Position numbers and translations under genes: made by a program. A stretch of DNA of 61,933 nucleotides, taken from Candidatus Methylobacter oryzae. Lineage in GTDB: Bacteria > Pseudomonadota > Gammaproteobacteria > Methylococcales > Methylomonadaceae. Shown piece by piece: positions 1 to 61,933 of this stretch. Position 1 is the first letter of the stretch, and every line of letters starts with the position of its first letter. The stretch covers positions 1 to 61,933 of the forward strand of contig CAMAUL010000010.1 of assembly GCA_945861405.1 (NCBI GenBank). The letters are read 5' to 3'. The notes beneath the pieces are model-generated. The model had not been told where the DNA came from and made no database searches. It saw only the letters and a list, made by a program, of their open reading frames with translations.

Positions 1-233
1 CTCAGCCAGTCCAGATCGTAGTCGATCAGCGTCCAGTCAGGATTTTTGATCGCATTGACGATGTCGCTTTTTAATCCCAGGGCGTTCAGTGCGGAAGACG
101 ATTCTGCAAACAACTGTGCCGGGGTATGGCTTTCAAGCAGGCGGAGAAATGTCCTGCAACCGACTCCTGGCGTGCGCAATAGCGCAAGCCAGTATTTTAT
201 GTCCGGCTCGGTTTGATGGGTGCTAGTGTTCAG
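1..233 (-). CDS. dprA: DNA processing protein DprA, partial (N-terminus only)
   Basis: The minus strand encodes the N-terminal part of DprA/Smf and runs off the left edge of the window. The translated stretch contains YWLALLRTPGVG followed by a helix-hairpin-helix-like segment, which is how DprA proteins begin. DprA loads RecA on incoming single-stranded DNA during natural transformation. No ATG is available between the last in-frame stop and the conserved region, so the start is probably a CTG at 231-233 that overlaps the stop of the LysM gene; this start is uncertain. The order dprA-LysM-def-fmt-rsmB is common in Gammaproteobacteria. Confidence 0.75.
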   Translation of the reverse strand, partial: MNTSTHQTEPDIKYWLALLRTPGVGCRTFLRLLESHTPAQLFAESSSALNALGLKSDIVNAIKNPDWTLIDYDLDWL

Positions 234-1351
234 GGGGTTTTAACTTTGTCTAAAACATGCAGCGCTTGGGTCGCTTTCATGACCAGGGCGTAACTGACGC
301 GCTCGAACGGGCGGAAAACCATCAGGGTTCCTGCTACTTCATCGGGCAGGTTAACCCTATCGTTTTTAACCGGGCTGTATTCATCTTTGACGATGTCGCC
401 GCGCTGATAGATGTCCAGCTCGTGTCCGGTTAAGATACCATCGGCAGTACCTTTGTCTATTACGACCACGTTGTAGCGGCCGATTTGGGAAACGCCGCCA
501 AGTACGCTGATAATGTTGCCTTTGATGCTTTGTTCAGGCGGACGTGGGAAAAAATTTAACGCAATATCCTGCTCGGCATTAGTCATAATCCGGTCGCCGA
601 TACGAATTTCACGGTCTGACTTGGTGATGACGAGCGTTGCCGGGTCGCCGGGTTGTTGCAGCGAGGCATCGGCAATGTATTGCGCCTCATAACCCAGCGT
701 TTCGCCGCTATCAGGGCTGATATAGGCGCTTCCCGGTCGGTAAATTGTATAGGTCTGACTTTTCGGTTCGGTTATCGAGCGCACATAAACGCGGTCGCCG
801 GTGCCGACAATGATATGTTCACCGGCAAAGTCGACGACATAAGGCGCATTGCTGAGTTCATTTTCATCCACCACTTTGGGCGATGACAGGAAGCTTGTTA
901 TGGTTTCGATAGGTATTAACCTGATCGCCTGTTTCAGCTCGGTTTCCCGGATACAAGGCAGTAACTTGCCTTCTTCGGAGACGGCAAAGTCTTTGCGTCC
1001 GTGTTTAAAGTCTTGTTCCTTAAGCACGCAGGGCGTATTGGGGGCGGCGACCTGGGGCTGGGGTGCATCGCTACGGGAAAGATTCAGCTGCGGTTTGCCG
1101 TTGACCATCGAAAAGTAAAGCGTATCGCCGGGATAAATCAGATGCGGATTTTTGATTTGGGTATTGTGACTCCATAACTCAGGCCATTGCCAAGGGTGCT
1201 TAAGGAACTTGCCGGATATGTCCCATAATGTGTCGCTTTTGACGACGGTATATTGATCGGGGTGGGACGGGTTTAGTTGTATGTCATCCGCCCATGCGCT
1301 GGCGCTGATGAGGAGGGAAACTATCAATCCGGTGAGTGTTCGAAAAGCCAT
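230..1351 (-). CDS. LysM domain-containing exported protein
   Basis: This 373-residue protein starts with a signal peptide (MAFRTLTGLIVSLLISASAWA) and continues into a LysM domain at about residues 33-80 (YTVVKSDTLWDISGKF ... NPHLIYPGDTLYF). LysM domains bind peptidoglycan, so it is expected in the periplasm. The remaining 290 residues are the conserved but uncharacterised part of the DprA-linked LysM family. An ATG 14 codons upstream (1393) is possible, but the chosen start has AGGA eight bases before it and gives a clean signal peptide. It is divergent from def and precedes dprA. Its precise function is not known. Confidence 0.85.
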   Translation of the reverse strand: MAFRTLTGLIVSLLISASAWADDIQLNPSHPDQYTVVKSDTLWDISGKFLKHPWQWPELWSHNTQIKNPHLIYPGDTLYFSMVNGKPQLNLSRSDAPQPQVAAPNTPCVLKEQDFKHGRKDFAVSEEGKLLPCIRETELKQAIRLIPIETITSFLSSPKVVDENELSNAPYVVDFAGEHIIVGTGDRVYVRSITEPKSQTYTIYRPGSAYISPDSGETLGYEAQYIADASLQQPGDPATLVITKSDREIRIGDRIMTNAEQDIALNFFPRPPEQSIKGNIISVLGGVSQIGRYNVVVIDKGTADGILTGHELDIYQRGDIVKDEYSPVKNDRVNLPDEVAGTLMVFRPFERVSYALVMKATQALHVLDKVKTP

Positions 1352-1495
1352 GTTTGGGTTCCTGTCGGGTCTTTTTGTGCGATCTGAATTCAAAGTTTAG
1401 ATGAAATCAGATAGAATTCCAGTATTCAGGCGAGATCCCGGAATGAACATGTTCATATCTTGGAGATCGCCTTAACTATTATAGTGGAGAGTTTG

Positions 1496-2002
1496 TTGAG
1501 TATTCTATCTATTCTCGAGTTTCCGGATGAACGGTTGCGTAAGAAGGCGACAATCGTAAAAACGGTCGATGATAAAGTCAAAAAATTGGTTGATGATATG
1601 CTTGAAACCATGTACGAATCGCATGGCGTAGGACTGGCCGCAACACAGGTCAATGTGCATCAGCGGGTTGTCGTCATCGATGTCAGCGAGGAAAAGGACG
1701 CCCCGTTATGTTTGATCAATCCTGTGATCATCGAAAAGGATGGCATTAAGGAGTCAGAAGAAGGCTGTCTTTCGGTGCCCGGTTTTTTTGAAAAAGTGGA
1801 GCGGGCCGAGCATGTCATCGTCAGGGCGCTGAACAGGGAGGGCGAGTCGTTTGAATTAAGCGCCAGGGATTTGCTGGGCGTGTGCGTTCAGCACGAACTG
1901 GATCACTTGGACGGAAAGCTGTTCGTCGATTATATTTCACCGCTCAAACGGCAGCGGATTAAGAAGAAATTGGAAAAAGCACACAAAATGGAAACAAGTT
2001 GA
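1496..2002 (+). CDS. def: Peptide deformylase
   Basis: This enzyme removes the formyl group from the N-terminal methionine of nascent proteins, using a metal ion in the cytoplasm. All three family motifs are present in the 168-residue product: GVGLAATQ (44-51), EGCLS (89-93, metal ligand Cys91) and QHELDH (132-137, metal ligands His133 and His137, catalytic Glu134). The start is taken as TTG at 1496, preceded by GGAG with six-base spacing; this gives the usual family beginning ([15 protein letters not shown]) and length. Longer in-frame readings back to 1460 add residues not typical of Def. It overlaps or abuts fmt and forms an operon with fmt and rsmB. Confidence 0.95.
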
Positions 2003-2004
2003 GC

Positions 2005-2952
2005 ATGAAAATCATTTTTGCCGGAACCCCTGAGTTTGCCGTGCCTTGTTTGCAGATGTTGCTGGATTCGGGACACGAGATTTGCGCCGTTTATACCCAG
2101 CCCGACCGTCCGGCCGGCAGGGGGCGCAAGCTGCATCCCAGTCCGGTCAAGGAGCTGGCTTTATCAGCCGGAATCCCCGTTTTTCAGCCGCTTACGATGA
2201 AAACCGATGAGGACTTGCAGCAGATCAGTTCTTTTAATGCCGATTTGATGGTGGTGGTCGCATACGGCATGATTTTAACCCAGACCGTATTGGATGTGCC
2301 CAAACTGGGCTGCATCAATGTGCATGCGTCATTGTTGCCGCGTTGGCGGGGAGCTGCGCCGATTCAGCGGTCATTGATGGCGGGCGATCAAAAAACCGGC
2401 GTCACCATTATGCAGATCGTGCGCAAACTCGATGCAGGCGATATGCTGCACAAGGAAGAATGCGTGATCGGCGAGACCGACACGGCCAGCGATTTACATG
2501 ACAAATTGGCTGCGTTGGGCGCTATCGGCCTGACTAAAGTATTGGCGCAAATTGAGGCCGGAACCGTTCATGCCGAGCCGCAGGATGAGGCGCTGGTGAC
2601 TTATGCCGAAAAACTGGAAAAAAGCGAAGCGGTTATCGACTGGACACAAGCGGCTGAGGACATCGCCCGGAAAGTCAGGGGATTAAACGCATGGCCGGTC
2701 GCGCAAACGCTGTATCAGGGCAACGTGCTGCGCATCTGGCAGGCCGTGCCGGTAAGTGACGAAGCCATCGTAGGGGCGACCGGCCGGTCGCCCTTAGAAC
2801 CCGGCACCGTACGCTGCGCTGATAAACATATGGATGTAGCGACTGGGGACGGTTTTTTAAGGCTGCTGGAAGTGCAGCTGCCGGGCGGAAAACGCATGCC
2901 GGTTCAAGCCTTTTTGAGCGCTCATGACACTGAAGGGGTAAAACTCGGTTGA
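2005..2952 (+). CDS. fmt: Methionyl-tRNA formyltransferase
   Basis: Fmt formylates initiator Met-tRNA using 10-formyltetrahydrofolate. The 315-residue product shows the N-terminal formyltransferase domain with FAGTPEFAV at the start and HASLLPRWRGAAPIQRSL around the active site, followed by the C-terminal tRNA-binding domain (GDGFLRLLEVQLPGGK). A TTG at 1999 is an alternative start; ATG 2005 is preferred. An unusual stretch, VGATGRSPLE, in the C-terminal domain is encoded by a 20-bp perfect palindrome (2774-2793) that matches an intergenic repeat elsewhere in the window, so it looks like an in-frame repeat insertion. It lies between def and rsmB and overlaps rsmB by four bases. Confidence 0.95.
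   Translation: MKIIFAGTPEFAVPCLQMLLDSGHEICAVYTQPDRPAGRGRKLHPSPVKELALSAGIPVFQPLTMKTDEDLQQISSFNADLMVVVAYGMILTQTVLDVPKLGCINVHASLLPRWRGAAPIQRSLMAGDQKTGVTIMQIVRKLDAGDMLHKEECVIGETDTASDLHDKLAALGAIGLTKVLAQIEAGTVHAEPQDEALVTYAEKLEKSEAVIDWTQAAEDIARKVRGLNAWPVAQTLYQGNVLRIWQAVPVSDEAIVGATGRSPLEPGTVRCADKHMDVATGDGFLRLLEVQLPGGKRMPVQAFLSAHDTEGVKLG
2770..2796. repeat. Palindromic repeat read in frame inside fmt
   Basis: A perfect palindrome (GGGCGACCGGCCGGTCGCCC, 2774-2793), preceded by GTAG and followed by TTA, lies inside the fmt reading frame. Nearly the same sequence occurs as an intergenic repeat at 41559-41584, with one base changed at the centre. It encodes VGATGRSPLE in Fmt. Confidence 0.7.
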
Positions 2953-4241
2953 ATACACGATTAGTCGCGGCCAAAGTATTGTCCCGTATTTTGCAAGACG
3001 GGCAGTCTTTAACCGCCGCGCTGGACAAGGTATTTTTGGACATTGAATCGGCTAAAGACCGGGCTTTCATTCAGGCGCTCTGCTACGGCGTTTGCAGACA
3101 ATATCACCGGCTGGATTTTATTTTAAATCAATTGCTGGATAAACCTCTCAAAGACGCCGACGTTAAGGCGTTGGCTTTGGTAGGTTTGTACCAACTCAAC
3201 TTCATGCGGGTAAAGCCCCATGCGGCGGTATCGGAAACGGTGTTGGCGGCGCGTAAAAAACCGTGGGCCAAGTCGCTGATCAATGCGTTGCTTCGAACTT
3301 ATCTGCGTGAGCAGGAAGGACTGGAACACAAGGCGGATAAATTTCAGGTCGCAGCCCTAAGCCATCCAGACTGGCTGATTAAACAAATCGAGCAGGATTG
3401 GCCGGAGCAGGCATTAAGAATTTTTCTGGAAAACAACCGGCAACCGCCGATGGTATTGCGGGTCAACTTGGCGAAAACCAGCCGCGATCATTATTTGCAA
3501 TTATTAACCGGGCAGGATATAGCGGCCCAAACCGTCAGCTTTTGCCTGTCGGCGATTGTGCTGGATAAACCTGTGCCGGTGGAGTTGCTGCCCGGTTTTA
3601 CCGACGGTCTGGTATCGGTTCAGGACACCGCCGCGCAATTGGCGGTCGGATTGCTGGATGTTCAGCCGGGACACCGGGTGCTGGATGTCTGTGCCGCGCC
3701 GGGCGGAAAAACCGCGCATATCCTTGAAAGCCAGCCTCAGCTAAAAGAGCTGGTCGCCGTCGATATAGACGAAGCCAGAATGCAGCGGGTCAGCGAAAAT
3801 TTGCAACGATTAAACTTGCAAGCCAAGCTGGTGGTAGGCGATGCGGCCAACCCTAAAGAGTGGTGGGACGGCCAGCCGTTCGACCGGATATTGCTGGACG
3901 CGCCGTGTTCAGCTTTGGGCGTTATCCGCCGTCATCCCGATATTAAACTATTGCGCAGAGCCGAGGACATCGGGCAATTGCAGGCCTTGCAGAAATCCAT
4001 CCTGCAAGCCGTCTGGCCGCTGTTAGCGCCCGGCGGACTTATGGTCTACGCTACCTGCTCCATTTTGAAGCAGGAAAACGAGCAGCAGGTTCAAGCCTTT
4101 CTGGCCGAACACGCCGATGCGCGCGAGTTGCCGATAGATGCAGACTGGGGAATTACCGGAGTATGCGGGCGTCAGATTTTGACCGGCGAATCGGCAATGG
4201 ACGGATTTTATTATGCGCGGCTGAGTAAGGGGTCGTCATGA
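2949..4241 (+). CDS. rsmB: 16S rRNA (cytosine-967 C5)-methyltransferase RsmB (Sun/Fmu)
   Basis: RsmB methylates C967 of 16S rRNA using S-adenosylmethionine. The 430-residue protein has an N-terminal NusB-like RNA-binding domain (about 1-140) and a Rossmann methyltransferase domain with the SAM-binding motif DVCAAPGGKTAHILE, the motif IV cysteine in LDAPCSALG (near residue 320) and the catalytic-motif cysteine in YATCS (near 370). The start is a TTG overlapping the fmt stop. Its TGA overlaps an ATG (ATGA, 4238-4241), which is the usual translational coupling to the next operon gene, but that next reading frame stops after 12 codons. The normal downstream partner, DUF4390, lies 8.7 kb away beyond an accessory island. 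Confidence 0.95.
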   Translation: MNTRLVAAKVLSRILQDGQSLTAALDKVFLDIESAKDRAFIQALCYGVCRQYHRLDFILNQLLDKPLKDADVKALALVGLYQLNFMRVKPHAAVSETVLAARKKPWAKSLINALLRTYLREQEGLEHKADKFQVAALSHPDWLIKQIEQDWPEQALRIFLENNRQPPMVLRVNLAKTSRDHYLQLLTGQDIAAQTVSFCLSAIVLDKPVPVELLPGFTDGLVSVQDTAAQLAVGLLDVQPGHRVLDVCAAPGGKTAHILESQPQLKELVAVDIDEARMQRVSENLQRLNLQAKLVVGDAANPKEWWDGQPFDRILLDAPCSALGVIRRHPDIKLLRRAEDIGQLQALQKSILQAVWPLLAPGGLMVYATCSILKQENEQQVQAFLAEHADARELPIDADWGITGVCGRQILTGESAMDGFYYARLSKGSS

Positions 4242-4449
4242 ACGAAATTGTGAAGAAGGAACAGTCGGGAGCATAAGCGCACCGAAATGTAATAAAAAAT
4301 GCAGGGTACGCTGTGCATGCCCCATAGTGGGCGAGTTTGATTTTAGGGTGGCAAACCGGATTTTTATATCATGATATGATACGTTAGGCTTTAAGGTGCG
4401 CTCGGTGTATCTACTCCCTAAATATTAATCATTTTTTAAAAGAGGCGTT
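4242..4449. other. Left junction of the accessory island
   Basis: This gap holds a 12-codon stub coupled to rsmB (ATG 4238 to TAA 4276), which may be the remnant 5' end of the DUF4390 gene. It also holds a 12-bp perfect palindrome ATATCATGATAT at 4366-4377 that could be an operator for the next gene, and a GGTGCGC half-repeat at 4394-4400. Base composition becomes AT-rich from about 4350. Confidence 0.4.
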
Positions 4450-5334
4450 ATGGCTAGAACATCGACATTAAAAGTTTGTGCCCTAAATATTGCAATGCAC
4501 GATCCACATTCACCTGAGCTATACATTGATCTTATGCAAACCGCTTATAACTCCCGATCATACGCGGCAAAAGGTGATTATCATGCGTTCATTGGATCTA
4601 TCTATCCAATTGACAAAAATGATAAATTGAAAGGTATAACTGGTGAAATTTACAAGTTTCTGCATTTGGATCCCACTGAACCATGGTTTAATTTACTCAA
4701 TAAGGAAGAGGCAAAAGAAGAAGAGCTGTATGAAATTAATATCCCTGCTCACTTAAAACCCCATCTAACCAAGTATCCTTTTGTCTTCTTCCCTAAAGGC
4801 CATAGGCTTTATTTTCAAACCAATGGTAAGCATAAAATATCACCTAGTTCAGCAGCATTGATTTTTGAAAAAATATTTTGCCACGAAGATTCGCAGAAGT
4901 TTGGAGAAGTTGAAATTACTGTAGAGCCTGATAAAGATGAGCTTGAAGACATTTTTAATATGGCTACAGTTCAACGGCTACATATTGAATTATTTAGGCC
5001 TAATCCCGATGATCACGAAGAATATGAGAAGAAATTACTTGAACGATTGAGACGACAAAATGCGAATAGAATGAAAATCGATTTAACTTCGGTAAGAGGG
5101 CAGACACTAGAGCCTGATGAAGAAACTAAAGCGCTGGCAAATGTCGCCGCATCAAACGGATATGTCATTGCATCAGGTAGAGATTTAGATGGTCAATCTA
5201 TTGAAAGATCAACAAAAAATATTCCTTGGATTGAAAACTTCCCGTACAATTCAGAACAACAAACTTTTAATGATGCATTGCTACAAGTCGCCGAACAGAT
5301 GCACAATCAATTATTATGTATACCGGCACATTAA
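4450..5334 (+). CDS. DUF4747-like protein of the two-gene cassette (candidate defence gene)
   Basis: The product is a 294-residue soluble protein with no signal peptide or membrane segment. It begins with a beta-rich region (LKVCALNIAMHDP ... YIDLMQTAYNSR), a central part with IYKFLHLDPTEPWFN and FFPKGHRLYFQTNG, and an acidic/basic helical C-terminus (EEYEKKLLERLRRQNANRMK). The pattern resembles what I recall of the DUF4747 family, but I cannot confirm this without a profile search, and no catalytic motif is evident. The gene is markedly more AT-rich than the flanking operon, and its last 19 bases overlap the start of a membrane-protein gene. The cassette sits exactly where the 5' part of hsdR should be, inside restriction-modification remnants. 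A role in phage defence is inference from context. Confidence 0.55.
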   Translation: MARTSTLKVCALNIAMHDPHSPELYIDLMQTAYNSRSYAAKGDYHAFIGSIYPIDKNDKLKGITGEIYKFLHLDPTEPWFNLLNKEEAKEEELYEINIPAHLKPHLTKYPFVFFPKGHRLYFQTNGKHKISPSSAALIFEKIFCHEDSQKFGEVEITVEPDKDELEDIFNMATVQRLHIELFRPNPDDHEEYEKKLLERLRRQNANRMKIDLTSVRGQTLEPDEETKALANVAASNGYVIASGRDLDGQSIERSTKNIPWIENFPYNSEQQTFNDALLQVAEQMHNQLLCIPAH

Positions 5335-5864
5335 ATATTTTTGTCAAATATTGGCAAGCATATGGAGGTGCAAAGGCATTAATTAAATCGCCATATTTGC
5401 ACCTTGCTTTCCTGTTGCTACTTATTACCTCCCATTTCTGGCTGACTGATAAATGGTGGGAGCAAAGCATTTCAATTTTACCGAATTTGTTAGGATTTTC
5501 ACTTGGCGGCTTTGCTATGTTTCTTGGGTTCGGAGATGAAAAATTCAGAGCCATTCTTGCTGAATCCGACGGAAATAATGAGACTTCTCCCTACGAAAGT
5601 TTATGCGCATCCTTTGTACATTTTATAGTTGTGCAATTTTTAGCTTTAACAATTGCCTTAATCGCGAAATCATTAGATTTTTGGATGCCAATGCCAGAAT
5701 TAATGCGCCAAATGTTAATTTGGTGCGAATTTTTCTTTTCAGGTCTTGGCTATTTGCTCTTTTTTTATTCAATTACGTCAATGTTGGCAGCAACAATGGC
5801 TGTATTTAGAACTTGCTTTTGGTACGCTAAATTTCAAAATTCATCAAAGGATTCAACGAGGTAA
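5316..5864 (+). CDS. Four-helix inner-membrane protein, partner of the DUF4747-like gene
   Basis: The 182-residue product has about four hydrophobic segments (near 28-45, 50-72, 95-120 and 130-165) and no recognisable catalytic motif; short basic tails lie at both ends. It starts inside the end of the preceding gene (19-bp overlap), so the two are almost certainly co-translated. An intracellular protein paired with a small multi-pass membrane protein in a defence-rich island fits the plan of abortive-infection systems, where the membrane protein is the effector; this is inference. I do not recognise a family. Confidence 0.5.
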   Translation: MYTGTLNIFVKYWQAYGGAKALIKSPYLHLAFLLLLITSHFWLTDKWWEQSISILPNLLGFSLGGFAMFLGFGDEKFRAILAESDGNNETSPYESLCASFVHFIVVQFLALTIALIAKSLDFWMPMPELMRQMLIWCEFFFSGLGYLLFFYSITSMLAATMAVFRTCFWYAKFQNSSKDSTR

Positions 5865-5882
5865 TGCGCAATCAGTCATATA

Positions 5883-5900
5883 GGGTGCGTGTCGCGCACC
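5883..5900. repeat. Palindromic repeat at the right edge of the two-gene cassette
   Basis: The hairpin GGGTGCGTGTCGCGCACC lies directly after the membrane-protein gene and before the truncated hsdR. A close copy (GGTGCGCATCGCGCACC) lies at 47794-47810, and a half-copy at 4394-4400 flanks the cassette on the left. Confidence 0.6.
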
Positions 5901-5951
5901 ATTTCTGATATTTGGCGTTTGTTAAGGTGAGTTTGTGCATCCTTGTTTGAG

Positions 5952-7250
5952 TAAAGCTGCAAAGCGGATGACGCCAAGTCGGTATTGGCGGACTTTCGCA
6001 ACGCCTATTACCCGCGCATCGCCGTCACCGTGGACATGATTGCTACCGGCACCGACGTGAAGCCGCTGGAATGCCTGCTGTTCATGCGCGACGTAAAAAG
6101 CCGTAACTATTTCGAGCAGATGAAAGGCCGTGGCACGCGCACGCTGGACATGGACGACCTGAAAAAAGTCACGCCCTCCGCCGTCAGCGCCAAGACCCAT
6201 TACGTGATCGTCGATGCCATCGGCGTCACCAAATCGCTTAAAACCGCCAGCCAGCCGCTGATCACCAAGCCCACCGTGCCGCTGAAAGATTTGGCGATGC
6301 AGGTGATGATGGGCGCGACCGACGAAGACACGGTGTCATCGCTGGCCGGACGACTGGCCCGGCTCAACAAACAACTGGATGCCGATGACCAGCGGCGCAT
6401 TCGGGAAGCCGCCGGAGGCATGGAGCTCACCCAGCTTGTCGGCAAGCTGTTCGCCGCGATAGATGCCGACAACATCGAGGCCAGAGCCTTGGAACTGGCC
6501 GGACAACCCACCGGCACCGATCCCGGCGACGCCAAGCGCGAACTGGCGCAACAGCAACTGGTAGGCGAGGCTGCGAAAGTATTGAACGGCGAACTGGTCG
6601 AACTCATCGAATCCATCCGCCGCGACAAGGAACAAACTATCGACCACGACAACATCGACCGCGTGTTACGCGCCGAGTGGGACAAAGACGCCGCAGGCAA
6701 CGCGCAAACCCTGACCGCTGAATTCGCCGATTACCTGAGAGCCAATCAGGATAACATTGAAGCGCTGACTATTTTCTTCAGCCAGCCTTACAGAAGACGC
6801 GAACTCAGCTTCAACCTGATCCGCCAGGTGCTGGACAAACTTAAAATAGACCAGCCCAAGCTCGCCCCGTTGCGCGTCTGGCAAGCCTATCGCCAATTGG
6901 ACGACTACAAAGGCGCACAGCCGATCAGCGAACTGACCGCACTGGTTGCGCTGATCCGCCGCGTGTGCGGCATGGATGAAAACCTTTCCACCTTCGACGA
7001 CACTGTGCGCCGCAACTTCCAGAACTGGATCATGAAACACCACTCCGGCGGCGGCGATAAATTCAACGAACAACAAATGGACTGGCTGCGCATGGTGCGC
7101 GATCACGTCGCCAACTCCTTCCACATCGAACGCGACGATCTGGAAATGTCGCCTTTCGACGGGCAGGGCGGATTAGGTAAAATGTATCAACTGTTCGGCG
7201 CAAACATGGATACATTGCTGGACGAACTCAACGAGGTACTGGTCGCATGA
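5952..7250 (+). pseudogene. hsdR: Type I restriction enzyme R subunit, C-terminal remnant
   Basis: The 430-codon open stretch encodes only the C-terminal half of an EcoEI-type HsdR: the end of the second helicase domain (IAVTVDMIATGTDVKPLEC, then motif VI with GRGTRT) and the EcoEI_R_C-like helical domain that contacts the methylase. The N-terminal nuclease and the first helicase domain, including Walker A and the DEAD box, are absent; homology begins right after an in-frame TAA near 5951. The only late start is TTG 5985. ATP hydrolysis and DNA cleavage should therefore be lost. The missing part is replaced by the two-gene cassette upstream. It overlaps the HEPN gene by four bases. Confidence 0.85.
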
Positions 7251-7663
7251 ACACACAAGACATACGCTGGCAACAACGCTTCGACAATTTCAACCGGGCG
7301 CTCGAACAACTGACGCAGGCCGTCGAACTTTCCCGGCAGCGGCCCCTTTCCGATCTGGAAAAACAGGGCGTCATCCAGGGCTTTGAGATTGCGCACGAAC
7401 TGGCCTGGAATGTGCTCAAGGATTTCCTCGCCTACGAGGGCATCACGGGCATTGTCGGGTCACGGGGCGCGGTGCGCGAAGCGTTCAGGCGCGAATTGCT
7501 TATTGATGGCGAGCTGTGGATGGACATGATAGAGAAGCGCAATCTTTCCTCGCACACCTACAACAAGGCGCTCGCGGAAGAGTTGGTCAACGCCATCGTC
7601 GGCGGCTATCACGCAGCCTTCCTCGTCCTGCAACAAGAAATGCAGTCCAGACTGCAAGCATGA
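7247..7663 (+). CDS. HEPN-domain protein (nucleotidyltransferase substrate-binding, HI0074-like)
   Basis: This 138-residue, largely helical protein matches the HI0074 nucleotidyltransferase-substrate-binding family, part of the HEPN superfamily. The motif RNLSSH (Arg98 to His103) matches the R-x4-H signature of HEPN ribonucleases. It overlaps the truncated hsdR by four bases and the following nucleotidyltransferase gene by four bases. HEPN/MNT pairs act as toxin-antitoxin modules: the HEPN protein is the RNase toxin and the MNT partner modifies and silences it. Its position inside a type I restriction operon suggests a module linked to that system. Confidence 0.85.
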   Translation: MNTQDIRWQQRFDNFNRALEQLTQAVELSRQRPLSDLEKQGVIQGFEIAHELAWNVLKDFLAYEGITGIVGSRGAVREAFRRELLIDGELWMDMIEKRNLSSHTYNKALAEELVNAIVGGYHAAFLVLQQEMQSRLQA

Positions 7664-7992
7664 CAAGTTTCGGGTTGTCAGACCAAACCCTCGCCACGGT
7701 TCGCGCCATCCTGGCCGACTATCCCGAGATTGAGCAAGCCATCCTCTATGGTTCCCGCGCCAAGGGCAACTATAGCAAGGGCTCCGACATCGACCTGACG
7801 CTGGTGGGCGCCGGGCTCGATCATCGCCTACTGGCGAAAATCGCCGGACGGCTGGAAGACTCTCCCATTCCCTATCAGGTGGATTTATCGCTGAAGGCTG
7901 ACATCGACAACCCTAATTTATTGGCGCATATCGAGCGTGTGGGCGTGGTGTTTTATCGCAAGGGCGAATTGAATGATGGGTTGGTGGCGTGA
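7660..7992 (+). CDS. MNT-type nucleotidyltransferase (antitoxin-like)
   Basis: The 110-residue product is a minimal nucleotidyltransferase with GSRAKGNYSKGSDIDL: Gly31-Ser32 and the metal-binding Asp43 and Asp45 of the GSx10DxD signature. In HEPN/MNT modules this enzyme transfers AMP to the HEPN toxin. The start is taken at ATG 7660, which overlaps the HEPN stop; longer readings from 7516 run through the HEPN gene and add non-family sequence. It overlaps hsdS by four bases, so HEPN, MNT, hsdS and the following genes look like one transcript. Confidence 0.85.
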   Translation: MTSFGLSDQTLATVRAILADYPEIEQAILYGSRAKGNYSKGSDIDLTLVGAGLDHRLLAKIAGRLEDSPIPYQVDLSLKADIDNPNLLAHIERVGVVFYRKGELNDGLVA

Positions 7993-10223
7993 TGAGTGAT
8001 GCTTTGCACTTGCCCAAAAACTGGGTGCAAGTAACTGTTGCTGATCTTGGTAAAGTTGTTTCCGGTGGCACTCCATCCACAAAAGAGAATTCCTATTGGG
8101 GTGGAAATATCAGTTGGATTTCACCATCGGATCTTACGGGGTACAGCGATAAATACATATCTAAGGGTGCCAAGTCGATCACTCAAGAGGGTTTGAAGAA
8201 TAGTTCCGCAACGATTATGCCAGCGGGCAGCATTCATTTTTCATCGAGAGCGCCAATTGGTTACACAGTAATAAGCTCCCGTGAAATGACTACCAATCAA
8301 GGTTTCAAGAGCCTCGTTCCAGCGCAAGGCGTGTTTAATGAGTACATTTACTATTACTTCAAAAGTGCAAAGCAATTAGCCGAATCAAGAGCCACCGGGA
8401 CGACGTTCAAAGAAATCTCAGGTGCGGCTTTTAGCAAATTGCCTGTTCCACTTCCTCCGACAAACGAGCAACACCGCATCGTCGCCAAAATCGAAGAGCT
8501 GTTTTCCGAGCTGGACTCTGGGCTAGAAAACCTGAAGACCGCCCGTGCGCAGCTCAAGGTGTATCGCCAAGCGCTGCTGAAACACGCCTTCGAGGGCAAG
8601 CTCACTGCGCAGTGGCGTGCAGAAAACCAGGATAAACTGGAAACCGCCGAGGCTTTGCTCAAGCGCATCCAGCAAGAGCGTGCAGAGCGCTACCAGCAAC
8701 AACTCGCCGACTGGGAAGCCTCCGGCAAACAATGCAGCAAACCCAAAGCCCCGAAACCTCTGTCGCCGCTGACAGCCGAAGAACGGGCTGAGTTGCCCGA
8801 ACTACCGGAGAGAGGGGGGTGGTGCAAATTGGGCGACTTCATTGATTCGATTGATGCAGGTAAAAGTTTTAAGTGTGACGAACGTGAACCGCGTGCTGAT
8901 GAAATAGGTGTTGCGAAAGTAAGTGCGGTGACATGGGGCGAATACGACGAAACAGAAAGCAAAACCTGCACTGATACCTCTAAAGAAAACGAAGCCTATT
9001 TAATTCGGAGCGGCGACTTCATACTTAGCCGGGCTAATACCATTGACCTCGTGGGTGCCTGCGTCATTGCAAGGAAAGTAACCAAGAAAATCATGCTTAG
9101 CGATAAAACGCTTCGCATTAAGTTTGATGGTTTTTCTCAGGAATATTTCCTTCAGTATCTTGGTAGCCGAATTGGGCGCAAACAAATCATGCGGCTATCG
9201 ACTGGCAATCAAGAGTCAATGCGTAATATTGGACAAGATAGAATCCGTTCAATTACAGTCCCCATTTGCTCTGGAATAGAAGCTGAGGTGGTTATGGACG
9301 CTCTTGCATCAAAGTTGTCCGAAGTTGGCCAACTCGAACTAACCATCTCTACCTCATTGCAACAAGCCGAAGCCCTGCGCCAGTCTATCCTGAAAAAAGC
9401 CTTCTCCGGCCAACTCGTCGAGCAGGATGCCAACGACGAGCCTGCATCCTTGCTGCTGGCTCGCATCAAGGCGGAGAAAGCCGAGCAAGCGGTGACGGCA
9501 AAATTGCGCAAACCTCAAAAAGAGCAGACCCAGTCTGTTTCGATCCAAACGAATGTGGTTCCCTTCCCTGCCAAAATCGCCAACATTTCTGCTACGGATT
9601 TACATGCGGGAATTATTGCGCTGGCATACCAGCGCCATGAACAATCGCCTGAATTCCTTAAATATTTCCATCATGTAAAAGTGGAGAAAATCATTCATCT
9701 GGTTGAGGCGCACCTTGGAATTGATTTGGAACGCATGCCCATCAAGGATGCGGCAGGGCCGAATGATTTTTCCCGTCTCAAGCGAAAAGTTGAGCCGCGT
9801 GCCAAAATAGTGAATTGGTTTGACGTGCGGCAAGAAAAGCCCGGTGGTATGTATATCTATCACAAGATGCCTAAGTTTGATGACTTGATAAGTAAAACCA
9901 GAATCGCACTTGGTGAGCGTCTTACAGAGGTTGATGCACTGATCGGGATGTTTTTGAAGTGGCGAACCGAGCATTCGGAAGTTATTGCCACCCTATATGC
10001 AGCTTGGAATAATTTGCTATTGCTTGGTCTTTCCCCCAGCGATGAAGAAATTGTTTATGAGGCACGGGAAAACTGGCACGAAGCCAAGCTCAAAATAGAA
10101 CGGGAGAAGTTTTTTATGGCGTTGAAGTGGATGCATAAGCATGGGTTGGTACCTGTGGGTCGGGGACGGTTTGTGGCAAAGAAAGGCGAGCAGTCCAAGT
10201 CAGGTGAGGTGAAACATGACTAA
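7989..10223 (+). CDS. hsdS: Type I restriction-modification specificity subunit with C-terminal extension
   Basis: HsdS chooses the DNA sequence recognised by the methylase and nuclease. The 744-residue protein has two target-recognition domains (about 8-165 and 275-440), each followed by a conserved helical spacer (NEQHRIVAKIEELFSELDSGL, and QQAEALRQSILKKAFSGQLV). The first spacer is extended by a charged coiled-coil region (about 210-265). Most HsdS proteins are 400-600 residues and end after the second spacer; this one has about 230 more residues (from about 515) with no DNA-recognition pattern. The extension contains AYQRHEQSPEFLKYFHHVKVEK and a likely helix-rich fold, whose function I do not recognise. 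The C-terminus overlaps the DUF1016 gene by eight bases. Confidence 0.88.
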   Translation: MMSDALHLPKNWVQVTVADLGKVVSGGTPSTKENSYWGGNISWISPSDLTGYSDKYISKGAKSITQEGLKNSSATIMPAGSIHFSSRAPIGYTVISSREMTTNQGFKSLVPAQGVFNEYIYYYFKSAKQLAESRATGTTFKEISGAAFSKLPVPLPPTNEQHRIVAKIEELFSELDSGLENLKTARAQLKVYRQALLKHAFEGKLTAQWRAENQDKLETAEALLKRIQQERAERYQQQLADWEASGKQCSKPKAPKPLSPLTAEERAELPELPERGGWCKLGDFIDSIDAGKSFKCDEREPRADEIGVAKVSAVTWGEYDETESKTCTDTSKENEAYLIRSGDFILSRANTIDLVGACVIARKVTKKIMLSDKTLRIKFDGFSQEYFLQYLGSRIGRKQIMRLSTGNQESMRNIGQDRIRSITVPICSGIEAEVVMDALASKLSEVGQLELTISTSLQQAEALRQSILKKAFSGQLVEQDANDEPASLLLARIKAEKAEQAVTAKLRKPQKEQTQSVSIQTNVVPFPAKIANISATDLHAGIIALAYQRHEQSPEFLKYFHHVKVEKIIHLVEAHLGIDLERMPIKDAAGPNDFSRLKRKVEPRAKIVNWFDVRQEKPGGMYIYHKMPKFDDLISKTRIALGERLTEVDALIGMFLKWRTEHSEVIATLYAAWNNLLLLGLSPSDEEIVYEARENWHEAKLKIEREKFFMALKWMHKHGLVPVGRGRFVAKKGEQSKSGEVKHD

Positions 10224-11259
10224 AATGGCATCGACAATACCGGAAGGCTACGCCAGTTGGTTGGCCGATCTGAAAACGCGCATTGCCGACGCACGGCAGA
10301 GGGCGGCACTCAGCGTCAATCAGGAACAAATCCGGCTGTATTGGCAGATTGGTCGCGATATTATGGAGCGTCAAAGCAATCAGGGCTGGGGATCGAAAGT
10401 GATCGACCGGCTTGCCAGCGACCTGAAAGACAGCTTCCCGGACATCAAAGGTTTCTCCAGCAGCAACCTTAAATACATGCGCTATTTCGCCGAGCGTTGT
10501 CCAAATGGGCTAATTGGTCAGCAGCCTGCTGACCAATTGCCGTGGTTTCATATTGTCGCGCTGATTACCAAGTTGGATGATCCAGAACAGCGTGAATGGT
10601 ATGCTCAGCAAACCGTTCAGCATGGCTGGTCGCGCACTACGCTCAACCTGCATATCAAAAACCGGCTGCACCTGCGTCAAGCCAATGCGGTGACCAATTT
10701 TGCCGCCCGTTTGCCCGATGCGCAATCCGACCTTGCTCGTGAAACGCTGAAAGATCCGTACCTGTTCGATTTTCTGGGCTTAGGCGATGAAGCTCACGAG
10801 CGCGACATTGAAGAGGCATTGATACGCCACATTACCCGCTTCCTGCTGGAGTTGGGCGCTGGATTTGCGTTTGTTGGGAGGCAGTTCAAGCTGGATGTGG
10901 GCGGCGACGAATTTTTTATCGACTTGCTGTTCTATCACATCCGCCTTAAGTGCTATGTCGTGGTCGAGCTCAAGGCCACGGCTTTCAAGCCGGAACACGC
11001 AGGGCAACTCAATTTCTATCTCAGTGCAGTAGATGCGCAGATCAAAGCGCCCGACGACAAGCCGACGATTGGCCTGTTGCTGTGCAAGGAAAAGAATCGT
11101 CTGGTCGCCGAATATGCGCTGTCCGGCATTGATCGGCCCATCGGCGTGGCTAATTATGAATTGGTACGTGCGCTGCCTGAACCGCTTGATACCAGCCTGC
11201 CCAGCATTGAGGAAATCGAGGCTGAGTTGCAAAGGGACTTGGAATCGTCCGGTGATTGA
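10216..11259 (+). CDS. DUF1016/YhcG-family PD-(D/E)XK nuclease
   Basis: The 347-residue protein has the YhcG N-terminal helical domain (IRLYWQIGRDIMERQ ... SNLKYMRYFAE, about 1-170) and a C-terminal PD-(D/E)XK nuclease-like domain (about 180-335) with DEFFIDLLFYH followed by VVVELKA, which supplies the Asp and Glu-x-Lys residues. Members often sit inside type I restriction-modification operons, but their exact task is not settled. The start ATG (10216) overlaps the hsdS stop; an internal ATG nine bases later is also possible. The catalytic residues look intact here, in contrast with the broken hsdR and hsdM. Confidence 0.85.
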   Translation: MTKMASTIPEGYASWLADLKTRIADARQRAALSVNQEQIRLYWQIGRDIMERQSNQGWGSKVIDRLASDLKDSFPDIKGFSSSNLKYMRYFAERCPNGLIGQQPADQLPWFHIVALITKLDDPEQREWYAQQTVQHGWSRTTLNLHIKNRLHLRQANAVTNFAARLPDAQSDLARETLKDPYLFDFLGLGDEAHERDIEEALIRHITRFLLELGAGFAFVGRQFKLDVGGDEFFIDLLFYHIRLKCYVVVELKATAFKPEHAGQLNFYLSAVDAQIKAPDDKPTIGLLLCKEKNRLVAEYALSGIDRPIGVANYELVRALPEPLDTSLPSIEEIEAELQRDLESSGD

Positions 11260-11277
11260 TTTACACGTCAATATATC

Positions 11278-11374
11278 TAGTAGTGCGCCGATAGAATGAC
11301 GGTTAAGATGTAGGGGCGGATTTATCCGCCCCTACTACGACTCTATTCGTCAAAATTTCCTTGGCGCACTACTA
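11278..11374. repeat. 97-bp MITE-like inverted-repeat element
   Basis: The ends are perfect 12-bp inverted repeats (TAGTAGTGCGCC at 11278-11289 and GGCGCACTACTA at 11363-11374). The centre is a second palindrome, GTAGGGGCGGA and its complement around TTTA (11310-11335). There is no coding capacity. It separates the DUF1016 gene from hsdM inside the restriction operon and looks like a small non-autonomous mobile element. Confidence 0.75.
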
Positions 11375-11413
11375 TAGTAGCTACACACAAAATTTAAATC
11401 GAGTCTAAAACAC

Positions 11414-12890
<1,477 letters not shown>

Positions 12891-12973
12891 GCACCTAACT
12901 CAACTATCTTCCGGGATTGCTGTTTTTTTATGCCTTTTCTTTGTGTCTTTTATGGTAAATTTATTCATTCTTC

Positions 12974-13588
12974 TTGATTAATAAGATTCTCATTTTGTTG
13001 AAAAACTTTTTCTTGTCTGTTGGCTTGTGCGGCATTTCATTGTGGTTGCTGCCTGTTTTGAGCCATGCGGATACACCTGTCCTGAGCACAGCCGAAGGGT
13101 TTGGCGTACAGGTAAAAAATGCCGAAATTGCCTTGCAAGGCGATAGCTATCTGCTGTCTGCGGATATAGATTATCGGCTCAGTGTGCGGGCAAAGGAGGC
13201 GTTGCAAAACGGTGTGCCTTTGTATTGGGATGTACACATCAAGACTCTGCAACGTCGCGACTATTTCTGGGATAGCACCTTGGCTAATGCCGCCATCCGT
13301 TACCGCATCCAGTATCATGCCTTGCTGAATATGTACCGGGTCAGGGATGAGGGCAGCCGCGAATTGTATAATTTTTCTACGCTGTCTGCGGCGCTGGATC
13401 TGATGTCAACGATACGCGATTATCGGGTGTTGAAAAGGTCAGCTTATGTGCCTGGAAAGCGCTACGCTGTCGGCATCAAAGTAACGCTTGACCGGGATGC
13501 TCTGCCTTTGCCGCTACGCCCGGTTGCCTATGCTAACCCTCAATGGTATTTATCCAGCGACTGGACATTATGGCCTTTGACAAAATAA
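12974..13588 (+). CDS. DUF4390 domain-containing exported protein
   Basis: This roughly 200-residue protein has an N-terminal signal peptide (KNFFLSVGLCGISLWLLPVLSHA) and the beta-rich DUF4390 domain (YLLSADIDYRLS ... LYWDVHIKTLQRRDYFWD). The family is found between rsmB and ntrY in many Gammaproteobacteria; its function is unknown. No ATG start exists: TTG 12974 and TTG 12995/12998 are the options, which fits loss of the original 5' end when the island was inserted. The residues VLSTAEGF just after the signal peptide are encoded by GTCCTGAGCACAGCCGAAGG, which looks like an interspersed repeat read in frame. It overlaps the ntrY start by 19 bases. Confidence 0.75.
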   Translation: MINKILILLKNFFLSVGLCGISLWLLPVLSHADTPVLSTAEGFGVQVKNAEIALQGDSYLLSADIDYRLSVRAKEALQNGVPLYWDVHIKTLQRRDYFWDSTLANAAIRYRIQYHALLNMYRVRDEGSRELYNFSTLSAALDLMSTIRDYRVLKRSAYVPGKRYAVGIKVTLDRDALPLPLRPVAYANPQWYLSSDWTLWPLTK

Positions 13589-15717
13589 AACCCCCGATCA
13601 GCCTGTCCATATTGATCCTATTTGGCTTGATTCTGCTGCTGTTGCAGCTGATGAGTTCGGCAACGCAGGAGTCTTCAGAGTTGAGCGCGATGTACTCCTG
13701 GCTGCTGTTGGTCAACGCGCTGGGATCGGTGGTGTTGCTGGGGCTGGTCGGCGCTAATATTTATTCTTTGGCGAGGCAGTTAAAAAAACGCGAGGCGGGG
13801 TCGAGGTTAACCACGCGCATGGTGTCGCTGTTCGTGGTGCTGGCTTTGGCGCCTGCGGCTATAGTGTTTTATTTTTCGATGCAATTTCTGCATCAGGGTA
13901 TCGACAGCTGGTTTAATGTGGAAATAGACCGGGCGATGGAGGACGCGCTGGAGCTCAGTCAGGCCTCGCTAGACCAGCGGATGCGCTGGCATTTGCGGCA
14001 AACCCAGCAATTGGCCGAAAAGCTGGAGGAGTCGCCGGAAACGCTGGTGACGCTGGAAATGGAGAATCTGCGTGAGCAATCCGGGGCGTCCGAGATGACC
14101 TTGTTCTCCCGGCAGGGCAGGATTGTCGCATCAAGCAGCATCAACCCCGGCGATATTTTACCGAGCTTGCCGGATGAGCATATCTGGTTGCAATTGCGGC
14201 AGAACTCCGAGTTTGTCGCATTGGCCCCGGTGCGGGAAGATGAGTTGATGATCCGGGCTATCGTCACCGTTAAGGGCAAAGATCAGCAATATTTACAAGC
14301 CTTGTATCCGGTGCCGGTAAGGATTGCCGATTTGGCCGACTCGGTGGAGTTTGCCTTTGTGCGTTATCGGGAGATGCATTTTTTAAGGCACTCGTTAAAG
14401 TTGAGTTTCTCGCTGGCCTTGTCGCTGGTCTTGTTGATGAGTTTGCTGGCGGCGATCTGGGTAGCCTTTATCAGTATCCGCAATATTATTGCCCCGGTAA
14501 AGGCGCTGGTTAAGGGGACGCAGGCGGTGGCTTCCGGGCAGTATGATCAGGAGTTGCCGGTTATTGCTCAGGACGATCTGGGCTTCCTGGTCGAGTCCTT
14601 TAATGAGATGACCCGGCGTATTGCCAGGGCCAGTGATGAAACCCGAATGGCCGGGATTGAGGTGGAAAATCAACGGGCTTATCTGGAAACGATACTGGCG
14701 AATTTAACGGCGGGGGTGATCAGTTTCGATGCGCTGTATAAGATCCGTACGGCGAATCAGGCGGCTTACCGGATTTTCCATATCCATGTGAATCAGTTTG
14801 TCGGGCGGACGTTGCTGGAGCTGGTTCAGGGCTATGCGGAACTGGCCGAACCGTTAAAATCGATCCAGCGGTTAGTGGAGCAAGCCGATGACATATGGCA
14901 ACAGCGGATTGCTTTTTTAGGCTCCAATGGCCGGCAGGAATTGTTGTGCAGAGGCACGCCGCTGTTTTCCCAGGACGGTCGCCGGGTCGGGGCGGTGGTG
15001 GTGTTTGATGATGTGACCGATCTGATTCAGGCGCAGAAAAATGCGGCTTGGGGGGAGGTGGCGAGAAGGCTGGCGCATGAAATCAAAAATCCGTTAACGC
15101 CGATACAATTATCGGCAGAACGGTTGCAGCACAAACTGGCTGAAAAATTGACCGCCGCCGATGCGGAGATGTTGCAGCGTTCAACCACCACCATAGTGCA
15201 GCAGGTTGAGGCGATGAAGGAAATGGTCGATGACTTTTCGGAATACGCCAAGCCGTCCAAAAAGCAGACGGTAGATATCGATTTGCCCGGCTTGGTTCAG
15301 GAGGTGTTGGCGCTTTATGTGTTAAAGTCGGGCGTCAAATTTAAAACCGATGTCGATACCGGCTTGTTGATGATTAAGGGCGACCCGGTTAGTATCAGGC
15401 AGGTGTTGCATAACCTGATCAAGAATGCGCTGGAAGCAATAGACGCTAAAGGTTTGATCGAAATAAGCATGCACCGGGTGCAAAAAAATAATACCGATTT
15501 TATCGAGATAGCGCTTTATGATGACGGGCCGGGCATTAAGGACGAGCAAATTGAACAGATTTTTGAGCCCTATGTGACCACCAAGGCCAAGGGTACGGGA
15601 TTAGGCTTGGCGATAGTCAAGAAAATAATTGAAGAACATGGCGGTGCGATTTGGGTCGACACCAGCCGTAAAGTGGGGGCGGGATTTATCATCCAGCTTC
15701 CGGCGTGTAATTTTTGA
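13570..15717 (+). CDS. ntrY: Nitrogen-regulation type sensor histidine kinase NtrY
   Basis: NtrY is the membrane sensor of the NtrYX two-component system, linked to nitrogen and redox control. The 715-residue product has two N-terminal membrane helices (about 10-60), a further helix with an extracytoplasmic segment, another helix (about 275-300), a HAMP linker (IIAPVKALVKGTQAVASGQYDQELP), a PAS domain (about 365-480), a dimerisation domain with the phospho-accepting His in RRLAHEIKNPLTP, and an ATPase domain (NLIKNALEAI, DDGPGIK, GTGLGLAIVKKI). The start ATG 13570 is chosen; ATG 13543 lies deeper inside DUF4390. It is followed 13 bases later by ntrX. Confidence 0.9.
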   Translation: MAFDKIKPPISLSILILFGLILLLLQLMSSATQESSELSAMYSWLLLVNALGSVVLLGLVGANIYSLARQLKKREAGSRLTTRMVSLFVVLALAPAAIVFYFSMQFLHQGIDSWFNVEIDRAMEDALELSQASLDQRMRWHLRQTQQLAEKLEESPETLVTLEMENLREQSGASEMTLFSRQGRIVASSSINPGDILPSLPDEHIWLQLRQNSEFVALAPVREDELMIRAIVTVKGKDQQYLQALYPVPVRIADLADSVEFAFVRYREMHFLRHSLKLSFSLALSLVLLMSLLAAIWVAFISIRNIIAPVKALVKGTQAVASGQYDQELPVIAQDDLGFLVESFNEMTRRIARASDETRMAGIEVENQRAYLETILANLTAGVISFDALYKIRTANQAAYRIFHIHVNQFVGRTLLELVQGYAELAEPLKSIQRLVEQADDIWQQRIAFLGSNGRQELLCRGTPLFSQDGRRVGAVVVFDDVTDLIQAQKNAAWGEVARRLAHEIKNPLTPIQLSAERLQHKLAEKLTAADAEMLQRSTTTIVQQVEAMKEMVDDFSEYAKPSKKQTVDIDLPGLVQEVLALYVLKSGVKFKTDVDTGLLMIKGDPVSIRQVLHNLIKNALEAIDAKGLIEISMHRVQKNNTDFIEIALYDDGPGIKDEQIEQIFEPYVTTKAKGTGLGLAIVKKIIEEHGGAIWVDTSRKVGAGFIIQLPACNF

Positions 15718-15730
15718 GATGTCGTAAAAT

Positions 15731-17092
15731 ATGACTGCATACATACCGCGTATATTGGTTGTTGATGATGAACCGGACATTCGCCGTCTGGTTTGCGAAA
15801 TACTTGAGGACGAGGGCTATCAGGTGGCTACGGCCGAGAATGCCGGTGCAGCCAGAGAATTAAAAAAGTCCAAAGCTCCCGATTTGATCCTCCTTGATAT
15901 TTGGATGCCGGATACTGACGGCATCACCTTATTGAAGGAATGGGTGGCGGAAGAAACCCTGCTTTGTCCTGTGATTATGATGTCGGGGCACGGTTCGGTT
16001 GAAGCGGCTGTCGAGGCAACCCGGCTGGGCGCTTATGATTTTCTGGAAAAGCCGCTGTCGCTGGCAAAATTATTGTTGATCGTGGAAAGGGCGCTGGAGG
16101 CCAGCAGTCTGCAAATCGAAAATGCGGGCTTGAAACAGCAGTTGGCCGCCGATATTGAGCCGGTTGGCAGGAGTGCGACCGTTGCCAGAATCAAGGATCA
16201 ATTAAAACGGCTGGCTCAGCATGATGCCAGGGTGTTGTTCGTCGGCGAGGCGGGCGTGGGCAAGGAGATGTACGCCCGGTATCTGCACAATAACAGCGCG
16301 CACCGGGACGGCCCTTTTGTCGATGTGGCGGTAGGCAGCATATCGCCGGAAAATTCGGCGGTGGAGTTTTTCGGTAAAGAGGACTCGGGCAAGGTTTATC
16401 CGGGGCTGTTGGAGCGGGCGCATAAGGGAACCTTGTTTCTGGGCGAAATCGGCGGCATGGATAAGGAGACCCAGCTAAGATTGCTAGGTGCACTGGAATC
16501 GAGTTCTTTCCTGCGGGTAGGCGGCGGCGAGGCGGTTCGTGTCGATGTCCGGGTGGTCGCGTCGACCCGCATTGCCTTGGATGAGGAGGTCAAAGCCGGG
16601 CGTTTTCGGCAGGACTTGTATTATCTGCTTAATGAGGTCTCGCTCGATATTCAGCCGCTGCGCGAACACAGCGAGGATGTACCGGCGTTGCTGAGTTTTT
16701 ATGTCGATTATTTTGTTACCCAGGATAGGCTGCCTTTTCGGAAGTTTTCGATGGCGGCGCAGAACTTTTTGCGCAATTACAGCTGGCGCGGCAATGTGCG
16801 GGAATTGAAAAATCTGGTGCAGCGTCTGATGATACTAGGTGCAGGAGAAGATATAGAATTGGATGAGGTGAAAGCATCGTTGGGCGCGGTGATTGGTGAA
16901 GCCGTTCCATCCTATTCGGTGCCTGAGTTTTATAATTTGCCGTTAAAAGAGGCCAGGGATCATTTTGAAAAGGCTTATCTGGAATATCATTTTGAGCGTA
17001 CCGGCGGCAGCGTTGCAAAATTGTCAGCCGCTGTGGGCATGGAGCGAACGCATTTGTATCGCAAATTGCATTCATTGAATATAAAGTTGTAA
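15731..17092 (+). CDS. ntrX: Response regulator NtrX (sigma-54 activator-like, degenerate AAA domain)
   Basis: The 453-residue regulator has a receiver domain (acidic pair near 12-13, phospho-acceptor Asp56 in LILLDIWMPD), a sigma-54-type AAA domain and a Fis-type helix-turn-helix at the C-terminus (SVAKLSAAVGMERTHLYRKL). The AAA domain is unusual. Walker A reads GEAGVGKE; the GAFTGA loop that contacts sigma-54 is missing (the region reads FFGKEDSGKVYPGLLE); and the Walker B segment reads LFLGEIGG, with Gly in place of the first Asp. Loss of GAFTGA is known for NtrX in other bacteria, so it may act as a plain DNA-binding regulator. It is co-transcribed with ntrY. Confidence 0.9.
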   Translation: MTAYIPRILVVDDEPDIRRLVCEILEDEGYQVATAENAGAARELKKSKAPDLILLDIWMPDTDGITLLKEWVAEETLLCPVIMMSGHGSVEAAVEATRLGAYDFLEKPLSLAKLLLIVERALEASSLQIENAGLKQQLAADIEPVGRSATVARIKDQLKRLAQHDARVLFVGEAGVGKEMYARYLHNNSAHRDGPFVDVAVGSISPENSAVEFFGKEDSGKVYPGLLERAHKGTLFLGEIGGMDKETQLRLLGALESSSFLRVGGGEAVRVDVRVVASTRIALDEEVKAGRFRQDLYYLLNEVSLDIQPLREHSEDVPALLSFYVDYFVTQDRLPFRKFSMAAQNFLRNYSWRGNVRELKNLVQRLMILGAGEDIELDEVKASLGAVIGEAVPSYSVPEFYNLPLKEARDHFEKAYLEYHFERTGGSVAKLSAAVGMERTHLYRKLHSLNIKL

Positions 17093-17172
17093 GGGCAGGT
17101 TCAAGGTGAAAGGTTCAAAGAGCTTTTTTTTCGCCTTTCGCCCTTCGTCTTTAGCTTAAATCACAAATAAAC

Positions 17173-17201
17173 TTGAAATATCCGCTGTTTCTAAGTAAAA
17201 T
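17173..17201 (+). promoter_or_regulatory. Sigma-70 promoter of rplM-rpsI
   Basis: A -35 box TTGAAA (17173-17178) and a -10 box TAAAAT (17196-17201) are separated by 17 bases. They lie 45 bases upstream of the rplM start codon, with no competing gene in between. Confidence 0.65.
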
Positions 17202-17245
17202 CTCGGTTTTTATATTCAAGCCTTTAACAGTAAGCCTAAGCAACG

Positions 17246-17674
17246 ATGAAAACATTTAGTGCAAAGCCAGCAGAAGTTAAGCGTGATTGGTACGTGGTCG
17301 ATGCAGAAGGAAAGACGCTTGGACGTCTTGCTTCTGAAATTGCGCTGCGCCTTCGCGGTAAACATAAACCAGAATACACACCGCATGTTGATACCGGTGA
17401 TTACATTATTGTAGTAAATGCAGAGAAGATAGGCGTTACCGGCAATAAAGAAAACGATAAATTGTATCAGCGCCATACAGGTTATATCGGTAATCTTAAG
17501 ACTGTTACCCTGGGTAAATTGAGAAAAACTTTCCCTGACCGTATTCTTACTACAGCAGTTAAAGGGATGTTACCTAACAATCCACTGGGTCGTGCAATGT
17601 TCAAGAAATTGAAAGTTTATGCAGGGCCTGAACACGATCATCAGGCTCAACAGCCACAAGTATTAGAATTATAA
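17246..17674 (+). CDS. rplM: 50S ribosomal protein L13
   Basis: The 142-residue product is full length for L13 and begins [32 protein letters not shown] style, with the conserved [20 protein letters not shown] region and the C-terminal [12 protein letters not shown]13 is an early-assembly protein of the large ribosomal subunit. It is followed 10 bases later by rpsI, the universal bacterial pairing, and the pair is bounded by its own promoter and terminator. Confidence 0.98.
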
Positions 17675-17684
17675 GCGGGTAATT

Positions 17685-18077
17685 ATGGCAGCAGCTCAGT
17701 ATTACGGAACAGGTCGTCGTAAATGTGCAATAGCACGTGTTTACGCAACAAAAGGTACCGGAAAAATCACCATTAACAAAAAAACTATCGAAGACTATTT
17801 CGGTCGTAAAACCGACCAGATGGTTTCCCGTCAACCATTGGGTTGCGTCGATATGGAAGGTAAATTCGACGTTAATGTCATCGTTAAAGGCGGCGGCCCA
17901 TCAGGCCAAGCCGGTGCAATTCGTCACGGTTTGACGCGTGCGTTGATGGTATACGATGAAGCCTTGCGTCCTGCACTTAGAAAAGCCGGTTTTGTTACCC
18001 GCGATTCGCGTATTGTTGAACGTAAAAAAGTGGGTTTACACAAAGCCAGAAAACGTCCACAGTACTCGAAACGTTAA
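17685..18077 (+). CDS. rpsI: 30S ribosomal protein S9
   Basis: The 130-residue product is full length for S9, with [15 protein letters not shown] at the N-terminus and the basic C-terminal tail [17 protein letters not shown], which reaches the decoding site and touches P-site tRNA. The second gene of the rplM-rpsI operon, it is followed by a strong intrinsic terminator. Confidence 0.98.
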
Positions 18078-18120
18078 TCGACTACTTCCATGTAGTAACT
18101 CGCGTTACGCATGTGGAAAT

Positions 18121-18157
18121 AAAAAAGGCTGCATTCGTAAGGATGCAGCCTTTTTTT
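18121..18157 (+). terminator. Intrinsic terminator of rplM-rpsI
   Basis: A stem of AAAGGCTGCAT pairing with ATGCAGCCTTT around a short loop is followed by a run of T residues. The A-run on the 5' side makes it potentially bidirectional. Confidence 0.9.
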
Positions 18158-18260
18158 ATGCCCATTTAAAAGAGGAGGGGCTGTGAAATTAGTTTATCTC
18201 GAACGGTGCCGTTAATTCCTTGCTTTATCCTATGACTCTGAATTACATTCAGGCATTGGC

Positions 18261-19274
18261 TTAAGCCAGTTTGACCAATTGCCCAGTCGCCGCAGATTGC
18301 AAGGCGGCAACGATAATTTGGCAATTGGCTTTGGCATCTTCCAGCGACAGCTTCGGGGCGGTGCCGTTTAATACGCAAGCGCTGAAATGCTCGATTTCCA
18401 GCCGGAAGTGATTAGCGACGGGCAATCGTTCCTCGCCAAGTTGACCTTCTTCAGTCCACCAGGAAACCACCGGCACATCGACCGGCATAGACCAGACGTT
18501 GTGGCATTTAATGCCGCCTTTGGTGCCGATGATTTCGTATTCGCAGCGCCTTGCGCGCTCGAAGCTGAAATCGAAATGCGCGTATTTTCCGTCACCGAAA
18601 TCGATGATGCCGCTGGTTGCTATATCCGCGCCGCTTTCGACATATTTGGCGATGGCGGTTACCGAGGTAGCAGGCTCATCGAAAAACATCCGCGCCGAAT
18701 GGATCGCATAACAGCCGATGTCCCACATCGCGCCGCCGCCATTTTCGACGCTTTTTGCCAAGCGATAAATTCGTGCAGGTCGCATCATGAACGAATAGCT
18801 GGAGCGCGCCGACCTGACTTCGCCGATCAATCCCGAACGGATTAACTCCTGCACGCGATCATGTTGCGGGTGGAAGCGGTACATAAAACCTTCCATCACG
18901 GTGACCTTATGCCGCAGGGCGGCGGCTTGAATGGTTTCAATATCGGCGACGGTTAATGCCATAGGCTTTTCGCATAGCACATGTTTGCCGCGCTTGATGG
19001 CGCGTAATGTCCATTCGGCATGTTCGTGGTTGGCAAGCGGCAGGTATACGGCATCGACTTCGGGATCGTCGAGCAACGCTTGGAGGCTGTCGTAAGTGCG
19101 AACCTGTTGCTGTTGCGGCGCATACTGCGCCAGTGTTTGTGCGGCGGCACCTGGACGGCGGCTGGCGACGGCAACCAGCTCGGCATTGGGCGCTTCGACG
19201 ATGGCAGGCATTAGGCGCTCGTTGATGCGCGCTGCACCTAAAATACCCCAGCGCAGTTTGGTTTTGTTAGTCAT
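18261..19274 (-). CDS. Gfo/Idh/MocA family NAD(P)-dependent oxidoreductase
   Basis: The 337-residue product starts with a Rossmann fold (LRWGILGAARINERLMPAI), includes the family hallmark CEKPMALT (EKP motif) near residue 100, and ends in the alpha/beta substrate-binding domain with GGGAMWDIGCYAIHSARMFF. Such enzymes oxidise or reduce sugars, inositols and related compounds; the substrate cannot be told from sequence. It is a single gene convergent with rpsI and followed upstream by a large inverted-repeat element. Confidence 0.9.
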   Translation of the reverse strand: MTNKTKLRWGILGAARINERLMPAIVEAPNAELVAVASRRPGAAAQTLAQYAPQQQQVRTYDSLQALLDDPEVDAVYLPLANHEHAEWTLRAIKRGKHVLCEKPMALTVADIETIQAAALRHKVTVMEGFMYRFHPQHDRVQELIRSGLIGEVRSARSSYSFMMRPARIYRLAKSVENGGGAMWDIGCYAIHSARMFFDEPATSVTAIAKYVESGADIATSGIIDFGDGKYAHFDFSFERARRCEYEIIGTKGGIKCHNVWSMPVDVPVVSWWTEEGQLGEERLPVANHFRLEIEHFSACVLNGTAPKLSLEDAKANCQIIVAALQSAATGQLVKLA

Positions 19275-19293
19275 AAGTTTTCCTTTACGTAAT

Positions 19294-19501
19294 GTAACTA
19301 TTCAGCCACAGATCGTCACAGATTAAACAGATTGATTTCGTTGTTTATTATAAACGAGTCGCTTAAACGTTGACTTATTTCCAAGTAAATCTCATAGAAA
19401 CTCTTGATGAAGATGGAGAAGACTTTACATACCAGATTATCAGTGTGCATCTGTGTCGCCTAGAGGCGCCTACTTTTGGTGATCTGTGGCTGAATAGTTA
19501 C
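19294..19501. repeat. 208-bp element with perfect 21-bp terminal inverted repeats
   Basis: The ends 19294-19314 (GTAACTATTCAGCCACAGATC) and 19481-19501 are exact complements. The interior has no gene and contains short CAGATT/CACAG-type units. A 22-bp sequence at 19458-19479 (GCCTAGAGGCGCC followed by TACTTTTGG) recurs at 23547-23568 inside a different repeat and looks like a separate insertion. Confidence 0.75.
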
Positions 19502-19515
19502 AAAGCAATCCAGGT

Positions 19516-19776
19516 TTATTTCAACAGAGGATGGTCTTGCGGCAATTGCCGCGCCATCCATAACGCTAATTTATGCTTCATATTCACCCCGTTTTCCTGG
19601 TCAAGAGCCAACGGCTGAATAAGTTGGTCATTGACCAGCAGACGGTAAAGACATTCAGTCTTGTCTTTTGCCGAATCGGTCGCGGAAAATCCCGTATAGC
19701 CGCGATTTTTAGCGTAATTTTCAGCAACCTCCAGCGCTTTTTTTAGCAGCTGGGGTTCATTTTTTAACTTAGTCAT
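19516..19776 (-). CDS. DUF5062-like small conserved protein
   Basis: The 86-residue product is soluble and helical, with LLKKALEVAENYAKNRGYTGF, DSAKDKTECLYRLLVND and a C-terminal KHKLALWMARQLPQDHPLLK. This pattern matches my recollection of DUF5062, a short gammaproteobacterial family of unknown function. It lies between a mobile repeat and a palindromic repeat, with no clear operon partner. Confidence 0.65.
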   Translation of the reverse strand: MTKLKNEPQLLKKALEVAENYAKNRGYTGFSATDSAKDKTECLYRLLVNDQLIQPLALDQENGVNMKHKLALWMARQLPQDHPLLK

Positions 19777-19905
19777 TGATGCCCGTTCTTATGTGCCTTA
19801 ATAATTTCATTCTATCAGTAATTATCTGTCAAATCCGTAGGAATCAAAATCAATGGGTCGTACTCGATCGATTTTGAATTGGGCAGACTTTCTGTCACCT
19901 CCTTT

Positions 19906-19949
19906 GGAGTGCAGGCTTCGCCTGCTAACGCAAGCAGAGCTTGCACTCC
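19906..19949. repeat. Palindromic repeat (GGAGTGCA ... TGCACTCC type)
   Basis: The imperfect hairpin arms GGAGTGCAGGCTTCGCCTGC and GCAAGCAGAGCTTGCACTCC face each other in the 239-bp gap between the DUF5062-like gene and bpt. Nothing else is seen in this gap. Confidence 0.6.
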
Positions 19950-20015
19950 AGCGATCTCTATTTCTCATGTGAGCTAAAAAATCGCTTAATTTAACGCCAT
20001 TGCCTCTACGTTTAC

Positions 20016-20714
20016 TTATGCTAAAAAATCCCATTGTTGATCTATAAAGCCTTGCAGCGGTTGGTATTGGTTTTTGTAGTTCATTTTCTGGCAGTCGGCA
20101 ATCCAAAAGCCCAGATACAGCCAGTCAAGACCCAGTTTTTGTGCGTATTGTATTTGCCACAGCACCGCATAAACACCGGGGCTGTAACTTGAAAACTTGG
20201 GGTCGAAGAAGGTATAAACGGCGGACAGGGCATTATCAAGGCGGTCTACCACAGCTATAGCGGTCAGCTCATCGGCACAATAAAATTCTACAAAGTGGGT
20301 GTCGCACCAGGAACAGCCTAAAAATTTAATGTATTCATCCGGGCTGGTGTTCGCCATATTGCCCTCGGCATGGCGCTGTTTTTGGTAGTGCAGATAAAGA
20401 TCGTAATGAGTTTGTTCGAAAACGGCGGGCTTGATGACTGCCGTGGTTTGCCGGTTTTTTTGCAAACAACGCTTTTGGCGGCGGTTGGGTTTAAATTGCG
20501 CAACGGGTAGGCGCACCGCAACGCATTGCGAACACTGCGCACATTGGGGACGGTAAACGTCATCGCCGCTACGTCTGAACCCATGAGCGATAAGCTGCGA
20601 ATAAATGTCGGTATTAAGTCCGAATGACGGGTTAACAAACGCGGTTTGCGCTTGCTCGCCCTCCAGGTAGCTGCAAGGGTGCGGGGTGGTAAGCAGTAAA
20701 GGGATAGAGGTCAT
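20016..20714 (-). CDS. bpt: Aspartate/glutamate leucyltransferase (Bpt, ATE family)
   Basis: This N-end-rule transferase adds Leu from Leu-tRNA to proteins with acidic N-termini, marking them for ClpAP. The 232-residue protein shows the family cysteines in HPCSYLEGEQAQTAFVNP and YRPQCAQCSQCVAVRLPVA, and the C-terminal acyltransferase fold (DWLYLGFWIADCQKMNYK). ATG 20714 gives the normal family start (MTSIPLLLTTPHPCSYL); a further-upstream ATG at 20774 adds 20 atypical residues. It is divergent from gshA. Confidence 0.9.
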   Translation of the reverse strand: MTSIPLLLTTPHPCSYLEGEQAQTAFVNPSFGLNTDIYSQLIAHGFRRSGDDVYRPQCAQCSQCVAVRLPVAQFKPNRRQKRCLQKNRQTTAVIKPAVFEQTHYDLYLHYQKQRHAEGNMANTSPDEYIKFLGCSWCDTHFVEFYCADELTAIAVVDRLDNALSAVYTFFDPKFSSYSPGVYAVLWQIQYAQKLGLDWLYLGFWIADCQKMNYKNQYQPLQGFIDQQWDFLA

Positions 20715-20836
20715 AAAAGTTGCTGTCGTAAATTCAGGTTGTCCGTATGTGTCGCAGACCGGCTCAAGCTGCATGATGCCTTATTTGCTACGCTTCCCCA
20801 AATCTATCACGTTTAGCCAGAGCCCCGCCTCTGTAA

Positions 20837-20938
20837 AAAATAAACCGCCGCGTTTATTTTCATGTCGGGCTTTCCTGCCCGACACCCTTCGGGTAAATGC
20901 AAATCTGTTCCAGACAGATTTGTCATGTCCGCAGGGTG
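20837..20938. repeat. Cluster of hairpins between bpt and gshA
   Basis: Within the 302-bp bpt/gshA gap are successive hairpins: AAAATAAAC/GTTTATTTT (20837-20860), GTCGGGCTTTCCTGCCCGAC (20864-20883), ACCCTTCGGGT (20884-20894) and AAATCTG/CAGATTT (20901-20921). They look like nested palindromic repeats rather than genes. Confidence 0.5.
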
Positions 20939-20970
20939 CGATAATATTTCTTCAAGCAGCTAAACCCATT

Positions 20971-20976
20971 TATAAT
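20971..20976 (+). promoter_or_regulatory. Candidate -10 box of gshA
   Basis: A perfect TATAAT overlaps the first possible gshA ATG (20975), which argues that translation begins at the later ATG (21017). No good -35 hexamer is visible, so the promoter call is tentative. Confidence 0.35.
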
Positions 20977-21016
20977 GGCTAGCTTATATAAGGACTACAG
21001 GGCACGTACCCACTCT

Positions 21017-22603
21017 ATGACTAATTTGAATAACGCGCTTTCAACACGCTTGGATCAACTTACCGCAACCGGTCATCAGCAACTGCTTTGCGGCGGACTT
21101 AAAGGGATAGAAAAAGAAAGCCTGCGCATATCCAAAGACGGATTCATCGCCCAAACGCCGCATCCCAAAGCCTTAGGCGCGGCGCTGACCCATCCTTACA
21201 TCACCACGGATTATTCCGAAGCGCTGATCGAATTGATTACCCCGCCGTTTGCCGATGTCAAAGATTCGCTGGACTATTTGCAGAGCATCCACCAGTTTGT
21301 GTACGAGCATCTGGATAATGAAATCCTGCTCGGCGCAAGCATGCCTTGCGGCATTAACGGCGATGAAAGCATCCCCATCGCCGAATACGGCCCGTCCAAC
21401 GTAGGTAAGATGAAGCATGTATACCGGCATGGCTTATGGCACCGTTACGGCAGAACCATGCAGTCGATTGCCGGCATTCATTTTAATTATTCGGTGCCTG
21501 AAGCCTTGTGGCCGGTTTTGCGCCAGCAAGAAAACAGTCCGTTGGATCAGGAAGCGTTTAAAGACGACGCTTACTTCGGTTTAATCAGGAACTTCCAGCG
21601 CATGGGCTGGTTGATTCTGTACCTGTTCGGTGCATCACCGGCCATCTGCAAAAACTTCTTCAACAGCCGCCCGGCATTGATGGCGCAGTTTGAAGAATTC
21701 GACAACGGTACGCTGTATCATCCCTATGCAACCTCGTTACGGATGAGCGACATCGGTTACAAGAGTAAAAACCAAGCTAACCTGAAAATCGATTACAACT
21801 CGATAGACGGATACGTCAGCAGCCTGAGCGCGGCCATTAACACGCCATATCCCGACTACGAAAAAATCGGCACCGTGGTTGACGGCCAATATCGGCAGCT
21901 GAACTGCAATATTTTGCAGATCGAAAACGAGTTTTACAGCACCATGCGGCCTAAACAGATTGCCCGATCCGGCGAAAAGCCAACCATGGCGCTTAAGCGG
22001 CGCGGGGTGCGTTACATAGAAATGCGCTCCCTGGATTTGGACTTGTTTAACCCTATCGGCATCGATGAGGACAAAGCCCGATTTATCGAGGCGCTACTGC
22101 TGACGTGTTTGTTGCAGGACAGCCCTAAAACTTCAAATCAGGAGCATCAGGTTAACAACGCCAATCAACTGGCGGTTGCCAATTTCGGCAGGAAACCGGG
22201 GCTGGAACTTGATAAAGGCCAACAAAAAATCCCGTTACGGAATTGGGCGACTGAAATTCTCGTCTCCATGCAGCCGGTGTGCGCGATTCTGGATCAGGGC
22301 GATGCGGCTAAACCCTACAGCGCCGCGTTGGCAAAGCAGCAGTTGGTCGTTGAAAATCCCGATTTAACTGCGTCGGCGCGAATGCTGGAGCAGATGACCC
22401 AGCTGCGCCAGCCGTATGCCCGCTTCGCATTAAATGCCTCGGCTGAACATGAGCAGTATTTCAAGCGCAATAAGCTGGATAAGGCCAACACGCAACGGTT
22501 TATTGAAATGACCGCAACATCCCTTGCCAAGCAGCAGGAAATCGAAAGCAAAGAGCAAATCCCTTTCGACGATTTTTTGCAGCAGTATTTTTCACAAAGC
22601 TAA
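21017..22603 (+). CDS. gshA: Glutamate-cysteine ligase
   Basis: GshA joins glutamate and cysteine with ATP, the first step in glutathione synthesis. The 528-residue product is of normal length for the gammaproteobacterial type, with GGLKGIEKESLRIS, YSEALIELITPP, GIHFNYSVPEALW and RYIEMRSLDLDLFNPIGID. ATG 20975 is an alternative start, but it sits in a TATAAT sequence. A sulfur-assimilation gene follows directly, so cysteine supply and glutathione synthesis may be linked here. Confidence 0.95.
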   Translation: MTNLNNALSTRLDQLTATGHQQLLCGGLKGIEKESLRISKDGFIAQTPHPKALGAALTHPYITTDYSEALIELITPPFADVKDSLDYLQSIHQFVYEHLDNEILLGASMPCGINGDESIPIAEYGPSNVGKMKHVYRHGLWHRYGRTMQSIAGIHFNYSVPEALWPVLRQQENSPLDQEAFKDDAYFGLIRNFQRMGWLILYLFGASPAICKNFFNSRPALMAQFEEFDNGTLYHPYATSLRMSDIGYKSKNQANLKIDYNSIDGYVSSLSAAINTPYPDYEKIGTVVDGQYRQLNCNILQIENEFYSTMRPKQIARSGEKPTMALKRRGVRYIEMRSLDLDLFNPIGIDEDKARFIEALLLTCLLQDSPKTSNQEHQVNNANQLAVANFGRKPGLELDKGQQKIPLRNWATEILVSMQPVCAILDQGDAAKPYSAALAKQQLVVENPDLTASARMLEQMTQLRQPYARFALNASAEHEQYFKRNKLDKANTQRFIEMTATSLAKQQEIESKEQIPFDDFLQQYFSQS

Positions 22604-22622
22604 ATTAAATGACTGTGAGTTA

Positions 22623-22679
22623 CAAAGCCAGCTTTGAACTCCGGCAACTGTAACTATTGGAGTCCAAAGCTGGCTTTGG
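22623..22679. repeat. Palindromic repeat, CAAAGCCAGCTTTG family
   Basis: The arm CAAAGCCAGCTTTGAACTCC (22623-22642) faces GGAGTCCAAAGCTGGCTTTGG (22659-22679). A second copy lies at 53613-53660. It fills the gshA to cysH gap. Confidence 0.75.
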
Positions 22680-22717
22680 CCGATTAAAGCCGCACGGCGT
22701 AACCAGGAAAACACATC

Positions 22718-23440
22718 ATGACAACCTTCGATATAAAGCAACTGCAAACCGAACTGGATCGCAAAAATCCGCGTGTGATCCTGAAAAAAGCGCTGGAGCT
22801 GTTCGATAATATTGCGATCTCTTTCAGCGGCGCGGAAGACGTGGTGCTGATCGACATGGCGGTGGCTATCAGAAAAGACATTCAGATTTTTTCCCTGGAT
22901 ACCGGACGCCTGCATCCTGAAACCTATCGTTTTATCGAAAAAGTCAGGAAGCATTACCAGATCGACATTGAATTATTGACGCCGGATAGGGATGTGCTGG
23001 ATGCTTTCGTTAAACGCAAAGGCCTGTTCAGTTTTTATGAAGATGGGCATCAGGAATGTTGCGGCATCCGTAAGGTTGAGCCGTTAAAACGCAAACTGGC
23101 TCATGTCGACGCCTGGATTACCGGTCAGCGCAAGGATCAAAGCCTGGACACCCGGCAAGACATTCCCGAGGTGCAGATCGACACGGCCTTTTCGACTGAG
23201 GGGCACCAGTTGGTTAAATTCAACCCTTTGCTGAATTGGAGTTCTGCGCAGGTTTGGGATCATATCGAAGCCTATCAGGTTCCTTTTAATGAATTGCACG
23301 AAAAAGGCTATATCAGCATAGGTTGCGAACCTTGCACCCGCGCCGTGCTGCCCAATCAGCACGAAAGGGCAGGGCGCTGGTGGTGGGAAGAGGGGGCAAA
23401 AAAAGAATGCGGACTGCATGCGGGAAATTTGAAAAAGTAA
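22718..23440 (+). CDS. cysH: Adenylyl-sulfate (APS) reductase, assimilatory
   Basis: The 240-residue enzyme reduces activated sulfate to sulfite with thioredoxin or glutathione. It shows the PP-loop-like [14 protein letters not shown], the catalytic Cys231 in KKECGLH, and both cysteine pairs (Cys114-Cys115 and Cys203-x-x-Cys206) that hold a [4Fe-4S] cluster. These pairs mark APS reductases and are absent from PAPS reductases of the E. coli type. It follows gshA, with a palindromic repeat between. Confidence 0.93.
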
Positions 23441-23470
23441 GCTCTTTTTGCAAAGGCTTATTTAATAATA

Positions 23471-23580
23471 GAACACGGATGACGCGGATAAGACGGATTT
23501 TAACGGATTTTATTTTTTATCCGCGCTTATCAGCCAAATCCGTGTCGCCTAGAGGCGCCTACTTTTGGCATCCGCGTTCC
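23471..23580. repeat. MITE-like repeat (GAACRCGGATGACGC family) carrying a 22-bp insert
   Basis: The ends GAACACGGATGACGC and ATCCGCGTTCC form an imperfect inverted repeat. The element matches the roughly 90-bp repeats at 55331-55420 and 59586-59674, except for an extra 22 bp at 23547-23568 that also occurs at 19458-19479. Confidence 0.7.
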
Positions 23581-23603
23581 ATTTTCGTGGTTGTTGATGC
23601 GCC

Positions 23604-24371
23604 CTATTTTTTAGGGCTTACACCGCGTTCCTGCAACGCCCAATAAAAAATCAACGTCCCGAACGCGGCGGTCAGGTGTTTTAGCGAGTGCCCGCTGAGC
23701 AATCCGAAAGTGCCGTATAGTCCGGCATCGAACAGCTCCATCAGTTTCGAGGCCGCATAAGCGCCGATGATGCCCCAAATATATCTGTCGTTATTCAACT
23801 TCGACTCAAACAGCCACAAGATCAACGGTATCAATAACACCGGCAAGAACTGCACCAGCAGGTAAGCGCGTAAATCGCCGTGACCGGCAAGTTCCGTCAC
23901 ATACCAGTAAATCACCGAAGCTACGCCAAAAATCAGCAACGGGGCAAATAATTTGCCAGCCAGCTGAGTCGAAATATATTCCCCGATGATGGCGCAGAAC
24001 AACGCCATGAACGCAATCGTCATCGGCAAACGATCCCAAAGCAGGGTCTGGTTGCCGGGATGAAGATGATAGTAGGCAGAACCGAAACCGGTTAACAACA
24101 CTCCGGCAAAAAACGTCAGATACATCGTCCGCAATTCGGCCAAGCCGCCGATTGCCTGGCGCAACGCGACCAGCCGCATGCCCATGATGCCGATAATCAC
24201 GAACGGCACATTGGACAGCACATTGAAGAAATTAGCGATGTTGACGATGCGGCGCTGGTCGGCGAAGTTATGGTAGCCCGGTTGCTGGGCAATCGGACCG
24301 ATGTTGAAAAGCGCGATAATGGCGATAACAATGATCGCGAGCATGACCTTCAGGCGGTTATCGGTAGGCAT
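23604..24371 (-). CDS. Ceramidase-like (alkaline ceramidase superfamily) membrane protein
   Basis: The 255-residue product has about seven membrane helices and family features of the alkaline ceramidase/CREST group: an N-terminal segment NFFNVLSNVPFVIIG, the His in GSAYYHLHPGNQTLLWDRLPM, and a C-terminal GHSLKHLTAAFG that would complete a metal-binding site. Substrate is unknown; hydrolysis of a lipid amide is the family expectation. GTG 24407 would add 12 residues. It is a single gene with no evident operon partner. Confidence 0.75.
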   Translation of the reverse strand: MPTDNRLKVMLAIIVIAIIALFNIGPIAQQPGYHNFADQRRIVNIANFFNVLSNVPFVIIGIMGMRLVALRQAIGGLAELRTMYLTFFAGVLLTGFGSAYYHLHPGNQTLLWDRLPMTIAFMALFCAIIGEYISTQLAGKLFAPLLIFGVASVIYWYVTELAGHGDLRAYLLVQFLPVLLIPLILWLFESKLNNDRYIWGIIGAYAASKLMELFDAGLYGTFGLLSGHSLKHLTAAFGTLIFYWALQERGVSPKK

Positions 24372-24465
24372 TGGAATGTAAAAGCAAAGGATCGTTATTA
24401 ATAGCACTGCTGCCGTCGTTTGGGTTTATCGTGGTTTTTAGTTACCCCGGCAGCCTGTTATTTTG

Positions 24466-24560
24466 GTATATTTACGAAAAGACGTAAAGCCGTGCGGATT
24501 GCCTAAAAGGCCAGTTAACCTCGCACCCGCAGGCAATTAATGAAAAACTCACTTTAGGAT
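24466..24560. other. Foldable sequence upstream of the 28-codon ORF
   Basis: The stretch holds a perfect hairpin TTTACG-AAAAGA-CGTAAA (24471-24488) and facing segments ATTGCCT (24499 onward) and AGGCAAT (24531 onward). It lies between the divergent ceramidase-like gene and a 28-codon ORF, so it could be a structured leader of either. I do not recognise a riboswitch class. Confidence 0.3.
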
Positions 24561-24569
24561 GGAAACAGC

Positions 24570-24656
24570 ATGTCAGCAATATTTTATGTTTCAACCGTTA
24601 TCTATGTCGTTTATGTCATTTATACCGTAATAACGGATCAGAAAAAACATACCTAA
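24570..24656 (+). CDS. Possible 28-residue membrane peptide
   Basis: ATG 24570 opens a 28-codon frame encoding one hydrophobic helix (IFYVSTVIYVVYVIYTVI) with a basic tail (DQKKHT). It is preceded by AGGATGGAAACAGC, which offers a plausible ribosome-binding site. Single-helix small proteins of this kind are common but rarely annotated. There is no homology evidence. Confidence 0.35.
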   Translation: MSAIFYVSTVIYVVYVIYTVITDQKKHT

Positions 24657-24672
24657 TTTTCCTTGTCCACAA

Positions 24673-25065
24673 TCAATAATCTTCCTGTTTCGGGTTTTCG
24701 GCCTTGAGCAGCTCGGAGATAAGCTCAATTTCAGCAGCGAATTGAGGTATCACGGGAATTTTCCAGGCTTTGCCTGCGATACGGGACAGTATGTTACTCA
24801 ACCAGATCCGGTTCGATTGCGCTTGTTGAATGATTAATCGGTGCGATCCCTGATCGCTAACAATGGCAAAATCTTCCACCCAAACATCAATTGTTTCAAC
24901 TTCACCGACGAGCTGTATTTGAACGTATGCTTTTCGTGTATCAAGGTCAAAACTAAAAGCTGTTAATTCTGCAATGCCCTTAAGTATTATATTGGCCACC
25001 CATATAATCATTATATTGGGTGTACATTTTATGGCCATTTTTATTAAACCGGTTTTAAAGCTCAT
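24673..25065 (-). CDS. Hypothetical protein
   Basis: This 130-residue product has a hydrophobic N-terminal third (IMIIWVANIILKGIAELTAF) and a beta-rich middle (YVQIQLVGEVETIDVWVEDFAIVSD), ending in a helical, acidic tail. I do not recognise a family. It is of moderate AT content and stands alone between the small ORF and the regulator gene at 25213. Confidence 0.5.
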   Translation of the reverse strand: MSFKTGLIKMAIKCTPNIMIIWVANIILKGIAELTAFSFDLDTRKAYVQIQLVGEVETIDVWVEDFAIVSDQGSHRLIIQQAQSNRIWLSNILSRIAGKAWKIPVIPQFAAEIELISELLKAENPKQEDY

Positions 25066-25212
25066 TTTTATCCTTTATCAGTTACGTGGTAAGTTTTTTA
25101 ATTTTAATCGCTCTTTTCTTGGGTCGTTAAGCATAAGCCGACAAATGCTACCAAACTCCACAGCTTAATCCTATTTTGTTAACGAAATTCGTTAGAGCCG
25201 CATGGTGCGTTC

Positions 25213-25857
25213 TTAGTTCTTCATCAAGCCTAAAATCAACGCAATATGCGCCAGTTCGGCGACGCTTGATACTTTAAGCTTGCTTCGAATCTGGGTGCCG
25301 TAATTGGCGACGGTTTTATAGCCCAGACAAAGTTCCTCGGCGATTTTGTGGGCGGTCAGGCCTTTCGCCAGCAGCAGGAAAACGTCGAACTCCCTGGCGG
25401 ACAAGGTGTCTACGATGGTCTGGTAATTGGTCTCGCTGCTTTGCTGGGGCAGGTTTTTCATTAAGCCTTGTTCGATATAAATCTCGCCTAGAGCTATTTT
25501 CTGTATCGCGGTGACCAGGATGCCGGGGGCGCTGTTTTTGGTGATATAGCCTTTGGCCCCGGCCTTCATGGCTCTGTCCACATAAACCATTTCGTCGTGG
25601 ACGCTAAACACCAGTATCTTGGCGTTGCTGTCGCGGTTGCAGATGCGGCGGATGCTTTCCAGACCGCCGATGCCGGGCATGGATAAATCCAGCACCATCA
25701 CATCCGGTTGTTGTTCCAGATACAACTGGCAGGCCGCCTCGCCCCGTTCGGCTTCGGCGATCACGTCTATATCGGCCTCGGTCGACAGCAGCATCCTGAA
25801 ACCCGCGCGTACCACGGCATGGTCGTCAACCAGGATGACTTTTATTTTGTTGATCAT
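25213..25857 (-). CDS. LuxR-type response regulator (MxaB-like paralog)
   Basis: The 214-residue regulator has a receiver domain (Asp11-Asp12, phospho-acceptor Asp57 in MVLDLSMPGIGG, Lys in GAKGYITK) and a NarL/LuxR helix-turn-helix (SAREFDVFLLLAKGLTAHKIAEELCLGYKTVANY). It overlaps the upstream histidine kinase by four bases, so the two are a cognate pair. It closely resembles the regulator at 38247-38903; the two sit at opposite ends of the methanol dehydrogenase locus. A role in control of methanol oxidation is inference from position and similarity. Confidence 0.88.
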   Translation of the reverse strand: MINKIKVILVDDHAVVRAGFRMLLSTEADIDVIAEAERGEAACQLYLEQQPDVMVLDLSMPGIGGLESIRRICNRDSNAKILVFSVHDEMVYVDRAMKAGAKGYITKNSAPGILVTAIQKIALGEIYIEQGLMKNLPQQSSETNYQTIVDTLSAREFDVFLLLAKGLTAHKIAEELCLGYKTVANYGTQIRSKLKVSSVAELAHIALILGLMKN

Positions 25858-27197
25858 GGCAGAGGAATGGTTGCGATGATGCTCATGCCTTGTTGCGGCT
25901 GAGTCTGTATCGTGAACACACCGCCCAGGCTGTTGATTCTTTCCCGCATGCCCAATAAGCCGAAACCGGTTTTAATCCGGTCGATAGCGCAGCCTTGGCC
26001 GTCATCGGCCACCTGTAGCCGTAGCGCTTTTGGTTGATGCTCGATTTCCAGGCTGATCGTAGCTTGGCTTGCCTCGGCATGGCGGACAATATTGGTCAGG
26101 CATTCCTGCACGATCCTGAATATCTGGATGGTGATTTTTTGCTCCAGGCCATCCACTTCGTCAGGGCAGTCGATGGTGAGTTTCAACTCGGGATTCCTGA
26201 GCGTCCAATGGTTTAACAGGTCTTCCATCGTGGCTTTCAGGCCCAGCTCGGTTAATACCAACGGGTGCAGCTGATGCATCATTGAGCGCACCACGGTCAT
26301 TAAATGATCGCAGATGTCGATGATGGAATCAGTAGGTCTCGTTCCCATAGCTCCAGCTTGGGAACGCATAGTCCCGCCTTGGGAACGCCCGGCGGTCACC
26401 GCCATGACTTTAATCGCGGTCAGCGATTGCCCCAGTTCGTCATGCAATTCCTGCGACAGCCGCTGCCGTTCGTCTTCCTGTATTGCCAGCGTATGTTGGG
26501 TTAACGCCCGGTTTTCCTGTTGGCTGGCATTCAGTTCGCCGGTCATGTGATTGATGGCCTTGGCGATATTGTCATATTCCTGGATTGAAAAATCGGGCAG
26601 TTTTTGCCGGTACTGGCCGGTCTCAATGACTTTCAGCGCATCAACGATGACGGCAATGGACTTAAGCGCTTTGTTAAAAGCCAGGTTGACGGCCAAAAAG
26701 GTAAACAAAGTCAGCAGAAAAAGCGAGCTGAAAAAGCCGAGGCTTTCATGCCAGACTTCGGTGATTTCATCCAACGGGTTGGCCTGGATAATCAGGGTCA
26801 TTTGTTCGCCGGTGAAGCTGGTTATTTTGTGCTCAACCTTGGGGTAGTCAGCGCCAACCAGATTGATAAACCATTGCGGCGGCTGTTCGTCATTATTGGT
26901 TTGCGGGTTTTTGTGGGCAAAACCGATGATGCGCCCTGAAGGTTCTTTCAGTTGAATGCTCAAATGCCGGGTTTGGTTCAGCGAATTAAACTTCGGCAAC
27001 CACTCGGTTTCGTTAAACGGCGTTTGCGAGGCTTGCGAAAAGCCGAAAGTTATCAGTTGCACGGCCAGATTGATGGATGAATCGATCTCCTTGTTCACCG
27101 CATCGCGCGCCTGCCAGATCGCTATCGAGCTGCCCAGTAGCAGAATACACAGGGAGGAGATCAAAATGCGTAGGTTGATTTGGTAGCGCAGACTCAT
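25854..27197 (-). CDS. NarX-type sensor histidine kinase next to the mxa locus
   Basis: The 447-residue product has an N-terminal helix, a periplasmic sensor region (about 35-155), a second helix (about 160-180), a HAMP linker, and a HisKA_3 dimerisation domain with the phospho-acceptor His252 in ELHDELGQSLTAIK, then an ATPase domain (DDGQGC ... GFGLLGMRERINSLGG). About 17 residues (272-288, SQGGTMRSQAGAMGTRP) just after the H-box are encoded by an interspersed repeat. ATG 27197 gives the normal beginning MSLRYQINLRIL; a start at 27242 adds 15 residues. Methanotroph sensor MxaY is the obvious candidate name but is not proven. Confidence 0.85.
   Translation of the reverse strand: MSLRYQINLRILISSLCILLLGSSIAIWQARDAVNKEIDSSINLAVQLITFGFSQASQTPFNETEWLPKFNSLNQTRHLSIQLKEPSGRIIGFAHKNPQTNNDEQPPQWFINLVGADYPKVEHKITSFTGEQMTLIIQANPLDEITEVWHESLGFFSSLFLLTLFTFLAVNLAFNKALKSIAVIVDALKVIETGQYRQKLPDFSIQEYDNIAKAINHMTGELNASQQENRALTQHTLAIQEDERQRLSQELHDELGQSLTAIKVMAVTAGRSQGGTMRSQAGAMGTRPTDSIIDICDHLMTVVRSMMHQLHPLVLTELGLKATMEDLLNHWTLRNPELKLTIDCPDEVDGLEQKITIQIFRIVQECLTNIVRHAEASQATISLEIEHQPKALRLQVADDGQGCAIDRIKTGFGLLGMRERINSLGGVFTIQTQPQQGMSIIATIPLP
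26336..26390. repeat. GTTCCCA-N-TGGGAAC repeat inside the kinase gene
   Basis: The copy GTTCCCATAGCTCC followed by AGCTTGGGAACGC (26341-26367), with a partial second copy (26371-26388), belongs to the same family as the intergenic repeats at 35989-36099 and 32459-32624. It is translated in frame as part of the kinase. Confidence 0.7.
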
Positions 27198-27351
27198 GGG
27201 TATTGAAAACTCGACACTTGCAACATCGGATTGATGGCGCACAAATGCGCACTATTATTCATTCGCAGAGCATTATTTGCTATAGGAAAAATTCTTTTTT
27301 CTACAGTGTGCCGGATTTTTGGGGTAAAAAATCGGTCTTTATTGTTGCGGA

Positions 27352-27885
27352 TTAACTGTCATGAGGGGATTCCCGTTCCAACGGATGGGTTTGGAACGGG
27401 GGAACAGTGTGGTAATAACTGTAAGCAATGGCGACGGCGGCAAGCACAATTAACTGCCAGATATAGCTATCAAAATAAGCGACGCAAACAGTTATAAGGC
27501 CCAAAAATAATCCTACGAAAATACAGCGCCAGCCTTTTTTTATGCCGTCCAGATAAGTCGTTAACGCCAGTATTAACAGCACTATCAGGCCCGCTTCTTC
27601 ATGGAAGATTCTTCCTGAACTGTGGTAGGCATAGATGATAATTACCGCACACAAGCCGCCTGCCCAATGCAGCAGCTGATTGATGAACGCCTTGAGATTA
27701 TCGCGGTGTTGTTTGAATTGATAATAGTAGGGAGCGATGGCGAGTACGGTAAATATGAATGTCATCCCAAACCAATAATCGTGGCTCGTATGCCGATAGG
27801 TATAGCCAATGTAGGCACCGAGCACCGACAAAAGTAAGCGTAGCGTAAAAAGATTATGGGTTGAGAGCAGGTTTTGTTTGTTCAT
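27352..27885 (-). CDS. Membrane protein downstream of mxaL
   Basis: The 177-residue product has about five membrane helices (for example LLLSVLGAYIGY, YWFGMTFIFTVLAIAPYY, GGLCAVIIIYAY, GLIVLLILALTTYL, LIVLAAVAIAYSYY) and a short hydrophilic C-terminal tail. It begins 40 bases after mxaL on the same strand and is probably the last gene of the mxa operon. I do not recognise a family; an mxaE-like role is only a guess. Confidence 0.55.
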   Translation of the reverse strand: MNKQNLLSTHNLFTLRLLLSVLGAYIGYTYRHTSHDYWFGMTFIFTVLAIAPYYYQFKQHRDNLKAFINQLLHWAGGLCAVIIIYAYHSSGRIFHEEAGLIVLLILALTTYLDGIKKGWRCIFVGLFLGLITVCVAYFDSYIWQLIVLAAVAIAYSYYHTVPPFQTHPLERESPHDS

Positions 27886-27925
27886 TGACAGTACTCAAGA
27901 GGATAGATAACGAATAACGATTTAT

Positions 27926-28885
27926 TTACGACCGGAAAAGTGGACGGAATTTATACAGCCTGGGCAGATAGACAAGGCTTAACAGCAGCAATGCCAATAA
28001 TGCCGGTTGCCAACGAATATCAGTCTGCACAACTTTTTCAATCGCCAGTTTCGGGTTTTTTAATGCCTGGTTCAGGTTTTGCAGGTCGGTTAAGCGGGCG
28101 TAAGCCAAGCCGGATTCTGCGCCGAGTTTTTCCAAATAGGTTTCGTGCAAGGCGGTTAAATGCTCGCTCCCTGTGGCGGCTTCGCTGCCGAATGGGGCAT
28201 TGCGCGCGTTGTAGCCTTTGATTTGCGACGGGTCTAAATTGGATTGTCCGAACGAAGAGCGGTGCGGTACGTCGTCTTGGGTATAAAACCCGGTTTGTTT
28301 GCCTTGACTGTCAAACTTGGGAATAGGCACAGCTTGAAAGCCGCCGACACCGATAATCATGCCTTTGACTTGGCCCTTTATCGATGAAAAATCAGCTTGG
28401 TAACTGGGATTAACGGGCGGTGCTTCCTGTCCGTCGGTAATGAAAATAACCGAACTGTCGCTTTTTTTCAGCATGTCCAGCGTGCTCAGCAAGCCTTTGG
28501 CGATATTGCTGTCTGCGGCCCAGGCCATGCGCCAGTCGACTTTGCTGATGGCGGTGTCTATTTCCGTATAAGCCGAACAAACTTCCAGCGGCTCGAATAA
28601 CAAGGTCGAGCGCCTTTCGGTGAACAGGCCTAGCCCGACTTTGGATTCACAAGGTAGTTTTTGCAACAGTTCGCGCAAGGTTTGCTTGACAAAATTCAGG
28701 CGGCTGACGGCCTGATTATCTTGCTGGTAGTCGGTTGCATTCATGCTGCGGGTAATATCGATAATAAATGTGTAGTTATAGGTCGGGCTTTTTTGCAGCT
28801 TGCTGGGGTATATGAACAGCACCAGCATGGCTAAAGCTGCCAGCAGCAAACACCCGATTCGATAATCTTTTAATGTGTGGTTCAT
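27926..28885 (-). CDS. mxaL: Methanol dehydrogenase accessory protein MxaL (VWA domain)
   Basis: MxaL is one of the proteins required for calcium insertion and assembly of methanol dehydrogenase. The 319-residue product has an N-terminal membrane anchor (IGCLLLAALAMLVLFIY), a von Willebrand A domain with a MIDAS-like DITRSMN and a later VIFITDGQEAP, and a second membrane helix near the C-terminus (ALLALLLLSLVYLPRLY). It follows mxaK, separated by a block of palindromic repeats. Confidence 0.88.
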   Translation of the reverse strand: MNHTLKDYRIGCLLLAALAMLVLFIYPSKLQKSPTYNYTFIIDITRSMNATDYQQDNQAVSRLNFVKQTLRELLQKLPCESKVGLGLFTERRSTLLFEPLEVCSAYTEIDTAISKVDWRMAWAADSNIAKGLLSTLDMLKKSDSSVIFITDGQEAPPVNPSYQADFSSIKGQVKGMIIGVGGFQAVPIPKFDSQGKQTGFYTQDDVPHRSSFGQSNLDPSQIKGYNARNAPFGSEAATGSEHLTALHETYLEKLGAESGLAYARLTDLQNLNQALKNPKLAIEKVVQTDIRWQPALLALLLLSLVYLPRLYKFRPLFRS

Positions 28886-28890
28886 ATTTC

Positions 28891-29030
28891 CTCGTTCCCA
28901 CGCGCCGCGTGGGAATGCCGTGCCGGACGCGCTGCGTCCCGTATTTGTGCAATGCGTATTTCTATATACTGACCGTGATTCGCGGCGCAGCGCGCCTTGA
29001 CTGCATTCCCACGCGGCGCGTGGGAACGAG
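28891..29030. repeat. 140-bp element with 27-bp inverted repeats, mxaK-mxaL gap
   Basis: The ends 28891-28917 and 29004-29030 are perfect complements of each other and are themselves hairpins (CGTTCCCACGCG ... CGCGTGGGAACG). A half-copy lies at 32397-32424. The interior has no gene. Confidence 0.8.
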
Positions 29031-29059
29031 ATAATGTATATTGTTCTCGTTCTAGGGGC

Positions 29060-29130
29060 GTAGGGGCAATCCCTTGTGGTTTCCCTTGATGCCGACGCCT
29101 ATCAGGGCAACCACAAGGGATTGCCCCTAC
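29060..29130. repeat. 71-bp GTAGGGGCAATCCC inverted repeat, mxaK-mxaL gap
   Basis: The arms 29060-29081 and 29109-29130 are exact 22-bp complements (GTAGGGGCAATCCC followed by TTGTGGTT). The same element occurs at 34160-34231 between mxaI and mxaR. This could pause or stabilise the mxa transcript. Confidence 0.85.
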
Positions 29131-29138
29131 AATGTTAA

Positions 29139-29699
29139 TCAAGGCAAACCACGCGGAAACCCCGGCACTGTCGTCCACAACTGCGATTTCTGGTTTGTGG
29201 GTTCGTCGTCCGGCATGTCGACCCTGTCCATTTCCGGCAATAAGCGCATGGCGACTTCAAGGTTGTATTTCCCATCCCAGTTGCCGCTGTCCAGTGCCAA
29301 AGATTGTCGGTAAGCTTGTTTTGCCAGTCCCGCCAAGGGCAAGGCTTGATTCATATTCATGGCTTTTGCCTGTTGTATGGCTTGCTCCAGATACAGATTG
29401 CCGAGGTTGTAGCGGGCTTTGGCTTGAAATTTCTGGTCGCCTTTGTCCATAATCAGGCTGAGGGTCGATAACGCTTCATCGTAACGGTGTTTTTGCTTGA
29501 AATAAAAAGCCCGCGCCAGTCGTAATTCCGGTTCGCCGCTGATCACTTTATTAACGGCCACATCCTTTCCCGAGGTTAATTGCCTGATTAAATCATTGTC
29601 TTGGTGAATGCCGTACAGCATAGCGGCGCTGTAAACGAAAGCCGTTAAAGCGGCCGCCAACATGGCCCACAACGTCATATGCCTGATTGTTCTTATCAT
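29139..29699 (-). CDS. mxaK: Methanol dehydrogenase accessory protein MxaK
   Basis: The 186-residue product has an N-terminal membrane segment (LWAMLAAALTAFVYSAAMLYG) and a TPR-like helical repeat region (LARAFYFKQKHRYDEALSTL ... KARYNLGNLYLEQAIQQA). MxaK is needed for active methanol dehydrogenase in methylotrophs, probably with MxaA and MxaL in calcium insertion; the exact role is unresolved. Its start overlaps the end of mxaC by four bases. Confidence 0.85.
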   Translation of the reverse strand: MIRTIRHMTLWAMLAAALTAFVYSAAMLYGIHQDNDLIRQLTSGKDVAVNKVISGEPELRLARAFYFKQKHRYDEALSTLSLIMDKGDQKFQAKARYNLGNLYLEQAIQQAKAMNMNQALPLAGLAKQAYRQSLALDSGNWDGKYNLEVAMRLLPEMDRVDMPDDEPTNQKSQLWTTVPGFPRGLP

Positions 29700-30676
29700 C
29701 GTTTGATCTCACAAAATTTTGCGCCCAGCAGAGCCAGCAGCAAGAAGGCCGCTACGCTGTAGCAGACTGTCGACAAGTCCTGTTTGGGGATGCGTTCGAC
29801 ATAGTGCATGGGCAGGTTTTCCAGGCGGTTGATGTCGGCAATCGCCTGTTTTAACGCGTCCGGACTTTCCGCTTCATAAGCCTGATAGGGGCTGCCCAGC
29901 CCCAGAAAAAACTTGTGCAGATACAGTTCGGGCATGGCCCCAGCGTTGTCGTCCCGGCTGTCTTCAGGCTGATCGAAAATGCCGGGGCTGTTGGCTGTAC
30001 GCAGGAAAATCCAGTACAGCCGGACTTGTTGTTTTCTAAACCATTCTCGTAATTTCAGTTCGCTGTCGTGATCGATTGCCGCCGCGCCGTCCGAAACCAG
30101 CAGCACAATGCGCGAGCCGGTGACGGGTTGCTGTTCAAAAAATGAGATGGCCATCCCTAAGCCTTTGCTGACATGGGTAAAACCCCGAGCCGGTGTCGCC
30201 GTCGCAGCAATCGCCGCCTGCACCGCGTTTTTGTTTTCGGTCAGCGGCATTACGAATAGCGGCGAAGTACTGTATTCCGCGACCCCGATTAAATCGTTTT
30301 GCCGTTGTTTGACAAAATCGGTCAATAAGCGCCGCGCCGCTGTAGACTTGGATTCTTCCGAACCGTTTGGTGCGCGTCCGGCAAAACTGTTGTCCATGCT
30401 GCTGCTGCGATCCAGCAATAACACGATATGTGCGCCATGGCCTATCCTCTCCCGGCTTTGTTCGGTGCGATGCAGGCCCGCCATGCCCAGCACTAACCCG
30501 GCGATTGCGACCATTGCGCATAGCCGCAAACAACAGACGATAAAAACCGATAGCGTATCGGCGGGCATCAAGGTCAGCCACGGAGCGGGGCTGGCGCGCA
30601 TACCGCTGTTGAACAACGGCAACAGGGCGAGCAGCAGGCCTGACAAGATCCACGGGGTATCGACCGCCAAATTCAT
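29696..30676 (-). CDS. mxaC: Methanol dehydrogenase accessory protein MxaC (VWA domain)
   Basis: The 326-residue protein has N-terminal membrane helices (WILSGLLLALLPLF and VCCLRLCAMVAIAGLVLGMAG), a von Willebrand A domain with MIDAS residues DRSSSM and a second acidic strand (IVLLVSDGAAAID), and a C-terminal membrane helix (VCYSVAAFLLLALLGAKF). ATG 30676 overlaps the mxaA stop by four bases and gives the expected N-terminus; a longer frame from 30796 runs through mxaA. It belongs to the mxaRSACKL assembly block. Confidence 0.88.
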   Translation of the reverse strand: MNLAVDTPWILSGLLLALLPLFNSGMRASPAPWLTLMPADTLSVFIVCCLRLCAMVAIAGLVLGMAGLHRTEQSRERIGHGAHIVLLLDRSSSMDNSFAGRAPNGSEESKSTAARRLLTDFVKQRQNDLIGVAEYSTSPLFVMPLTENKNAVQAAIAATATPARGFTHVSKGLGMAISFFEQQPVTGSRIVLLVSDGAAAIDHDSELKLREWFRKQQVRLYWIFLRTANSPGIFDQPEDSRDDNAGAMPELYLHKFFLGLGSPYQAYEAESPDALKQAIADINRLENLPMHYVERIPKQDLSTVCYSVAAFLLLALLGAKFCEIKR

Positions 30677-31548
30677 CGGCTGCCCCGTTCGATTTTCCGG
30701 CAGCGCTCGCAGAAGTCTTTTAGTTGTTGCAAATCCTGTGCGACTACAATCATGCCGTCGGAAAAAAAATAGCGGTTGGAGTAGTTGAAAAACCAAGCCA
30801 ATTGGGAACTTACTTGAAGATATTGCGGGTTGCGCCGGTAAAAATCGCTCAAGCGGTTAGCAAACAGCGGCTGCCCGTTGAGGCTGTTCAAGGCCTGATG
30901 GACAAGGGTCAAGGCTTGCTCCATGTCGGCTTTAGACAAGCCCGCCAATTTTCGCAATGCCCGCTTGAACACAGTGCGTCGCGACATGCCGGGAAAGCAA
31001 GCGTATAAATAACCCAGATATGCCGCTATCAGCGCAGCAACGGTCAGGCTGGCAGTCAAGCCATAAAGCGCCTGGGTGTTTGCCAATAACGGCGGCGGAC
31101 TGTCGGGGCGCAGGTATTCGCCCTGTTCGGTTTGGCGCACCACCAATTCCCTGAGCGGGGACAGGGTAAAAGACCAGGCGGGTACGCTTTTACCGACACT
31201 TTTTTCGCCTTGGCTGAGTTGCACGGTAAAGCCGGGCAGGGTTAACGATTTAACCTCCAGAGGCGCGTAAAAAACCTGGTAGCGCAAGTCGATCTCATAA
31301 CGCCGACCGTTTTGTTTAACCGTGACTTGGTTCAGGTTCAGCCAGCGGTTGATTTGGCCTTTGGCGGGTAAGCTGCCGGCTTGCAAACTGATGCCCGAAC
31401 GGGTTTCGATCACAATGCGTTGGGGGATTTCATCGCCGTTAACGTAACCGAAGGGGCGGGGCGTTTCGACGTTAAAGTAACTGACGGGCTCGTCGATCGA
31501 GCCGGAACAGCCCAGCAGCGACAACACCATGATTAACAGAATTCTCAT
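30673..31548 (-). CDS. mxaA: Methanol dehydrogenase accessory lipoprotein MxaA
   Basis: The 291-residue protein has a lipoprotein signal (MRILLIMVLSLLGC, lipobox LLGC), a beta-rich periplasmic domain (YEIDLRYQVFYAPLEVKSLTLPGFTVQ), a single membrane helix (ALYGLTASLTVAALIAAYLGYLY) and a cytoplasmic helical C-terminus. MxaA is needed for calcium incorporation into methanol dehydrogenase. Four-base overlaps with mxaS upstream and mxaC downstream indicate tight translational coupling. Confidence 0.85.
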   Translation of the reverse strand: MRILLIMVLSLLGCSGSIDEPVSYFNVETPRPFGYVNGDEIPQRIVIETRSGISLQAGSLPAKGQINRWLNLNQVTVKQNGRRYEIDLRYQVFYAPLEVKSLTLPGFTVQLSQGEKSVGKSVPAWSFTLSPLRELVVRQTEQGEYLRPDSPPPLLANTQALYGLTASLTVAALIAAYLGYLYACFPGMSRRTVFKRALRKLAGLSKADMEQALTLVHQALNSLNGQPLFANRLSDFYRRNPQYLQVSSQLAWFFNYSNRYFFSDGMIVVAQDLQQLKDFCERCRKIERGSR

Positions 31549-32381
31549 GCGGCCCTCTGCTGTAAATGACGATTAATGGTTTGGGTGCTGTAGCCTTCCG
31601 TGATAAATAACGGCTCACTGCCAAAGGCTCTAAAGGTGTTTTTCAGATCGTGTTGGCGTTGCTGATAGGCGGCAATTATTTTTTGCCGTAATGCCGGACG
31701 CATGAACAGTGTGCGGGTCGTATTATTTTCCATGTCCTGAAACGAAATAAGGCCCCAATTGGGCAAGGCGGCGTATTCGTCCTGAGTCCATAGCACCAGC
31801 GGGATCACATCGTGACCTTGTAACGAACCCAGCACGGCACGTAATTGAGTGAGCTGAAAATGGCAGTCGGATAACAAAAACACCAGTGAGCGCTCGGCGG
31901 GCAGAAAGGCTACCGCATTTTGCAGTCCGTTCGCGCCGCCGGTAAAGTTAAGGCCTTCCAGTTGTTTTGCCAGGGTCGACACCCGTCCCAAGTGTTGGCC
32001 AGCGGGCAGCAACCAGCGCTGCTCGATACGCTCGGTGCAGCCGATAAAGCCGAATTTGTCGCCGTAATCGAAGGCCGAATGGGCGGCGGTCAGCAAAAAC
32101 CGGAGCAGGGTTTGTTGTTTATCGGCATAGCCCATCGATGCCGACATATCGGCAATCAGATAGACGTTGACGGTGCTTTGCTGTTGATAGACGCGCACCC
32201 GATACGACGAAAACGGGTCGAGCACACTGGCGCGCAAGTCTATGCGTCTGGGGTCGGGGCTGGCGATAAGCGGTTCGTGGCGCTTGAACAATTGCCCTGC
32301 GCCGATCATTTGTCCGGGATGAGCACCCGGATAAACGGAGCTTGATTGCCAGGGGAGGCGATAATGTAGCGTTTCGGTCAT
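31545..32381 (-). CDS. mxaS: Methanol dehydrogenase accessory protein MxaS (DUF58)
   Basis: The 278-residue cytoplasmic protein carries a DUF58/VWA-type fold with DMSASMGYADK as the MIDAS-like segment and VFLLSDCHFQLTQLRAVLGSL. DUF58 proteins act with MoxR ATPases, and here mxaR is the partner. Between mxaR and mxaS lie a foreign-looking lipoprotein gene and nested repeats, so the usual adjacency is interrupted. It overlaps mxaA by four bases. Confidence 0.88.
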   Translation of the reverse strand: MTETLHYRLPWQSSSVYPGAHPGQMIGAGQLFKRHEPLIASPDPRRIDLRASVLDPFSSYRVRVYQQQSTVNVYLIADMSASMGYADKQQTLLRFLLTAAHSAFDYGDKFGFIGCTERIEQRWLLPAGQHLGRVSTLAKQLEGLNFTGGANGLQNAVAFLPAERSLVFLLSDCHFQLTQLRAVLGSLQGHDVIPLVLWTQDEYAALPNWGLISFQDMENNTTRTLFMRPALRQKIIAAYQQRQHDLKNTFRAFGSEPLFITEGYSTQTINRHLQQRAA

Positions 32382-32396
32382 GGCTTGGTTTTTGTC

Positions 32397-32424
32397 CTCG
32401 TTCCCACGCGCTGCGTGGGAATGC
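32397..32424. repeat. CGTTCCCACGCG hairpin, half-copy of the 28891 element
   Basis: The sequence CTCGTTCCCACGCG followed by CTGCGTGGGAATG is nearly identical to the left arm of the element at 28891-29030. It lies immediately upstream of mxaS. Confidence 0.7.
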
Positions 32425-32458
32425 CGTCAAGGCGCGCTGCGCCGAGAGTCACGATTAC

Positions 32459-32624
32459 GCTAGTTCCCAAGCGGGAGAGGCTGTGAAAGTATTAAGAATT
32501 TGGAGTACAAACCTAGGTTTGTACTCCAGTAGTCAACTAAAAATCAATAACTTAAAAAATAAGAAAAAGATTTTTAGGTCGGTTTTTACAATACTTTCAT
32601 AGTCTCGGGAGCTTGGGAACTAGC
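32459..32624. repeat. Nested palindromic repeats upstream of mxaS
   Basis: Three palindromes sit inside each other: outer arms GCTAGTTCCCAAGC (32459-32472) and GCTTGGGAACTAGC (32611-32624); middle arms CTGTGAAAGTATT (32481-32493) and AATACTTTCATAG (32590-32602, one mismatch); and a perfect 26-bp palindrome at 32502-32527 centred on CCTAGG. The nesting suggests successive insertions. Confidence 0.75.
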
Positions 32625-32649
32625 GCCAAATAATGGATTGTAAGCTTGG

Positions 32650-33063
32650 CTACTTTGATTTTTGCTTCGTCAGCTCAACGCAGCCGACCGTCGCATCTTC
32701 GCCAGACTCGACATAGCAGGCGCTGATGCGGTCAGTGCCGTGAATGCGTCCATGATTGTAGCCTTTGCTATCGACGCCAACCCAGGTAAACGAGGTATTG
32801 TCGGGATAGATGACGCCAGAGAAATATTTAGTGCTCGCTGAAAAGGTGAAATGTCCCTTAAACAAGCGCCCCTTCTGTTCTGTGATTTCAATCGTCTTAG
32901 TCCAGTTCAAGTAACCTTTTTTGTCGGAATAAGTTTGGTTTTCGCCCGTCCATATGCCCATGAGATTAGGTATGTTCGTGTCGGCCCGTGCGGGCGAGGT
33001 GCAGCCCGCAATGCCTGTTAAGACCAGCGCCATGAGCGCGAAATTTATAATTGAGTTATTCAT
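32650..33063 (-). CDS. Unrecognised lipoprotein inside the mxa operon
   Basis: The 137-residue product has a lipoprotein signal (MALVLTGIAGC, lipobox IAGC) and a beta-rich mature domain (LMGIWTGENQTYSDKKG, KTIEITEQKGRLFKGHFTF, KYFSGVIYPDNTSFTWVGVD) that could form a small barrel, with two cysteines near the C-terminus. ATG 33063 is used; a start at 33096 would add 11 residues before the signal. It separates mxaR from mxaS, which are normally adjacent, and is bordered by nested repeats. I do not recognise a family. Confidence 0.7.
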   Translation of the reverse strand: MNNSIINFALMALVLTGIAGCTSPARADTNIPNLMGIWTGENQTYSDKKGYLNWTKTIEITEQKGRLFKGHFTFSASTKYFSGVIYPDNTSFTWVGVDSKGYNHGRIHGTDRISACYVESGEDATVGCVELTKQKSK

Positions 33064-33096
33064 TGATAATCTCCTATTGCATCCTAATCCCGACAT

Positions 33097-34113
33097 TTAA
33101 GGCGCCGCCACTTGATCTAAAATCCCCTCGATCAATTCGGGCAACAGCTGTTCTTTTCTGTAAGCATACATCGGGTTTAAAAACAGCCGATGGGTCATGC
33201 AGACCGGAAAAACCGCTTGCAGATCTTCCGGTAATACATGATCCCGGCGTTGCAGCCAAGCGCGGGTTTTGGCGACGCGGATTAAATAACTCATACCACG
33301 CGGACTGGCTCCTGCCATTAATAATTGCGGCATTTCAACATCGGTTAATTGCACGCCGTATTGTTGCGGCTGATGCGTGGCTTTCCATAAAGTCAGCGCG
33401 TAAGCACGGAGTTTAGGACTGGTCTGTATGCGTTGTTGCACCGTTTGCGCCAGCTCATTGAGCCGGTAGTAAATGCCGCTGTTAGTGATGCCGGCGATAA
33501 GCCGGTCGGTATCGTGAAAACGGGGATTGAACATCAGCTCGTCCAGCTCGGTATCCCCTCTGGGCATATCGATATTGATTTCCATCATAAAGCGGTCTTT
33601 GGCGGCGGCGGGCAGCTCAAAGGTTTCTTCCTTCTCGACGCGATTGCGGTCAGCAAAAACCTGTATGTGCGGTAGTGCATAGTCGCGGTTAAAAGCGTTG
33701 ATGCTGCGCTCGGCCATTGCTCTTAACAGCAGGGCATGGACTTGCGGCCGGGCGCGGTTGATTTCGTTGAAGAAGAAGGTAGCGAGTGTGTCGCCGTGTT
33801 TCAGCAAAGGGCCCGGATCGACGCACGGACGGCCTTGGTCGTTTAAATAGGTGTAATAGATCAAGTCGGCGGGCATCAGGTCAATCGTGCCTTCAATGCG
33901 TTGGTAATCGCCGCCCAAGCCTTGGGCAACCGCCCTTAACAACGTGGTTTTGCCGACGCCGACATTGCCTTCCAGCAAGACATGGCCTCTGGCAAAAACG
34001 GCCAGGACGATATTTCTTACCGCAGGTTGCAGGCCGATAACGGTTTGATTGATTTGCTGTTCAAACTGTAACGCTTGATCGCGCCAGTCGGTAAGTTGGG
34101 TGTCTGTGTTCAT
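33097..34113 (-). CDS. mxaR: MoxR-family AAA ATPase MxaR
   Basis: The 338-residue ATPase has Walker A GNVGVGKT (49-56), a Walker B-type strand ATFFFNEINRARPQ and the MoxR helical lid (GASPRGMSYLIRVAKTRAWL). MoxR proteins act as chaperones with VWA-domain partners, here MxaS, MxaC and MxaL, and MxaR is needed for active methanol dehydrogenase. It follows mxaI across a 71-bp inverted repeat. Confidence 0.9.
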   Translation of the reverse strand: MNTDTQLTDWRDQALQFEQQINQTVIGLQPAVRNIVLAVFARGHVLLEGNVGVGKTTLLRAVAQGLGGDYQRIEGTIDLMPADLIYYTYLNDQGRPCVDPGPLLKHGDTLATFFFNEINRARPQVHALLLRAMAERSINAFNRDYALPHIQVFADRNRVEKEETFELPAAAKDRFMMEINIDMPRGDTELDELMFNPRFHDTDRLIAGITNSGIYYRLNELAQTVQQRIQTSPKLRAYALTLWKATHQPQQYGVQLTDVEMPQLLMAGASPRGMSYLIRVAKTRAWLQRRDHVLPEDLQAVFPVCMTHRLFLNPMYAYRKEQLLPELIEGILDQVAAP

Positions 34114-34159
34114 TGGCAGTTTTTTATTTTAAAATCTTTTTCATGTCATTACACAAACC

Positions 34160-34231
34160 GTAGGGGCAATCCCTTGTGGTTGACCTGTAGTTATAATGCC
34201 TATCAGGGCAACCACAAGGGATTGCCCCTAC
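34160..34231. repeat. 72-bp GTAGGGGCAATCCC inverted repeat, mxaI-mxaR gap
   Basis: Exact 22-bp arms (34160-34181 and 34210-34231) are the same as those at 29060-29130. It lies in the 197-bp gap between mxaI and mxaR, where it may set the ratio between the abundant structural mRNA (FJGI) and the downstream assembly genes; that role is inference. Confidence 0.85.
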
Positions 34232-34310
34232 GTATAGAAAAAAGGGCATAAGACACAAACAGGCTCACAAGGGGAAGAAAGGCGCAATGCATCTATGCCC
34301 AAAACAATGG

Positions 34311-34595
34311 CTATTCGATGTCGTCTACGTCATAAACAAACTTGCCGGTCTTGGCCAAATGTTCCTGGCGTTTTTTATTGCGCGCTTCCATTTCTATAAC
34401 CGATTGGGCCTGTTTATTCAGTTCATTGACATCATGTTTCGGGTCATATTTGCTGCCCGCCACTTTGTCCGGGTAGCCAGGCTTGGGCTCCCAGCAAACA
34501 CCCGGTTCGCTGCAATTTTGACCGTCGTAAGCGATGGCCGTATAAGACAGTGCCGCCAATACGATACCTGCATTAATTAAAAGCATTTTTTTCAT
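34311..34595 (-). CDS. mxaI: Methanol dehydrogenase small (beta) subunit MxaI
   Basis: The 94-residue precursor has a signal peptide (MKKMLLINAGIVLAALSYTAIA) and a mature part of about 72 residues that starts YDGQNCSEPGVCWEPKPGYPDKVAGSKYD-like (given in two pieces: YDGQNCSEPGVCWEPKPGYP and DKVAGSKYDPKHDVNELNKQ), with the conserved Cys pair and a long charged helix. MxaI wraps around MxaF in the periplasmic alpha2beta2 enzyme. XoxF enzymes have no such subunit, so this supports the calcium-type assignment. Confidence 0.95.
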   Translation of the reverse strand: MKKMLLINAGIVLAALSYTAIAYDGQNCSEPGVCWEPKPGYPDKVAGSKYDPKHDVNELNKQAQSVIEMEARNKKRQEHLAKTGKFVYDVDDIE

Positions 34596-34608
34596 CTGTG
34601 TTTCCTCT

Positions 34609-35082
34609 CTATTTTAGCCACTTGGCTTTTTTCGGATCGCCTTTATAGATGTCCCGTATCCAGGACATAATCATCAGCATTTCATCGGTTGATAAGTTGA
34701 CATATTGCGGCCCCATCATGCCGTTGGCGCCGCCGAACAAGACTTCGAACAAGCCCTTGTCGGTCGCATTAGCCGGATAGGTCCAGTAATCGTCCGCCAG
34801 TCCGGGGCCTAGTTTGCCTTCGGCTTCGTGGCCGTGACAGCCGGAGCAGGCGGTCAAATAAAGGTCATGACCCTTTTGTATGACTTCTTTATTACCGTTG
34901 TAAGGGTTCTTGCCCGTTTCCTTAAACTGATTGAAAACGGCTTCGTTGCCGCCCGATTTGGCGACGCTCATATCCAGCGGCGCGCCGGTAATGGCGTTAC
35001 GAAAGGTTATTTCCGCCAAGGCCGCCGTGCTGATCAACACCAGGCCGGCAGCCGATGCGGCTAATAATTTTTTTCTGTTCAT
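34609..35082 (-). CDS. mxaG: Cytochrome c-L, electron acceptor of methanol dehydrogenase
   Basis: The 157-residue precursor has a signal peptide (LLAASAAGLVLISTAALA) and one haem-binding motif CSGCH (Cys79, Cys82, His83), followed by a GPGL segment typical of c-type cytochromes and a possible Met ligand in GGANGMMGPQYVNLS. It accepts electrons from the PQQ of MxaFI in the periplasm and passes them towards the oxidase. Position between mxaJ and mxaI is the standard one. Confidence 0.92.
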   Translation of the reverse strand: MNRKKLLAASAAGLVLISTAALAEITFRNAITGAPLDMSVAKSGGNEAVFNQFKETGKNPYNGNKEVIQKGHDLYLTACSGCHGHEAEGKLGPGLADDYWTYPANATDKGLFEVLFGGANGMMGPQYVNLSTDEMLMIMSWIRDIYKGDPKKAKWLK

Positions 35083-35110
35083 TTGTAAGTCCTAATTTCT
35101 TTATGATTTT

Positions 35111-35950
35111 CTAAGGCGCATCGGGTTCAGCAACCAAAGGGATGCCTTCTGCTTCCAGCAACTCGGTTATTTCAGTCCGGTTATCTTCAATAACCTTGTT
35201 CAACTGAGCCAGCAAGGTTGGATCGTTTTTTCGAACCCCCATCGATGTACTGAAATGAAAGTCGACTTTTTGCCCGTCTGCGCGAACATTGTCGTCAGGA
35301 ATCATCGTCATCGCCAACGGTGTCGCCGATGCTTTAACATAGCGCGCCGCAGACGGCCCCCAAAGAGAGGCAATTTCGGCGTGGCCTGATGAAATTTCTG
35401 AGATCAGTTTCGATGGCTCATATTTAACATACTGGTTGCGCCGGGATTTAAACCCCACCAATTCCTGGGAGTAATTGAACATATCGTTATAACGCCCGAT
35501 AGCTCGCAGCATTACTTCAGGCGGTGTGCCGGGCACGAAAGCGATGCGCTGCGCCTTGCGCAATGCCTCGCTGTCCCAATTTTTCAACTCCAGGTTATCG
35601 GCTTCACGCGAGATGAAGACGTAGCCGGAGCGGTAGTAAGGCTGGGTAGTCAAAACCCTGGGATCGCCTTTATCGACGCCCATTGCCACATCGCACAATC
35701 CTTTATCCAGCGTGTCCCGTATGTAGTAACGCGGATCGCTCCAGCTGACGTATTCGATTTTTCTGCCCAATGCTTTGCCTACCAATTCCGCCAGTTTATT
35801 CTCGAAGCCTTCGCCTGCCTTATTGGAATAAGGCATTTCGTCTTCCGCAGCGCAGACTTTTAGCGGTTTGTTTTGTTCAGCCATGGCTTGGGGCATTGCC
35901 AAACAGCCCCCCAAACACAAAGCCGTTATGAAAAACTTGTTTATCTGCAT
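35111..35950 (-). CDS. mxaJ: Methanol oxidation periplasmic protein MxaJ
   Basis: The 279-residue product is a solute-binding-protein-like periplasmic protein with a signal peptide (FFITALCLGGCLAMPQAMA) and the family pattern LKVCAAEDEMPYSN ... DPRYYIRDTLDKGLCDVAMGVDKGD. MxaJ is encoded next to mxaF in methylotrophs and is needed for methanol oxidation, probably in enzyme maturation. ATG 35950 follows GAGAG at good spacing; ATG 35962 is an alternative. Confidence 0.9.
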   Translation of the reverse strand: MQINKFFITALCLGGCLAMPQAMAEQNKPLKVCAAEDEMPYSNKAGEGFENKLAELVGKALGRKIEYVSWSDPRYYIRDTLDKGLCDVAMGVDKGDPRVLTTQPYYRSGYVFISREADNLELKNWDSEALRKAQRIAFVPGTPPEVMLRAIGRYNDMFNYSQELVGFKSRRNQYVKYEPSKLISEISSGHAEIASLWGPSAARYVKASATPLAMTMIPDDNVRADGQKVDFHFSTSMGVRKNDPTLLAQLNKVIEDNRTEITELLEAEGIPLVAEPDAP

Positions 35951-35988
35951 ATTTACTCTCATTAATGCCGGTTTAATGTAGCTACTTC

Positions 35989-36099
35989 GCTAGTTCCCAA
36001 GCTCCCGCTTGGGAATTCAGTTCTGGAAGCTCCAGCTTCCCGTCTTGCGAAGCTGGAGCTTCGTCATCTGGGTTCCCAAGCTGGAGCTTGGGAACCAGC
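35989..36099. repeat. GCTAGTTCCCAAGC-type repeat cluster between mxaF and mxaJ
   Basis: Several related hairpins (GTTCCCAAGC ... GCTTGGGAAC, and GAAGCTCCAGCTTCC) fill almost the whole mxaF-mxaJ gap. The same unit is translated inside the kinase at 26336-26390. Its location directly after the highly expressed mxaF gene could stabilise the mxaF message or attenuate read-through; this is inference. Confidence 0.75.
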
Positions 36100-36104
36100 A
36101 TAAC

Positions 36105-37919
36105 TTAATACCCTAATGCAAAGACCATCACGCCACCACCTTGCTGCGTATAGTGGGCCAGCTCTTTAAACGCGCCGACTGCGCCCAAACCTGCGGTAGG
36201 ATCCTGCAAGTCGAACACTAAACCGACGCCGGGCCAGCCGCCGACACCGTAGTAAATCGCCACATATTGCTTGCCTTTATGCCCAAAGGTGATCGGGTGG
36301 CCGATAACGCCGGAAGGTAGTTTGAATTTCCACAATTCTTTACCGTTCCGGGAATCCAGCGCTTTGATGTGACCGTCCAAGGTACCGTAGAAAACCAGGT
36401 CGCCCGCTGTTGCGGTGGTGCCGCCCCAAACGGCGAATTTTTCCTTGATTTCCCATTCGAATTTACCGGTAACGGAATTCATCGCTTTAACTTGTCCCAA
36501 GGTGCCTTTAGGTCCCGGATACATGTTCAGCGTCGCGCCGACAAAGAACTGGCCTGCGCGGTAAGGCAGCATGAACGGTTCCCAGTCCATGCAGATATGG
36601 TTGGTGCCCATGAAGAACAGTTTCTTGTTTGGATCGTACGATTCGATGCCTTGGTTGTGATAACCCATGGCGGATGGACAAATCCCTTTGGCTTCATGAT
36701 CCATGTGGGTGGAAAACTCAGGATCGCGAACCGGCAGGCCGGTTTTTAGATCGACTTTCTTAACCCAGTTGACGGTATCGTCGATTTTAAAGGCGTTGAC
36801 CAAATCGCCGTTTTCGCGGTTCAAGGTATAAACCAAGCCGTTGCGGTCGGGATGGGTCAGCAGTTTGGTCATTTTGCCGTCAACGAGCTGCTCCGATAAA
36901 CCCATGTAGTTGACGCCGGCGTAATCCCATTCGTCATGCGGCGTTTTTTGATAACCGAATTTCGCTTCGCCGGTATTGATGTCGCGGCCCCAGATCGTCA
37001 TCGTCCATTTGTTGTCGCCGGGGCGCATGGTTTCATTCCACGGCGCGGGGTTGCCGGAACCGTAATAGAGCATATCCAGATCGGGATCGAACGCATACCA
37101 GCCCCAGTTGGTGCCGCCGCCGATTTTCCAGGCATCGCCTTCCCAGGTTTTAAGGCCCAGGCCGAACTGGCCGTAATGCGGGTTGGCGCTGTTAAAATCC
37201 TTTGAGAGTTTTATATCTTCATCAGGGCCGGTGGCGTAAACGCGCCATGCCTGCTTGCCGTCTTTAATGTTATAGGTGGTGGCATAGCCCCTTACGCCCA
37301 ATTCCGCGCCTGAGCTGCCGACAATGACTTTGTCTTTAGCGACAAAAGGCGCGACGGTCAGCGTGGAGCCCATGGCAATATCGGAATTTTCCATTTTCCA
37401 CAACAACTTGCCGGTCTTGGCATCCAGTGCAACGATATGGCCGTCCAGTTGATTCTGGAAAATAGTCGCCGGATAATCATCGCCGGCGGGCGCGTATGCC
37501 AAGCCACGGTTCACCACGTCGCAACAGGCTACGGCGCGGGCGGCGGGATTTTGCTTGGGCTTGTATTCCCACAAAATTTTGTCCGGCTGATCCAGGTCGA
37601 TCGCAAAAATATTGTTAGGGAACGGGGTATGCACATACATAATGCCGTCAATGACCAGCGGTCCGCCTTCATGCCCGTTCAGCACGCCCGTGGAAAACGA
37701 CCAGACCGGTTGTAGATGATGGACGTTGTGCGCGTTGATCTGGGTCATGTCACTAAAGTGGGTGGCGCCGTAGTCTTTGGTCTGCATGACCCAGTTAGTA
37801 TCTTCTTTCGACAGCCGATCCAGGGCTTTGTTGGCCTGTGCCGGCATCGAAACCGTCAATAGGGCTCCGCTACAGACAGCGGATGCGACAGCGGTGCGGG
37901 TGAATTTGGAAATCCGCAT
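36105..37919 (-). CDS. mxaF: Methanol dehydrogenase large subunit MxaF (calcium-dependent, PQQ)
   Basis: MxaF oxidises methanol to formaldehyde in the periplasm with PQQ as cofactor. The 604-residue precursor has a signal peptide ending AQA (1-29), the adjacent cysteines Cys132-Cys133 that form the ring disulfide beside PQQ, and repeated tryptophan-docking motifs of the beta-propeller. The catalytic region reads DEWDYAG with Asp332 and Ala334. Lanthanide-dependent XoxF enzymes carry Asp at the position of Ala334, so this is the calcium form. A strong ribosome-binding site (CTGGAGGAAC) precedes the start. It is the first gene of mxaFJGI and diverges from an mxaB-like regulator. Confidence 0.96.
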
Positions 37920-38246
37920 AGTTCCTCCAGTGGTTATGATTGTTGTACTTATATAAAGCTATAAAGCCAGCCCGTGCGTATCAATAAAAGTTGAGTAAGT
38001 AACCCGCTTTCTTGATCAAAACGCTTGCAATGCCTTATTGAAATGCCGGGCTGAACAGGCGTTCATGGTACGGGAGTCGTTGCTTGTAGCGTTACGGAAT
38101 AAGCCCGGAAATCGGCGGGAAAAATCCCGGAATAAACCAAGAAAAAATCCCATGTTGCTGGTCGGGATAAAACAGGAAAAGCTCCTATCGATTTGCCGTT
38201 TATAAACAGGCATGATGTCCGTTTTGACACGTTGTGGAGCAAAGTA
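37920..38246. promoter_or_regulatory. Divergent control region mxaF / mxaB-like
   Basis: On the minus strand, TTGATA (37979-37984) and TATAGC (37958-37963) lie 15 bases apart about 40 bases before mxaF and may be its promoter; the spacing is short, so this is weak. Further out, two direct copies of CGGAATAA (38095-38102 and 38128-38135) are exactly 33 bases, about three helical turns, apart, with a GGGA-N4-TCCC palindrome (38117-38128) between them. These are candidate binding sites for the adjacent LuxR-type regulator. No gene is seen in the region. Confidence 0.4.
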
Positions 38247-38903
38247 GTGGCAAGTAAGATTAGTGTGTTATTGGTCGATGATCATGCCGTGGTTCGGACG
38301 GGTTACAAAGCCTATCTTTCCTTATCCGATAAAATCGGACAGGTTTATGAGGCGGATCGGGGCGAGACAGCCTGTCAAATGTACAGCCAGCATCAACCGG
38401 ATATTGTGGTGATGGATTTATCGATGCCGGGCATCGGCGGTTTTGAAAGCATCAGGAGACTGCTCAATCGTGATTCGCACTGTAAGATTCTGGTATTCAG
38501 CATCCACAATGAACTGGTCTATGTGACGCGGGCGCTTGCGGCCGGAGCCAAGGGATATATCACCAAAAGCAGTATGCCTGAAACGCTGATTACTGCGGTG
38601 TATAAAATTGCCCAGGGCGGGACTTATGTCGATCCTGATATTGCCCAGCAACTGGCGGTTTCGATGGCAAGTGAGCAGGACGAAGCGGAAAAAATCAAGC
38701 TGCTTTCGCCAAGGGAGTTCGATGTATTCTGTTTGTTGGCGAATGGCTATACCGTTCGGAAAGCGGCGGAAAAATTGTGTTTGAGTTACAAAACGGTATG
38801 CAACCACGGCACCGTCATCAAGGAAAAAATGGGCGCGGAAACGCTGGCCGAGTTGACTTTGTTGGCAAGTCGGCAGGGGCTTATTGAAATGCATGAAAAT
38901 TAA
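38247..38903 (+). CDS. mxaB: LuxR-type response regulator MxaB
   Basis: The 218-residue regulator has a receiver domain (Asp11-Asp12, phospho-acceptor Asp57 in VVMDLSMPGIGG) and a LuxR-type helix-turn-helix (SPREFDVFCLLANGYTVRKAAEKLCLSYKTVCNH). In gammaproteobacterial methanotrophs, MxaB is the regulator beside mxaF that activates mxa expression and takes part in the lanthanide switch. GTG 38247 is chosen because GGAG lies seven bases upstream and the receiver domain then starts normally; the open frame extends to TTG 38193. It is closely related to the regulator at 25213-25857. Confidence 0.85.
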   Translation: MASKISVLLVDDHAVVRTGYKAYLSLSDKIGQVYEADRGETACQMYSQHQPDIVVMDLSMPGIGGFESIRRLLNRDSHCKILVFSIHNELVYVTRALAAGAKGYITKSSMPETLITAVYKIAQGGTYVDPDIAQQLAVSMASEQDEAEKIKLLSPREFDVFCLLANGYTVRKAAEKLCLSYKTVCNHGTVIKEKMGAETLAELTLLASRQGLIEMHEN

Positions 38904-38977
38904 ATGATAAAAGGCAAAAGGCGAAGGGGAGGGCAAAAAACATCTTTCGTCATTTGCCTTTTGCCGATTAATGTCTA

Positions 38978-39508
38978 TTATTTTTCCAGCTTTTGCTTTA
39001 GCCCCATCAAACCATTCTTAAAAAACGCATTCATCGCTTTAACTGCCGCAGCATCATTCAAGTTTTCAGGCGGAGTATTGCCGCTATCTCCACGATAGAA
39101 ACGGCTTTTAAGTGTAACCACGCTGGTGTTGGCATCAGCCTCAGCCGTTACTTTCAGGTTGGTGGTGTACGAACCGACCGGAAATGCGGTTACATTTTCG
39201 ACTTTAAGGCGGTAATTGTATTCATGATCTTTATCGCTGTAAAAATCCAGGCTTTCTACCAGTTGTCCGTCATTTTGCAGGGTAATGGTCCTGATGCCGT
39301 CCGAGGCGTTTTTTCCATCCCCTGAACTTGCTTTGACATCAGGATGCCAGCTCACAATGGCGTCAAAGTGCTTGATTGCATTCCAGACCTCATCAACAGG
39401 AACATTAATAGTGATGCTTTCGTTGGCTTTTTGTGGGGTGGGGCCGTGAGCAAGAGAGGCCACGGGAAATGATAGGAAACTCAATAATACTAAGGTTAAA
39501 CGGTTCAT
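38978..39508 (-). CDS. mxaD: Periplasmic MxaD-like SRPBCC protein
   Basis: The 176-residue precursor has a signal peptide (LTLVLLSFLSFPVASLA) and a START/SRPBCC-type domain (ITINVPVDEVWNAIKHFDAIVSWHPDVKAS). MxaD proteins influence electron transfer between methanol dehydrogenase and cytochrome c-L. Here the gene is on the minus strand, convergent with mxaB and about 1 kb upstream of mxaF, so it is probably transcribed on its own. Confidence 0.88.
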   Translation of the reverse strand: MNRLTLVLLSFLSFPVASLAHGPTPQKANESITINVPVDEVWNAIKHFDAIVSWHPDVKASSGDGKNASDGIRTITLQNDGQLVESLDFYSDKDHEYNYRLKVENVTAFPVGSYTTNLKVTAEADANTSVVTLKSRFYRGDSGNTPPENLNDAAAVKAMNAFFKNGLMGLKQKLEK

Positions 39509-39790
39509 GTCATTAATGCCATTTATTAAAATGGCCTATTATTCATAAAATCGAGTAAAAGGTATTGGGTAACTTTCCTGATAATGGCAGGGAAATTTTC
39601 GTTTTTTAAAGACTTTAAAAGCCAATAATAAGGCAAATAAGTTTCATAATTGCCTTTTGGTTTCTCCAGGCAAAATACCGGGTCATGACATATATAGTTT
39701 CCAAGGCTGTTTTACCACTCATGCTTATCAAGTTAGTGTGTTCCCGCAAATGTGGTTTAATTACGCAACTAAATTCGCTCAGAGGAAAAG

Positions 39791-41464
39791 ATGCTAAAGA
39801 AATATTGTGCAGCGCTGCTGCTCATGTTGGTTTTCGGGATTGCGCAGGTTTATGCGGATGGAACCAAGGCGGCGATTGCTAGCGCCCACCCTTTGGCGAC
39901 GGCGGCCGGTTTTGAAATCCTGGATAAAGGCGGCAATGTTTTCGATGCGGCTGTGGCGGTCAGCGCGACACTGGCAGTGGTCGAACCCTCGGGTTCCGGG
40001 CTGGGCGGCGGCGGTTACTGGCTGCTGCACCGGGAGTCGGACGGTTTTGAAACGATGATTGACGGGCGCGAGAAAGCGCCGTCAGCGGCCTATCAGGCCA
40101 TGTACCTGGATAAGTCAGGCAAGGTGATCCCCCGTTTGTCGCTTGATGGCGCGTTGGCTGCGGCCATCCCCGGACTGCCTGCGGCTTTGGCGCATCTGTC
40201 GGAAAAATACGGGCGACTGCCGCTGGCGGCAAGTCTGCAACCTGCGATCAGGGCGGCGAAGACAGGTTTTGCAATCAGCGAAAAATACCGGAAGTTGCTC
40301 AAGTTCAGGGTTGAGGTGATAAAAAAGCATCCGCCGACTGCACAGATATTCCTAGTTAATGACAAGATTCCCGAGACCTACTCAATACTCCGGCAGCCGG
40401 ATTTGGCCGATACCTTAAAGCAGCTGGCTGACTCAGGCCGGGACGGATTTTATGGCGGCGAGACAGCCGACAAACTGGTGACTGGCGTCAACAAGGCGGG
40501 CGGTATCTGGACTAAACAAGATCTGGAAGGCTATCAGGTTGTCGAGCGGGAGCCGGTAACAGGCGATTATCACGGCATAAAAATCACCAGCGCCGCGCCG
40601 TCATCCTCCGGCGGCATCGTGTTGATTGAGGCGCTGAATATTCTGTCCGGCTATGATTTGAAACAGGCTGATGAACTGACCCGAAAGCATCTTATTACCG
40701 AGGCTTTGCGCCGAGCTTGTCACGACCGTGCCTTATATATGGGCGATTCGGATTTTATCGAGATGCCGGTCAAACGCCTGTTGAATGAAGATTATGCGGC
40801 CGGATTACGCAGCAGTCTGCGGCCTGACAAGGCCTTGCCCAGCGCAATGCTGTCGGGCGAAATCGAGCGGCAACCGGAAGGCGTCAATACCACGCATTTT
40901 TCGATTATTGATGAACAAGGCAATCGGGTTGCCGCGACGATGAGCATCAATTTTCCGTTTGGCGCGGGCTTGGTGGCGGATGGAACCGGTGTGCTGCTGA
41001 ACGATCAAATGGATGATTTTGCCAGCCTGCCGGGTGCAATGAACGGCTACGGGTTAGTGGGCGGCGTCGCCAACGCCATCGCGCCGGGCAAACGCATGTT
41101 GTCCAGCATGACGCCCACTTTCCTTGATGACGGTAAAAATGTTGCGGTGCTGGGAACGCCCGGCGGCAGCCGTATCACTTCGATGCTGCTGCTGGCTGCG
41201 CTGGATTTTGCCCAAGGTCATCAGCCGGACTCATGGGTACAAGTGCCGCGCTTCCATCACCAATATATGCCCGATGTGTTGGAATATGAAAAAGGCGCAT
41301 TGGCGACAAATGAGCTTGCCGGGCTTGCCGCAATGGGGCATCAGCTGAAAGAGGCGCGTTACAATTATGGCGATATGCAGGCGGTGCAGTGGAATAAAAC
41401 CACGCATCAATTGACTGCGGCCAGTGATCGGCGTGGCGAGGGCAGGGCTGTTGTTGGACAATAG
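39791..41464 (+). CDS. ggt: Gamma-glutamyltransferase
   Basis: The 557-residue precursor has a signal peptide (MLKKYCAALLLMLVFGIAQVYA), so it acts in the periplasm, where it splits glutathione and moves the glutamyl group. It contains the family start (AIASAHPLATAAGFEILDKG), VEPSGSGLGGGGYW, the self-processing Thr in NTTHFS (about residue 367), and the glycine-rich LLNDQMDDF and SMTPTFL segments. Proenzyme length is normal. It stands alone, without a partner gene. Confidence 0.93.
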   Translation: MLKKYCAALLLMLVFGIAQVYADGTKAAIASAHPLATAAGFEILDKGGNVFDAAVAVSATLAVVEPSGSGLGGGGYWLLHRESDGFETMIDGREKAPSAAYQAMYLDKSGKVIPRLSLDGALAAAIPGLPAALAHLSEKYGRLPLAASLQPAIRAAKTGFAISEKYRKLLKFRVEVIKKHPPTAQIFLVNDKIPETYSILRQPDLADTLKQLADSGRDGFYGGETADKLVTGVNKAGGIWTKQDLEGYQVVEREPVTGDYHGIKITSAAPSSSGGIVLIEALNILSGYDLKQADELTRKHLITEALRRACHDRALYMGDSDFIEMPVKRLLNEDYAAGLRSSLRPDKALPSAMLSGEIERQPEGVNTTHFSIIDEQGNRVAATMSINFPFGAGLVADGTGVLLNDQMDDFASLPGAMNGYGLVGGVANAIAPGKRMLSSMTPTFLDDGKNVAVLGTPGGSRITSMLLLAALDFAQGHQPDSWVQVPRFHHQYMPDVLEYEKGALATNELAGLAAMGHQLKEARYNYGDMQAVQWNKTTHQLTAASDRRGEGRAVVGQ

Positions 41465-41480
41465 GTTGCTTAGTCTGGCT

Positions 41481-41584
41481 GGGCGACTGAAGTCGCCCCA
41501 CAGCAGCAGTTATTTTGTTTGATCCGTTAAGTTGTGCTATGTAGTAATTAGAAAAGTCGTAGGGGCGACCGGCAGGTCGCCCTT
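41481..41584. repeat. Two palindromic repeats between ggt and the Sfp-type gene
   Basis: The hairpin GGGCGACTGAAGTCGCCC lies at about 41484-41501, and GTAGGGGCGACCGG followed by CAGGTCGCCCTT at 41559-41584. The second is the same repeat as the palindrome inside fmt (2770-2796). Confidence 0.65.
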
Positions 41585-41623
41585 GTGATGTAGGTCAAAT
41601 ACCCAATCCAATAGGATTATGAA

Positions 41624-42310
41624 TTGAATTCCGACACTATCCAAATATGGCACGGCAATATTTCCGCCGAAGATGCCGATTATCCAAATTACTGGCGTGT
41701 TCTCGATGCCGATGAGCAAGCCCGTGCCGGAAAATTTAAAAACGACTTGCTGCGCAATCGCTATGTCGAGGTGCATGGCCGATTAAGGATGCTATTGGCC
41801 CAGATACTTAACGAGTTGCCGGAAAAGATCAACATAAAAACCGCCGAGCATGGCAAACCCTACCTTGCCGATACACCTGAGCGGGCCTTCAACCTGTCTC
41901 ATTCGGCAGACGCCATGGTGATCGCCGTAGGCCGGAACTGCCGGTTAGGCGTGGATATTGAGTTTTGTAAACCGAGAACCAGTCTGGTTGGGCTGGTCGA
42001 CAAATGTTTTGCCGATGAAGAAGTCGCCTACTGGAATGCGTTGCCGGAAGCTCAACAAATAGTCGAGTTTTACCGCTACTGGACGCGCAAAGAAGCCTTC
42101 GTTAAAGCCACGGGACACGGTATCAGTTTAGGGTTGAGTCTTTGTGTTGTTAACCCTGAAAATCCGGTCAGGTTTTTAAGAGTTCCTGCTGATTGCGGTG
42201 AAGCTTCAATCTGGCATGCGCAGGATTTAGACTTAGGGCAGGGCATTTGTAGTGCGTTGGTGGCGGATAGGGATATTGCTGAAGTTCAGTTTATAGAGAT
42301 GGAATCATGA
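41624..42310 (+). CDS. 4'-phosphopantetheinyl transferase (Sfp type)
   Basis: The 228-residue enzyme transfers phosphopantetheine from CoA to carrier-protein serines. It shows the Sfp/AcpT motifs LGVDIEF (metal-binding Asp and Glu) and RYWTRKEAFVKATGHGI, preceded by AFNLSHSADAMVIAVG. The start is TTG 41624, after AGGATTATGAA. No polyketide or peptide synthetase gene is in the window, so the target carrier protein is unknown. Confidence 0.88.
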   Translation: MNSDTIQIWHGNISAEDADYPNYWRVLDADEQARAGKFKNDLLRNRYVEVHGRLRMLLAQILNELPEKINIKTAEHGKPYLADTPERAFNLSHSADAMVIAVGRNCRLGVDIEFCKPRTSLVGLVDKCFADEEVAYWNALPEAQQIVEFYRYWTRKEAFVKATGHGISLGLSLCVVNPENPVRFLRVPADCGEASIWHAQDLDLGQGICSALVADRDIAEVQFIEMES

Positions 42311-42327
42311 ATTTAAAGGGGGACAAT

Positions 42328-42363
42328 AAAAAGGGCAGGGAACTAACGCCCCAGCCCTTTTTG
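42328..42363. terminator. Bidirectional intrinsic terminator
   Basis: The stem AAAAAGGGC-A-GGG pairs with CCC-CA-GCCCTTTTT, with A and T runs on both sides. It separates the convergent Sfp-type and VWA-OmpA genes and can serve both. Confidence 0.75.
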
Positions 42364-42377
42364 TTTATGGTTTAACG

Positions 42378-43568
42378 TTATTTAAGCACTTCCATCTGTA
42401 CTCTGCGGTTGTTGGCACGACCTTCTTCAGTTTCATTGGTGTCGATAGGTTGGGTCAAACCGTAGCCTCGGGCGGTTAATGTTTTCTTTGCAGGGGTGTT
42501 TCGGGTTAAATAGTCTTTAACAGCCTTTGCACGGCGCTCGGATAATCTTTGGTTGTAAGCTGCTGTGCCGGTGCTGCTGGTGTGGCCTTGCACTTCAATG
42601 TGTACGCCGGGATTGTCTTTGATGACGGTAACTGCATTATCGAGTTCATGATAAAACTGGGGTTTGATGTTGCTTTTATCGTTGTCAAATTTAACATCGA
42701 CAATCCAGCAGCCGAATTGATTAACGTGAGCGCCTTTTGGGGTGATCTGGCATTTATCTTTGCAGTTGTCGATGCCGTCGACATCACCATCCAGCGTCGA
42801 GCAATCGGCAACCGGGGGTGGTGTGTTACCTTTTAAGAAAATGCTTTGCACAAATTTGGCCATGCCGACGGTGCTGGAAATTCGTTCAGCCGTGGTGCCA
42901 AAGCCGCAACCGGTAATGTCTGCAAGCTGGTTTAACGTGGCTTGTCCGTATAAATCCTGTTCATTGCCGACCCAGACTGTATAAACGCATAATTTGTCGC
43001 CATACCGTTGTTTCAGGGATTTAACTGCGGGGACAGGGTCAGTGTCCACTTCTCCATCGCTGAGAATTAAAACGGCGATGTTGCCGGTCGTGGCTGATAA
43101 GTCTTTGGTTGTTTCCTCGATTCCGCTATCCAATGGTGTGCCGCCGCTTGCGCAGGTCAGTGTGTCTATGCCGCTGCCGAAAGCTGATTTCGAGTAGGGG
43201 CTCGGCGCTTGGTTAAGCCGGGTAAAGCTCCAGCCCAGACAAGATCCAAAACCAAAGCTACGAATGCTTGATGTCAGCTTTAGATCAGGGATAGTCAGGT
43301 TTATTCGGTTCAGGATTTCTTTTTCAACAGCTAGTTTGTTAGGACTGGGTTGGGCTGGGTAGCCTGCGCCGAGATAATCTTCGTCCATTGATAATGAGGA
43401 ATCATTAAGGACAAAGAAGTTATCGGCTTTTTGTACATATTGTCCTGAAGATACTAAATCGTTTAGGTTTTTGGCGTGAAATATGTCGAAAGTGCTTAAC
43501 GGTTGCGAGGCGCAACCGGATATAAGGGCGCTTACAATAGCTGCCGTAATGATGAGTGTTTTTTTCAT
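42378..43568 (-). CDS. VWA-domain OmpA-family lipoprotein
   Basis: The 396-residue product has a lipoprotein signal (MKKTLIITAAIVSALISGC), a von Willebrand A-like domain (FFVLNDSSLSMDEDYLG, AVLILSDGEVDTDP), a calcium-type acidic stretch (CSTLDGDVDGIDNCKDKC, thrombospondin type-3 like), and a C-terminal OmpA domain (HIEVQGHTSSTGTAAYNQRL ... ERRAKAVKDYL) that binds peptidoglycan. It would link the outer membrane to the cell wall. ATG 43568 gives a clean signal; a frame from 43607 adds 13 residues. Single gene. Confidence 0.85.
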   Translation of the reverse strand: MKKTLIITAAIVSALISGCASQPLSTFDIFHAKNLNDLVSSGQYVQKADNFFVLNDSSLSMDEDYLGAGYPAQPSPNKLAVEKEILNRINLTIPDLKLTSSIRSFGFGSCLGWSFTRLNQAPSPYSKSAFGSGIDTLTCASGGTPLDSGIEETTKDLSATTGNIAVLILSDGEVDTDPVPAVKSLKQRYGDKLCVYTVWVGNEQDLYGQATLNQLADITGCGFGTTAERISSTVGMAKFVQSIFLKGNTPPPVADCSTLDGDVDGIDNCKDKCQITPKGAHVNQFGCWIVDVKFDNDKSNIKPQFYHELDNAVTVIKDNPGVHIEVQGHTSSTGTAAYNQRLSERRAKAVKDYLTRNTPAKKTLTARGYGLTQPIDTNETEEGRANNRRVQMEVLK

Positions 43569-43858
43569 GAAATTCTCCCAGTTAACAAGTCGTTTAAGAT
43601 AACGCAATGTTATTCAGTAGCCGTCGTGTTGATTCTAGTATCGTCTTAAATTTGAAATAGATAATCCTAAAATAATCAGTTGGGATGTTAATAACGGCCC
43701 CATAGTATAAGAAACAGGATGGTTATAAAATTAGTGGAAACACTTATGGAAAAACTTAGCATCGATTACATCTTAACTTTAGGATTGGCTGTGATAAACG
43801 ATGTTAAAATAGCCGCCAAGCAAATCTCGACAGAATCTTACTAACCAAACACTATCAA

Positions 43859-45262
43859 ATGACTATAAAAACACGTTTTGCCCCGAGTCCAACGGGTTAT
43901 CTGCATGTGGGCGGCGCCCGCACCGCTTTGTTTTCCTGGCTTTATGCGCGTAAGCATGGCGGGAAGTTTATTTTAAGGATTGAGGATACCGATCTGGAAC
44001 GATCCACGCAGGAATCGGTCGATGCCATTTTGGAAGGCATGACTTGGCTGGGGCTGGAATACGACGAAGGCCCGTTTTACCAAACCCACCATTTCGACCG
44101 CTATAAAGAGATTATCCAGCAGTTGCTCGACCAGGGCGACGCCTATTATTGCTATTGCAGCAAAGACGAGCTGGAACAGCTGCGCACCGAGCAAATGGCT
44201 AACAAGGAAAAGCCGCGTTATAACGGCAAGTGCCGGGATTTGGCGGAGCCGAAAGGCGACCGGGAGGCGGTGATCCGCTTTAAGAATCCGGTAGACGGCG
44301 CAGTCACGATACCCGACCTGATTAAGGGCGACATCGTGGTCGCCAATAAAGAGCTGGATGATTTGATTATCGCCCGTGGCGACGGCACGCCGACCTACAA
44401 CTTGACAGTGGTGGTTGACGATATGGATATGAAAGTCACCCATGTCATTCGCGGCGACGACCATATCAACAACACGCCCAGGCAGATGAATATCCTCAAA
44501 GCCTTAGGCGCTACACTGCCCAAATACGCGCATCTGCCGATGATACTGGGGCCGGACGGTGCGAGGTTGTCTAAACGCCACGGTGCGGTCAGCGTGATGC
44601 AGTTTCGCGATGACGGCTATTTGCCCGATGCCTTGCTGAATTACCTGGTGCGGCTGGGCTGGTCGCATGGCGATCAGGAGATTTTTACCATAGATGAAAT
44701 GGTCGAGCATTTTGACTTGGAAAATGTCAATGTGTCGGCGTCTGCATTCAACACCGAAAAGCTGTTATGGCTGAACCATCAGTACATCATGAACAGCGAT
44801 CCGGCTCATGTGGCGCGCCATCTAAGCTGGCACATGGGTGAGCTGGGCATCGATCCTACCGAAGGCCCGAGTCTGGTCGAGATGGTCAAGGCGCAACGGG
44901 AACGCTGCAAGACGCTGGTTGAAATAGCCGCTGCCAGCGTGTATTTCTATAAGGATTTTGAAGCCTATGACGAAAAAGCCGCCAAAAAGAATTTCACCCC
45001 CGGTTCGGATCAGGTTTTGGCGAGGCTGCATGATGAATTTGCGGCGGTGAGCGAATGGAATGGTGAGGCCTTGCACCAGATTGTAGTGAATCTGGCCGAA
45101 ACCCTGGCGCTGGGTCTGGGCAAGGTGGCTCAGCCGTTGCGTGTTGCTGTTTGCGGCTCGGCGGTTTCTCCTGCAATCGATATAACCTTGTCATTGCTGG
45201 GCAAAGAAAAAACCTTAGCCAGGATTCAGCGTGCCATAAGCCATATAAAAAATTCAAATTAG
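43859..45262 (+). CDS. gltX: Glutamyl-tRNA synthetase
   Basis: The 467-residue class I synthetase charges tRNA-Glu. It has the HIGH-like signature [19 protein letters not shown] at the N-terminus and the KMSKS-like LSKRH (near residue 240), followed by the anticodon-binding helical domain. Length is standard. Notably, it lies directly upstream of its own two tRNA-Glu substrates, with tRNA-Ala between. Confidence 0.97.
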
Positions 45263-45264
45263 TC

Positions 45265-45293
45265 TTGGCCTCGATAGCTTATTGCTGTAGAAT
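45265..45293 (+). promoter_or_regulatory. Promoter of the tRNA cluster
   Basis: TTGGCC (45265-45270) and TAGAAT (45288-45293) are 17 bases apart and end 17 bases before tRNA-Ala. Confidence 0.6.
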
Positions 45294-45309
45294 GCGCGTT
45301 CTCAACTTA

Positions 45310-45385
45310 GGGGCCATAGCTCAATTGGGAGAGCGCAACACTGGCAGTGTTGAGGTCAGCGGTTCGATCCCGCTTGGCTCCACCA
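45310..45385 (+). tRNA. tRNA-Ala (anticodon GGC)
   Basis: The 76-base gene folds as a cloverleaf: acceptor GGGGCCA/TGGCTCC, anticodon stem CAACA/TGTTG with loop CTGGCAG, T-loop GGTTCGATCC, and an encoded CCA end. Confidence 0.95.
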
Positions 45386-45407
45386 AAAGTTGATTAAACC
45401 AGTTTTA

Positions 45408-45483
45408 GTCCCCATCGTCTAGTGGCCTAGGACACCGCCCTTTCACGGCGGTAACGGGGGTTCGAACCCCCCTGGGGACGCCA
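45408..45483 (+). tRNA. tRNA-Glu (anticodon TTC), copy 1
   Basis: The cloverleaf has acceptor GTCCCCA/TGGGGAC, anticodon stem CCGCC/GGCGG with loop CTTTCAC, T-loop GTTCGAAC and an encoded CCA. It is identical to the copy at 45562. Confidence 0.96.
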
Positions 45484-45490
45484 CTATACT

Positions 45491-45517
45491 AAGGCCTATG
45501 TCTATAGGCCTTTTTTT
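45491..45517 (+). terminator. Intrinsic terminator after tRNA-Glu copy 1
   Basis: AGGCCTAT and ATAGGCCT form an eight-base-pair stem followed by seven T residues. Confidence 0.8.
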
Positions 45518-45561
45518 ATGGTAGTTGAATTTGTTGTACAGGCTTGACTAAACCAGTTTTA

Positions 45562-45637
45562 GTCCCCATCGTCTAGTGGCCTAGGACACCGCCCTTTCAC
45601 GGCGGTAACGGGGGTTCGAACCCCCCTGGGGACGCCA
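45562..45637 (+). tRNA. tRNA-Glu (anticodon TTC), copy 2
   Basis: Identical in sequence to the copy at 45408-45483, 154 bases downstream. About 12 bases before each tRNA (AAACCAGTTTTA) are also identical, which indicates a recent tandem duplication. Confidence 0.96.
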
Positions 45638-45644
45638 TTAATTG

Positions 45645-45676
45645 AAAGGGTTATCATTGTGATAACCCTTTTTTTT
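45645..45676 (+). terminator. Intrinsic terminator after tRNA-Glu copy 2
   Basis: AAAGGGTTATCA pairs with TGATAACCCTTT around a TTG loop, followed by a T run. Confidence 0.85.
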
Positions 45677-45818
45677 GTCTGTCGGTTTTGTTTGGCATCG
45701 GACAATCCTTATCAAAAACGGTAATTTTTTATATTATTGTCATTTTAATCTGTTATAAGAAATAGGTGCTCCGCTTGTAAACTCCACCCGTTACAATACG
45801 CAATCCGGATTAAAAAAC

Positions 45819-47435
45819 ATGATGAAAATTCTAATGAAGAAAAGCTGGGCTTATTGCCTGATTAGCGTGGCGTTGCTTAGCTGTACTGCGGCAGACAGCG
45901 TCAAGCCCGAGACCGCCAAGGTCAAAAACGTGATCATGATTATCGGCGACGGCATGGGGCCGCAGCAGGTCGGCTTGTTGCTGTCTTATGCCAGACAGGC
46001 CCCGCACAGCGTTATCGCTAGCCGCACCACCGCGTTAGACCGGATGATGGAGCAGGGCCGACTGGGCATTTCGATGACCTACACCGCCGATACGCTGGTG
46101 ACCGATTCAGCCGCATCGGCAACGCAGTTGGCAACCGGAAAATTTGCCGGTGCGGAAATGCTGGGCCTGGATAAAGACGGCAATCCTCAGGAAAATATTA
46201 TCGAAAAAGCCCGGCGCATGGGTAAAGCGACCGGTTTGGTTTCGGATACGCGCATTACCCATGCAACCCCCGCTGCCTTTGCCGCACACCAGACGCATCG
46301 CAGCCAGGAAAACAGCATCCCGGAAGACTTGCTGGCAACCGGGGCGGATGTGATGTTCTCGGGCGGCTTAAGCTTTTGGTTGCCCGAGCAGGCCAACGAC
46401 AAAAACTCTGCGCTGCACCGGCAACTGGCGCAGATGACCGGCAACAGTATTGAGATCAAGTCATCGCGCAAGGACGCCAAAAACCTGTTAACTGTAGCTG
46501 CTGAGCAACAAGGCTACGCGCTGGCGTTCAACAAGGCGCAACTGCAACAGGCTACCGGCAAAACGCTGGGCTTGTTTGCCGAGTCCGGCATGGCAAACGG
46601 CATTGTTGAAACCAAAAATCGTGATAATGTTTTGCATACTCAGCCGACGTTAAAGGAAATGTCGGAACAAGCCTTGGAGATTTTAGGCCGCAACGAGCAG
46701 GGCTTTTTCCTGATGATCGAATCCGGGCAAATCGATTGGGCCGCGCACCGCAATGATACCGGCCTGCTGTTACATGAAATGCTGCGTTTCAACGACACCT
46801 TGAATGCGGTGCTGGATTGGGCTGAAAACCGGCAGGACACTCTGATCATAGTCACCGCCGACCATGAAACCGGCGGCTTCGGCTTTAGCTATTCCGGCGT
46901 AGACATCCCCAAGCCGCACAGCCTGCCGGGAGTTGCATTTGCAGGAGGGGCATTGTTCCAGCCCAACTTTAATTTCGGCAATCCCGATGTATTGGACAAA
47001 ATTTACGCGCAACAACTGAGCTATCACGATATTTTTAGCCAGCTTGATAAGCTGCCTAAAGACCAGCAGACACCGTTAAAACTGACCGAACTGGTTAACC
47101 GCTACACGGAATTTAAGATTACCGAGGCGCAAGCGGTAAAAATCCTGGCAACCGAAGCTAACCCGTTGTATCGGGCAGGGCATATGTCGTTGGGCGAGAA
47201 AACAGTACCCAAAATGGAAGTCAACGGTGCGTTCTTCGTTTATCAAAAAGAGAACCGCGAGAACCTGCTGGCTCAGGCCGTTTCCGCCAGCCAGCAGGTA
47301 GTCTGGGCGACCGGAACCCACACCAGCACCCCGGTGTTCGTGTTTGTAAAGGGCGAGGAGCAAACCATGCAGCCCTTTGCCAAAATCCTGCACCATACCC
47401 AGTTGGGCCGGTTGGCGATTGATGCCTTGCAGTGA
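45819..47435 (+). CDS. Alkaline phosphatase (PhoA superfamily), exported lipoprotein
   Basis: The 538-residue enzyme frees phosphate from organic esters outside the cytoplasm. The N-terminus is a lipoprotein signal (LISVALLSC). Active-site motifs are present: metal-binding IIGDGMGPQQVG, the nucleophile Ser97 in TDSAAS, and the later zinc ligands in IESGQIDWAAHRND, TADHETGGFG and GTHTSTPVFVF. ATG 45834 is another possible start. No pho box or partner gene is evident. Confidence 0.93.
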   Translation: MMKILMKKSWAYCLISVALLSCTAADSVKPETAKVKNVIMIIGDGMGPQQVGLLLSYARQAPHSVIASRTTALDRMMEQGRLGISMTYTADTLVTDSAASATQLATGKFAGAEMLGLDKDGNPQENIIEKARRMGKATGLVSDTRITHATPAAFAAHQTHRSQENSIPEDLLATGADVMFSGGLSFWLPEQANDKNSALHRQLAQMTGNSIEIKSSRKDAKNLLTVAAEQQGYALAFNKAQLQQATGKTLGLFAESGMANGIVETKNRDNVLHTQPTLKEMSEQALEILGRNEQGFFLMIESGQIDWAAHRNDTGLLLHEMLRFNDTLNAVLDWAENRQDTLIIVTADHETGGFGFSYSGVDIPKPHSLPGVAFAGGALFQPNFNFGNPDVLDKIYAQQLSYHDIFSQLDKLPKDQQTPLKLTELVNRYTEFKITEAQAVKILATEANPLYRAGHMSLGEKTVPKMEVNGAFFVYQKENRENLLAQAVSASQQVVWATGTHTSTPVFVFVKGEEQTMQPFAKILHHTQLGRLAIDALQ

Positions 47436-47462
47436 ATGCAGCATTTTAAAAAAGGCGATTTA

Positions 47463-47576
47463 TCCACGAAAAGCACGAAAGACACGAAATAATTATTGGT
47501 AGTCCTCAATATTTGGGGGAATGTCTACAGCAGAATCTCTTTGAGTATTTTCGTGCTTTTTGTGTTTTTCGTGGAC
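47463..47576. repeat. CCACGAAAAGCACGAAAG-type imperfect inverted repeat
   Basis: The left arm begins TCCACGAAAAGCACGAAAGA and the right arm is its imperfect complement, ending TTTTTCGTGGA. No gene is seen within it. A further small hairpin, AACCCCTTGA/TCAAGGGTT, lies at 47637-47663. Confidence 0.6.
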
Positions 47577-47670
47577 GGTTTGGTTTTTGAATGATCATTA
47601 CGATGTCATCATATTTTAATGTGGCTGGCTCAGAATAACCCCTTGAATCATTTATCAAGGGTTAACTGCC

Positions 47671-47793
47671 ATGAACAAATTCACACTGAACAATCTCAAC
47701 ATAGTGACAGCATCATTGGCTATGTCAGTTTTGGCTTTAGTTGTAACCTGGGGCGTTGAGCTATTGGTTAAGGAGCTGTTTCGCTTGGGGTAA
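47671..47793 (+). CDS. Possible 40-residue membrane peptide
   Basis: ATG 47671 opens a 40-codon frame encoding one hydrophobic helix (IVTASLAMSVLALVVTWGVELLV) and a basic C-terminus (KELFRLG). It follows a hairpin and is followed at once by a GGTGCGC-type palindrome. No homology is known to me. Confidence 0.4.
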   Translation: MNKFTLNNLNIVTASLAMSVLALVVTWGVELLVKELFRLG

Positions 47794-47810
47794 GGTGCGC
47801 ATCGCGCACC
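47794..47810. repeat. GGTGCGCATCGCGCACC palindromic repeat
   Basis: A near copy of the repeat at 5883-5900; it directly follows the stop of the small membrane ORF and could terminate it. Confidence 0.6.
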
Positions 47811-47899
47811 CATATATCTGGACTCAACAATTCAAGCGCAATTATCTAAAATTATATATAATGCAAGCATAAATTCTTAGTCACTACCGGACTTTTATC

Positions 47900-48223
47900 A
47901 TGGCATTAAAATTTTATGACAGTCCATTTCACGTTAATCACGATGCGGAAACGGCAAGCAAAATGGTCATGAAAATGGATTTATCCATTATGCTCAGCCG
48001 CTTAATCGAAAGCAAACAATGGACGCAGGTGCAGGCGGCGGAACAGCTCGGGGTCAAACAATCGCGCATATCCGATTTGGTGAACGCCAAAATTGAAAAA
48101 TTCACCATTGATGCGCTGTTCGATATGCTCGATAAGTTCGGCTTTCAAGTAAACTGGACTATGCCGTCATTACAAAAAGCCACCATGGTTATAAAAGCCC
48201 CCTACGGCCATAGAATTATTTAA
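47900..48223 (+). CDS. HigA-like HTH transcriptional regulator (solitary)
   Basis: The 107-residue protein has a helix-turn-helix of the XRE/HTH_37 type (WTQVQAAEQLGVKQSRISDLVNAKIEKFTIDALFDMLDKFG), as in HigA antitoxins of toxin-antitoxin pairs. No HigB-type toxin reading frame lies upstream or downstream. It could be an orphan antitoxin or an independent regulator. Confidence 0.8.
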   Translation: MALKFYDSPFHVNHDAETASKMVMKMDLSIMLSRLIESKQWTQVQAAEQLGVKQSRISDLVNAKIEKFTIDALFDMLDKFGFQVNWTMPSLQKATMVIKAPYGHRII

Positions 48224-48246
48224 ACCGGGTCAAAACCGGCAATAAC

Positions 48247-49200
48247 TCACAACCACCCTTTCCGCTTAAAAAACCAATAAGGCGCAATCCCCGACAGCAG
48301 CATTAAGCCCAGCGCGCTGGGATAACCCAGCTGCAAATTGAGTTCCGGCATGTGTTGGAAATTCATGCCGTAAATGCTGGCGACCAAGGTAGGGGGCAGA
48401 AAGACCACGGCGGCTATCGAAAAGATTTTTATAATCTTATTTTGGGCAATGTTGATAAAGCCTTGGGTCGAGTCCATCAGGAAGTTGATTTTATCGAACA
48501 GGAACGTGGTATGCGACATCAAGGTGTCCACGTCGCGCATGATCTCCCGCGCCGTTTCCTGCAACTCGGGGTGGTCGCGCAAATGCCGTTGCAGAAAGGA
48601 TATGGAGCGTTGCGTATCCATCAGGCATAGCCGAACTTTACCGTTGCTGTCTTCCAGTTTGGCCAGTTGATCGATGGCGTTTTCAAGGTCGGAGTCTATT
48701 TCTTCCAGCACCAGATAACTGACATCTTCCAGTTTGCGATGAATGTCTTCCAGCGCATCGGCGAGGTTTTCCACTTTTTGCTCGAAGATAAGCACCAGCA
48801 ATTCCTGCGGCGAATGCGCCGCTACCTGCCCATGCCGGGCGCGCATACGCAGCAGGCGAAAATCGGCTAGCGCACCTTCACGCAGAGTGATTAGTCGGTC
48901 GCTTTGCAAGATGAAGGCGACGGTCGCGGTGCTGTGCCGTCCTTCGCTTTGGGCCAGAAACAAGGAGCGCACGTGGACGCCGGTGTTGTCGGTAAAGTAA
49001 CGCGCGGAGGATTCGATTTCCTCCACATCATCCGATTCGGGCAGCGTGGTGCGCAGGAATGCTTGAAGCTGGGCGCGCTCATTGTCGCTGGGATCGTGAG
49101 CGTCGATCCAGGCGGCTTTGGCGACTGCTTGCTTGATCTGGTCTTCGGTCGGCGTTTGCTCTCTGAGCCGACCTTTGTCGAAATTGAATAGTCGTAACAT
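48247..49200 (-). CDS. corA: Magnesium/cobalt transporter CorA
   Basis: The 317-residue protein has a large cytoplasmic alpha/beta and coiled-coil domain and two C-terminal membrane helices, the first followed by the signature YGMNFQHMPELN (GMN motif of the ion pore). CorA forms a pentameric Mg2+ channel of the inner membrane. It lies 31 bases downstream of sixA on the same strand, so co-transcription is likely. Confidence 0.93.
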   Translation of the reverse strand: MLRLFNFDKGRLREQTPTEDQIKQAVAKAAWIDAHDPSDNERAQLQAFLRTTLPESDDVEEIESSARYFTDNTGVHVRSLFLAQSEGRHSTATVAFILQSDRLITLREGALADFRLLRMRARHGQVAAHSPQELLVLIFEQKVENLADALEDIHRKLEDVSYLVLEEIDSDLENAIDQLAKLEDSNGKVRLCLMDTQRSISFLQRHLRDHPELQETAREIMRDVDTLMSHTTFLFDKINFLMDSTQGFINIAQNKIIKIFSIAAVVFLPPTLVASIYGMNFQHMPELNLQLGYPSALGLMLLSGIAPYWFFKRKGWL

Positions 49201-49231
49201 TAGGAGTATTCCCGTTTTTTATACTTTATAT

Positions 49232-49741
49232 TTATTCAGGCAGGCTATCGGGGCGAATCAGCGTGACCAATTTGGCGCTGCCTTCGGCCAGTTCTGTCCA
49301 GTCGCCGTCAAAGGTGAGGTGGGCCAATGCGGCGGTAGGCAGGCATTTCCCGTTAGCCGATAACGGAATCGTATGGGGGGTTAATTTTAACAGCAAGTCT
49401 TCCAGGCCGGGGTTGTGGCCGACCAATAGTACGCGCCGTTGATGGCCGCCGGTTGTTAATAGGGCAAGCAAGGTCTGGGCGTCCGCTTCATAAATACGCG
49501 AGTCGCAGACTATAGCCGACTCGTCTATATCCAGTTGCCTGCAAACCCGCTGCGCAGTCTCCAAGGCCCGCGTCGCCGGAGAACTGAGTATGGTGTCGGG
49601 TATCAAGTGCTGTTCATATAACCAACGCCCGATTCGCTTGGCGGCGCGGCGTCCGCGTTTTTTCAAAGGGCGGGAAAAATCATCCATCTCAACCGACCAA
49701 TCCGACTTGGCATGACGTAATAATAAAAGTTCGTGTGTCAT
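49232..49741 (-). CDS. sixA: Phosphohistidine phosphatase SixA
   Basis: The 169-residue protein is a short histidine-phosphatase with the RHG-like motif LLRHAKSDW (catalytic His10) and the second His in VGHNPGLED. SixA removes phosphate from histidine of phosphotransfer proteins. It precedes corA on the same strand. Confidence 0.9.
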   Translation of the reverse strand: MTHELLLLRHAKSDWSVEMDDFSRPLKKRGRRAAKRIGRWLYEQHLIPDTILSSPATRALETAQRVCRQLDIDESAIVCDSRIYEADAQTLLALLTTGGHQRRVLLVGHNPGLEDLLLKLTPHTIPLSANGKCLPTAALAHLTFDGDWTELAEGSAKLVTLIRPDSLPE

Positions 49742-49997
49742 AAAATAGCTCTGCCAATCAGGGTGATGTCGGACATTTGTAGGCCTGCAATACTATACCA
49801 GCTTATCGTTACAAATTTATTACTCTAAAGTAAAAAAACAGCTGAAAGCTAGGCAATTTGAGCTATACGAGATTTTAGTGGGGCGAATCTGATCGGTGGT
49901 ACTACTTATTGATTGAAGGGATTGATTTCTCTATGCTACAAACGGTTATACAATATCAACTGGGTTTTTAAGTTAACTGATAACAATGAGGTGAGTC

Positions 49998-50264
49998 ATG
50001 TCTGTAAAAGAAGATTTTGAAAATTTATTGGATAAGTTGCAAGTAGAGCGCGATGAAATCAATTTAAAACTGCATCTGGCTTCGATGGAGGCCAAGCAGG
50101 AATTTGAAGAAGCTGAAAAACAATGGCACCGTTTGAAAATTAAAGCTGCCGAAATTGCGGATGAGTCGGTGGAGACTTCCGAGGAGTTTATAGCCAAGGC
50201 CAAGATAGTCGGCGAGGAACTTAAAGATGCTTACTACCGCATTGGCAAACGCTTGGCGGATTAG
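49998..50264 (+). CDS. Small coiled-coil hypothetical protein
   Basis: The 88-residue product is almost entirely charged helix (DFENLLDKLQVERDEINLKL, EAKQEFEEAEKQWHRLKIK) with heptad spacing, so a coiled coil is likely. A GAGGTGAG ribosome-binding site precedes ATG 49998. Function is not recognised. Confidence 0.75.
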   Translation: MSVKEDFENLLDKLQVERDEINLKLHLASMEAKQEFEEAEKQWHRLKIKAAEIADESVETSEEFIAKAKIVGEELKDAYYRIGKRLAD

Positions 50265-50277
50265 GCTTAAAATACGT

Positions 50278-50505
50278 CCTGATTAGCAAGGAACTTAAGC
50301 CAAACACCGTCATACCGGCAGGGATGCCGGTATCCAGTGCCAGGGATGGTAAATTGCCAATATATCGCTACGGCTGTGTTAGGTTCGATGCTAGGCTATA
50401 GCATCACATCCATGTGACTGGATTCGCTTCGCGCTCTAACGGATCCGGCATCCCTGCCAGAATGACGAACTTTTTGGTGTTGGCTTAAGTTCCTTGCTAA
50501 TCAGG
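50278..50505. repeat. 228-bp MITE-like element with 30-bp terminal inverted repeats
   Basis: The ends 50278-50308 and 50476-50505 (CCTGATTAGCAAGGAACTTA ... TAAGTTCCTTGCTAATCAGG) are complementary with one extra base. Inside lies a second palindromic layer (CCGGCAGGGATGCCGG, and GGATCCGGCATCCCTGCC). No coding capacity. It fills most of the 350-bp gap before the next gene. Confidence 0.8.
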
Positions 50506-50615
50506 AAGCACTCTCTTAATCAAGGAAGTGTGCTTGGGTTTTCTCGGGGACATATAAATCAGGGCTATGGGGAGTTCCTGTTAATATGTCCTCAAATTTG
50601 CAAGGAGAATAGGGT

Positions 50616-52763
50616 ATGAGTTTTTCACGTTGGGTACTGTTGGTCGTTATCGTCGCCCTGATTGCGGCGTTTTTTATGTTTGATCTGCAATACTATTTAA
50701 CGCTGGAAACACTTAAGGCGCAGCAGGCTGCTATCGACACTTATCGCATCAATCACCCCATTTTGGCGGTTGCAGTCTATGCGTTGATTTATATCGCGGT
50801 GACCGGTTTGTCTTTGCCGGGAGCTACCATTCTGACCCTAGCCGGTGGTGCAGTATTCGATTTGTTATGGGGGACGTTGATTGTCTCTTTTGCTTCCACG
50901 ATCGGCGCAACGCTGGCCTTTCTGTCGGCGCGTTTTTTGTTTCGCGATGCGGTGGAATCCCGTTTTGGCGATCGCCTAAATGTCATTAATAAAGGTATGG
51001 ACAGGGACGGCGCTCTGTATCTGTTTACGCTGAGATTGGTGCCGGTTTTTCCGTTCTTTGTGATTAATCTGGTGATGGGATTAACCAGCCTGAAAACGCA
51101 GACGTTCTATTGGGTCAGCCAAGTTGGCATGTTGGCCGGTACCGTGGTTTATGTGAATGCTGGAACTCAGTTGGGTAAGCTGGAATCATTGTCGGGTATT
51201 TTGTCTCCGGGGTTGCTCGGCTCTTTTGCTTTACTGGGTATTTTTCCGTTGCTGGCGAATAAAGTCGTTGAAGCCATCAAGGCAAACAAGATCTATGCAC
51301 AATGGACTAAACCTCAGCGCTTTGACAATAACATCGTGGTTATCGGCGCAGGCTCAGGCGGTTTGGTCACCGCCTACATCGCCGCCACTGTCAAAGCCAA
51401 AGTCACCTTGGTTGAAAAGCATAAGATGGGCGGCGATTGTCTGAATACCGGTTGCGTGCCATCCAAATCCTTAATCCGTTCCGCCAGGTTGCTAGTCCAG
51501 ATGCGTCGGTGCGCCGATTTCGGTATCAAAAAGATCGACCCCAAAGTGGATTTCGCCGAGGTGATGAATCGGGTGCAATCGGTTATTAAAACCGTTGAGC
51601 CGCATGATTCCGTGCAACGTTACACTGAGCTTGGTGTGGAGGTGATCGAGGGTGAAGCCCAGATTATTTCGCCCTGGGAAGTGCAGGTGAAAACAGACGG
51701 TGAATCCCGGATCATAACCACGCGCGCCATCGTTATTGCTGCTGGAGCGCGCCCATTCGTTCCGCCGATTCCCGGCATTGAGGACATCGATTATCTGACT
51801 TCCGATACTGTTTGGGATTTGCGCGAATTGCCCAAGCGATTGGTCGTACTCGGCGGCGGGCCTATCGGTTGCGAACTGGCGCAAAGCTTTGCCCGGTTAG
51901 GCAGCAAGGTTACCCAGGTCGAAATGCTACCCCGATTGTTGATCAGGGAAGATGCCGAAGTCTCAGAGACCGTGATGGCAAAGTTTCGTCTGGAAGGCGT
52001 TAATGTGCTGGTCGGTCATACCGCCAAAGGCTTTATTATCGAACAGGGTGAAAAGATCCTGATTGCCGAATATGACGGTAAGGAGCGGCGTATTCCCTTC
52101 GATCAGCTATTAGTGGCGATAGGCAGGGTTGCCAATATCCAGGGTTACGGTCTTGAACAGCTGGGCGTTGAAACTTCGGCTAACCACACCATTGAAATCA
52201 ATGAATTCCAGCAGACCAACTACCCGAACATCTTTGCTTGCGGTGACGTATCCGGCCCGTTTCAGTTTACCCATGTTGCCGCCCATCAGGCTTGGTACGC
52301 AGCAGTGAACGCATTGTTCGGCAGTGTTATTAAATTTAGCACCGATTACTCGACGATCCCCTGGGCCACCTTTACCGATCCCGAAGTTGCCAGGGTCGGT
52401 CTGAATGAGCAGGATGCAAAGGCCAAAGGTGTTGCCTATGAAGTCAGCGTCTATCATCTTGATGAGCTGGATCGTGCGATTGCCGACGGCGTAGCGCACG
52501 GTTTCGTCAAAGTTTTAACCGCGCCGGGAAAAGATAGGATTCTCGGCGTAACCATTGTCGGCGAACAAGCAGGGGAATTGATCGCCGAGTTTGTGCTGGC
52601 GATGAAACACAATATCGGCCTGAACAAGTTGCTGGGCACCATTCATATTTATCCGACCCTATCGGAAGCCAACAAATATGCGGCCGGAGTCTGGAAGCGT
52701 AACCATGCGCCGAAAGGCTTGTTATGGTGTGTCGCCAAGTATCATGATTGGCGCAGAGGATAA
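50616..52763 (+). CDS. DedA/TVP38-like membrane domain fused to a pyridine nucleotide-disulfide oxidoreductase
   Basis: The 715-residue protein joins two parts. Residues 1-230 are a VTT (TVP38/TMEM64, DedA-like) membrane domain with about six helices and the PGATILTLAGGAVF signature. Residues 240-715 are a full FAD/NAD(P) disulfide oxidoreductase of the mercuric-reductase-like class: FAD-binding VVIGAGSGGLVTAYIAA, redox pair Cys275-x4-Cys280 in GGDCLNTGCVPSKS, NAD-binding VVLGGGPIGCELAQSFAR, and a C-terminal dimerisation domain with HIYPTLSEA. The C-terminal CC pair of mercuric reductase is absent. The fusion tethers a redox enzyme to the inner membrane; substrate unknown. Confidence 0.9.
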   Translation: MSFSRWVLLVVIVALIAAFFMFDLQYYLTLETLKAQQAAIDTYRINHPILAVAVYALIYIAVTGLSLPGATILTLAGGAVFDLLWGTLIVSFASTIGATLAFLSARFLFRDAVESRFGDRLNVINKGMDRDGALYLFTLRLVPVFPFFVINLVMGLTSLKTQTFYWVSQVGMLAGTVVYVNAGTQLGKLESLSGILSPGLLGSFALLGIFPLLANKVVEAIKANKIYAQWTKPQRFDNNIVVIGAGSGGLVTAYIAATVKAKVTLVEKHKMGGDCLNTGCVPSKSLIRSARLLVQMRRCADFGIKKIDPKVDFAEVMNRVQSVIKTVEPHDSVQRYTELGVEVIEGEAQIISPWEVQVKTDGESRIITTRAIVIAAGARPFVPPIPGIEDIDYLTSDTVWDLRELPKRLVVLGGGPIGCELAQSFARLGSKVTQVEMLPRLLIREDAEVSETVMAKFRLEGVNVLVGHTAKGFIIEQGEKILIAEYDGKERRIPFDQLLVAIGRVANIQGYGLEQLGVETSANHTIEINEFQQTNYPNIFACGDVSGPFQFTHVAAHQAWYAAVNALFGSVIKFSTDYSTIPWATFTDPEVARVGLNEQDAKAKGVAYEVSVYHLDELDRAIADGVAHGFVKVLTAPGKDRILGVTIVGEQAGELIAEFVLAMKHNIGLNKLLGTIHIYPTLSEANKYAAGVWKRNHAPKGLLWCVAKYHDWRRG

Positions 52764-52912
52764 TATATCTTACGGTTTTTAAAAGCCTGATATTAATCAA
52801 GGCTACTTTTGGCTATAATCTGGGGTAACTATTAAACCCGCGCAGTGCAACGCAAATAAAACGTAGTTTTGTTCAGCATCAGGGTCAGGTTCCAGTTAAC
52901 AGGAGTAACCAT

Positions 52913-53596
52913 TTGAACCCACAGAACAAGATTTTATTTGCAGGCGATCCGCACGGAGACTTCAAGCCGCTGATTGCGGCAGTGCATCAATACCAGCCCG
53001 AAGCCGTTGTGTTGCTGGGCGATTATGACCTGGAAATACCCTTGGAAGCCTGTTTGCAGGAAATTGTCGGTTTAACCCAAATCTGGTGGATTGCCGGGAA
53101 TCATGATTTTGAAACACCCGCCAAGCATAAATATCTGTTTGATTCGGCTTTGGCCGATAATGGGTTGCACCTGAAAGTCACGGAAATAGCAGGTCTTAGG
53201 GTTGCCGGGTTAGGCGGTATTTTTCTGGGCCGGGTCTGGTATCCGCCGCAAAAACCAAAATGGCGGGACAAGCAGCATTATCTGCATAATCAGCCTGCCA
53301 ACCTTAGACATTCGGCGTTGTCATTAAAATACAAAGCCGCGATTTGGCATGATGAGTTTGAGGCATTAAAGACGCTGAAAGCGGATATTCTGGTGACTCA
53401 CGAGGCTCCGGGATCCCACCGGCACGGCTTTGATGTGATTGGCGATCTGGCCGCCGCGATGGGGGTGAAAAATATCTTCCATGGTCATTTGCATGAAAAT
53501 TATGCTGCTATTGTTAAACACAATATCAGGGTAGTTGGCGTGGCGGACAGGGAAGTGGTCGATTTGGTGGGGAATACGTTAACTTATTCCGGGTGA
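52913..53596 (+). CDS. Metallophosphoesterase family protein
   Basis: The 227-residue protein has the calcineurin-like motif series: GDPHGDF, LLGDYDLE, GNHDFE, THEAPGS and HGHLHE, which bind two metal ions. Members hydrolyse phosphoesters of nucleotides, proteins or lipids; the substrate cannot be told. The start is TTG 52913 preceded by AACAGGAG. It is followed by a palindromic repeat and convergent with the ABC-F gene. Confidence 0.85.
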   Translation: MNPQNKILFAGDPHGDFKPLIAAVHQYQPEAVVLLGDYDLEIPLEACLQEIVGLTQIWWIAGNHDFETPAKHKYLFDSALADNGLHLKVTEIAGLRVAGLGGIFLGRVWYPPQKPKWRDKQHYLHNQPANLRHSALSLKYKAAIWHDEFEALKTLKADILVTHEAPGSHRHGFDVIGDLAAAMGVKNIFHGHLHENYAAIVKHNIRVVGVADREVVDLVGNTLTYSG

Positions 53597-53612
53597 TGGG
53601 GGCTTGAAGGTT

Positions 53613-53660
53613 CAAAGCCAGATTTGAACTCCGTCATCGGGAGTCCAAAGCTGGCTTTGG
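53613..53660. repeat. Palindromic repeat, CAAAGCCAGMTTTG family (second copy)
   Basis: The arms CAAAGCCAGATTTGAACTCC and GGAGTCCAAAGCTGGCTTTGG match the copy at 22623-22679. Confidence 0.75.
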
Positions 53661-53680
53661 CTGTGTACGTTCCAGTCCAG

Positions 53681-55270
53681 TTACGAAGTTTGACTGCTCA
53701 AATAATCCTCATAATTGCCATTGAAATCGACAATCCCGTTCGGGGTCAGTTCGATAATCCGCGTTGCCAGCGACGACACAAACTCCCGGTCATGACTGAC
53801 GAATATCAAGGTGCCGGGATAATTTTCCAGCGCGGTATTCAGCGATTCTATCGATTCCATGTCCAAATGGTTGGTCGGCTCGTCCATCACCATGATGTTG
53901 TTCTTTTGCAGGATCAGCTTGCCGAACAACATGCGGCCTTGCTCCCCGCCGGAGATGACTTTAACGGATTTGTTGATGTCGTCTGCGCTGAACAATAACC
54001 GCCCTAAGGTGCCGCGTATGGCTTGGTCGTCGTCCGACTCCTTGCGCCATTGACTCATCCACTCGATCAGCGTCATGTTTTCGGCGAAGTCTTCGGCATG
54101 ATCCTGGGCGTAGTAACCTACCTCCGAGTTTTCCGACCATTTGACCTCACCGGCATCCGGTGTTAAATCGCCGACCAAGGTGCGCAGCAAGGTTGTTTTA
54201 CCAATACCGTTGGGGCCGAGTACCGCAACACGCTCGCCGACCGGAATCATCAGATTCAGGTTTTTGAATAAGGGTTCGCCCCCATAACCTTTAGTTAAAT
54301 TTTCAACTTCCAGCGCCAAACGATGCAGCTTTTTAGTCTGGTCAAAGCGTAGGAACGGATTAACTCGACTTGAAGGTTTGACTTCATCCAGCTTGATTTT
54401 GTCCAATTGCTTGGCGCGCGAAGTAGCCTGTTTGGCCTTGGACGCATTCGCCGAGAAGCGGCTAACGAAGGTTTGCAGCTCGGCAATCTGAATTTTTTTC
54501 TTGGCGTTTCCGGCAAGCAATCGATCACGCACCTCGGTCACCGCGATCATGTAATCGTCATAATTACCTGGATAAACACGCAGTTCGCCATAATCCATAT
54601 CGGCCATGTGAGTGCAAACGCTGTTTAAAAAATGGCGGTCATGCGAGATGATAACCATGGTGCAGTCGCGTTGGTTAAGAATGTCTTCAAGCCAGCGGAT
54701 GGTGTTGATGTCCAGGTTGTTGGTCGGCTCATCCAGCAGCATGATGTCGGGATTGGAGAACAACGCCTGCGCGAGCAAGACCCGCAGCTTCCAGCCTGGT
54801 GCTACCGAGCTCATCAAGCCGTTATGCTGTTCTAGCGGAATTTCCAGTCCCAGCAATAATTCGCTGGCTCTGGATTCTGCGGTATAGCCGTTGAATTCGG
54901 CAAACACCGATTCCAGCTCGGCGGCATGCATATAGTCGTCTTCGGTAGCTTCCATGTTCGCGTAGATCGCATCGCGTTCAGACATCGCCGCCCACATCTC
55001 GGCGTGTCCCATCAGTACCACGTCCAGTACCCGATAGTCTTCATAGGCGAATTGATCCTGACGCAAGTTGCCCAGGCGCTCATTGGGGCTGATGCTGACG
55101 TTGCCCGCTGACGGTTCCAGGTCGCCGCTCAAGATTTTCATGAAGGTCGATTTGCCGCAGCCGTTCGCGCCGATCAGGCCGTAACGGTTGCCGTCGCCGA
55201 ATTTGACTGAGACGTTTTCAAACAGGTGTTTAGCCCCGAACTGCAGTGTGATGTTAGCTGTAGAAATCAA
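53681..55270 (-). CDS. ybiT: ABC-F family ATPase (YbiT type)
   Basis: The 529-residue protein has two ATP-binding cassettes and no membrane domain: Walker [10 protein letters not shown] and GPNGIGKTT, Walker [11 protein letters not shown] and [10 protein letters not shown], and a linker with charged helices (about 240-310). ABC-F proteins bind the ribosomal E site and adjust translation. The length and cassette sequences fit the E. coli YbiT group (530 residues). It is upstream of no obvious operon partner; a MITE separates it from yaeQ. Confidence 0.9.
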
Positions 55271-55330
55271 GTTTTTGTTCCGAAGATTAAAGGTGAAAAA
55301 GGTAAAAGGCTAAAGGCTAAAGGCAAAATA

Positions 55331-55420
55331 GAACGCGGATGACGCGGATGATTATGATTGAATAAGATTTTTTCTTGAATTATCGGCGTTTATCATATTT
55401 ATCAGCGTCATCTGCGTTCC
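55331..55420. repeat. 90-bp MITE-like repeat (GAACGCGGATGACGC family)
   Basis: The ends GAACGCGGATGACGC and GCGTCATCTGCGTTC are imperfect complements. It is homologous to 59586-59674 and to 23471-23580. It sits in the ABC-F/yaeQ gap. Confidence 0.75.
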
Positions 55421-55442
55421 ATTGTTTTTGATGGCGCTTGAG

Positions 55443-55979
55443 TTAACTAAGCCAGACCTCAGGCGCTATATTGGCCGTATTTTGATCGTCGCTGACCCAA
55501 ATTTGCCCGTCCTGGATGCTGATTTGCAATTGCATGGTGCGCTTTACCATCGGTGCGAGTTGGTCGGTGGCTTCCTTGGGCAGGTTAATGACCGTCAGGT
55601 TTTTAAAGCGTTCCAGCTTGGCTTGGATCTGATTCCACCAGACCGTATTGCGTCCGCCGTAAGTGTAGAGGATGACTTTATCGGCGCGACTGGAGGCCTT
55701 GCGGATGCGTTTTTCATCAGGCATGCCCACTTCAATCCACAGCTCAATATCGTCGGTCAGACTTTTTTGCCAGAGTTCGGGTTCATCGTCAGTGCTCAGG
55801 CCTTTGGTGAATTGCAGGTATTTATCGGCATTAATCGCAAAAGCCAGCAGGCGCGCCATCATTCGCTCTTCGGTCTCTGAAGGATGCAGGGCAATGGTCA
55901 GGTTATGTGCTTGATAATAGCCCCTGTCCATGTCTGAAATCTGACAGTCGGCTTTATAGATGGTTGACTTAAGCGCCAT
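55443..55979 (-). CDS. yaeQ: YaeQ family protein
   Basis: The 178-residue protein matches YaeQ along its length (MALKSTIYKADCQISDMDRG, then TIALHPSETEERMMARLLAFA and ELWIEVGMPDEKRIRKAS). YaeQ has a PD-(D/E)XK-like fold; it was once thought to replace RfaH, but its function is unresolved. Single gene, upstream of the ABC-F gene on the same strand. Confidence 0.9.
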   Translation of the reverse strand: MALKSTIYKADCQISDMDRGYYQAHNLTIALHPSETEERMMARLLAFAINADKYLQFTKGLSTDDEPELWQKSLTDDIELWIEVGMPDEKRIRKASSRADKVILYTYGGRNTVWWNQIQAKLERFKNLTVINLPKEATDQLAPMVKRTMQLQISIQDGQIWVSDDQNTANIAPEVWLS

Positions 55980-56044
55980 TGAGCGGTTTTTTACGGCTTT
56001 GAAAAATAAAGTCCTATTCTAACAGATTTTAGCCTTCGAGTGTT

Positions 56045-56542
56045 TTACAGTAACAGCTTATCGTCTATGGCTATAAAACGGTCGGCCGAATTAATCAGCG
56101 AGGGAGCGGTCAGCGCCGGGACGCCGTAAACTTCCGTCGTTACGCCGTAAACGATTCGGGCCTTGTCCAATAACAGGTCGAAGTCGCCGTCGCCGGATAA
56201 CAAAACAATCACATCGGCCTTGGCCGCATAGTCGATCACATCCAGCGTAATGCCGACATCCCAATCGCCTTTCGCGGAGCCGTCGCTACGCTGGATGTAA
56301 GGCTTTAGTTTGACTTCAAAGCCGATATTCCTGAGTATTTGCTGAAATCCTTGCTGCTTGCTGTCGCCCTTGTCGATTGCATAAGCAAACGCCGCGACCA
56401 CTTCCCTGTTGGCAGTCGCCTGCGCCCAGAATGCAGCGTAGTTAAAATGCCGCTGGTAACTTTGTCGGGTGGTGTAATAGATATTTTGCACATCGGCAAA
56501 GATGGCGACTTTTCCCACCGTTATTTGAGGAATGAACAGCAA
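56045..56542 (-). CDS. NYN domain protein (LabA/DUF88 family)
   Basis: The 165-residue protein has a PIN-like NYN ribonuclease fold with acidic residues in [28 protein letters not shown] and [15 protein letters not shown]. Such proteins are predicted RNases. Its start overlaps the end of ppnP by 22 bases if ATG 56542 is used; a start near VGKVAIF (about 56518) would remove the overlap. Confidence 0.85.
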
Positions 56543-56832
56543 TAATCGCTAGGCGTTTTAACTTTCATCGTGAACGCGGCATTAGCAGGTACGTTGAAAG
56601 ATTCGCCGCCTTTGATGCTTTGCCATTCTGCGCCGGGCAATAACACGTCCAGGCCGCCGTCGATGATTTCCATTAACTCAGGATCTGCGGTATTGAAAGT
56701 GTATTCGCCGGGCAGCATGAAGCCCAAGGTTTTGGTCGAGCCATCCGCAAACTTGATAGTCCGGCTGCTGACATTGCCGCCGAAGTAGACATTGGCTTTT
56801 TTGACGACGGTTACGTTATTGAATTCTGACAT
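56521..56832 (-). CDS. ppnP: Pyrimidine/purine nucleoside phosphorylase
   Basis: The 103-residue cupin-type protein matches PpnP/DUF1255 ([59 protein letters not shown]). It splits several nucleosides with phosphate. It lies just upstream of, and probably with, the NYN gene. Confidence 0.92.
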
Positions 56833-57070
56833 GGGTAGTCCTTTATGGGGAATGGATAGAAGGGGCGCAATAATACCAGATTGTGTTGATTTTGCGAGTT
56901 ATGAGAATGTGGACGACACTGATTAGGCGGATTATATGTGCTATCTGAATTCTGGCGATATAAGTTGTCGGATTCAATCGCCGTCGCGGAAAGCTGTATT
57001 ATAATCGGTGTGGGAGAGGGCGTAATCCAGTTTTTCAGACCTGATTATGGCTGAGTGAATTGATGCAAAG

Positions 57071-57223
57071 TTAGGATAGCAGGTTTTTGTTATTTTCGTT
57101 AGGATCATAACGATCAGCAGCTTTACGCAAAAAATGCACTTGCACCGCCCAACGTTCCCGCCATGTTAAAGGGCGATCCATACTGTCTGATAACAGACAA
57201 CTAATATCTTTACAGGTTTTCAT
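57071..57223 (-). CDS. Degenerate anti-sigma zinc-finger-like small protein
   Basis: The 50-residue product resembles the zf-HC2 partner usually encoded after this type of sigma factor (CKDISCLLSDSMDRPLTWRERWAVQVHFL). However, the usual His-x3-Cys-x2-Cys zinc site after HFL is missing; the sequence reads RKAADRYDPNE. It overlaps the sigma-factor stop by four bases. It may have lost zinc binding or sigma inhibition. Confidence 0.65.
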   Translation of the reverse strand: MKTCKDISCLLSDSMDRPLTWRERWAVQVHFLRKAADRYDPNENNKNLLS

Positions 57224-57792
57224 GATTTTCTCTTGGTAGTAAACCAGCGTTGTTCCAGGCATTCGCGCAGCCCTAGCCGCGCTCGGTGTAAATAAACACG
57301 GCAAGCGCTATGGCTGATATTCATATCCTGGCAAATTTTTTCGGTTTCCAGTCCGACCATTTCACGCAGCATAAAAGCCCGCGCGCGTTGTTCGGATAGA
57401 TTCTTTTGACACCATTCAAACACGTCCCAAAATTCGTCTTGCTCCAAGGCATGGTCTGGGTTATTCCATGCACTGGGCGCCCCTATCCAGCGGCCTTTAC
57501 CGTCGAATATCAATTGCTCCAAGGCGGCATTGGGATCGTCCTTGTTCTCGCTTGTCGGATCTCCCAGTGAATAATGCCTTTCAGCCGCACGGTAATGGTC
57601 AGCAATTTTGTGTTTTAAAATGCCGATTAACCAAGTTCTGACCGCTGACTCACTACGAAAACTATCACCTGTTTGTAAGGCGGCTAATAGTGTTTCTTGC
57701 ACTGCATCTTCGGCAACCGCTTCATCGTGCAACTGTAACAATGCGTAACGTAGCAGGATGGTTCGGTGATCGTTTAACTGGTTTTTATCCAT
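57220..57792 (-). CDS. RNA polymerase sigma factor, ECF-like
   Basis: The 190-residue protein has sigma region 2 (LRYALLQLHDEAVAEDAVQETLLAAL, VRTWLIGILKHKIADHYR) and region 4 (SEQRARAFMLREMVGLETEKICQDMNISHSACRVYLHRARLGLRECL). The insert between the regions is longer than usual. The following small gene is its likely regulator. Target genes are unknown. Confidence 0.88.
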   Translation of the reverse strand: MDKNQLNDHRTILLRYALLQLHDEAVAEDAVQETLLAALQTGDSFRSESAVRTWLIGILKHKIADHYRAAERHYSLGDPTSENKDDPNAALEQLIFDGKGRWIGAPSAWNNPDHALEQDEFWDVFEWCQKNLSEQRARAFMLREMVGLETEKICQDMNISHSACRVYLHRARLGLRECLEQRWFTTKRKS

Positions 57793-57970
57793 CGGTTATT
57801 CTGGGATGCGGCGGAATGCGCTTGGCGATATTTTAAAGCAAGGCGGATTCAACTCCGAAGTGCAATCCCAGTAATCATGCGGCTTTGCTTGTAAGTGTAT
57901 TTGCATTTTTTGTAATCGTATTTTAGCGGAGATAGTTACGCTATTGTTAACATGATGCAAAGTGCGAAAG

Positions 57971-58870
57971 TCATTTGGTTGATTTTAGCGCTTGATCTGA
58001 CCGGAGCTTAGCAACGATCAGATCGACAAACGACCTGACTTTTGCCGAAGCATAACGGCCTTCGCGATGTATGACGTGAATGGGCAAAGGCTCCGGTTCG
58101 AATTCGCTCAAAATCGTTTGCAGTTGCCCCGATGCTTGGTAAGAGGCAATCTGATAGGACAATAGCCGCGTAACCCCCATTCCCAGTAAGACGGCTGCAA
58201 TCGCGGAATCGTTACTGGTCACCGTTAAACGCGGCTTGACCCGTACGACTAGCCCTTCGGCAAATTTCCATTCTATAGCCGGTGAAACGGCGCTGGCAGC
58301 AACCACGAGGTGGTTCGCCAGATCCGATGGCTTGTCAGGCGTGCCATGCTTAGCCAGATAGGCGGGCGAAGCGCAGACAACCCGACGGATAGAGCCGACA
58401 CGAATGGCCTTCATGCTTGAGTCCGGCAATTCGCCGATCCGTATGCCGACATCAAAACCTTCCTCCAGCAAGTTTACGATCCGATCCAGAAATACGGCGG
58501 ATATTTCCATATCAGGATAGCGTTGCAAATAGTCAACGATACCAGGAATCACAAATAGCTTGCCGAACAACACCGGCGCCGTAACCGCCAGCTGACCGCG
58601 CGGTTCTGCATTGATGCCTGCTGCGGCTTCATCTGCCTCGTCTACCTCATTAATGATGCGCCGGGCATCTTCGAGATAGCGCTGCCCTGCATCTGTCACG
58701 CGCACATAGCGAGTCGTCCTGGTAAGCAGTTTGATACCCAGCCGGTCTTCCAGCGCCGCGATAGCGCGGGTCACTGCTGGCGGCGACATGTTAAGCCTGC
58801 GTGCGCCGCCGGCGAAACTCTGCTCTTCCGCAACGGCAACGAACACCGTCATTAACTGTAATCGATCCAT
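57971..58870 (-). CDS. LysR-family transcriptional regulator
   Basis: The 299-residue protein has an N-terminal winged helix-turn-helix (AEEQSFAGGARRLNMSPPAVTRAIAALEDRLG) and a periplasmic-binding-like effector domain. It is divergent from the four-gene cluster at 59007-61557 and probably controls it in response to a small molecule. Its closest subgroup looks like the quinone/oxidative-stress LysR regulators, which is inference. Confidence 0.9.
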   Translation of the reverse strand: MDRLQLMTVFVAVAEEQSFAGGARRLNMSPPAVTRAIAALEDRLGIKLLTRTTRYVRVTDAGQRYLEDARRIINEVDEADEAAAGINAEPRGQLAVTAPVLFGKLFVIPGIVDYLQRYPDMEISAVFLDRIVNLLEEGFDVGIRIGELPDSSMKAIRVGSIRRVVCASPAYLAKHGTPDKPSDLANHLVVAASAVSPAIEWKFAEGLVVRVKPRLTVTSNDSAIAAVLLGMGVTRLLSYQIASYQASGQLQTILSEFEPEPLPIHVIHREGRYASAKVRSFVDLIVAKLRSDQALKSTK

Positions 58871-58874
58871 TAAT

Positions 58875-58893
58875 TATTCCTATTATCGGAATA
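58875..58893. promoter_or_regulatory. LysR-type operator candidate (T-N11-A)
   Basis: TATTCC-N7-GGAATA is a perfect inverted repeat containing a T-N11-A arrangement (T58878 to A58890), placed five bases before the LysR start codon and upstream of the divergent gene. This is the classical position for LysR autoregulation. Confidence 0.55.
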
Positions 58894-59006
58894 GTATATT
58901 GTAATTAATGATTATTCTTCTTTCCAGTGGAATTTAATAAACTAACCCCGCTCGCAATACAACGAGTAAAACAACTGTCTCAACCTGACTTTTTTGGAGC
59001 ATCATC

Positions 59007-59552
59007 ATGAGCCGTATTAATACCGTCACCCACGAAACTGCCAATCCCGAACAAAAAGCGTTATTTGACGCTATCCAGTCTCAACTGGGCATGGTGCCCA
59101 ACTTTTTAAAAGTATTCGCTAATTCACCTGCTGCACTGCGCGCTTTTCTGGGCCTGCATGGCATCGCAAATGAAGGCAGTTTGGATCCCCAAACCCGTGA
59201 GCGTATTGCTTTAGGTCTGGCGCAACAAAATTCTTGCGAATATTGTCTGTCCGCCCATACCGCCATTGGCCGTAAAGCCGGATTAACCGCCGCCGAGATC
59301 GAAGCTAATCGCGCCGGTACCAGTCAAGACGGGAAAGCCGCTGTAGCCGTGCGCTTTGCCCGCTCGCTGGTTGAAAATATGGGCGAAGTCACCACCGCCG
59401 AAATTACCGAAGCGCGTAACGCCGGTTATAGCGATGGCGAAATTGTCGAAATCATCACTCATGTCGGTATGAATGTGTTAACCAATATGATAGGCAAAGC
59501 CAGCCGAGTGGAAATCGATTTTCCGAAAGTTGCGCTTAAAATCGCCGCGTAA
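59007..59552 (+). CDS. Carboxymuconolactone decarboxylase / AhpD-like peroxidase-related protein
   Basis: The 181-residue protein has the AhpD-type redox motif CEYCLSAHTAIG (Cys77, Cys80, His84) and the YciW/uncharacterised-peroxidase-related extension. It likely reduces peroxides or quinones. A good GGAG site precedes ATG 59007. First gene of the cluster divergent from the LysR regulator. Confidence 0.87.
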   Translation: MSRINTVTHETANPEQKALFDAIQSQLGMVPNFLKVFANSPAALRAFLGLHGIANEGSLDPQTRERIALGLAQQNSCEYCLSAHTAIGRKAGLTAAEIEANRAGTSQDGKAAVAVRFARSLVENMGEVTTAEITEARNAGYSDGEIVEIITHVGMNVLTNMIGKASRVEIDFPKVALKIAA

Positions 59553-59585
59553 AGCAACTCGCAAAAAATAAACCACAAATACAAT

Positions 59586-59674
59586 GGAACGCAGATGACG
59601 CAGATGATTATGATAAACAGGGATAATCCATGAAAAATCTGCGTCAATCATAACTATCAGCGTCATCTGCGTTC
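59586..59674. repeat. 89-bp MITE-like repeat (GGAACGCAGATGACGC family)
   Basis: The ends GAACGCAGATGACGC and GCGTCATCTGCGTTC are perfect complements; homologous to 55331-55420 and 23471-23580. It separates the first two genes of the LysR-divergent cluster. Confidence 0.8.
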
Positions 59675-59782
59675 TATTTTTAGTTGATTCATTGTGTATT
59701 TTATTTATTGCGAGTTGCCTAAGCACCATTGCTGCAATCATCCGGCGGTGTCCTGCGCCGCCGGTTTCTCCGGAGAACGCCG

Positions 59783-60400
59783 ATGGCTAACGCATTTGCT
59801 GAAATTACCTTTACCCCCAGTGTTAAGGCGGCCCAAAGTTTGTACGGCAGCCGTCAGGCGAATCAAGGCTTCGAGTTGTCGGAAGATGCCAAAAATCAAT
59901 TGACCGGGCGCGAGCTTGAGTTTATTGCCGAGCGCGACAGTTTTTATCAGGCTACCGTATCGGAAACCGGATGGCCTTATGTGCAGCATCGGGGCGGCCC
60001 GGCAGGTTTTCTAAAGGTGCTTGATGAACGCACCCTCGGCTTTGCCGACTTTCGCGGCAATAAGCAGTATTTGAGCGTCGGCAACCTCAACGCCAATAAC
60101 CGTATTTCCCTGATCTTGATGGATTACCCCAATAGAAGACGCTTGAAGATATGGGGCCGTGCCCGTATCGTCCATGAAAACGAAGAACCCGAATTAATCG
60201 CGCAACTTGAAGTGCCGTCCTATCGCGCCCGAGTTGAACGGGGCATCGTCATCCATGTCGAGGCCTACGACTGGAATTGCCCGCAACACATTACGCCGCG
60301 CTATTCAGAGGCCGAAATAGACAATCTGATTGCCCCGCTAATGGAAGAAAATAGAGCGTTAAAAGCCAAAGCCTCGGCAATCGGAACGGCTGGTGCTTGA
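59783..60400 (+). CDS. Pyridoxamine 5'-phosphate oxidase-related flavin protein
   Basis: The 205-residue protein has the split-barrel flavin-binding fold (FIAERDSFYQATVSETGWPY, QHRGGPAGFLKVLDERTLGF, GNKQYLSVGNLNANNRISLI) and a C-terminal helical tail. Such proteins bind FMN or F420/haem; substrate unknown. ATG 59783 follows GGAG at good spacing; an upstream ATG at 59729 adds 18 basic residues. Its stop overlaps the beginning of the next transcriptional frame by four bases. Confidence 0.82.
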   Translation: MANAFAEITFTPSVKAAQSLYGSRQANQGFELSEDAKNQLTGRELEFIAERDSFYQATVSETGWPYVQHRGGPAGFLKVLDERTLGFADFRGNKQYLSVGNLNANNRISLILMDYPNRRRLKIWGRARIVHENEEPELIAQLEVPSYRARVERGIVIHVEAYDWNCPQHITPRYSEAEIDNLIAPLMEENRALKAKASAIGTAGA

Positions 60401-60426
60401 CCTGTAAACTAACCGGAGGAAAAACC

Positions 60427-61035
60427 ATGATGACCCTTTACGAGTTCGCCTTATCCGGCAACTGCCATAAAATCCGCCTGCTGTTGTCGCTGCTGGACAT
60501 AAGCTATCAACGCACCGCTGTCAACGGCTCAGAGCGGCAGCACAAGGCGGAAGATTTTTTGAAAATGAATCCTTTCGGCCAAGTGCCCGTGTTAACCGAT
60601 GGCGACACCGTCATTCGGGACAGCCAGGCCATTCTGGTTTATTTGGCCCGAAAATATGGCAATGAACTTTGGTTGCCAACCGACGCGGCGGCATTGGCCG
60701 AAGTGATGGCTTGGCTCTCATCCGCTGCCAATGAAGTGGCGATGGGGCCGAACCGGTTACGCCTGCATTTTAAATTCGGCCGCGCTATTAACATTGATGA
60801 ATCCAGGCAAACCGCCTCAAACTTGCTGAACATCCTGCAACAGCGCCTTGACAATCATCGTTGGCTGGCTGCCGGTCAAATAACCGTCGCCGACATCGCT
60901 GTTTATCCTTATATTGCATTGGCGCCGGAAGGCAAAATCGATCTTGAACCCTATCCGGCGGTCATAGCCTGGATAAATCGAATTCAGGCACTGCCCGGCT
61001 ACGTCGGCATGCCGGGAATGCGGCAATCCGAATAG
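60427..61035 (+). CDS. Glutathione S-transferase family protein
   Basis: The 202-residue protein has the thioredoxin-like N-terminal domain (MMTLYEFALSGNCHKIRLLL, with the FGQVPVL cis-proline loop and DSQAILVYLA glutathione-binding motif) and a C-terminal helical domain (ITVADIAVYPYIALA). It conjugates or transfers glutathione. ATG 60427 with a strong GGAGG upstream is the start. Third gene of the cluster. Confidence 0.9.
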   Translation: MMTLYEFALSGNCHKIRLLLSLLDISYQRTAVNGSERQHKAEDFLKMNPFGQVPVLTDGDTVIRDSQAILVYLARKYGNELWLPTDAAALAEVMAWLSSAANEVAMGPNRLRLHFKFGRAINIDESRQTASNLLNILQQRLDNHRWLAAGQITVADIAVYPYIALAPEGKIDLEPYPAVIAWINRIQALPGYVGMPGMRQSE

Positions 61036-61077
61036 CTTGCCAAGCTTTAAACCACCTCATTAACCAAGGAGTTATCA

Positions 61078-61557
61078 ATGAACACTACCGAAGCAGCACG
61101 CCCCCCATTACCGCCATTTACTCATGTGACAGCAAGCCAAAAAGTCCGCATGGCCGAAGATGGCTGGAACGGCCGTAATCCTGGGAAAGTTGCTCTGGCC
61201 TACACCATCGACAGCCAATGGCGGAATCGCGCCGAATTCCCGGTAGGCCGGGAGCAAATTATTGAGTTTCTTACCCGCAAATGGGCTACAGAGCATGAAT
61301 ACCGTTTAATAAAGGAACTATGGGCTTTTGCAGGCAACCATATTGCCGTCCGCTTTGCTTACGAATGGCATAATGACAATAACGAGTGGTTCCGTTCATA
61401 CGGTAACGAGAACTGGGAATTTGACCAAAACGGCTTGATGCAACGCCGCTACGCAAGCATCAATGATTTGCCGATTACGGAATCCGAGCGAAAATTCCAT
61501 TGGCCGTTGGGTCGTCGTCCCGACGATCATCCGGGGCTGATCGATCTTGGGTTTTAA
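61078..61557 (+). CDS. DUF1348 / SnoaL-like (NTF2 fold) protein
   Basis: The 159-residue protein matches the DUF1348 family throughout ([61 protein letters not shown]). NTF2-fold members bind small molecules or act as isomerases; the role is unknown, but these genes often accompany oxidative and electrophile stress genes. AAGGAG precedes the ATG. Last gene of the cluster. Confidence 0.88.
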
Positions 61558-61933
61558 AACTCCAGTCCCTCATTTGCTTTGATGCCAACTCGGTTGAATT
61601 GAATATTTTGACAATTCAACCGATCCGGCATTTTGTTAACGGGACGGATTCAAGTTCGAAGTGCTTAGCGTGTATTATTACCTTACTGAACCCGGATTTC
61701 CCATAATTCCTCAGTATTTGCCAATTTCTTGAGGTAGGTTTGCGGAACCAGCTCCAGTTCCTCAACAAGTTGCAGTTTTCTTTATAGCTAGGAGGCTGTC
61801 GGATTAATAGAGCGAACCACCCCGCTTAATTACGTTTAAAATTTAAAAAAATGGTTTGTTGGGATTTTTAATGCCCTTGGTTCTGATTTATCACCCCATC
61901 AAGGCTCTTTTCCTCCCTATTAGCCTCTCAATA
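61558..61933. other. Gene-free right end of the window
   Basis: The stretch contains an 11-bp perfect hairpin CGGTTGAATTG/CAATTCAACCG (61591-61622), possibly a weak terminator of the cluster, and GGAGGCTGTCGGATTAATAG (61790-61809), which looks like the end of an insertion sequence continuing to the right. No convincing reading frame is seen. Confidence 0.35.

Follow-up and report, generated by a model that had tools for sequence, protein, structure and literature searches.

A DUF4747 gene and a membrane-protein gene, here A and B, overlap near the 5' end of the window (the whole analysed stretch of 61,933 nucleotides from Candidatus Methylobacter oryzae), and we consider that together they are probably a Rex-type cassette, mobile and acting by abortive infection, in which B would make the membrane leaky once A has sensed a phage. 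We base this reading on the pairing of A with B, their correlated identities, patchy spread, varied neighbours and a gene order as in lambda, together with published experiments on CarolAnn, Sbash and Pseudomonas putida and the position of the window copy within a type I restriction island.

Results

Layout of the cassette

The gene pair is placed between the ORF at 2949-4241, which we take to be rsmB (a name read from the ORF, not from a family search), and a shortened hsdR (5985-7250). The arrangement is as follows:

4242-4449, forward strand: spacer from rsmB to gene A; AGAGG closely 5' of the start codon (sequence)
4450-5334, forward strand: gene A, DUF4747 protein of 294 aa, putative cytoplasmic infection sensor with a RexA-like role
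5316-5864, forward strand: gene B, membrane protein of 182 aa, putative effector with a RexB-like role
5884-5900, no strand assigned: REP-like dispersed palindrome GGTGCG-N5-CGCACC, 17 exact genomic sites (control pattern, 0)
5951-7250, forward strand: hsdR remnant, EcoEI_R_C (PF08463, E 1.1e-37), homology start estimated by eye
7247-7992: HEPN/MNT genes (Pfam)
10216-11259: DUF1016/YhcG nuclease (Pfam)

The ORF list of the window agrees with the first-pass annotation in the coordinates of both genes, their lengths of 294 and 182 codons and their overlap of 19 bases (5316-5334, same strand), and both reading frames are open over the whole length. The AT-richness described there is also real, since GC content is 36.6% at 4450-5864 vs 52.4% at 1-4241 and 52.3% at 5985-15717. 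Promoter-like matches in 4242-4449 show no excess (7 vs 6.0 in shuffles). A palindrome-like sequence, TATATCATGATATGATA, lies 5' of gene A at 4365-4381 and is a possible operator.

GGTGCGC repeats had been proposed to flank the cassette, and we rejected them as its borders. There are 21 copies of GGTGCGC in the window vs 13.1 expected, with as many in 3 of 100 shuffles. The palindrome at 5884-5900 has a second window site at 47794-47810 and is dispersed over 17 exact sites genome-wide, so it is not a border of the cassette; the repeat at 4395 is not among the matches of this palindrome at up to 2 mismatches.

Family assignment

The earlier label of A as "DUF4747-like" can be made firmer, because A is a full-length member of PF15931 (DUF4747; E 3.2e-69, 233.6 bits at a cut-off of 27, model positions 1-257 of 257). 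It also matches phrog_10040 (E 3.4e-77), and B matches phrog_20580 (E 3.5e-46) and phrog_27113 at E 0.097 only. Against PADLOC-DB 2.0.0, A gave no match at E up to 1, its NCBIfam matches were far under cut-off, and no PDB sequence matched significantly; B gave no match at E up to 1 in Pfam, NCBIfam and PADLOC-DB 2.0.0. Neither protein matched an unrelated housekeeping family above cut-off in Pfam, PADLOC, NCBIfam or PHROG, which had been suggested as a check on the first-pass annotation. The idea of A as an enzyme or a toxin-antitoxin component was rejected, as no such family was found above cut-off in Pfam, PADLOC and NCBIfam. Since PADLOC-DB 2.0.0 has no model matching A or B, scans by that library alone would miss the pair.

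Pairing, spread and neighbours

Co-occurrence of the two genes in other genomes, the other check suggested beforehand, was found almost throughout. A search with an alignment of B alone led to 48 viral contigs, probably prophages, and A lies directly 5' of B in 45 of them. In one of these 45 (L065) A is in two pieces, in another (L039) it is cut short near the contig end, and in a third (L069) the contig ends within B. In terms of families, PHROG 10040 and PHROG 20580 both match and adjoin in the window, and by family profiles the pair is found in the same 45 of 48. Of the three misses, L070 has no DNA 5' of B, and L034 and L035 hold B without any trace of A, two other genes standing in its place. 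The latter two contigs are related, with 2.2 kb in common at 99.95% and an identical B protein; the orphan B (L034, L035 5974-6555) stands behind a gene read as NinG-like and a small gene, and it may be a leftover or may act to weaken the system. The family search with A led to eight distinct genomes, the window's included, and B follows A in all eight. A is present at both genome contigs found by B, and the two genes are together on all three plasmids found by B, on two of which they lie beside RelE- or BrnTA-type toxin-antitoxin genes.

Over 44 loci, the more alike two A proteins are, the more alike are their B partners (Mantel r of pairwise identities 0.767; none of 2000 permutations exceeded 0.274). 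Linked genes would show such a correlation anyway, so it speaks against the two being reshuffled often but is no proof that they interact. As far as sequence comparison can tell, the soluble and the membrane product are nearly invariably paired and inherited together in variable neighbourhoods, and A and B appear as a conserved mobile unit common to prophages, plasmids and chromosomes.

The spread is patchy. Genomes with PF15931 number 7 of 398 in a sample taken evenly over the phylum, 1 of 369 in the class sample, 2 of 201 in that of the order and 1 of 23 in that of the genus; the samples overlap and the window's genome is counted in each. No match was found in the 22 congeners, 9 of which are outside the quality class of at least 90% completeness and at most 5% contamination. 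Three family queries had no match in 50,697 phage records, and two copies had none in a DNA search of E. coli genomes. Single-protein scans of genome and viral contigs gave no relative of window A; with A of another copy they gave only that copy's own contig, and with B of other copies two had no match and one led to a contig already found.

Of the 41 genes lying first upstream, a Pfam family matches 2 at most and a PHROG 3 at most. Two CI repressors and two integrases are among them, as well as methyltransferases and genes for tails and toxin-antitoxin systems. Downstream, 34 of 37 first neighbours and 3 of 33 second neighbours were scanned, and the window stands outside the neighbour sets. 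PADLOC families matching neighbours number 39 upstream and 43 downstream, and each of those among the matches listed (25 per side) matched a single neighbour, most being models of helicase-like proteins or methyltransferases. Nearness to known defence genes is occasional, not general, among the copies scanned. Such varied neighbours are expected for an autonomous cassette with its own function. One copy (L023 1814-2602) follows immediately after a CI-type repressor that has an S24 peptidase domain, in the lambda order cI-rexA-rexB.

These neighbours bear on the question whether the pair serves the phage itself, in its lysogeny switch or lysis timing, with defence secondary and the chromosomal copy a stranded phage gene pair. 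Many copies do lie in viral contigs, CI-type repressors make up 2 of the 41 upstream neighbours, and lambda RexA is reported to bias the lysogeny switch (PMC11077077). On the other hand, immunity-region families were matched by few scanned neighbours, and two plasmid copies lie beside toxin-antitoxin genes and the window copy beside restriction genes. We regard such a phage function as quite improbable.

Conserved residues of A and B

The family alignments comprise 44 A and 45 B proteins, differing at a 90% identity cut; L065 and L039 were left out of the A alignment with their B kept, and L034, L035, L069 and L070, with one gene missing or cut, stand outside both. H118, N185 and G237 do not vary among the 44 distinct A proteins (H118 and N185 in 44/44) and N13, H20, Y25, G65, W79 and P184 hardly do, and no catalytic signature was recognised among the conserved residues. 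Window A agrees with the family at all 29 columns in which at least 75% of the other 43 proteins share a residue. With a pI of 5.55 and a net charge of -12, against a family median pI of 6.65, it is an acidic protein, and acidity is unfavourable to DNA binding; CarolAnn gp44 (pI 5.63) and Toast gp42 (pI 5.52) are acidic as well, and both are reported, with Sbash gp30, as RexA relatives that bind DNA (PMC11077077).

B had been described as a four-helix protein. This holds for the family and only partly for the window copy, as the hydropathy of the family average over 45 members has four peaks (21-39, 54-72, 98-116 and 146-164, the weakest at 1.54), whereas three helices of window B alone pass the cut-off in a Kyte-Doolittle scan. 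The order that marks the Rex type, a soluble gene and then directly a four-helix membrane gene, is found here with the fourth helix in the family average only. The best marked parts of B are as follows:

5388-5411, forward strand: SPYLH motif, residues 25-32, at the start of helix 1 (S25 in 44/45, Y27 in 36/45)
5472-5531, forward strand: helix 2, residues 53-72, PNLLGFSLGGFA (conservation mean 3.11 bits)
5532-5597, forward strand: central loop, residues 73-94, with a GDEKF core (G73 in 36/45, F77 in 39/45)

P56 and F61 are invariant in the 45 B proteins and W13, G18, S25, L59, F100, Q107 and Y151 nearly invariant. Window B agrees with the family at 31/31 well conserved columns, one being the start methionine as assigned, and helix 2 is the best conserved of ten segments defined along B. 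Basic residues number 3.2 per protein before helix 1, 2.8 in the central loop and 0.1 between helices 1 and 2, a pattern that fits a protein whose two termini and central loop lie inside; with 1.6, the loop joining helices 3 and 4 is less clear. The central loop is a candidate contact with A, because two substitutions in the central cytoplasmic region of Sbash gp31, R70A and D73A, are reported to abolish defence (PMC6426596).

Conservation also helps to judge whether A itself could be the antiphage agent, with B only holding or tempering it at the membrane and forming no pore. The arrangement would resemble that of the Butters pair, where gp30 acts alone, abolishing the plating of PurpleHaze, and coexpressed gp31 weakens the effect (PMC7542560), so that an order in which A activates B is not universal. 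The invariant polar residues H118 and N185 of A could form an active site. But B is conserved at least as well as A (mean pairwise identity 0.345 vs 0.284), its best conserved part is helix 2, which a mere anchor would not need, and two viral contigs keep B without A. We therefore find a lone action of A rather unlikely and keep to B as the putative effector.

The restriction island

The surroundings of restriction, HEPN/MNT and DUF1016 genes named in the first-pass annotation are confirmed by Pfam. The order 3' of the cassette is hsdR remnant, HepT-like/nucleotidyltransferase pair, hsdS, DUF1016/YhcG nuclease, hsdM, DUF4390 and NtrY-type kinase. It had also been claimed that the cassette stands where the 5' half of hsdR is missing, and alignment to longer HsdR ORFs agrees: the remaining ORF (5985-7250, 421 aa) lacks about the first 500-550 residues, its start aligning at position 508 of a 660-aa congener HsdR ORF, the remaining part of which matches on another contig, and at position 553 of a 967-aa HsdR of another congener. 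The nuclease and most helicase motifs of HsdR presumably fall within the missing front part. The hsdM gene (11414-12890) lies in two overlapping frames, ORFs of 399 and 179 aa, with N6_Mtase positions 3-209 in one and 204-276 in the next. With hsdM split and hsdR shortened, type I restriction and modification both seem lost, barring sequencing error. The hsdS ORF (7989-10223, 744 aa) has one Methylase_S match at residues 9-180 and a long rest without Pfam match, perhaps a fusion.

In this state of the locus, the window copy might be a passenger or a decaying insertion in a dead restriction locus and now functionless, since only the final 421 codons of hsdR are left and hsdM runs over two frames. 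Against this, A and B are open at full length and match their families at 29/29 and 31/31 well conserved columns, and we hold a dead copy to be very improbable.

DUF4390 adjoins rsmB without the island in 16 of the 21 other congeners having an rsmB match; in 4, stretches of 7.9 to 19.2 kb contain no DUF4390 and no protein of the island, and in 1 the contig ends at the rsmB site. These counts do not support a defence hot spot in the rsmB to DUF4390/ntrY interval. We infer that a restriction island was acquired at this site and that the cassette replaced the front of hsdR in the lineage of the window. In the rsmB/DUF4390 gap of one congener (L090, 2795-2905), about 37 hsdR-like codons remain, which match the HsdR start of one congener (53% over 30 residues, E 5e-9, a single protein) and do not match a second congener HsdR (E 0.40); perhaps a restriction island was gained and lost at one spot.

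Discussion

Comparison with Rex-type systems

The plan of a sensor with a membrane effector, proposed in the first-pass annotation, is still the best reading and the pairing behind it holds, but the plan itself is already known from RexAB, CarolAnn and Sbash. The DUF4747 operon is likewise already in print as an immune operon: a 2026 paper lists a "DUF4747/CarolAnn" immune operon behind capKS in 17 cases, and reports that close to 20% of capKS loci have a restriction-modification operon on one side and on the other an immune operon, CBASS and DUF4747/CarolAnn being examples (PMC13373217). In the window, differently, no capKS was seen between the restriction genes and the pair (ORF list). A strain-specific DUF4747 gene (894 bp) of a Salmonella isolate is followed by a 606-bp hypothetical gene, which is a lead only (PMC11181664). 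Among the open-licence papers accessible to us, we found no experiment on a PF15931 pair.

A close parallel in layout is lambda RexA/RexB (PF15969/PF15968), with the soluble gene first and then the four-helix membrane gene, similar sizes (279/144 aa vs 294/182 aa) and a CI-type repressor in front, as in two copies of our family. The Pfam families differ, and A and B have no Pfam match to PF15969/PF15968. In hhalign, A vs RexA and B vs RexB gave P 0.44 and 0.21, against 0.43 and 0.16 with reversed profiles, and a second profile run of A vs RexA gave P 0.36. As a positive control, L007, which diverges most within the first alignment (14% identical to window A), was found against the rest at P 2.5e-5. 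Profile comparison of A/B with Toast and Butters gave no similarity by a method that also misses RexA vs Toast/Butters (P 0.11), and with CarolAnn gp44/gp43 none by the same method and with single-sequence templates. The method finds a member of 14% identity yet misses RexA vs Toast/Butters, proteins treated as homologues in the RexA paper (PMC11077077), so a distant kinship may have escaped it. The RexA family was found in 0 of 398 genomes vs 7 of 398 for DUF4747, a comparison that is weak because the RexA search matched nowhere, controls included.

Papers name DUF4747 as a domain common to RexA and CarolAnn gp44 from weak HHpred matches. CarolAnn gp44 and Sbash gp30 match it weakly (PMC6426606, PMC6426596), and the match of Butters gp30 has a probability of 69.48 and E 140 (PMC7542560). 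The order of soluble then membrane gene is common, by sequence, to lambda, Butters, Toast, CarolAnn and A/B, and by their papers' descriptions to Sbash gp30/gp31 and P. putida RexApp/RexBpp. CarolAnn gp44/gp43 and Sbash gp30/gp31 are two-gene systems whose membrane protein has four helices as published (PMC6426606, PMC6426596), with soluble proteins of 370 and 372 aa vs 294 for A; defence is reported to require both genes, and infection aborts (PMC6426606, PMC6426596, PMC7542560). Butters gp30/gp31 and Toast gp42/gp41 share with A/B the order, the adjacency and a membrane gene with four hydrophobic helices.

P. putida RexApp/RexBpp (PP_5643/5644), compared by description only, is a soluble and four-helix membrane pair of a gammaproteobacterial prophage. 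There, RexApp is reported to bind DNA and, when overproduced, to make RexBpp damage the membrane, with no depolarisation detected; this is direct evidence for the membrane protein as the growth-stopping effector (PMC12894663). Among 38 escape mutants, the prophage was gone in 30, rexBpp was mutated in 7 and the rexApp cassette was lost in 1; a two-hybrid test showed no interaction of RexApp with RexBpp (PMC12894663). No term starting with DUF was found in this paper. Lambda RexA is reported to be a dimer with structural homology to RdgC (PMC11077077).

Proposed mechanism

In the Rex-type abortive infection that we favour by analogy with the tested systems, phage sensing by A, activation of B by A and membrane damage by B would follow one another. 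A would wait in the cytoplasm and recognise an intermediate of the phage, DNA or protein, and it would then turn on B, probably via the central loop of B. B would span the inner membrane with four helices, its two termini inside, and would oligomerise and make the membrane leaky, and growth would halt before the phage matures. Several points speak against this proposal, namely the lack of profile kinship with lambda RexA/RexB, CarolAnn gp44/gp43 and Toast/Butters, the lone action of Butters gp30, the acidic A, B alone in L034 and L035, the lack of a PADLOC model and of a match in 50,697 phage records, and, for RexApp/RexBpp, the negative two-hybrid test and the absence of depolarisation.

A further, more tentative idea is that the DUF4747/PHROG 20580 pair is a separate abortive-infection family, which might have reached the Rex plan independently or split off beyond sequence recognition. 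It might be commoner than RexAB in the phylum, and might act as a free cassette of prophages, plasmids and chromosomal islands that is able to replace the front of a restriction gene. If so, phages keeping B alone, as in L034 and L035, may turn B against the system.

Finally, how lambda RexAB is triggered by T4rII is reported as unsolved some seventy years after its discovery (PMC12894663). The 44 A and 45 B proteins with their clear conserved residues should open the step from sensor to membrane to mutational probing.
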